Assembly: GCA_022360105.1 (NCBI GenBank)
Contig: JAKSDL010000384.1
Span: forward strand, 1-26,868
Direction of reading: 5' to 3'
From: Pseudomonadota bacterium
GTDB taxonomy: Bacteria; SAR324; XYD2-FULL-50-16; JAHJRI01
DNA length: 26,868 nucleotides
Shown here: piece by piece, positions 1 through 26,868 of the stretch
Layout of the letters: every line of letters begins with the position of its first letter
How positions within the stretch are numbered: position 1 is the first letter of the stretch
Notes under the pieces: generated by a model
What the model was told of the DNA's origin: nothing
Seen by the model: only the letters and a program-made list of their open reading frames with translations
Database searches by the model: none
Made by a program: the position numbers and the translations under genes

Positions 1-12
1 AGGCAAGATCCT

Positions 13-42
13 AAAAAACGCAGGGCGCTGCGAAAGCGCCCT
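13..42 (-). terminator. Intrinsic terminator after the zinc-ribbon gene
   Basis: On the minus strand a 7-bp perfect GC-rich stem (AGGGCGC paired with GCGCCCT, 7-nt loop, plus positions 22-42) is followed after three bases by six T residues (plus-strand A run 13-18). It begins 4 bases past the stop codon of the minus-strand gene ending at 46. This is a classical Rho-independent terminator, probably ending the kinase/zinc-ribbon transcript. Confidence 0.88.
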
Positions 43-45
43 TTC

Positions 46-339
46 TCAGGCGTCCATCGGTTCGTTGTGATCGGTAAGCTTCGTGCCGCAGGCCATACAA
101 TAACTGTGAATCTGGTTGCACTCATATCCACAGCCAGGACAATCAACTGTTATCTCTTTTTCTTTCAACATTTCAGTTTCTGCTGCATCCAACTCTAAAA
201 ACGCTTCTTGAATCTCTTCGATGAAAACGGGATTGGTTTCGATATGATCAAACTGATCGATCACACTTTGCAGCAATCTGCTTTTTCGTTCTGCAATCTC
301 CAGCAACCTGTCCCTGTTTTGGATTACTTTGCTAAACAT
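46..339 (-). CDS. Small coiled-coil/zinc-ribbon protein of unknown function
   Basis: A 97-residue protein. Residues 1-65 are charged and predicted helical, rich in Glu, Lys and Leu, which suggests a coiled coil. The C-terminal third carries four Cys in two pairs (CPGC and, 13 residues on, CMAC), the layout of a zinc ribbon. There is no signal peptide or membrane segment, so it should be cytoplasmic. A good ribosome site (AAGGATC) lies about 8 bases before the ATG. It follows the hybrid kinase gene in the same direction after a 55-base gap, so the two may be co-transcribed. I do not recognise a named family. The zinc binding is inferred from cysteine spacing alone. Confidence 0.75.
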   Translation of the reverse strand: MFSKVIQNRDRLLEIAERKSRLLQSVIDQFDHIETNPVFIEEIQEAFLELDAAETEMLKEKEITVDCPGCGYECNQIHSYCMACGTKLTDHNEPMDA

Positions 340-394
340 ATCAACTAGATCCTTTTAGGGTTGGTTTCCGAAATCAATTTTTAAATTATAATGA

Positions 395-2443
395 TTATAG
401 ATATTTGGCCGTGACTTTTTGTAAATCTTCCAGTTTGATGGGCTTGGTTAGATAGTCATCCATACCGGCTACAAGACACAATTCCCTATCACCTTTCATG
501 GCCTTTGCCGTGAAAGCGACAATGGGAACATGGCCGGATAACTCTCCGCTTTTTTCCATATTCCGGATTTCACATGTTGCTTCAAATCCATCCATTTCCG
601 GCATCAGGCAATCCATAAAAATCATGCTGTACTTTTTCTTTTTACAGGCATTCAAGGCTTCTTTTCCATCTGACGCTATATCCACTTTGAAACCTATTTT
701 CTCAAGCATCCCCACAATGACCTGCTGATTCACAGGATCATCTTCCACAATCAAAAGTTCATGATTTTGGCCCACCTCAAATAATTCTTCTTCGGCATCT
801 GTTTCTTCCAATGCCGATTCTTCTATTTGCAATACGTCGAGCAAGGCTTTTAACAGAACAGATGCCTGGACAATAGGTTTTAACAGGCAGTGTTTTATAC
901 CTTTTTTGACGGATTTTTTTCTTACGTCGTCAAACTGGATTGACGTAATAACTATCACTTTGGACAGGTCGATCAGCTTTTCCTTTTCGATGATTTCACT
1001 CAGTTTGAGGCCGTTTATATCCGGTAATTGGTAATCAGCTATTATGCAATGATAAGCATTGCCGCTTGAATTGGCTTTGCGAATCCTAACAAGTCCTTCA
1101 TCACCGGATACGGCAAAATCAACATCTGCTTTCCATTGCTTGATCTGTTTTCTAATAAACTCCTGGCTTACAGCGTGGTTAATGATAATCAGTGTTCGGT
1201 AACCAGTAAGATCAGGTGTAGCAAGAGAGGAAGCTTTTATCTTTTTCTGCTTTTTATAAGGCAGGGTAACCCAAAATGTTGAGCCGGCTCCAGCTTCACT
1301 TTCCACGCTAATCATACCCCCCATGAGTTCGACAAGGCTTTTTACAATCGTCAAACCCAAACCGGTACCACCGTATTTCCTGGTTGTTGAATTATCTACC
1401 TGGGAAAAAGGTTGAAAGATCACATCCAGCTTTTCCTGGGATATCCCGATTCCTGTATCGGAAACTCCGAAAAACAGATCAACGGAATCATCTGTTTCTT
1501 TTAGTTTATTGATGGTGATGGATATCTCACCTTTTTCGGTGAATTTCAATGCGTTGGCGATAAGATTCGACAGAACCTGGTTTAAGCGGATGGGATCACC
1601 AATCAATTCAACAGGGATGTGGACCGGTATCCGGCAGTTCAAAGATAATCCTTTGGCATCGGCCGAGCCTGAAAAAAGACGAATAATGCTCTCCAGGCTT
1701 TCCCCCAGGTTGAACTCGATCTCTTCCAGTTCAATCTTGTTAGCCTCTATCCGAGACAGGTCCAGTATCTCATTAAGGATGTCCATCAACGCTCTTCCGG
1801 ACTGCGAAATGATTTCGAGATAGTATCTCTGTTGATCTGTTAAATCTGTCAGCAAGGCAAGCTGTGCCATGCCTAAAACACCGTTCATTGGAGTTCTAAG
1901 TTCATGGCTCATGGTTGTGAGAAAACGACTTTTTGCCAGATTAGCCTCTTCAGCAGTCTCTTTGGCTTTTAATAATTCCTCCGTTCTGTTTTCAAGATCT
2001 GCTGTACGGTTTTTTACTTCCTCTTCCAGATGCTCCCGGTAAAGCTGGTTTTCTTTGAGAAGTTGGGCTCTTTCCAGGCACTTGACAACAGCGTGCTCAA
2101 GAACAGCTAAATCGCTGATGGGTTTAACCAGGTAATCCCATGCTCCAAGACGCAAAGCGTCGATGACGTCCTGGATGACACCGGTTCCGGAAACTACAAT
2201 TACAGGGGTTCCGGGCGATTCTTTGGTTACAGATGTTAAAACATCCAAACCATCAATTTCCGGCATTCTTAGATCGACCAGGATAATATCAGGGTTTTCC
2301 CTGCGGAAGACATCCAGCCCCTGTTTTCCGTTTTCAGCTTGAAGTACTTTATAACCGCTATCTTCCAGATAATCGGTAATGCTTTCACGGATGAGGGCTT
2401 CGTCGTCAATCGATAAAACGCTTATGTTCTTTTTGTCTAACAT
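395..2443 (-). CDS. Hybrid sensor histidine kinase (REC-HisKA-HATPase-REC-REC)
   Basis: A 682-residue soluble two-component protein. An N-terminal receiver (about 7-120, phospho-acceptor D57, K107) is followed by a coiled coil (about 125-170), a HisKA domain with the phospho-histidine H180 in SHELRTP, and an ATPase domain with the N box near N293/N297, the DTGIGI motif at 329-334 and GGTGLGL at 358-364. Two more receivers follow. The first (about 415-540) keeps D470 but its acidic pocket is replaced by hydrophobic residues (IIINHAV), so it looks degenerate. The second (about 561-682) is canonical, with E567/D568, D611 and K668. There are no membrane helices and no HPt domain, so it is cytosolic, takes input through the N-terminal receiver, and presumably passes phosphate to an HPt protein encoded elsewhere. 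Its start lies 577 bases from flgF, divergently oriented, which hints at but does not prove a motility role. Confidence 0.93.
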
Positions 2444-3020
2444 CGGGAAATATCCCTGACTTGAATTGAAAAAGAATCAATCTTCTTTCTGTCGTTCGTT
2501 ACGTGCTTTGGAATCAAGATTGCTTATTAAGACTGATTATATCTTATATTTGCCCTATGTTCCACATTAAATAATCCATAGATGAGCGCATTAGCTTAAT
2601 TGGTTATCAAAAAGCGATGGTTTCGGATTGTCGGGATTTATCTATGGTCAGTAAAACAGCCGTATGAGGCTTGTTATATTTGTAGGGTACTTTCTACATT
2701 ACTATCGTAATTGTGGGATAATGTCATCCTCCACCTTAGGCCCAAATTAGTGAGAACATTTTGGATGATGAGAAAACAGGCTAAAATGAATTTGGTACGA
2801 TTGTTTAATAAGATATCTATAAGAAACTGTCAAAAGTCTCAACAAATGGATTAGCAAGGCTTTGACCCTACTAATAATCCTTGTCATTTAGCTGGCATAA
2901 CCTCTGCATTTAAAGTTCGGAAGTGAAAAGGAACCTGGTGTGCAAGTCGAAATTCCGGTTGGCCAGGGACTCAAAGAGATATTGATTAAAATAATAATAT
3001 CAGACTCTTAAAGGAAGGAC
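2444..3020. other. Divergent intergenic region between kinase and flgF
   Basis: 577 bases with no convincing coding region. It holds the presumed promoter of the minus-strand kinase gene (not identified) and a sigma-54-type promoter for the flagellar operon at 2893-2908. About 45 bases upstream of that promoter is an interrupted inverted repeat, GTCAAA at 2829-2834 and TTTGAC at 2861-2866, which could be an activator site. A ribosome site (AAGGAAGGA) sits just before the flgF ATG. Confidence 0.6.
2893..2908 (+). promoter_or_regulatory. Sigma-54-type promoter upstream of flgF
   Basis: The sequence TGGCATAACCTCTGCA has the invariant GG and GC separated by exactly 10 bases, with TGGCA at -24 and TGCA at -12. 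It is 112 bases before the flgF start, giving a predicted leader of about 100 bases. Sigma-54 control of rod and hook genes is common in proteobacteria with flagellar master activators. The assignment rests on sequence match only. Confidence 0.72.
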
Positions 3021-3791
3021 ATGGATTCAATATATTCCTTAGTTTCGGCGATGAAAGGTCAACAACGTCAGATGGATTCGGTATCTAATAATCTGGCAAA
3101 CGTTAATACTACTGGGTTTAAGTCTGATGAGGTTCTATTCAGGGAGTATTATACTCAATTCATGGGGCAGGATTTGGAATCAGAAGAAGAAATGTTTGCC
3201 CATGAAGAATTTATTTCTCCTTTTCATCGAGGAGGCACCTCATTTGTCAAACCGGATCATGTTGCGCCATCCATGGAACAAGGTTCCTTTAAACACACTC
3301 AGAATCCGCTGGACCTTGCTATTCAATCGGAAGGGTTTTTCGTTGTCGATACACCTGCCGGAATCAGGTATACCCGAAATGGTCAGTTTCTTAAGGACGG
3401 CGAGGGGTTTTTAATTACGAATTCAGGTCATAGGGTACAAGGAAAAAAGGGTCCCTTGAAGATTGATGGGAAAGAGTTTGCCGTTGGTCAGGATGGTTCA
3501 GCCATTGTTGATGGAAAAGAGATAGATTTCTTAAAAATAGTTAATTTTCAAGAACCGGATCGCTTAACCAAAATGGGAAACTCTTACTGGGTGCCTGCAA
3601 GTGATCGACAGAAACCAATTGATATCGAAAGACCCGTTATTCATCAAGGTGTGTTGGAAGGGTCCAATGTAGAAGCTGTGCAGGAGATGGTGAAGATGAT
3701 TGCCGTAAACCGCTCTTACGAAGCCTCACAAAAAGCTATGAAATCTCTTGATGGTTTGGATGAAAAGTCAATTTCCATAGCACGAGTGTAA
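3021..3791 (+). CDS. flgF: Flagellar proximal rod protein FlgF
   Basis: A 256-residue rod protein of the flagellar basal-body rod/hook family. The N-terminal signature is clear: a MKGQQ...NNLANVNTTGFK stretch at about residues 11-35. The C terminus has the matching conserved segment (EAVQEMVKMIAVNRSYEASQKAMKS). Similar genes encode FlgF and FlgG; this is the first of the tandem pair, is slightly shorter, and has the less canonical N terminus (MDSIYSLVSAMKG), which fits FlgF. It assembles in the periplasmic rod after export by the flagellar type III system, so it has no cleavable signal. The start is supported by AAGGAAGGA just upstream. It is the first gene of a long plus-strand operon and is preceded by a sigma-54-type promoter. 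Confidence 0.93.
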   Translation: MDSIYSLVSAMKGQQRQMDSVSNNLANVNTTGFKSDEVLFREYYTQFMGQDLESEEEMFAHEEFISPFHRGGTSFVKPDHVAPSMEQGSFKHTQNPLDLAIQSEGFFVVDTPAGIRYTRNGQFLKDGEGFLITNSGHRVQGKKGPLKIDGKEFAVGQDGSAIVDGKEIDFLKIVNFQEPDRLTKMGNSYWVPASDRQKPIDIERPVIHQGVLEGSNVEAVQEMVKMIAVNRSYEASQKAMKSLDGLDEKSISIARV

Positions 3792-3820
3792 ATCTTTAAT
3801 TTCAAACGGAGCCTGCTGTT

Positions 3821-4609
3821 ATGATGACATCATTATTTACTTCTGCCACCGGTATGAAGGGACAACAATCACAGATCGACACCATTGCCAACAACCTGGC
3901 GAATGTTAACACCAACGGATTCAAGCAGACCAGAAACAATTTCCAGGATTTGTTGTATTCCAATGAAATCATGCCAGGGTCCAATACCTCAGCCAATACA
4001 ATCTCCCCAACCGGTCTTCATAAAGGACATGGTGTTAAATTAGCGGGAACCCAAAAGATCTTTACCCAGGGAAACTTGATGCACACGGGAAATGACCTGG
4101 ATTTGAGCATTGACGGCGATGGTTTTTTTAGAGTGCTGAGACCTAATGGAACAGTGGCGTTTACCAGGGACGGAGCGTGGCAACGAGATGCCGGTGGAAG
4201 AGTCGTCAACACAGACGGGTATCCCATTGAACCTGAAATCATTATTCCTCCCGAAGCTACTAAAATCATTATCGGACAGCAAGGCATCGTACAGGTTTTG
4301 ATCGGGGATGATCCTACCCCTAACCAGGTTGGTAGTATTGAGTTGGCTAAATTTATCAATCCTGCAGGGCTTAATCCAATCGGTAAAAACCTTTACATGG
4401 AAACCGGTGCATCTGGCCAACCACTTGTAACAAATCCAGGTGCGGAAGGTCTTGGTATGCTTAGTCAGCAATTCCTTGAAAAATCCAATGTCAGCGTCGT
4501 AGACGAAATGGTGAACATGATTGTGGCGCAAAGAGCGTACGAAGTGAATTCCAAATCGATTCAGACTTCGGACAACATGTTGCAGACCGCTGTTAATATT
4601 CTCAGGTAA
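3821..4609 (+). CDS. flgG: Flagellar distal rod protein FlgG
   Basis: A 262-residue protein, the usual length for FlgG. Residues 1-40 carry the typical SLFTSATGMKGQQ and NNLANVNTNGFKQ signatures, and the C terminus has NVSVVDEMVNMIVAQRAYE followed by NSKSIQTSDNMLQTAVNILR, the FlgG hallmark. It forms the distal rod that crosses the P and L rings encoded downstream. It follows flgF after 29 bases. Two consecutive ATG codons are present (3821 and 3824); either could start translation. Confidence 0.96.
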   Translation: MMTSLFTSATGMKGQQSQIDTIANNLANVNTNGFKQTRNNFQDLLYSNEIMPGSNTSANTISPTGLHKGHGVKLAGTQKIFTQGNLMHTGNDLDLSIDGDGFFRVLRPNGTVAFTRDGAWQRDAGGRVVNTDGYPIEPEIIIPPEATKIIIGQQGIVQVLIGDDPTPNQVGSIELAKFINPAGLNPIGKNLYMETGASGQPLVTNPGAEGLGMLSQQFLEKSNVSVVDEMVNMIVAQRAYEVNSKSIQTSDNMLQTAVNILR

Positions 4610-4615
4610 AAGGGC

Positions 4616-5596
4616 ATGATGAGCAGAATATCCTGTATTTTTGTCATTTTCTTCAGTTTTCTGGTTTTATGCGTTGCAAACCAAGCGTTTGCGGACATTC
4701 ATACCATAGAAATTCGTGTCCTGCCCGAATCAATTGTTTATGACGATTATTATAGTTTGGGAGATATTGCGGAGTTGGATGGCTTTGATATCGAGTTAAT
4801 TCAAAAACTGGCAAGAATCCGGATTGGAAAGTCCCCCATGCCCGGTAAATCCCTGATCGTTTCTCATGGAAATATTCGCCTTAAGCTAAAAAAACTGGAA
4901 AAAGACAGAAAATTAAAAATTGTGCTGCCATCCAAACCGATGATCAGCAGGGCTTCTATAAAAATTGATAAAAGGCAGCTTCTTGAACTGGTGGAAAAAG
5001 AGATTCGATCTGAATATAAAAAGTACGATCAGGTTAATATCGAACTTAAATCAAAACTGCGAGACGTCTATCTGCCCAAGGGCAATGCAACCTACGAAAT
5101 TGCGAAGGTGGGAAAAAAATATCAGATTGGCGGAAACTTTACCTGGACACTAAAACTACTGGTAGACGGCAAGGAATTTAAGAAGCTTTTTGTCAGGGCT
5201 AAAATAACGGTTTACGATGATGTTTTAGTGGCAAAGAGCGGTATTGACAAAGGAAAAACCATTGAGCAAGCCGATCTGCATTCAATCAAGAAAAACATCT
5301 CCAGGGAAAAGCCTGGATATCGAACTGAACAGAAGTTAATTATCGGTCGGCAAGCAAAAAGAAATATCAATAAAAACGAATCCATAGAAAAAAACCTGGT
5401 GCAAAATCCTGTGCTGATTAGAAAAGGAGCACCGGTTAAACTGGTTTATAAAACCAGAAATTTATTGCTCACCAATATTGTCAAAGCCTTAAAAGAAGGG
5501 AAGAAGGGCGATGTGATCCCTGTTCGTCCGCTTACAGGAAAACGCACTATTTATGCGGTTGTAGTCGATGAAAACAATGTGGAAGTCGCGCTTTAA
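4616..5596 (+). CDS. flgA: P-ring assembly chaperone FlgA
   Basis: A 326-residue periplasmic protein with an N-terminal Sec signal: a basic residue, then a hydrophobic run (IFVIFFSFLVLCV), then a likely cleavage after about residue 26 (AFA|D). The C-terminal part from about residue 203 contains an SAF-like domain (VLVAKSGIDKGKTIEQADL) and the final FlgA region. FlgA assists polymerisation of FlgI into the P ring. The length is greater than the roughly 220 residues of enterobacterial FlgA and closer to the longer forms in other proteobacteria. It follows flgG after 6 bases and may start at either of two adjacent ATGs (4616 or 4619). Confidence 0.9.
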   Translation: MMSRISCIFVIFFSFLVLCVANQAFADIHTIEIRVLPESIVYDDYYSLGDIAELDGFDIELIQKLARIRIGKSPMPGKSLIVSHGNIRLKLKKLEKDRKLKIVLPSKPMISRASIKIDKRQLLELVEKEIRSEYKKYDQVNIELKSKLRDVYLPKGNATYEIAKVGKKYQIGGNFTWTLKLLVDGKEFKKLFVRAKITVYDDVLVAKSGIDKGKTIEQADLHSIKKNISREKPGYRTEQKLIIGRQAKRNINKNESIEKNLVQNPVLIRKGAPVKLVYKTRNLLLTNIVKALKEGKKGDVIPVRPLTGKRTIYAVVVDENNVEVAL

Positions 5597-5623
5597 AATA
5601 AAAAAACAGGCACCGGAGCTGAT

Positions 5624-6391
5624 ATGTTCAGATTTTTGTTAGTACTGACACTGATTTTTTGTATAACTGCCTGCGCAGGAAACCAGGTCCAGACACCCCA
5701 ACCTCCCCCAATCGCCCAGGGAAAAAAGGAAAAAGATCTTAATGACATGAAAAAGGACAGCTACCGGGCTCGAAAAGCAATACCGACTGCCCAGGGAAGG
5801 TACGAAGGATCTTTATGGAAAGATGAGGCTTCCTGGGGTAATTTGTTGAGAGATCATAGGGCTCGGTTCAGGGGTGATCTGGTAAAAATTACTAATCTTG
5901 AAGATGTGATCAGTGTGTCCAAACCGGAAAGACCACAGCCTGTTATCCCAACTCCACTGGCTGCTGCCGGAGAAGAGGAAGCCGGGCAGGCAACACAGGT
6001 GCTTGAAGCAGTAACAGGGATTAGTAAAGCCGAAGAAGAGCAAAACGAAGTGTTGTCCTCACTACGATCCATTTCAGCTTACGTGCAATCGGTTCTGCCT
6101 AACGGTAATATGGTGATTGTGGGGGAAAAGGTGGATTATCGTCAGCAGAATACGGTTCGATATGTAACCACCGTAAAAGGGATTATTCGACCTGCAGATG
6201 TCAATGAAGCCAATGAAGTACAAGCCATAAAACTTGCTCGATTTGAACCCAAAATTAAACGCCAAATGCTGGCGAGGAACCTGCAGAATCTGGCACCGGT
6301 CGTAGGCCAAAAGAAAGCGGGATTGTTGGATAGATTAAGTCATATTGCCACTCCTGGTACCAATCGACCACAATCGGTGAATACTCAATAA
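5624..6391 (+). CDS. flgH: Flagellar L-ring lipoprotein FlgH
   Basis: A 255-residue outer-membrane lipoprotein. The N terminus is a lipoprotein signal with lipobox ITAC, so C17 would be lipidated. The FlgH signature is at about residues 62-95: GSLWKDEASWGNLLRDHRA followed by RGDLVKI. The C-terminal half has the conserved NGNMVIVGEK and RYVTTVKGIIRP segments. Between them, at about residues 102-145, lies a Pro/Ala/Glu-rich insert. The L ring is the outer-membrane bushing for the rod. A GGAG ribosome site precedes the start, and the gene is 27 bases after flgA. Confidence 0.93.
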   Translation: MFRFLLVLTLIFCITACAGNQVQTPQPPPIAQGKKEKDLNDMKKDSYRARKAIPTAQGRYEGSLWKDEASWGNLLRDHRARFRGDLVKITNLEDVISVSKPERPQPVIPTPLAAAGEEEAGQATQVLEAVTGISKAEEEQNEVLSSLRSISAYVQSVLPNGNMVIVGEKVDYRQQNTVRYVTTVKGIIRPADVNEANEVQAIKLARFEPKIKRQMLARNLQNLAPVVGQKKAGLLDRLSHIATPGTNRPQSVNTQ

Positions 6392-6610
6392 AAGTTACAC
6401 AACACTCATCCGATGGCGTTTGATTATCTTTTTAAGGGCGAGATGATTGTTCCTTCCATTTCGTCCCGTGAGCACAAGATCCTATCTCGATTTTTAAGCT
6501 AATCACAAATCTTTCCCGACAATCCGCTGTCTGTTCTTCGAAAGGTATGGCAAATGCATTTGCTTTGATAAGCATTGTTATCTTCTTTCAATCAAGCGAA
6601 TGAACTAATT
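6392..6610. other. Gap between flgH and flgI
   Basis: 219 bases, the largest gap within the early part of the operon. No promoter meets consensus: a TGGCAAATGCATTTGC string at 6548-6563 looks like sigma-54 but has an 11-base instead of 10-base spacing. A 29-codon ATG frame at 6413-6502 has no obvious ribosome site and no recognisable homology. Confidence 0.45.
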
Positions 6611-7741
6611 ATGAAACCAATGCACCTCTTACGACTGTTACCGGGAATCATCATTATTTTTCTTCTCACTGTCTCTGCGCAAGCTGTTCGGGTCAAAGAT
6701 CTGGCTTCGATAAGAGGTATGCGTGACAACCAGCTCACTGGTTTTGGTATTGTGGTGGGATTAAACGGGACTGGTGATTCAAGAGAATCCCTGATGTCCA
6801 GAAAGCCACTAAGAAATGCATTGGAACGCATGGCTATTTCCATTACACCAAACGAGATCAAGGGAAGGGCCATAGCCGGAGTGATGGTAACAGCCACGCT
6901 ACCAGCTTTTGCCAAACAGGGACAAAAACTGGATGTTACCGTGAGTGCAGTTGGTGATGCTATTTCTTTAAGAGGTGGCGTGCTGTTTGTGACACCTTTA
7001 AGAGCTCATAACCGGGAAGTATTTGCAGTTGCCCAGGGGCCCATCGTTGGTATCCCAAGAGGAGTCGAGCTTCCGGCAGACAGAAATATCATTGGATCTG
7101 CTGAATATGTATTTGATCCGAAACGAAGCATCGTTCCCACTGTTGGATATGTCATTAGTGGGGCTTTGGTGGAACGGGAAATCGAAATCGATTTGAACTC
7201 CAGGACAAGGTTGTTTTTAAACCTCAAAGAAGCTGATTTTACAACATCGTTCAGATTATCCAAATCGATCAACAAATCTTTAGGTGATGGGTCAGCCAGG
7301 TCCGTCGATGCGGGAACGGTTGAAATTTCTGTACCTGCAAGCTATCTCGGTCAGACTGTTGAATTAATATCCCGGGTGGAGAATCTCGAAATAGAGCCGG
7401 ATACAGTAGCCAAGGTGGTTTTGGATGAGAGAACAGGTACGGTGGTGATGGGCACAAATGTGAGGATACTCCCCATAGCAATCTCCTTTGGAAATCTGAA
7501 TATCAATATTGGAGGCGTGACTCCACCTGCTGCTCCCGGTGCACAAGCCGCAGCTGATAACCAACAGGAGGAGGTAACCGGACAGGAAGAAGGTGGTGTC
7601 ATTCTGTTTAAAGGGGGTGTTGATATCAAAGAGGTTGTAGACGGATTAAACAAAATAGGAATCTCAAATACGGATCTGGTGGATGTTATCAAAACAATAA
7701 AGTCTGCCGGTGCCCTGCAAGCGGAATTAATCATCAGATAG
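6611..7741 (+). CDS. flgI: Flagellar P-ring protein FlgI
   Basis: A 376-residue periplasmic protein, the usual FlgI length. I chose the ATG at 6611 because it gives a clean Sec signal (MKPMHLLRLLPG, hydrophobic core, AQA cleavage near residue 25) directly followed by the family start VRVKDLASIRGMRDNQLTGFGIVVGLNGTGD. The TTG-initiated extension upstream has no support. Conserved features continue to the C terminus, SAGALQAELIIR. Where other FlgI proteins have a short loop, residues about 303-330 are Ala/Pro/Gln/Glu-rich. The protein forms the P ring around the rod in the peptidoglycan layer with help from FlgA. The ribosome site is weak. Confidence 0.95.
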   Translation: MKPMHLLRLLPGIIIIFLLTVSAQAVRVKDLASIRGMRDNQLTGFGIVVGLNGTGDSRESLMSRKPLRNALERMAISITPNEIKGRAIAGVMVTATLPAFAKQGQKLDVTVSAVGDAISLRGGVLFVTPLRAHNREVFAVAQGPIVGIPRGVELPADRNIIGSAEYVFDPKRSIVPTVGYVISGALVEREIEIDLNSRTRLFLNLKEADFTTSFRLSKSINKSLGDGSARSVDAGTVEISVPASYLGQTVELISRVENLEIEPDTVAKVVLDERTGTVVMGTNVRILPIAISFGNLNINIGGVTPPAAPGAQAAADNQQEEVTGQEEGGVILFKGGVDIKEVVDGLNKIGISNTDLVDVIKTIKSAGALQAELIIR

Positions 7742-7754
7742 AAAGGATCACCCA

Positions 7755-8081
7755 ATGAAAATCAATCCGGATATGTCGTTATACCACCTCAATCAGGCTA
7801 AAGCGAAAGCCAAGATGGGAAGTACATCCAAGGTCAATGAAGAGGAAATTACAGCCTATAATAAACGATTGAAGAGCGCTTGTGACGGGTTTGAAGAGAT
7901 ATTTGTCCATAAAATGATTCAGGTAATGCGAAGCACAACCGATAAAGATACATTGCTTTATGGTGGCAGAGGTGAAGAGATTTTCCAGGATATGCTGGAT
8001 GAGAACTATGCCAAGTTAATTACGCAAAGCAAGGCTCTGGGCTTAAGCGACTTGATTTATGAGCAGACTAAAAAAAGTTAA
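7755..8081 (+). CDS. flgJ: Rod-binding/capping protein FlgJ (short form)
   Basis: A 108-residue protein matching only the N-terminal rod-binding domain of FlgJ: CDGFEEIFVHKMIQVMRST and the GGRGEEIFQDMLDENYAKLIT segment. The C-terminal muramidase domain of enterobacterial FlgJ is absent, as in many non-gamma proteobacteria, so peptidoglycan cutting must come from another enzyme. It begins 13 bases after flgI with a GGA ribosome site. Its stop codon overlaps the -35 element of a sigma-28 promoter. Confidence 0.92.
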   Translation: MKINPDMSLYHLNQAKAKAKMGSTSKVNEEEITAYNKRLKSACDGFEEIFVHKMIQVMRSTTDKDTLLYGGRGEEIFQDMLDENYAKLITQSKALGLSDLIYEQTKKS

Positions 8082-8105
8082 AGTTGCGGAATCAAATGCC
8101 GATAA
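8079..8105 (+). promoter_or_regulatory. Consensus sigma-28 (FliA) promoter overlapping the flgJ stop
   Basis: TAAA at 8079-8082, exactly 15 bases of spacer, then GCCGATAA at 8098-8105. This is an exact match to the enterobacterial sigma-28 consensus. The TAA of the -35 is also the flgJ stop codon. It lies about 235 bases upstream of flgM, the anti-sigma-28 gene, as expected for class 3 control. Confidence 0.88.
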
Positions 8106-8208
8106 GGTTAATAAGAGAAAGTATTACCGCTATCTCTATATGTCGTTTAACCTGTTACTCTGTTAACCGTTTAGCTTAATAACAAAGGAAAAAAAACTAA
8201 GCCTATCC

Positions 8209-8247
8209 AATTCGGATCGGGGAGCATGATAAAATCCGGATTTTTTT
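8209..8247 (+). terminator. Terminator-like hairpin between sigma-28 promoter and flgM
   Basis: AATTCGGAT (8209-8217) can pair with ATCCGGATT (8234-8242) with one G-T wobble, closing a 16-base loop and running into a T tract that ends at 8247. The loop is long and the stem only moderately stable, so it could be a weak terminator or an attenuator in the leader of the sigma-28 transcript. Confidence 0.5.
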
Positions 8248-8257
8248 GCCGACGGGC

Positions 8258-8284
8258 TTAAGATTTTCTCAGGTATGCCGATAG
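8258..8284 (+). promoter_or_regulatory. Second candidate sigma-28 promoter immediately before flgM
   Basis: TTAA at 8258-8261, 15 bases, then GCCGATAG at 8277-8284. It differs from consensus by one base in each element and would start transcription about 45-50 bases before the flgM ATG. A third, poorer match (TAAA at 8230-8233, 14-base spacer, GCCGACGG) overlaps the hairpin just upstream. Confidence 0.6.
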
Positions 8285-8338
8285 GAAATAAGAAAATATT
8301 TCCCTTTGGTGTCCGGAGGTTTAATCTTGGAGGTTGAT

Positions 8339-8638
8339 ATGAAAATTAAAGGTCAGGTGCCTAAGGTTCCAACCCAGGACCAGGGCATTCAGAAGGGCAA
8401 AGAGAAGGAGATTGCTCGGACGGAAGACCAAAAAACAGCTTCGACGGAAAAAACATCGGTCGAACAGTTTGCGGTCAAAAAGCTTCGAGGCAAGATCGAA
8501 TCTGAGCCGGATGTAAACCTGCAAAAAGTAAAAGAACTAAAAGAGAAACTTAAAAAAGGCGAATATAAGGTCGAAACGGAAAAATTGGCTGACAATCTTC
8601 TTAAAGACTCATTGCTGGAAGATATTTCTGATTCTTAA
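8339..8638 (+). CDS. flgM: Anti-sigma-28 factor FlgM
   Basis: A 99-residue, highly charged protein with the FlgM C-terminal signature: a helical KVKELKEKLKKGEYKVETEKLADNLL stretch at about residues 63-88, split here only by description. FlgM holds sigma-28 inactive until the hook is complete and is then exported. I chose the ATG at 8339 because TTGGAGG sits 5 bases upstream; an upstream TTG at 8306 would add 11 residues without support. No fliA gene is in the window. At least one strong sigma-28 promoter lies ahead, giving the expected feedback loop. Confidence 0.9.
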   Translation: MKIKGQVPKVPTQDQGIQKGKEKEIARTEDQKTASTEKTSVEQFAVKKLRGKIESEPDVNLQKVKELKEKLKKGEYKVETEKLADNLLKDSLLEDISDS

Positions 8639-8688
8639 GGATTCACGTAATCTTAAACCTTATCTATTTTTTGCCACAGGAGAAGGAA

Positions 8689-9207
8689 TTGTATCAAAAA
8701 TCCTTACTGAACAGCGATTTGGTTGTATCTCAACTGATAGAAAACTTAGATTCTCAGTTGGAGATGCATGAAGTGTTGTTGGAAGCATTGCAAAATGAAG
8801 GTCAGCTTCCGGCTTCGTGCACACTGGCAGATCTAAATGATATTCAATCAGTTCGTGATTTTGCGGTATCCAGAATCGGCGAACTGGAACGGCACCGGCT
8901 GGTTTTGATTGATAATTACAAAAGGGCTAACAAATTACAGGAGGCAATCTCTTTACATGAGATCATCCAGCAAAGTGGTCCTGTTCACCAGGAGACCCTG
9001 TTGTCGTTAAGGCAGAAACTTCTGGATGTTATTTCAGAAATAAAACCGGTCGGGAGAAGAAATGCTGAAATTGCCGTCGCACGAATTGCTTGTTTTAATG
9101 AAGTTCAAGGGGTTTTAGATAAATCTTTCCACAGAGCCACGACCTATTCGGGCAAAGGAATGATAACCAAAGCCAAAGGCTCCAGTCGGATAAAAAGGTC
9201 AATTTAA
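8689..9207 (+). CDS. flgN: Flagellar export chaperone FlgN
   Basis: A 172-residue helical protein placed directly between flgM and flgK, the normal position of flgN. The FlgN family is poorly conserved. The evidence is the long amphipathic helices (about residues 7-40 and 60-135), the lack of signal or membrane segments, and position. I prefer the TTG at 8689, which has AGGAG at 8678-8682 with a 6-base spacer; a TTG at 8671 lacks a site. FlgN escorts FlgK and FlgL to the export gate. The C-terminal tail is Lys/Arg/Ser-rich. Confidence 0.75.
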   Translation: MYQKSLLNSDLVVSQLIENLDSQLEMHEVLLEALQNEGQLPASCTLADLNDIQSVRDFAVSRIGELERHRLVLIDNYKRANKLQEAISLHEIIQQSGPVHQETLLSLRQKLLDVISEIKPVGRRNAEIAVARIACFNEVQGVLDKSFHRATTYSGKGMITKAKGSSRIKRSI

Positions 9208-9339
9208 TTGTTTAAAATTATTACTTAATAATATTTAGTCCAAAACACTTGGAATGGTACTGGATTTACATCTTTAAGGTGCTTTTATTGGAATTGCGAC
9301 AATGTTCACCAAACTATGATGACTCCGCGTTATTAAACA

Positions 9340-11064
9340 ATGTCACTATTTGGTAGTTTCGAAATTGGAAAAAAAGGACTGACTGCTTCCCAAATGGGTC
9401 AGTCGACCACTGGGCATAATATTGCCAACGTAGATACCGAGGGCTTTTCTCGTCAGGAAATCATACAAGAATCGGCCAGGCCGATGAGTGACGGTAAGGG
9501 AACAGGTGTAGACGTTACAGGTGTGCGCAGAATCCAGGATGGATTTACCAAACAGAAAGTCATTGATGAGCAAACCAATGTCAGTACCTGGGAAACCCGG
9601 CAAATGCTGCTTACCGAAGCGGAAGTTATGTACACCGATCTGGAGGGGACTCGGTTGCGTGGTGCCATGGATGAATTCTGGGGTGCCTGGAGTTCGGTTG
9701 CAACGGAGCCTGAGATTGGTCCGCATCGAAAAGCCCTGGTTACAAAGGGTCAAAAACTGGCTGAAGATTTCCGCATGTTTCATCGAAGGTTAATTGAGTT
9801 TAACCAGACATTAAATGGTCGGATCAGGGCAGAAATGCTGGATATTAACCAGATAACCCGTGAAATCGCCCTCTTAAACAAGCAGGTCGAACAACTGGAA
9901 AACAAAGGAATTCCTGCTAATGATGCCCGTGATAAACGGGAAGTTTTATTGCAGAAACTCTCGGGAAAAGTTGAGCTGCGCTGGTTTGAAGGTCCACATG
10001 GAACATTGGAAATCCAGGTTCCCAATGGACAGCATTTGGTTCATGGTCGACACAATTATGAATTGATTCCTTACGAAATTGCGGAAGAGAAAGATAACAT
10101 TCGAATCGGATTGATTAACCCTCCGGGGATAAAGGCTGATGTCACTGATATTATTAAAACCGGTGCTTTGAAAGAAATGGTTAACCAGAGAGATTTCAAC
10201 ATTAAAAAGTACCTGTCCAACCTGGATGCGCTGGCTAAAGAGATTACCTTTAGAGTCAACACACTGCACGCCAGTGGAACAGGGATTAACGGAATCAAGT
10301 CCGACGAGACGGGGGCATATAGATTTGACGAGGAAGAACTGGCTAATCCTCTGGCGCAATTGAAATCGGGCGATTTTCAATTGAAGCTGTTGGGAGAAAA
10401 CAGTGAAATAGAAGAGGTCATTACCGTCAATGTTGCTGCAGGTATAGATACGATTGGGTCGATTGTTGAAAAGATCAACAGGGCTGCAGGTGCCTATGAA
10501 ACCCTTCAGGATGGAAGGGAAGTCTTGAAAGACGCCAATAAACTCAAGGCATTTGTCAACAATGACGGCAGTGTATCCATTACCTCGGGTCTGGGTAAAC
10601 ACTTTATTTTTGGTCCTGATGAAACCAACGTGATGGCCACGCTGGGTTTTAACTGCTTTTTTCATTTGAATGAAGATTCCGGAGACATGGTTGTGTCGCA
10701 GGAACTGATAGATGATGAAATGAAGATAGTGGCAGGTTCCGACATGATTCCCGGGGATAACAGAATTGCAACTGAAATTGCGAATCTGCAGCTACAGGCA
10801 ACCATGAACGATGACACGGTTTCATTTGATGAATTCTATAATTCTCAAATTACCGAAATAGGGCTCAACGTTCAGGATGCGCAAAGAGGTTTGAAAGCGC
10901 ATACCCAAATGCTGGATCAATACAAAGCCCTTAGGGATTCAGTTTCCTCCGTTAACCTGGATGAGGAGATGACCAAAATGGTGAAATACCAAAGGGCTTA
11001 TGAATCATCAGCCAAGTTTATGGGAACCGTTGACCAGATGACACAGACCCTGGTGAACATGTAA
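9340..11064 (+). CDS. flgK: Hook-filament junction protein 1, FlgK
   Basis: A 574-residue protein. The N terminus has the junction-protein signature (residues 1-40: SLFGSFEIGKKGLTASQ, then GHNIANVDTEGFSRQ), and the C terminus has the matching coiled segment SSVNLDEEMTKMVKYQRAYESS with a final DQMTQTLVNM. The middle is a variable surface-exposed domain. FlgK is exported by the flagellar apparatus and joins hook to filament. The ATG at 9340 is fixed by homology although no ribosome site is visible before it, so translation may be inefficient. A 132-base gap with an AT-rich inverted repeat (ATTATT, 4 bases, AATAAT) separates it from flgN. Confidence 0.95.
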   Translation: MSLFGSFEIGKKGLTASQMGQSTTGHNIANVDTEGFSRQEIIQESARPMSDGKGTGVDVTGVRRIQDGFTKQKVIDEQTNVSTWETRQMLLTEAEVMYTDLEGTRLRGAMDEFWGAWSSVATEPEIGPHRKALVTKGQKLAEDFRMFHRRLIEFNQTLNGRIRAEMLDINQITREIALLNKQVEQLENKGIPANDARDKREVLLQKLSGKVELRWFEGPHGTLEIQVPNGQHLVHGRHNYELIPYEIAEEKDNIRIGLINPPGIKADVTDIIKTGALKEMVNQRDFNIKKYLSNLDALAKEITFRVNTLHASGTGINGIKSDETGAYRFDEEELANPLAQLKSGDFQLKLLGENSEIEEVITVNVAAGIDTIGSIVEKINRAAGAYETLQDGREVLKDANKLKAFVNNDGSVSITSGLGKHFIFGPDETNVMATLGFNCFFHLNEDSGDMVVSQELIDDEMKIVAGSDMIPGDNRIATEIANLQLQATMNDDTVSFDEFYNSQITEIGLNVQDAQRGLKAHTQMLDQYKALRDSVSSVNLDEEMTKMVKYQRAYESSAKFMGTVDQMTQTLVNM

Positions 11065-11093
11065 CAGGCTATTCAATATCAGGATGAATGAAC

Positions 11094-13019
11094 ATGCGAG
11101 TTACCGAGCTGACAAAACACAATGCAGTAAATAAGAACCTGAATACCAATTCGGAAGAATTGCAGGAACTTATGATCGGTATGTCAAATGGAAAAGTATT
11201 GAATAAACCTTCGGATGATCCGGTGGGTGCGGCAAAAGTGCAAGATTTTCGAACGTCGATTAATCATTCCAAGACGCTGGAAAAAAACATAAGCGCTGAC
11301 AAAGTTTGGCTGAATTCCAATGAAGAAACAGTCAAGCAGATCATTGACACCTTGATGCATGTAAAAGAGCTTGCTCTGGAAGGTGCAAACGGAGCGGCCA
11401 CTCCGGAAGGCAGGAGCACGTTAGCCCACGAAATTGAACTGATTTCTAATGATTTAATCAAATTGGGTAACAAGCGGGAAGGAAAACTGTACGTATTTTC
11501 GGGTACAAAAACATTCACCAAACCGCTGAGCGTAAACGAAAAGGTTCTTGAACCATCCATAAAGTTTTACGGTACCAGGATAAAAAGTAATGAGAAAATA
11601 ATACCCCTGGACCAGGAAAAACCTTTAACGGGGATCGGACCCGGGACATTTACGATATTTCTGGACGAATCTCCCGAGTACCTGACTGAGACCAGAATAA
11701 ATGATTTGAACCAGCTGGAGGAGATTCCTTCCGAAGAATTACCGACCGCTTCGGAAGGTGAAGCAGCACAGGGGCAGGTTCAACTGGGCACTGGTCTATC
11801 AGCAGAGGATCTGGCCGCCGAGCAAGTTTCAGGCAAACAGATTCAGATCGTTTTATCCGGAACAGAATCGATTCGGGAAATCGTTAAAAAGATCAATGAA
11901 GCCGCCATTGAAGAAGGTGAATATATTGAAGATCCTCATTCGCCAATAGGTTATAAAACCAAACTTGCGGCTCAAGTTGGTATCGATAATTCAATATACA
12001 TCGATCCGACCAAAGGAATTAATATCCGCTTTGGAGAAGATTCAACAGGTTTTTTTAATCGCTTGAAGTTTTCCACTATCGGGAATCCTGATGTAACTCT
12101 GACAGGCACCGCCATTATTGCGGGACCAGGAGCTGAAACAACCGAAGGCGCAACGGAAACAGCAGGTGAAGTACCATTGACAACCCCTGAAACTCCTGAA
12201 GTACAAGGAGCTGCGACAGAAGAACCGACGGAACCGGTAGAAGCAACTGCCGGTGCGCAACAGGCAGCTAAGCCGGAACCATCTGCTTTGATTGAGCTGG
12301 ATCCTGCAGAGTTTGGAGCAGAGTTTGTCGGCTATTCAAAAGACAAATACCTGGTAAGGGTAATTAAAGGCGGAAGTTACGGTGTTGCACAGTACACAGT
12401 TAGTGACGACCTTGGTAAAACCTGGTCACAACCTAAGGTATTGAACCAGGAGAATGAAATATTCAACCCCGATGGAAAAGCGAGCAATAAAATAGATCTT
12501 GAATTTAAGGCACGGGGGAAACCCTTTTTCAGAGAAGGGACGGAATTCCAATACACCGGAAATGAGTTTGTAAGCTATCACGGAAATAACCAAATTAAGG
12601 AAGTTCTTGTTGATAATGGTATCAAAGTTGCTTTGAATATAAATGCAAAGCAACTATTCAAAGAGGAACCCGGTAATGATGACTCTGTAGATGTTTTCGA
12701 TATGATGAACCGCCTGTCTGAGGCTCTTGAGGATGATGATCAGCGGGCAGTGATGAAAAGTATTGATGATATAGACAAGTCAATCAACCAGGTATTGAAA
12801 ATTAGAAGTCAGATCGGTTCGACATTCAAAGAACTGGAATCAAGTGAGGAGCGAATTGCACAAAACGTGGATTTTAAGCGTGATGAGCTTTCCAAGCTTG
12901 AGGATATGGATCTGGCAAAAGGAGCAGTCGATTTGAACAAGGCTGAACTGAAGCATAAAACAGCTTTAGATGCATCAGCCCGGTTAATTCAACCGACTCT
13001 CATAGATTTTTTACGGTAG
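11094..13019 (+). CDS. flgL: Hook-filament junction protein 3, FlgL (enlarged)
   Basis: A 641-residue protein, about twice the size of E. coli FlgL. Residues 1-160 are clearly flagellin/FlgL-like (MRVTELTKHNAVNKNL, LMIGMSNGKVLNKPSDDPVGAAKV, IDTLMHVKELALEGANG), and the last about 100 residues give the matching C-terminal helix ending ASARLIQPTLIDFLR. The extra length is in the middle: a region with an Ala/Thr/Glu/Pro-rich stretch at about 343-398 and a beta-rich segment after it (GYSKDKYLVRVIKGGSYGVAQYTVS). I chose the ATG at 11094 because AGGAT lies 8 bases upstream; an in-frame ATG at 11088 is too close to it. It follows flgK after 29 bases. Confidence 0.92.
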   Translation: MRVTELTKHNAVNKNLNTNSEELQELMIGMSNGKVLNKPSDDPVGAAKVQDFRTSINHSKTLEKNISADKVWLNSNEETVKQIIDTLMHVKELALEGANGAATPEGRSTLAHEIELISNDLIKLGNKREGKLYVFSGTKTFTKPLSVNEKVLEPSIKFYGTRIKSNEKIIPLDQEKPLTGIGPGTFTIFLDESPEYLTETRINDLNQLEEIPSEELPTASEGEAAQGQVQLGTGLSAEDLAAEQVSGKQIQIVLSGTESIREIVKKINEAAIEEGEYIEDPHSPIGYKTKLAAQVGIDNSIYIDPTKGINIRFGEDSTGFFNRLKFSTIGNPDVTLTGTAIIAGPGAETTEGATETAGEVPLTTPETPEVQGAATEEPTEPVEATAGAQQAAKPEPSALIELDPAEFGAEFVGYSKDKYLVRVIKGGSYGVAQYTVSDDLGKTWSQPKVLNQENEIFNPDGKASNKIDLEFKARGKPFFREGTEFQYTGNEFVSYHGNNQIKEVLVDNGIKVALNINAKQLFKEEPGNDDSVDVFDMMNRLSEALEDDDQRAVMKSIDDIDKSINQVLKIRSQIGSTFKELESSEERIAQNVDFKRDELSKLEDMDLAKGAVDLNKAELKHKTALDASARLIQPTLIDFLR

Positions 13020-13073
13020 CCCCGGTTTAAGGAAACCATGAAAAAGTATCTTGGTCTCTGAAAATCGGGTTTA

Positions 13074-13099
13074 GGGTATCTTAGTTGATACCCGGTTTT
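13074..13099 (+). terminator. Hairpin with T run between flgL and csrA
   Basis: GGGTATC (13074-13080) and GATACCC (13087-13093) form a perfect 7-bp stem with a 6-base loop, followed by GG and four T. It lies between the flgL stop and the csrA ribosome site. It may terminate or attenuate the flgK-flgL transcript, so csrA-fliW would be expressed partly by read-through. Confidence 0.6.
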
Positions 13100-13130
13100 A
13101 AAAGTTCTTTCTTCACCATGGAGGGTGAAA

Positions 13131-13364
13131 ATGCTCATCTTAACAAGGAAGTTGGGAGAAAGTATCACGATCGGTGACGATATCAAAATCCAGGTATTGG
13201 AGATCAAAGGTAAACAGGTGAGATTGGGTATTCAGGCACCCAAAAAGTATAGCATTCATCGAGAAGAAATCTACCAGAGAATTCAAGATGAAAACAGATT
13301 GGCTGCTCAGCAGAGCCCATTAAGCCTGAAAGCCTTAACTGATATTTGGAAAAGAAAGAAGTAA
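13131..13364 (+). CDS. csrA: Carbon storage regulator CsrA
   Basis: A 77-residue RNA-binding protein with the complete CsrA fold: [25 protein letters not shown], then [23 protein letters not shown]. It binds GGA-containing sites in mRNA leaders and represses or stabilises target messages. I start it at the ATG at 13131 because the family begins MLILTRK and GGAGG lies just upstream; the GTG at 13125 adds two residues. It sits directly before fliW, its protein antagonist, the arrangement known for flagellin homeostasis. The C terminus is about 15 residues longer than E. coli CsrA. Confidence 0.96.
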
Positions 13365-13394
13365 ATTTCGTTACGATTACTTTTTTGTCGAATA

Positions 13395-13410
13395 ACGGGC
13401 ATTAGCCCGT
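13395..13410 (+). other. Hairpin in the csrA-fliW gap
   Basis: ACGGGC, loop ATTA, GCCCGT is a perfect 6-bp stem 41 bases before the fliW ATG. No T run follows, so it is unlikely to be a terminator. A GGGA motif lies downstream in the leader, so this could be part of a structured leader read by CsrA. Confidence 0.5.
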
Positions 13411-13450
13411 GAACTTCCCTTACGGGACAACCTCAAATAGAGGCGCAAAA

Positions 13451-13957
13451 ATGAGATTTGATACAACTCGTTTTGGACAGATTAACGTGAAGTCTGAAGA
13501 TATTATAATCTTCCCTGACGGTCCTCTTGGCTTCCCTGATTGTACTCGATTTACATTCATTGACGAAGACCGGGCTGTACCGTTTCGTATGTTACAATCC
13601 CTGGATAATCCTGCATTGGCATTTGTCGTCGTTGATCCGCTGATTGCCCGCAATGACTACCATTTTGATGTCACCCGCGAGGACCTGAAGCTGATCAAGG
13701 CTGAGTCTACGGAAAACCTGCTGGTTTACTGTATTGTGACGATGTCCAGGAATATTCACGAGGTAACTGTGAATCTCCAAGGACCATTGGTAATCAATCC
13801 TGTTCACAGGTTGGGTCATCAATTTGTTCTGGTAGATACGGATTACAATACCCGTGAAAAACTTATCCAGAATCCGGAAGAAGCCGTTTCGGAAGAGGAT
13901 ACACAGCAATCCGTTTCCGCAACAAACAAAGAAGAACTGCAGAAACAGGCCGTTTAG
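13451..13957 (+). CDS. fliW: Flagellar assembly factor FliW
   Basis: A 168-residue protein with the FliW signature FPDGPLGFPDCTRFTFID near residues 20-37, then PFRMLQSLDNPALAFVVVDP and GPLVINP. FliW binds flagellin and, when free, binds CsrA allosterically to relieve repression of flagellin translation. The start at 13451 is chosen by homology (MRFDTTRFG) and an AGAGG site upstream; a GTG 14 codons earlier has no support. The C-terminal 25 residues are a Glu/Gln-rich tail. It is the last gene of the plus-strand flagellar block. Confidence 0.94.
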   Translation: MRFDTTRFGQINVKSEDIIIFPDGPLGFPDCTRFTFIDEDRAVPFRMLQSLDNPALAFVVVDPLIARNDYHFDVTREDLKLIKAESTENLLVYCIVTMSRNIHEVTVNLQGPLVINPVHRLGHQFVLVDTDYNTREKLIQNPEEAVSEEDTQQSVSATNKEELQKQAV

Positions 13958-14002
13958 CTGGAAGGATACCCTGTTTGATAGGGGCTCTTTCCAGTCTTTT
14001 AC
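13958..14002 (+). terminator. Terminator after fliW
   Basis: The 14-base arm CTGGAAGGATACCC (13958-13971) pairs with GGGGCTCTTTCCAG (13981-13994) at 12 of 14 positions, counting one wobble, with a 9-base loop. The T-rich TCTTTT follows. It begins on the base after the fliW stop and ends the flagellar operon. Confidence 0.82.
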
Positions 14003-14032
14003 TTCTGGAAAACCCCCGGCAGTCTTTCAGTG

Positions 14033-14064
14033 AAGTAAGCGGTCTGCAAATATCCGCTTATTCA
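14033..14064 (-). terminator. Hairpin at the end of the minus-strand M15 peptidase gene
   Basis: On the minus strand GTGAA-T-AAGCGG pairs with CCGCTT-AC-TTCAC, about 11 bp with a small internal loop; the 5' arm includes the peptidase stop codon. No strong T run follows, so termination activity is uncertain. Together with the fliW terminator it fills the gap between two converging operons. Confidence 0.5.
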
Positions 14065-14729
14065 CAGACATTTATAACAAATCTTCTGTACAACTCCGGC
14101 AGCCTCTCCAACACGGCATTTTTTCCCAGCATTTCGCTTTCCGAAATAGCGTCCCTGATGATTTCGGTGGTATGTTCCTGAAGCAGCAATTTGGACTGCG
14201 GGGCATAACTCAAATGCCAAGGTTCTTCGCACACTCCTCCCTTGTATTCCCGGTAAGGTTTAAAAAAGCCAAATGACTCGGCATGTGTTTCCAGCCATCT
14301 GTCTAGTTTTTCGAACACACCTCCCTGCCTGTATTCTTCGGGTAAGAGCTTGACTTCATAGTTTTCCGGAATTGAGGCTGAATCGATGATGTCCATATCC
14401 GTGCCCCAGTGATGCCGGCTACCTCCAGGCAAAGCTGACCAGGACAAAATAACATCGATCAGCTGTTCTTCGGATAAACTGAGACATTCTAACAATTTAC
14501 CTTCAGGACTGTATAAAGGTCTTTTGCCTGAGAATTTGTCATTCCAGATTTTCAATTGCTGATCAAAACTACGATAGGAGCTATAAGCTCTCAGTTGTAT
14601 ACCATCCTGAGCAGCCTGGTGTTTCATTTCCAGAAAAGCGGCTGCAGTGTTGCGCTCTGCCGACAGGGCACCGGAGTCTGTTTGGATAATGTGGGAATTA
14701 GCTCGGCCTGTTAGCTCTAAGGGTGTCAT
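14058..14729 (-). CDS. M15 (VanY/LdcB-like) D-Ala-D-Ala or L,D-carboxypeptidase
   Basis: A 223-residue peptidase of the LAS/M15 superfamily. The zinc signature is intact: SRHHWGTDMD at 104-113 supplies H106 and D113, and EEPWH at 168-172 supplies the catalytic E169 and zinc ligand H172. The AYSSYRSFDQQ segment (48-58) is the family's conserved N-terminal motif. These enzymes trim peptidoglycan stem peptides. No signal peptide is visible, so either it acts in the cytoplasm on recycled muropeptides or it is exported another way. It is the last gene of the unit with the hydrogenase-like genes, 72 bases after the cytochrome b gene. Whether it works with that complex or with flagellar passage through the wall is unknown. 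Confidence 0.86.
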   Translation of the reverse strand: MTPLELTGRANSHIIQTDSGALSAERNTAAAFLEMKHQAAQDGIQLRAYSSYRSFDQQLKIWNDKFSGKRPLYSPEGKLLECLSLSEEQLIDVILSWSALPGGSRHHWGTDMDIIDSASIPENYEVKLLPEEYRQGGVFEKLDRWLETHAESFGFFKPYREYKGGVCEEPWHLSYAPQSKLLLQEHTTEIIRDAISESEMLGKNAVLERLPELYRRFVINVCE

Positions 14730-14801
14730 GTCATTGAGGATTTTGCGGATGGGATGAAGTTTTGGCTAACTCTTGACCGAAAAAAACCAGTAGCCTAGCC
14801 G

Positions 14802-15368
14802 TTAAAATCCCCTCAGGTAATTGTAAAGTGCACGGAACCATTGCTTCAAAGTCAGATAGTATTTTATGAAGACCATGGAAAGGAAAAACCAGCCTGCAAT
14901 GGAGTGAAGTAGGGATGCGGTTGATTGGTAAATTAATGAATCGTAAATGGAGAATTCTTTTAAGAAATAATAAAGAAAGCCCAGGCAGCAAACAATCATC
15001 AGCATGATATAGAAAATAATATCAACAATGCGTCGTGTGCTGGATTGATCAGGGAAAACATCTGCAATTGCTTGAATATTCATCCTGTTGGACGACTTTC
15101 TTTTCTTAAATATCGATTGCTGTAAATAGTTATAAGCAAGAATTATAAACACCAGAATCAGACCAAAACCGCTGAATACGTGTATGGTCATCAATCCCAG
15201 TCGGCCAAAAAGCATTAGAACAACAGGATATTGAATTCCAAGAGAAGAAGCATAAAGCAACAAGAGCAAAATTATTAGTCCCCAGCTGTGAATGCGTTTA
15301 TAGAAACTGGAGTAGAGCTTTAACACAACTTGCTGAAACTTCATCGTTCTGATTTTATTGAGTTCCAT
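14802..15368 (-). CDS. Hydrogenase-type cytochrome b subunit (HyaC/HupC-like)
   Basis: A 188-residue integral membrane protein with four predicted helices at about residues 29-47, 58-80, 115-137 and 150-172. Histidines in the membrane-facing segments (H27 in RIHSW, H63 in TIHVFSG, H155 in LLHSIAGW) fit the b-type haem ligands of the Ni/Fe-hydrogenase cytochrome b family. In working hydrogenases this subunit passes electrons to quinone. The family match is from topology and histidine pattern, since overall similarity is low. The first ATG (15368) overlaps the end of the large-subunit gene by 14 bases; a second in-frame ATG is at 15344. The overlap indicates translational coupling and a shared complex. 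Confidence 0.78.
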   Translation of the reverse strand: MELNKIRTMKFQQVVLKLYSSFYKRIHSWGLIILLLLLYASSLGIQYPVVLMLFGRLGLMTIHVFSGFGLILVFIILAYNYLQQSIFKKRKSSNRMNIQAIADVFPDQSSTRRIVDIIFYIMLMIVCCLGFLYYFLKEFSIYDSLIYQSTASLLHSIAGWFFLSMVFIKYYLTLKQWFRALYNYLRGF

Positions 15369-16818
15369 CGAGGGTAAGCGGGTAATAGGAATGGAGAATT
15401 CTGCTGGCTGTAAGTGGCTTTAGTCCTTTTGCTTTTAGCTGCGCATTAAGGACATGTTCTACTTCTCCGGAATCTCCGTTTTTGTCTGCTGGAGCAAAAT
15501 TCCAGTTCATTGAAGAAACAATGCGGTAATGCTCAATTCTCCCGTTTTTTATGAAGATCTGATGCATCAATGAACCACCCGGTGATTCAATTTTACCAAC
15601 CCCGACTCCTTTTGCTGAAAAAGAAAAACTTGTTTTTTGGTTGGTACCGATAGTGTCGTCAAAGTCTAACAGATTGATCAAAGTATTCTTTAAAAAGATT
15701 CGACTTTCCATGACTTCAGCCAACAGCCGGCTGGCAATGCAATTCGGTCTATCAAAAGTTAGTTCCAGATCATCAATTATCTGACCGACCATGTCGCTGA
15801 TTTCCAGGTTTCCTCCTGCCAAATGGGTTACCATCATCCTGGAAAGAGGACCTGTCAGCATGGTCTCCCCTTGATATCTGGCGCCTTTAACCCAGGTTTT
15901 TGCATCGGGCTTGTTGAAATCATAGGTTGATTTTTTGATTTGTCCTATTTTATCGACTGGCAGGTAAAAGGTATTATCGACAGTTTCGGTTATTTTTAGC
16001 TCATTAACCGGTTCAAGTTTTCCATGAAGAAGCGCGCCTTCCGAATAATTGGAGGTTTTTCCCTTGTTTTTATCAATAGCCAGTGAACCAAAACTTAAAA
16101 GATTTAACTGTTTACCTAAAACAGTCACAGAACCAGGAGTATGTCCAATTAAATCTTTGACATCCTGGGGCCAGATAACTTCAATGAACTCTTTACATTG
16201 CTCCAAATTCCTTATGGCAGCCATTTTCAAACTGCGACCGATTGCGAAATTGGAAACCCCACCCGGGATTTGATTCATGATGACCGGGTATTTACCTCCG
16301 AACATGGTAAGGTTTTTCTGGAGTAAATCGATAATCCTGGCAGCTTTGATTGCATGCTGCATGATCTGTATACCGATCTCCTTGGGCAGATCTTCCTTGT
16401 CCGATTGCTTTCTGTGAATTCCGGTGTAAAACCACAATTCATTTTCCTTAAACGATTCAAAATGTTCTTCATTCAGGTAGTTTGGCAATACCTGCCAGTA
16501 AAAATGGTAAATGTGAGATCGAATGGCAGCCATATCCAGCATAACCTGACGAACTCTCAATCCCGTTTCGGTTGGAAATATATGCAGATAATCCTCAAGA
16601 GCTGACACAGCGGCAACCGCATGGGCAACGCATGAGTTTGACGACAGTGTCTGTGTGAGTTGGGGAGCTTCCAACGGAAATCTTCCCCTGAGCCTTTTGT
16701 CCAAATGAGTTGAACGCCCGCTTTGTAGAAATGCCCTACTGCCTGCATCGGTCTGAGAAAGCAATACCCTGAGATCACCCTCAATTCTTGGCAATCTTTC
16801 TACAATTACACTATTCAT
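15355..16818 (-). CDS. [NiFe]-hydrogenase large-subunit homologue lacking the Ni-Fe ligands
   Basis: A 487-residue homologue of group 1 hydrogenase large subunits. Recognisable landmarks are RIEG at 11-14 (followed by D, not the usual H), the AHAVAAVSALE helix, the PGGVSN motif, ARYQG...TGPLSRM, and a C-terminal block like the family's YxxV..xxWN.aP. The active site is gone. The N-terminal RxCGxC site reads TLSSNSC, so both Ni-Fe cysteines are Ser (S59, S62). The C-terminal DPCxxC site reads YPLTLD, giving Leu481 and Asp484. The active-site APRG arginine motif reads SPGG. No cleavable C-terminal extension follows, consistent with no Ni insertion and no maturation protease. The ATG at 16818 is preceded by AGGAGG; the gene overlaps the small-subunit stop by 8 bases. 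The frame is uninterrupted, arguing against a decaying pseudogene. Confidence 0.9.
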   Translation of the reverse strand: MNSVIVERLPRIEGDLRVLLSQTDAGSRAFLQSGRSTHLDKRLRGRFPLEAPQLTQTLSSNSCVAHAVAAVSALEDYLHIFPTETGLRVRQVMLDMAAIRSHIYHFYWQVLPNYLNEEHFESFKENELWFYTGIHRKQSDKEDLPKEIGIQIMQHAIKAARIIDLLQKNLTMFGGKYPVIMNQIPGGVSNFAIGRSLKMAAIRNLEQCKEFIEVIWPQDVKDLIGHTPGSVTVLGKQLNLLSFGSLAIDKNKGKTSNYSEGALLHGKLEPVNELKITETVDNTFYLPVDKIGQIKKSTYDFNKPDAKTWVKGARYQGETMLTGPLSRMMVTHLAGGNLEISDMVGQIIDDLELTFDRPNCIASRLLAEVMESRIFLKNTLINLLDFDDTIGTNQKTSFSFSAKGVGVGKIESPGGSLMHQIFIKNGRIEHYRIVSSMNWNFAPADKNGDSGEVEHVLNAQLKAKGLKPLTASRILHSYYPLTLDGTQ

Positions 16819-17821
16819 CGGTGTCCTCCTCAAAACCAAAAACTGAATCTTCGCCCATAGATCGTGACTTTCGACCGGAAAAAGCGTGAATGGCGACACC
16901 TGCGAGAGTTACACCGAATGCACCCTGGGCTATCGTCGAAGCATTTCGGACGAAAAAGGAATTGATAGGAGCATTGTCGGCGTTAAGCTGCCCGAAGAGT
17001 CCTAACCCACTATTGTTGGGGTAGTCAGGTTCAGAACAACCTGTGCAGGGACTTCCGGCACTGACGCACCAGGATGCCGTGCCGTTCCATTTTTCAACAG
17101 CGCATGAATTTCTGGTTACCGGCCCCTTACAGCCAAGCAAATACAGGCAACCCTCTTTTTGTCCGTATCTCCGAACAAAATTTCCCTGTTCAAAGTCTCC
17201 ACGATATTGGCAACGTTCACAGATAACCTGAGAATAAAACATGTTGGGGCGGCGATATTCGTCCAACTCAGGTGGGCCATATAATTTCAGGTGGTTGAGT
17301 GCTCCAACCAGATGACGGATAGGAACCGGATTGCCGGGTAGTTTAAAATAAGGAGTTTCAACCAGGTAGAGCAATTCTTTTTCCAGGTCTAAAAAACCAT
17401 CCGGAGCCGATTGACTGTAGGAAGCTTCATTTCCCATCAGAATGGCAGCACGTGAAACGACTATTAAATCCTTAAGTAGTATATTAATTGGATCGTCCAA
17501 GTCTTGGGAGAAGTATCCATCAAGAATCAAAATGTGACCGCCCCCGTTTTCGCTACTTTCAATAGTAATTTCCTGAATATCCGGTGAATCAGATTCTATC
17601 AAAGTAAAATGCTTTTCCATAAATGTATGAAATCCCGGATAGCTCCAAACACCGGAACGATGAATGCCACTGCTTTGACCAAGCACCCAAATAATGGATT
17701 GCTTCGATTTCTCTGTTTCAGCCAGGAGATTGGATGAAAGCATATTTAGAAGCACAGGGGTTGTTAAACCGCCAATCATCATCTGCTGGATGAATTTTCT
17801 TCTGCTTAGATTAGTCGTCAT
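16811..17821 (-). CDS. [NiFe]-hydrogenase small-subunit homologue without the proximal cluster
   Basis: A 336-residue protein with an N-terminal Tat signal (SRRKFIQ at 6-12, hydrophobic segment to about 33) and a C-terminal membrane anchor (about 296-314). In the family, the proximal cluster cysteines lie in CxxC, GTCAS and PGCPP motifs; here they read SGIH (S51, H54), GNEAS (E132) and PGNPV (N164), so all four are lost. The distal site keeps C204, C225, C231, and its usual histidine is replaced by C201. The medial site keeps C240, C259, C262 and has C252 where the family has a proline. Both remaining sites are thus four-cysteine. Tat export would carry the folded large subunit with it. It is the first gene of the minus-strand unit. 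Confidence 0.9.
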   Translation of the reverse strand: MTTNLSRRKFIQQMMIGGLTTPVLLNMLSSNLLAETEKSKQSIIWVLGQSSGIHRSGVWSYPGFHTFMEKHFTLIESDSPDIQEITIESSENGGGHILILDGYFSQDLDDPINILLKDLIVVSRAAILMGNEASYSQSAPDGFLDLEKELLYLVETPYFKLPGNPVPIRHLVGALNHLKLYGPPELDEYRRPNMFYSQVICERCQYRGDFEQGNFVRRYGQKEGCLYLLGCKGPVTRNSCAVEKWNGTASWCVSAGSPCTGCSEPDYPNNSGLGLFGQLNADNAPINSFFVRNASTIAQGAFGVTLAGVAIHAFSGRKSRSMGEDSVFGFEEDTDE

Positions 17822-18333
17822 ACGGCTTAGGATAAAAATTTTCTTTTTTGTGTCATAAACATAAGATGCATCTTGACTACTTGAGCTTCAAGCCAGGATA
17901 CACTGATTAAATTGTCTTGACTACTCAGAGTCGATTTTTATGCATTTACGGACAATTCATAGTACATTGTCAATGCTGCCGATAAAAATCAATCCTCTCC
18001 TGGAGGATTCAAAGCGGAAGCCATAGGTAAAAGAACAGTCAATGGAATTATGAATGCCTCCGGAAAAGTCGGTTTATACATTTAAACAGGTGATAAATGT
18101 ACATGATCGGAGTGGTCAATAGTCAAGTGATGTGCTTAAAAAGCTGATCGATCTCATGGTTTTTAATTTCATGTGAAATGGTGACTAACGATTGATCACT
18201 GACATGCAAGAATGGAGAACAAAGACTTCCGACATTCAGGCCTCAAAATAAAAAGCGTTGCAATTTCCTACCAACTGGAAAACAATACTCAAAACCAATC
18301 TCATTTTTTAAAAACACTAGCTCACTGGTTATA
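17822..18333. other. Divergent intergenic region upstream of the hydrogenase-like unit
   Basis: 512 bases with no credible gene. It holds the promoter(s) for the minus-strand hydrogenase-like unit and the plus-strand gene at 18334, neither matching a standard consensus clearly. Visible structure includes a direct repeat TCTTGACTACT at 17871 and 17915, an inverted copy of its core (TAGTCAAG) at 18119-18126, and a short palindrome CATTG-T-CAATG just before a GCCGATAA string at 17978-17985. Confidence 0.55.
17871..17925. repeat. Direct repeat TCTTGACTACT upstream of the hydrogenase-like operon
   Basis: Two exact 11-base copies at 17871-17881 and 17915-17925, 44 bases apart, about four helical turns. 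They lie 50-105 bases upstream of the small-subunit start. This layout suits a pair of regulator binding sites on one face of the DNA. No known regulator is assigned. Confidence 0.5.
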
Positions 18334-18918
18334 ATGGCTTTATTCAATTTATTCGGGAAAAAACTCAAGGGAGAAAACAAGTACTTTAAATCCAGAGTAG
18401 CCGATGCTCGTCAGGAAGGTGACTCAGATGAACCCAAGGCTGATTCGAAACCAAAACCAGTTTCCCGGTCTGAATCCCGGGAACAATTCCCGCTGATCAG
18501 TGAACGAATTATTAACAAAACCTTGCTGACAGAATTGTTAAAGCTGATGCGAAATTATGACGTGCAGTCGACTGTGACAGTGTTAGCGAACACCCTGGAT
18601 ACCAATGCGCGTAAAGCAGCCATTATGATCAATAAGGGATACATTCCAAAAAGAATCGTCGCTTATCTGCAAAATATCAACATGCGAAACATAGAAGATT
18701 CCATCAAGCTGGCACGCAATGCAAGCGCCGAAGAAAATGGATTTGTTTCCGTTGATGAAAGGACTGCAGCAAATCTAAACCTTCCGCTAGGTTGCATGTT
18801 ATTGGGGATATATCATCATCTAAAGGATGAATTTGCGGTGGTTCTGGTCGCTAAGACCAGTCTGAAGGACAAGGAAAAATTTGTTGAAAAAGTCAGGGAA
18901 ACAATCAGACGATCTTAA
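18334..18918 (+). CDS. Unrecognised 194-residue protein next to fliI
   Basis: A cytoplasmic protein with no signal or membrane segment. Residues 1-50 are basic and low-complexity (FGKKLKGENKYFKSR, then a Glu/Lys/Pro/Ser region), residues about 55-125 look helical (LLTELLKLMRNYDVQS and onward), and about 130-194 look alpha/beta (FVSVDERTAANLNLPLG, FAVVLVAKTS). I do not recognise the family. It has no clear ribosome site. It is convergent with fliI, with 33 bases between the two stops, and divergent from the hydrogenase-like unit. The frame and base use look like a real gene, but its function is unknown. Confidence 0.7.
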   Translation: MALFNLFGKKLKGENKYFKSRVADARQEGDSDEPKADSKPKPVSRSESREQFPLISERIINKTLLTELLKLMRNYDVQSTVTVLANTLDTNARKAAIMINKGYIPKRIVAYLQNINMRNIEDSIKLARNASAEENGFVSVDERTAANLNLPLGCMLLGIYHHLKDEFAVVLVAKTSLKDKEKFVEKVRETIRRS

Positions 18919-18951
18919 CAGGCTGGCCGGAAATGACTATTCCGAAAAGTT

Positions 18952-20313
18952 CTATGCAGCGGGTTGTTCAAATTGATTTTGATTGGAATTGCCTTGAGGG
19001 TGATCTTGAAACATCTGTTCCAGCATGGCCTCACATTCCAGCAACAAGGCACTATCTAGAATACCCTGCCTCAAAAAACTATTTATTTCATCTATCTTTT
19101 TAATTGCGTAATCAATATTTGGATTCGAACCCTTTACATAGGCTCCAATATTGATTAAGTCCTCGGCTTCCTTGTACGTGGACAGGGTCTGAATTAGTCT
19201 CCTGGAATTCTCCTGATGGGTCGGAGAGGTTACATCGACCATTACCCTACTTTTTGAACGCAGTACATCGATGGCAGGATAATGCCCACGGGCTGCAATT
19301 TCCCGGTCCAAAAGGATATGACCATCCACAATAGAACGCACAGCATCCCCAATTGGATCCAGCGGATCATCTGCTTCCACTAACACCGTATAAAATCCTG
19401 TCAATGACCCTTTTGCAGCGGAATTTCCTGCTCTTTCCAATAATTTGGGGAGATAGGCAAAAACAGAGGGTGGGTAACCTTTGGTGGTTGGAGGTTCGCC
19501 GACAGCAAGCCCTATTTCCCTTTGTGCCATGGCGAAACGGGTTACACTGTCCATCATCAGCAACACATCTTTGCCTTGCTCCCGGAAATACTCAGCAATA
19601 GCTGTCGCAAGGAAGGCTCCTCGAATACGAACCAAAGGAGATTGATCAGAAGTTGCCGCTATTACAATGGAACGCTTTCGACCTTCCTCTCCAAGATCGC
19701 GCTCGATGAATTCTTTTACCTCACGCCCACGTTCACCAATCAATCCGATGATGTTTACATCCGCTGTAGTATTTCTGGCCATCATACCTAAAAGGACTGA
19801 TTTACCGACTCCTGAACCGGATAGAATAGCCAGGCGCTGTCCTTTTCCTGCCGTGAGAACCCCATTGATTGCTTTGATTCCAACATCAAGCGGACTATCG
19901 ATGCGTCGGCGTTGAAGCGGATTGATAGGCTCTTTGTACAGCGGAACTTTTGTGATTGCATCTATCGAACCCAATCCATCGATCGGATTTCCCATGCCGT
20001 CAATTGTTCTGCCTAACAAAGCATCACCGACAGTCACGGTCGGCTGGTCCGTGGTGGGAACAATTCTGCTTTGTGGTCCGATTCCCCTGATTTCGCCTAA
20101 TGGCATCACCAGTATCTTGTCATCCTTAAAGCCCACGGCTTCCCCAGGTACGATCTCGTTTGTAGAGGGATTGACAATGGAACAACTGCTGCCGATACGC
20201 AGGCCGGGATTGTGAGCTTTAATTAAAAAGCCGACAACTTCATCCACTTTGCCCTCAACTTTTTCCGGTTGAGTTTGTTCCATCAATTCTATGTAAGGCT
20301 TTATATCAAACAA
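18952..20313 (-). CDS. fliI: Flagellar export ATPase FliI
   Basis: A 453-residue F1-beta-like ATPase, close to the usual FliI length. The Walker A motif is SGSGVGKS at 165-172, the conserved GERGREV at 193-199, and Walker B LLMMD at 251-255, with QREIGLAVGEPPTTKGYPPSVF typical of FliI rather than F1. It energises unfolding and loading of export substrates at the flagellar gate together with FliH. The TTG at 20313 has an AGGT ribosome-like site 8 bases upstream; an ATG at 20283 would remove 10 residues. The C terminus has a Gln/Asn-rich tail. It is the last gene of the flgB operon as seen here; no fliJ follows in the window. Confidence 0.96.
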   Translation of the reverse strand: MFDIKPYIELMEQTQPEKVEGKVDEVVGFLIKAHNPGLRIGSSCSIVNPSTNEIVPGEAVGFKDDKILVMPLGEIRGIGPQSRIVPTTDQPTVTVGDALLGRTIDGMGNPIDGLGSIDAITKVPLYKEPINPLQRRRIDSPLDVGIKAINGVLTAGKGQRLAILSGSGVGKSVLLGMMARNTTADVNIIGLIGERGREVKEFIERDLGEEGRKRSIVIAATSDQSPLVRIRGAFLATAIAEYFREQGKDVLLMMDSVTRFAMAQREIGLAVGEPPTTKGYPPSVFAYLPKLLERAGNSAAKGSLTGFYTVLVEADDPLDPIGDAVRSIVDGHILLDREIAARGHYPAIDVLRSKSRVMVDVTSPTHQENSRRLIQTLSTYKEAEDLINIGAYVKGSNPNIDYAIKKIDEINSFLRQGILDSALLLECEAMLEQMFQDHPQGNSNQNQFEQPAA

Positions 20314-20334
20314 AATAGACCTATTGTTAACTGT

Positions 20335-21258
20335 TTAGGTAAAAAGACTTTTGCGATCATCCACGCACAGGTTGAGTCGTTCCTCAATTTCGTTGAACTG
20401 TTTTTGCAAACTGAGATCAATGTAGGAGAAATCGCTTTCAATAACTGGTCCGGCCGGGCTGACGGTGTCGTCAGATCGCACATTAACAACCTGGTTTTCA
20501 TCCAGAAAGCTCTCCAATTCACTTTGGTTGTCCAGGATAAATTGATACTCGACAGGGTGGACTTTTATCCTGATATTGCCTTTACCTTCGAAATGTTGCA
20601 TCGATTTTTTTAACAATCCTAAAACAAGCTTTTTGTCTGCCTTCAAATGTTTGTGGACAACTTTTTGAGCCATGAGGAGACTGAGGTGTACAATCTGATT
20701 TTCAAACTTTTGGGTCATCTGCTTTCGCAGGTTTTTCAGGTCATTTAAAAGTCCTAAAACCGCACCGGTGTTTTTTTCGTTTTCTACTTTGTGCTGCTTA
20801 ATGCCTTCTTCGAAGCCGGCTTTGAATCCTTCTTCATGCCCCTGCTTTCGGACCTCGTCTCTTGTATCTTCGGCATTTTGTATGATTTCCTGGGCTTTCT
20901 TTTCTGCCTCCATCCGCTTGATCAAGGCGGCTGCTAACTCAAGTTCAATTTCTGACCGAAACAGGTCGGTTTCATTGCGGACCTGCCGGGCATACTTGTC
21001 AACATCTTCCCGAATTCTTTTTGAGTAATCCTCAACATTGGTTAACAGGGTGTCAACCTCGTTGAACTCGGCAGAATTAAACTGGGAGTAGTCGACCCGT
21101 CGTTTCTTTTTTTTACCTTTGTCTTCTAGGATGTTGGCAACATAATCCTCGGGCTGGCTGGAGGAGTCATCTGCATCAGAAAAGCCTTGCATAGCCTCTT
21201 CAGCTTCTGTTGTATCTGTCGAGGCGTCTGCAAATTCAGGTGGTTTATAGTATTCCAT
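20335..21258 (-). CDS. fliH: Flagellar export ATPase regulator FliH
   Basis: A 307-residue protein. The N-terminal 70 residues are acidic and probably disordered (for example ATEDSSSQPED-like composition). A long charged coiled coil runs from about 70 to 180, and the C-terminal part (VHLSLLMAQKVVHKHLKADKKLV, RIKVHPVEYQFI, SYIDLSLQKQFNEIEERL) matches the FliH/V-ATPase E-subunit-like domain. FliH dimers bind FliI and tether it to the export apparatus. The gene is longer than E. coli fliH (228 residues) mainly through the N-terminal part. It follows fliF after only 21 bases, with no fliG between. Confidence 0.85.
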   Translation of the reverse strand: MEYYKPPEFADASTDTTEAEEAMQGFSDADDSSSQPEDYVANILEDKGKKKKRRVDYSQFNSAEFNEVDTLLTNVEDYSKRIREDVDKYARQVRNETDLFRSEIELELAAALIKRMEAEKKAQEIIQNAEDTRDEVRKQGHEEGFKAGFEEGIKQHKVENEKNTGAVLGLLNDLKNLRKQMTQKFENQIVHLSLLMAQKVVHKHLKADKKLVLGLLKKSMQHFEGKGNIRIKVHPVEYQFILDNQSELESFLDENQVVNVRSDDTVSPAGPVIESDFSYIDLSLQKQFNEIEERLNLCVDDRKSLFT

Positions 21259-21279
21259 AGATTCCCGTGAAGGTATCGA

Positions 21280-22914
21280 TTAAGTTCCTTTCTTTTCCCG
21301 CAACCAGTTTCTGATAAGTGTCGCAGTTTTGAGAGGATCTTGTCTTGCAATTTCGATAATTTTGTCTCTTGGTGGAATTCCAGTTTCCTTTTCTGTTGGA
21401 ATTTCGAGTTCTTCACCTTCAAGTTCACCAATGGTTGTAGGTAAGCCCATAAGCAGATCCAGATCTTCCGGCTTCGCGGAAAGCTTTTGAACCATGGGTC
21501 TGATAACCATGAAGATCAGGAGGACGATGATCACACCGACCAGGATGAAGCGGATCAGATCGATCACAAACTTCCTGGTAGCATCACGCTGATGTTGCTT
21601 CAGTTTTTCCTGTTCTACCAGGGGTTGTGAGAATTTCATGTTTTTAACGGTAATCGTATCCCCCCTGGATTCTTCGAAACCGACGGTTTGCCTGGCAACC
21701 AACTCAATGGTTTCCATCTCTTCCGGAGTTCTCGGCATGTATTGGGGACTGCCAATCACTTCTCCGCTTTCATCGCGGATGTATTCATAACGACCATCCA
21801 ATAACACGGCAACACTCATTCTAAGAATTTTGCCTGCGGATTTGGTACGGGTGATGTGTCGTTTACTGTTTACAAAATTGGTGCGTTTGGTTCGTTTGTT
21901 TACGGTGGACACATTGGCTACCTCACTGGCACCAGCCCTGACTTCCGGAGAATTGGAAGTTACTCCGGGAACACCAACAGGAATAGAGCGTGAACCGGTG
22001 GAATCTTCCGTGTTTACTTCTTCACTTAATACGGCGGATAAATCCGGATCGATCAGTTCTTCGGTAATTTCGCTGGAATCAAAATCCATTTTTACGGAAA
22101 CACGGACCTCAACTCGATCGGGACCGGTTATTTTTTCCAGTTGAGTCAACAATTTGTCTTGCAGTCGTTGCTCAACGACTTGTTGGTAGTGATAGTTCTT
22201 GTTTCGAATCTCTGCACTATCAGGATCAGTCAAACCTTTTGAAAGCAAACTACCGCTTTGGTCAGCAACTCTGACATCCTGTGGAGCCATACCTGCAATA
22301 GAACCCGAAACCAGGTTGATAATGGTGGTTACTTCTCTTTGGGTCAAACGTTGATTGTTTCCTACATCCACAACCACAGAAGCTGTCGGGTGCTTTTCTT
22401 CATCAAGGAATAGCGATTTTTCGGGAAGAGCCAGATTCACTTTTGCCGTGTTGATCATTTTAATCTGGGTGATTAATCTGGCCAACTCTCCTTCAAGTGC
22501 CCTTTTGTATTGGACTTTCTGTTGAAACTCGGTAGCCCCGAAGTTACTTTCGTCAAATATCTCCAAACCGACGATGCCGCCCATCTGAATGCCTGAAGAG
22601 GCAATATCCAGCCTAACCTTGTCAACCTGGGAGGCGGGAACCAGAATTGTATTTCCTCCTGGTTGGAGAACATATTCGATATTAAGCTCTTCCAGTTTGC
22701 GAACGATATTGCCGGCATCCTGTTGGGTCATTCCACTTACCAGCGGTGCCCACGTCACTTGTTGGGAGAAATAGACAAATGAAACCAGGCCGATCAGGAT
22801 CGCTCCCAAAGATGAAAAAAGAAAGATCTTTTTCGCGGTGGTTAAACCCTGGAAGAAATTCTGAAATTGTGTTTGAAAATCGGATACGAAATTATCAGCA
22901 GTTTGTTCAGCCAT
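21280..22914 (-). CDS. fliF: Flagellar MS-ring protein FliF
   Basis: A 544-residue membrane protein with two transmembrane helices: near the N terminus (IFLFSSLGAILIGLVSFVYF) and near the C terminus (FILVGVIIVLLIFMVI). Between them lie the periplasmic ring-building motifs with LVSGMTQQDAGNIVRKLEEL, LPEKSLFLDEEKHPTASVVV and IINLVSGSIAGMAPQDV. The last 35 residues (IIEIARQDPLKTATLIRNWL) are the FliG-binding tail, so a FliG partner must exist. I start it at the ATG at 22914, since the TTG three codons earlier lacks support and AAGGATTG lies upstream. It is the base of the flagellar structure in the inner membrane. Confidence 0.96.
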   Translation of the reverse strand: MAEQTADNFVSDFQTQFQNFFQGLTTAKKIFLFSSLGAILIGLVSFVYFSQQVTWAPLVSGMTQQDAGNIVRKLEELNIEYVLQPGGNTILVPASQVDKVRLDIASSGIQMGGIVGLEIFDESNFGATEFQQKVQYKRALEGELARLITQIKMINTAKVNLALPEKSLFLDEEKHPTASVVVDVGNNQRLTQREVTTIINLVSGSIAGMAPQDVRVADQSGSLLSKGLTDPDSAEIRNKNYHYQQVVEQRLQDKLLTQLEKITGPDRVEVRVSVKMDFDSSEITEELIDPDLSAVLSEEVNTEDSTGSRSIPVGVPGVTSNSPEVRAGASEVANVSTVNKRTKRTNFVNSKRHITRTKSAGKILRMSVAVLLDGRYEYIRDESGEVIGSPQYMPRTPEEMETIELVARQTVGFEESRGDTITVKNMKFSQPLVEQEKLKQHQRDATRKFVIDLIRFILVGVIIVLLIFMVIRPMVQKLSAKPEDLDLLMGLPTTIGELEGEELEIPTEKETGIPPRDKIIEIARQDPLKTATLIRNWLREKKGT

Positions 22915-22959
22915 CGCTTTCAATCCTTTTGTTTTGTTGCGTTATTACCTGGGTGTAGA

Positions 22960-23259
22960 TTAAACTTGCATTCTCATGATTTCCTGATAGGCACTGACAA
23001 TCTTATTGCGAACGGCCATCAACATTCGCAGGGAAACGTCTGCTTTTTCCATCGCCACTACTGTGCCGGAGACATCCTTGTTTTTACGTGTCATCAGATC
23101 AGCCACTTTTTTTTCAGCAAATACTTGGTCTTTGTTCACTTCATCAAACATTTTTTGAAAAGAATCGGATATGTGCTTTGCCGCTGATCTTGGTGTGCCA
23201 GGTCTTGGTACTTGGGTCTTTTGAACGGTGACCGAAGATTGTTGTATTGAGTTTGCCAT
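22960..23259 (-). CDS. fliE: Hook-basal body junction protein FliE
   Basis: A 99-residue protein with the FliE C-terminal signature: VVAMEKADVSLRMLMAVRNKIVSAYQEIMRMQV. FliE joins the MS ring to the rod. The position directly before fliF is the family norm. It has no cleavable signal, as expected for a flagellar export substrate, and starts at an ATG with a G-rich ribosome site upstream. Confidence 0.94.
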   Translation of the reverse strand: MANSIQQSSVTVQKTQVPRPGTPRSAAKHISDSFQKMFDEVNKDQVFAEKKVADLMTRKNKDVSGTVVAMEKADVSLRMLMAVRNKIVSAYQEIMRMQV

Positions 23260-23298
23260 GAATCTGCCCCCAGAAGTCGTTATTGATTAGCACTCAGA

Positions 23299-23637
23299 TT
23301 ATGATTGCTTCTTTTGGTTCATCGCTTCATATTGAGCAGCGATGTTTTTTGCCGTCTTGATAGATGATTTCCCGCTTGCGGAAAAATTTTCCACAACATT
23401 ATCCAAATTTCCTACCTTGTTCTTGGGAATGGTAGATTCGCCTGCTGGTTTGGGAGTGATTTGGACACCACTATTTTCCATCATTTTATTGATTTCACTA
23501 CCCATATTTTCAAGCTTTTTAACCGTCTGTAAAAGTTGGTCTTCAAACTTGGTATCCTGACTTTGCTGTGCGTTCTTTTTCCGAGCCTGGAGTTTGGCAT
23601 CGATTTTCAACAAGTCAATTTTATTAATTTCAGTCAT
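23299..23637 (-). CDS. Unrecognised 112-residue protein between flgC and fliE
   Basis: A small, Lys/Gln/Asn/Ser-rich, mostly helical protein with no cysteine, signal or membrane segment. Helix-forming stretches lie at about 5-60 (KIDLLKIDAKLQARKKN, FEDQLLQTVKKLENMGSEINKMM) and 85-110 (SSIKTAKNIAAQYEAMNQKK), separated by a Pro/Gly-rich linker. The ribosome site AAGGA is well placed 6 bases before the ATG, so it is probably translated. Position inside the rod/MS-ring operon suggests an export substrate or assembly factor. I do not recognise the family, and the slot is normally empty in flgB-flgC-fliE operons. Confidence 0.75.
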   Translation of the reverse strand: MTEINKIDLLKIDAKLQARKKNAQQSQDTKFEDQLLQTVKKLENMGSEINKMMENSGVQITPKPAGESTIPKNKVGNLDNVVENFSASGKSSIKTAKNIAAQYEAMNQKKQS

Positions 23638-23673
23638 CTTTTTTCCTTCTATCTAACATAAAAGGTTTATTTT

Positions 23674-24114
23674 TTATTTTCCGATTTCCAGGGTGCGAAG
23701 AATCATGTTTTTTGTTGCGTTGATCGAAGCAATATTTGCTTCGTAAGATCGTTTGGCAATCATAAGATTGGTCATTTCTTCAACGGCATCAATATTTGGT
23801 AGTTCAACGTATCCCTCTTCATTGGCGTCCGGATGAGTCGGATCATATTTCATTTTGGGAGGTCTGCTGTCTTCAACAACACCAACGACTTTGACATGCC
23901 TGGTTCCATCATCCGCTTCTTGCGATACCAGTTCTTCATGAAAAGATTTATCTGCCGGCATGGCGGCAAAAATGGCTTCTTTCCGTCGATAAGCGCCGCC
24001 ACCCGGCGTGCGAGTGGTGTTGATATTGGCAATATTGCTGGAAATGGTTTTCATCCTGGTTCGTTGAGCAGCTAAACCGGATGAACTGATCTCCATACTA
24101 TCAAACATTGACAT
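23674..24114 (-). CDS. flgC: Proximal rod protein FlgC
   Basis: A 146-residue rod protein with the FlgC signature: SMEISSSGLAAQRTRMKTISSNIANINTTRTPGGGAYRRK at the N terminus, and PNIDAVEEMTNLMIAKRSYEANIASINATKNMILRTLEI at the C terminus (motifs abbreviated in order of residues). Its ATG overlaps the flgB stop as TAATG, and the ribosome site GGAGG lies within the end of flgB, so translation is coupled. Confidence 0.95.
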   Translation of the reverse strand: MSMFDSMEISSSGLAAQRTRMKTISSNIANINTTRTPGGGAYRRKEAIFAAMPADKSFHEELVSQEADDGTRHVKVVGVVEDSRPPKMKYDPTHPDANEEGYVELPNIDAVEEMTNLMIAKRSYEANIASINATKNMILRTLEIGK

Positions 24115-24533
24115 TATCTACCTCCTTCCATGATTGCCGATTTTAGCAATCTGAATTTCCAGTTAACAGATCTTGCTGCGGCCTGGTACATCAATTGGTT
24201 TTCCGCCAGTTTAGCCATTTCCTTATCTAGATTTACCGTGTTACCGTCTATGCGTGGATCAGGGTTGTGACTGTTGATTTGTGAGCCGGTGACATCCTCA
24301 ATGGGAATTTCCTGTCGACCGTCAAAATGCCGGGGATCGGAAACTTGGAGATCTCCTGGTTTGTTACTGTATAAAGCCGTATCCAGGGCCTTTTCAAATA
24401 CGAGATCCTGTGCCCTGTAACCAGGGGTTTCACGGTTGGCAATATTAGCCGCAATCATGGAATTTCTTTTGGATCTTAATTCCATGGCTTTTTCCAGCAT
24501 TGCCATATTTCGATCAAATATTTTTACTGACAT
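24114..24533 (-). CDS. flgB: Proximal rod protein FlgB
   Basis: A 139-residue rod protein, the usual FlgB length. The N-terminal region has ALELRSKRNSMIAANIANRETPGYRAQD-type rod motifs, and the C terminus has EMAKLAENQLMYQAAARSVNWKFRLLKSAIMEGGR. It is the first gene of the second flagellar operon. An AAGGAT ribosome site lies about 6 bases before the ATG. Confidence 0.95.
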   Translation of the reverse strand: MSVKIFDRNMAMLEKAMELRSKRNSMIAANIANRETPGYRAQDLVFEKALDTALYSNKPGDLQVSDPRHFDGRQEIPIEDVTGSQINSHNPDPRIDGNTVNLDKEMAKLAENQLMYQAAARSVNWKFRLLKSAIMEGGR

Positions 24534-24602
24534 CTTTTATCCTTGCTTTTCAAGCTGTTACCAGTCATACAACGCGACGGTATTACGGGTTTAATCAAGA
24601 AA

Positions 24603-24618
24603 TGCAAAGAGAAGACCA
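24603..24618 (-). promoter_or_regulatory. Sigma-54-type promoter upstream of flgB
   Basis: On the minus strand TGGTCTTCTCTTTGCA has GG and GC with exactly 10 bases between, and a full TTTGCA -12 box. It would start transcription about 59 bases before flgB. It matches the promoter type upstream of flgF, implying joint sigma-54 control of the two early operons. Confidence 0.7.
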
Positions 24619-24665
24619 GAGAGGTAAAACGCTCAATAATTTTTGGCGGGGAAATGAAGAGGAGT

Positions 24666-24686
24666 ACCGGGTAAGTAATACCCGGT
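24666..24686 (-). terminator. Hairpin between trxB and the flgB promoter
   Basis: ACCGGGTA and TACCCGGT form an 8-bp perfect stem around a 5-base loop, 8 bases past the minus-strand trxB stop. No T run follows, so it may be a weak terminator or an mRNA-stabilising end rather than a strong terminator. Confidence 0.55.
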
Positions 24687-24694
24687 GAAAAGAC

Positions 24695-25894
24695 TTATTT
24701 TTGATCAGCTAACCAGCGTTCAGCATCGATTGCTGCCATGCAGCCTGTGCCTGCTGCGGTTACAGCTTGGCGGTATTCGCTGTCCATTACGTCTCCACAG
24801 GCAAAAACGCCTTCAACGTTCAATGCCGTGCTTCCTGATTTTGGTAGCAGGTAGCCGTTTTTATCCATATCCAGTGATCCCTTAAACAATTTGGTATTGG
24901 GTGTGTGTCCGATCGCCACAAACAAACCTGTTACACCAAGCTCCGATATCTCTCCGCTTTTGACATTCTTTATGCGCAAATCGGTCATACTATTTCCATC
25001 CCCAACGACTTCTTCGACAACGGAATCCCATTTTACCGTGACTTTTTCGTTGTTTAACACCCGGTCTTGCATTGTTTTGCTTCCTCTAAATTCATTCCTG
25101 CGGTGTATAAGATAAACATGCTCGCAAAAATTCGTTAAGTAGGACGCTTCTTCCAGTGCCGTGTCTCCTCCCCCGACAACGGCTACCTTCTGACCTTTGA
25201 AAAAGAATCCGTCGCAGGTTGCACAGGCTGAAACCCCTTTGTTTTTATATTTGATTTCACTGTCTAAACCCAGGTATCTGGCGGATGCCCCGGTGGCAAT
25301 TATCAGGGCATCACAAGTGTATGTCTTGCCACTTTCCTTTAATTCAAATGGTCGTTTGGAAATATCAACATCGGCTATTTCACCAAACACAACTTCCGTA
25401 TCGAACCGAGTCGCCTGTTTTTCCATTTGCACCATTAACTCATTGCCATCCACACCTTCAGGGAAACCAGGGAAGTTTTCCACATCTGTCGTAGTTGTCA
25501 ACTGCCCACCTTTTTGCGGACCGGTGATAATCAACGGAGAAAGATTGGCCCTGGCAGCGTATATTGCTGCGGTGTAACCGGCAGGACCCGATCCCAAAAT
25601 GATGATTTTTCTATGAATCGAGTCTTCGGCAGCAGAATCGATCTGCAACAGTTCATCCAATTTTCCTGCCCTTTCCAGATCATATAGATCGTCACATCCT
25701 CCAACGTGATGATCATTTATAAAAACCTGGGGAACCGTTCGTCGACCATTGGCTTTTTCTATCATTTCCGTCAAACGTTCGGGATAAACATCCACTTCAA
25801 TTTCTTCATAGCTGACACCCTTGGAAGCGAGTAGCTCTTTAGCTCTGACACAAAATGGGCAATAGTCTTTTGAATAGACAACAACGTTTTTCAT
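24695..25894 (-). CDS. Glutaredoxin-thioredoxin reductase fusion
   Basis: A 399-residue fusion. Residues 1-85 are a complete glutaredoxin: CPFC at 12-15, TVPQVFI at 53-59 and GGCDDL at 65-70. Residues 95-399 are a full low-molecular-weight thioredoxin reductase: FAD motif GSGPAG at 101-106, redox pair CATC at 224-227, NADPH motif GGGDTA at 241-246, the HRRNEFR patch at 264-270, and the C-terminal ACGD FAD motif. Electrons would run NADPH to FAD to CATC to the attached CPFC, making a self-contained reductase. I chose the ATG at 25894 (MKNVVVYSKDYC); the TTG at 25906 adds 4 residues. No ribosome site is obvious. It lies between the receiver-only protein and the flgB operon, all minus strand. 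Confidence 0.94.
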   Translation of the reverse strand: MKNVVVYSKDYCPFCVRAKELLASKGVSYEEIEVDVYPERLTEMIEKANGRRTVPQVFINDHHVGGCDDLYDLERAGKLDELLQIDSAAEDSIHRKIIILGSGPAGYTAAIYAARANLSPLIITGPQKGGQLTTTTDVENFPGFPEGVDGNELMVQMEKQATRFDTEVVFGEIADVDISKRPFELKESGKTYTCDALIIATGASARYLGLDSEIKYKNKGVSACATCDGFFFKGQKVAVVGGGDTALEEASYLTNFCEHVYLIHRRNEFRGSKTMQDRVLNNEKVTVKWDSVVEEVVGDGNSMTDLRIKNVKSGEISELGVTGLFVAIGHTPNTKLFKGSLDMDKNGYLLPKSGSTALNVEGVFACGDVMDSEYRQAVTAAGTGCMAAIDAERWLADQK

Positions 25895-25945
25895 TTCTAA
25901 TACCAATACAGAATTATTTTTTTGGGATTTGTCGCGGAATGTGAT

Positions 25946-26341
25946 CTAATTATCAGTTTTTTTTTCTACCAAGGCGAGCACAGAGTCAACTAAAATCGTA
26001 AGGTCGGGAACAGGTTTGAAAAAGACATTTTCCGTTTTCATACCAATGGCTTTTAATTCATCGGATAGCACATACCCAACAGAACCAGTGTGAATGACGA
26101 ATCGAATGTCCGGATAAAGATTGTGTATTTTTTGAATCAATATATCCCCACTCATACCGGGTAAGCGAAGATCAACTATGACAACATCAATTTTTGCTTC
26201 TTCCAGCAGATTAATTGCCGCTTCAGCGCTATCAGCCCTGGATACGTTAAATTCAAAATCCTCCAGAAATCCAGTCAGGCTGTCCAAAATGAACTGCTCG
26301 TCATCGACAACCAAAACATTATAACCTGATCCGCTCACCAT
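25946..26341 (-). CDS. Stand-alone receiver-domain response regulator
   Basis: A 131-residue single receiver domain with all phosphorylation residues: acidic pocket D13/D14, phospho-acceptor D57 in VDLRLPG, T85 and K109. There is no output domain, so it acts CheY-like by binding partners or as a phosphate shuttle. It does not carry the motifs that would make it a clear CheY. The hybrid kinase at 395-2443 has an N-terminal receiver of similar style ([10 protein letters not shown]), but the two are not adjacent. A GGAG site lies upstream of the start. Confidence 0.9.
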   Translation of the reverse strand: MVSGSGYNVLVVDDEQFILDSLTGFLEDFEFNVSRADSAEAAINLLEEAKIDVVIVDLRLPGMSGDILIQKIHNLYPDIRFVIHTGSVGYVLSDELKAIGMKTENVFFKPVPDLTILVDSVLALVEKKTDN

Positions 26342-26399
26342 GTATCAGACTCCGGATTATTTATAAAACCCTATTTGAATAACGCGGCAAACAGGATTT

Positions 26400-26416
26400 A
26401 ATCATCTAAGATGATT
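26400..26416. repeat. 17-bp palindrome in the receiver-tilS divergent region
   Basis: AATCATC-TAA-GATGATT is a perfect 7-bp inverted repeat with a 3-base spacer. It lies 59 bases upstream of the receiver gene's start and 178 bases upstream of tilS. It could be an operator for a dimeric regulator. No regulator is assigned. Confidence 0.5.
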
Positions 26417-26593
26417 GGATATTGACTATTTTACTCACCTAAAATCAACTTTCCAATTCTCCTTACAGAATAATGCATTCTCAAACTATTGGCAATCCCG
26501 TATACTAGTGCTCCCCCTCCTTGAAAACAGGAAATATCAGTAACTAAACCAGGATCTCACTTTCGAATTGTATCAATTGATAAAGCGATAATC

Positions 26594-26868
26594 ATGCCGG
26601 AACAATCCTTTTTAGATAGATTTGCCTTTGGTATCTTCCAATTTATCATGCGTCACGGATTACTGAGAACCGATGACAAGGTAATTGTGTCAGTAAGTGG
26701 AGGGGTCGACTCTGTTTGTCTGCTTGTTTTATTGGATTCCTTTCGTATCAAGATAGATTTTGATTTGCATGTGGTACATTTTCACCACGGGTTGAGAAAA
26801 GAAAGTGATCAGGAAGCGGAATTTGTTTGTCAGCTGGCGAAAGATAGAAATATCGCATTCAATTTAAA
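26594..26868 (+). CDS. tilS: tRNA(Ile)-lysidine synthase TilS, N-terminal part (cut by window end)
   Basis: 91 full codons are visible before the window ends. The PP-loop ATPase motif SGGVDS is at residues 35-40, followed by the family motif HFHHGLR at 62-68. TilS modifies the C34 wobble base of tRNA-Ile to lysidine, allowing AUA decoding. The ATG at 26594 gives a normal N terminus. The gene is divergent from the receiver gene with a 252-base gap. Confidence 0.92.
   Translation, partial: MPEQSFLDRFAFGIFQFIMRHGLLRTDDKVIVSVSGGVDSVCLLVLLDSFRIKIDFDLHVVHFHHGLRKESDQEAEFVCQLAKDRNIAFNL

What the first reader, a model, noticed from the sequence alone, without database searches (positions are those of the whole stretch)
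14802..17821. Hydrogenase-like complex that has lost its Ni-Fe site but stays intact and organised
The unit has the exact order of a group 1 membrane hydrogenase (small, large, cytochrome b) with overlapping genes, a Tat signal and a membrane anchor, yet all four Ni-Fe cysteines of the large subunit are replaced (S59, S62, L481, D484) and the APRG arginine motif is SPGG. Open frames, good ribosome sites and coupled overlaps argue for selection. NuoD of complex I shows that a large-subunit fold can lose Ni-Fe and keep another role, but I know of no described Tat-exported, cytochrome-b-linked version. A periplasmic redox sensor, quinone-linked electron carrier or new active site are all possible. 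No hyp or protease genes are present in the window.
Basis: partly seen in the sequence, partly recalled or inferred. Interest (0 to 1): 0.95.

Follow-up and report, generated by a model that had tools for sequence, protein, structure and literature searches.

The report
Nickel-free hydrogenase relative in SAR324
About a third of the SAR324 bacterial genomes examined carry a conserved relative of the hydrogen-using enzyme hydrogenase that lacks the residues needed to hold its nickel-iron centre but keeps its middle iron-sulphur and heme ligands in every copy checked, so it is predicted not to use hydrogen and likely senses or relays electrons at the membrane.

Summary
The small-large-cytochrome b operon (17821-14802, minus strand) is intact, under purifying selection (dN/dS 0.035-0.068), and belongs to a family whose named members are nearly all SAR324-type bacteria. 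Two clades form one branch apart from other hydrogenases. Among 128 large subunits none has more than one of the four Ni-Fe cysteines (121 have none); the last became Asp/Glu in 126 of 127. The small subunit has also lost the proximal-cluster cysteines (none left in 65 of 66, one left in 1) yet keeps eight medial and distal cysteines in 66 of 66, two of them rare or absent in other hydrogenases. Cytochrome b keeps one pair of heme histidines and lost the other in 17 of 17. So the electron chain is cut at both ends and its middle is fixed. Nine of 17 genomes with the complex show no HypD. In both clades it often lies beside flagellar genes. Best reading: a repurposed, nickel-free redox module, most likely a quinone-pool sensor; the sensor role is inference. 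My ten paper searches turned up no description of it.

The parts
16811..17821 (-). small-subunit gene, 336 aa, hydrogenase small-subunit relative
   Evidence: PF14720 hit 9e-26, no PF01058 hit at E <= 0.1; fold hits are group 1 small subunits, best 5mdj_S E 2.2e-14; model poor after residue 246
17789..17806 (-). twin-arginine motif SRRKFI (residues 6-11)
   Evidence: sequence, consensus recalled; RR within the first 40 residues in 50 of 66 relatives, the other 16 begin past the motif or elsewhere as predicted in the database; TatC found in 15 of 17 genomes with the complex, not in G002 and G006
17330..17671 (-). stretch holding the four emptied proximal-cluster positions: S51, H54, E132, N164
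   Evidence: Cys in 49, 46, 50 and 49 of 50 other small subunits; Cys in 1, 0, 0 and 0 of 66 family members; E/D at 132 in 62 of 66
17036..17221 (-). eight invariant cysteines: distal C201, C204, C225, C231; medial C240, C252, C259, C262
   Evidence: 66 of 66, and in 7 of 7 clade B small subunits read from loci plus P0115. C201 is His in 49 of 50 others; C252 is Pro in 41, Cys in 7, Lys in 2 of 50 others. C252 aligns with the Cys of MBH-P242C, 7odg/7odh
16877..16942 (-). C-terminal helix 294-315, likely membrane anchor
   Evidence: helix in the model at low confidence
15355..16818 (-). large-subunit gene, 487 aa, Ni-free hydrogenase large-subunit relative; overlaps the small subunit by 8 bases
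16633..16644 (-). S59 and S62 in place of the N-terminal CxxC
15577..15579 (-). G414 in place of the Arg of APRG
   Evidence: Arg in 8 of 8 true SAR324 enzymes, in 0 of 127 family rows with the column filled
15358..15378 (-). L481, D484 and terminal Q487 in place of C-terminal CxxCxxH; the protein ends at the place where true enzymes are cut (cut site recalled)
   Evidence: D or E at 484 in 126 of 127; no residues beyond 487 in 128 rows, 15-16 beyond it in 6 of 8 true enzymes, 0 in the other two
14802..15368 (-). cytochrome b gene, PF01292; likely start 15344
14904..15182 (-). retained heme ligand pair H63 (15180-15182) and H155 (14904-14906), 188 aa numbering
   Evidence: equivalents of HyaC H63 and H184 kept in 17 of 17 aligned cytochromes of both clades; ligand role recalled
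14862..14864 (-). K169 in place of the second helix-4 heme histidine
   Evidence: HyaC H198 position: K or R in 8 of 8 clade A, no His in 9 of 9 clade B; HyaC H22 position also without His in 17 of 17
14058..14729 (-). VanY-type D-Ala-D-Ala carboxypeptidase relative, 72 bases downstream, possibly same operon
   Evidence: PF02557 1.7e-31; its cluster lies near the complex in 7 of 9 clade A loci
18952..20313 (-). fliI, flagellar export ATPase, upstream on the same strand (then fliH, fliF, fliE and two rod genes)
   Evidence: fliI at most two genes from the small subunit in 8 of 9 clade A loci
17871..17925 (-). two copies of AGTAGTCAAGA, 44 bases apart, upstream of the small subunit
   Evidence: kept with one change in L001, in a well conserved block; function unknown

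Best explanation
This is a hydrogenase-derived complex that lacks the ligands for the Ni-Fe site, for the proximal iron-sulphur cluster and for one of the two hemes, and it likely works as a membrane-bound quinone-pool redox sensor in which electrons would pass from quinol through one b heme into two four-cysteine iron-sulphur clusters that form a dead end. Shown by sequence: the losses, the invariance of the eight cluster cysteines and two heme histidines in the copies examined, one such gene set per genome, low dN/dS in the pair tested. Predicted: the full-length hydrogenase fold of the large subunit. Inferred: Tat export of the small subunit with the large one carried along; two [4Fe-4S] clusters; the heme lies on the periplasmic side (pairing recalled from FdnI/HyaC); the medial cluster, having no partner beyond it, stores an electron instead of passing it on; its redox state is read out through the large subunit, which serves as a non-catalytic lid or docking domain. 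Its neighbours (flagellar genes in both clades, a wall carboxypeptidase in clade A) suggest, without proof, that the output concerns motility or the cell envelope.
For: Ni-Fe ligands: at most 1 of 4 in any of 128 large subunits, 122 of which fill all four columns. Proximal ligands: 0 of 4 in 65 of 66, 1 of 4 in one; medial and distal cysteines 8 of 8 in 66 of 66, one absent from and one rare in the 50 others. One heme pair kept, the other lost, 17 of 17 against 5 of 5 controls with all four. One side of a branch against 13 other large and 40 other small subunits, 100/99 and 100/100. dN/dS 0.035-0.068. Fold kept in the model. Seven clade B genomes have this as the only match at E <= 1e-3 to either large-subunit profile and no HypD. 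fliI near it in 8 of 9 clade A loci, flhB and flhA in 5 of 9 clade B loci.
Against: No direct evidence for sensing: no signalling domain among the window's operon genes, no partner shown. A dead-end chain is inferred, not measured; a new cofactor in the emptied proximal or Ni-Fe space would undo it. Flagellar linkage is not universal (absent in 1 of 9 clade A and 4 of 9 clade B loci, two of the latter on contigs under 10 kb); 51 of 52 genomes have FlhA while only 17 have the complex; neighbours are inherited together, so the loci are not independent, and I computed no chance expectation. No FliA or sigma-54 type site was found upstream of the operon. The small-subunit model is weak where the clusters sit. 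Eight of the 17 genomes do have HypD (one as a fragment), so Hyp-independence is shown by absence in drafts only.
Confidence: 0.42

Rival explanations
1. An enzyme with a new active site: the emptied cavity between large and small subunit binds another metal or cofactor, held by conserved acids and histidine (E13, H66, D484 of the large, E132 of the small subunit), and feeds electrons to the medial cluster.
For: D/E at 484 in 126 of 127, E13 in 122 of 123, H66 in 116 of 123 and E/D at 132 in 62 of 66; the large-subunit fold is kept in the model.
Against: No new Cys ligand shared by both clades: only one column per clade holds Cys in more than half of the rows, and the two columns differ. E13 and H66 are simply inherited from hydrogenases. 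Without the proximal cluster the old Ni-Fe site would lie about two hops from the medial cluster (distance recalled). I saw no cofactor gene recurring among the neighbours that I annotated; not all were annotated.
Confidence: 0.25
2. A plain electron relay: quinol to heme to distal cluster to a periplasmic carrier, with the large subunit only as a cover.
For: The heme pair and the distal cluster cysteines, the usual exit of hydrogenases (recalled), are fully kept.
Against: It does not explain why all four medial cysteines are invariant, nor the kept large subunit. No cytochrome c or oxidase among the neighbours that I annotated (not all neighbours were scanned).
Confidence: 0.2
3. A structural complex of the envelope or flagellum in which redox chemistry no longer matters.
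For: Gene neighbourhood with flagellar and cell-wall genes.
Against: Ten cofactor ligands invariant in the copies examined from two clades argue that the cofactors are used.
Confidence: 0.08
4. A decaying hydrogenase pseudogene, or a true hydrogenase whose ligands are misaligned.
For: Loss of the catalytic ligands.
Against: dN/dS 0.035-0.068; no stop inside the large-subunit match in 17 of 17 genomes; flanking residues of the ligand columns align well with solved and true enzymes; a CxxC occurs in 1 of 128 rows.
Confidence: 0.02

Closest known systems
Group 1 membrane-bound [NiFe]-hydrogenase (E. coli Hyd-1 HyaABC; D. gigas and NiFeSe types)
   Different: no Ni-Fe ligands, no active-site Arg, proximal cluster ligands lost, no C-terminal extension, second heme pair gone, His to Cys at the distal and Pro to Cys at the medial cluster
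NuoD / FpoD of complex I and relatives (L1 and L2 motifs no longer conserved; PMC7886697, passages seen)
   Same: a hydrogenase large-subunit fold without Ni-Fe ligands and in another role
   Different: NuoD belongs to the group 4 line, is cytoplasmic and keeps the cluster next to the old site (recalled); here an exported-type group 1 relative lost exactly that cluster's ligands and keeps the other two
Ehr complexes, listed with Nuo, NARF and HmdII as homologues that do not metabolise H2 in HydDB (PMC5037454, passages seen)
   Same: hydrogenase homologue without H2 role
   Different: Ehr is group 4-like (recalled); none of the four listed is, to my knowledge, a Tat-type group 1 relative
Cupriavidus necator / Ralstonia eutropha MBH variant P242C (7odg, 7odh)
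   Same: a fourth Cys at the medial cluster, at the place of C252 here
   Different: a variant there, natural and invariant here; 7 of 50 other small subunits also have Cys there

Membership tests
Group 1 [NiFe]-hydrogenase | N-terminal CxxC (L1) Ni-Fe ligands | tested here: not met
   position 62 Cys in 0 of 123 and position 59 Cys in 6 of 123 filled rows; 8 of 8 true SAR324 controls have both
Group 1 [NiFe]-hydrogenase | C-terminal CxxC (L2) Ni-Fe ligands | tested here: not met
   position 481 Cys in 1 of 127, position 484 Cys in 0 of 127
Group 1 [NiFe]-hydrogenase | proximal [FeS] cluster ligands in the small subunit | tested here: not met
   65 of 66 keep none of the four Cys, one keeps one
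Group 1 [NiFe]-hydrogenase | medial and distal cluster ligands | tested here: met
   66 of 66, with His to Cys at the distal and Pro to Cys at the medial cluster
Group 1 [NiFe]-hydrogenase | large-subunit fold | tested here: met
Group 1 [NiFe]-hydrogenase | di-heme cytochrome b with four ligand histidines | tested here: not met
   two of four in 17 of 17; a fifth His shared by the controls (HyaC 125) is lost too
Group 1 [NiFe]-hydrogenase | twin-arginine signal on the small subunit | tested here: met
   SRRKFI by eye; export itself not tested
Group 1 [NiFe]-hydrogenase | Hyp maturation genes in the genome | tested here: inconclusive
   HypD not found in 9 of 17 genomes with the complex, found in 8 (one fragment); drafts, and some carry true hydrogenases
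Group 1 [NiFe]-hydrogenase | H2 activity and Ni content | not testable with these tools
   -
Complex I NuoD | sequence match to NuoD family | tested here: not met
   no NuoD model among the 8 NCBIfam hits at E <= 0.01; best hits are NiFe/NiFeSe large subunits, below cut-off
Complex I NuoD | nuo gene neighbourhood | tested here: not met
   window neighbours are flagellar genes
Ehr complex | membership by reference sequences | not tested
   no Ehr reference was fetched

The most novel reading that the evidence does not exclude
A bacterial phylum has turned the exported group 1 hydrogenase into a nickel-free redox switch: both ends of the electron chain were cut off, the middle was locked with two extra cysteines, the vacated cavity was refitted with carboxylates (D484 beside the inherited E13 of the large subunit, E132 of the small), and the state of the quinone pool is reported to the flagellum or cell wall. 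It would be the first respiratory hydrogenase known to have become a signalling device outside the complex I line.
Probability: 0.22. Interest if true: 0.92.

Novelty: new variant of a known kind. Interest (0 to 1): 0.78.

Why it matters
Loss of Ni-Fe from a hydrogenase fold is familiar from complex I but was not known to me, nor found in my ten paper searches, for the exported group 1 line. Here it is shared by two deep clades and shows the opposite pattern to complex I: the cluster next to the old site is the one that was lost. It gives a natural test of what the rest of the hydrogenase machine can do without its catalyst. It also matters for surveys: several public records name these proteins 'nickel-dependent hydrogenase large subunit', PF00374 hits them, and SAR324 has been credited with hydrogenases from annotation (for example HyaAB in PMC8364033, passage seen), so H2 use may be over-counted where the four cysteines are not checked; whether those particular records are this family I did not test.

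Tried and rejected
Pseudogene and misalignment: rejected on dN/dS, open frames and the alignment to true enzymes; the structural match gives ranges only, so it supports the fold, not single ligand columns. Ligands elsewhere: the Cys found in most of clade A (C360) is not the one found in most of clade B, and CxxC occurs in 1 of 128 rows. Oddity of one genome: rejected, 17 of 52 genomes of the phylum carry it, 8 clade A and 9 clade B, never both. Flagellar promoter upstream: sigma-54 type pattern 0 matches in the window at up to 1 mismatch; FliA-type pattern 5 matches at up to 2 mismatches against 2.4 expected, none upstream of the operon, one overlapping its downstream end (14779-14805, plus strand) and one inside the large subunit (15950-15976, minus strand) (consensus recalled). 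No tRNA or Rfam match in the window. In notes I first took the clade A neighbour C22 for MltG; Pfam shows a calcineurin-like phosphoesterase. Paper searches: ten; two found nothing, and no listing that I saw pointed to a Ni-free exported group 1 relative; passages of PMC4744846 and PMC5317091 were also read without result. Mostly open-licence papers are held. The large-subunit protein searches scored a capped set of candidates (7997), so family sizes are lower bounds. A complex model (small + large + cytochrome) was not made, and model coordinates were not in my Python box, so cavity and distance statements are recalled or inferred. VIA-align lists are a second look at Foldseek matches; a family missing there is not excluded.
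Full report
What is there. On the minus strand at 17821-14802 lie three genes in the order small, large, cytochrome b. Pfam finds the C-terminal domain of the hydrogenase small subunit (PF14720) but not the domain that carries the proximal cluster (PF01058; cluster role recalled), the Ni-hydrogenase large subunit (PF00374) and a cytochrome b561 (PF01292). NCBIfam hydrogenase models match only far below their cut-offs, best NF033181 at 189 of 600 bits. Up and downstream the window is a flagellar region: two FlgE/F/G-type rod genes, flgA, flgH, flgI, rod-binding, flgM, flgN, flgK, flgL, csrA, fliW on one side, and fliI, fliH, fliF, fliE and two rod genes on the other.

Relatives. A search of 5.8 billion proteins, with a capped candidate list, gives 49 large-subunit clusters at E <= 1e-5; a second search gives 116 small-subunit clusters, of which P0050-P0115 (66) share the features described here and 50 are other hydrogenase small subunits. 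Most have no name; the family members named in the listings are SAR324, Candidatus Lambdaproteobacteria, Deltaproteobacteria, Proteobacteria or plain 'bacterium', and one clade B record says Gammaproteobacteria. The one genome-contig hit is SAR324 PL25a_bin.53, 88% identical. In 52 genomes of that phylum, 8 carry the window's kind (clade A) and 9 a diverged kind (clade B), none both. A clade B profile gives 86 hits, of which 79 are clade B and 7 are other hydrogenases.

Ligands, large subunit. In an alignment of 49 clade A, 79 clade B and 8 true SAR324 enzymes, the number of the four Ni-Fe cysteines is 0 in 121 family members and 1 in 7 (P0040 and six of clade B), against 4 in 8 of 8 true ones; 122 of the 128 fill all four columns, the rest have gaps at some of them. 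Position 59 is Ser in 46 of 46 filled clade A rows and in 46 of 77 clade B rows (19 Gly, 6 Cys, 5 Thr, 1 Ala); position 484 is Asp in 122, Glu in 4 and Asn in 1 of 127. The Arg of APRG is absent from all 127 filled rows. The Glu of RIEGH (E13; proton gate, recalled) is kept in 122 of 123. No row extends beyond position 487; of the 8 true ones 6 have 15-16 residues more, but two (L019, L028) have none either, so this last trait is not diagnostic.

Ligands, small subunit. The four proximal positions are Cys in 49, 46, 50 and 49 of 50 other small subunits and in 1, 0, 0 and 0 of 66 family members; the third of them is now Glu or Asp in 62 of 66. The eight medial and distal positions are Cys in 66 of 66. 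Two of these are changes: the distal His is Cys (His in 49, Arg in 1 of 50 others) and the medial Pro is Cys (Pro in 41, Cys in 7, Lys in 2 of 50). The latter is the position of the MBH-P242C structures 7odg and 7odh. The same pattern holds in the seven clade B small subunits read from loci and in P0115; two clade B loci (L040, L042) gave no small subunit in my simple gene calling.

Ligands, cytochrome b. HyaC of E. coli and four SAR324 cytochromes beside true hydrogenases share histidines at HyaC 22, 63, 184 and 198 (5 of 5; taken as the heme ligands from recalled structures), and also at 125. In 8 clade A and 9 clade B cytochromes, 63 and 184 are kept in 17 of 17; 22, 125 and 198 are lost in 17 of 17; five of the 8 clade A members have a His one residue before position 22, which could in principle stand in. 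A ninth clade A copy (L035) was read in the same call and shows the same two histidines but was not in the aligned count. Of three clade B membrane proteins scanned two have no Pfam hit and one only a weak hit to DUF4405, so their kinship to PF01292 rests on position (a hydrophobic frame behind the large subunit in 9 of 9) and on the histidine pattern.

Selection and descent. Window against L001: dN/dS 0.035, 0.068 and 0.036 for small, large and cytochrome, beside 0.013-0.035 for four flagellar genes (fliI, fliH, flgK, fliW), 0.071 for the 194 aa gene and 0.134 for vanY; dS is 0.95 to 2.3 for the complex, so ratios are rough. A large-subunit tree puts clades A and B together against 13 others (100/99) and a small-subunit tree against 40 (100/100), each clade being one side of a branch. 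One loss in a common ancestor is the simplest reading; the root is not inferred, and the references do not cover all hydrogenase groups.

Maturation and export. HypD is found above cut-off in 18 of 52 genomes and as a fragment in G001; of the 17 genomes with the complex 9 show none (7 of 9 clade B, 2 of 8 clade A) and 8 show it. In the seven clade B genomes without HypD the complex is the only large-subunit match at E <= 1e-3. No completeness figures were given for these genomes. TatC is found in 15 of 17.

Neighbourhood. Clade A: fliI at most two genes from the small subunit in 8 of 9 loci, a VanY-type carboxypeptidase gene near it in 7 of 9. Clade B: flhB in 5 of 9 (flhA on the same contig in the same five), an S24-type regulator gene in 6 of 9 (divergent from the small subunit in the five where both were called), an acyl-CoA dehydrogenase in 5 of 9 (Pfam was run on one member of each cluster). 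FlhA is in 51 of 52 genomes of the phylum, so flagella do not need the complex.

How it likely works. The ligands of the parts that begin the hydrogenase reaction (Ni-Fe site, proximal cluster) and of the heme that would carry electrons on through the membrane are gone, while those between are fixed. That makes H2 oxidation very unlikely. It leaves a chain of medial cluster, distal cluster and one heme. Because the medial cluster has no known successor, I favour storage and sensing over throughput, and put this at 0.42 with rivals as listed. The link to flagella is a lead.

Novelty. HydDB lists Nuo, Ehr, NARF and HmdII as homologues without H2 metabolism (PMC5037454, passages); [quoted passage not shown] Papers on SAR324 mention group 1d hydrogenases in aquifer genomes (PMC9031357), absence of hydrogenase (PMC4782131), HyaAB (PMC8364033) and group 1l (PMC10305171); I saw passages only, and none of these describes lost ligands.

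Noticed in passing
17871-17881 and 17915-17925: Direct repeat AGTAGTCAAGA (minus strand) 44 bases apart upstream of the small subunit, kept in L001 with one change; possible operator.
   Followed up: partly
L039, L041, L042, L044, L046, L047: A regulator gene with a Peptidase_S24 domain (Pfam run on the L039 copy) next to clade B complexes, divergent from the small subunit in the five loci where both were called; in L039, L044 and L047 it lies between the complex and fliR-flhB-flhA.
   Followed up: partly
14058-14729: VanY-type D-Ala-D-Ala carboxypeptidase behind the complex, its cluster in 7 of 9 clade A loci, with the highest dN/dS (0.134) of the nine genes tested.
   Followed up: partly
8079-8105: Match without mismatch to the recalled FliA-type pattern upstream of flgM (8306-8638).
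   Followed up: no
P0116, P0164: Small subunits with PF01058 whose second proximal Cys position reads Asp or Asn; possibly other hydrogenase lines with a changed proximal cluster.
   Followed up: no
L019, L028: SAR324 large subunits with all four Ni-Fe cysteines but no C-terminal extension.
   Followed up: no
24695-25906: Glutaredoxin fused to a pyridine nucleotide-disulphide oxidoreductase, 403 aa.
   Followed up: no
18334-18918: 194 aa protein without Pfam or NCBIfam hit, opposite strand between fliI and the complex, in 4 of 9 clade A loci.
   Followed up: no
L033, L035, L037, L038: Calcineurin-like phosphoesterase cluster (Pfam run on the L033 copy) between fliI and the small subunit.
   Followed up: no
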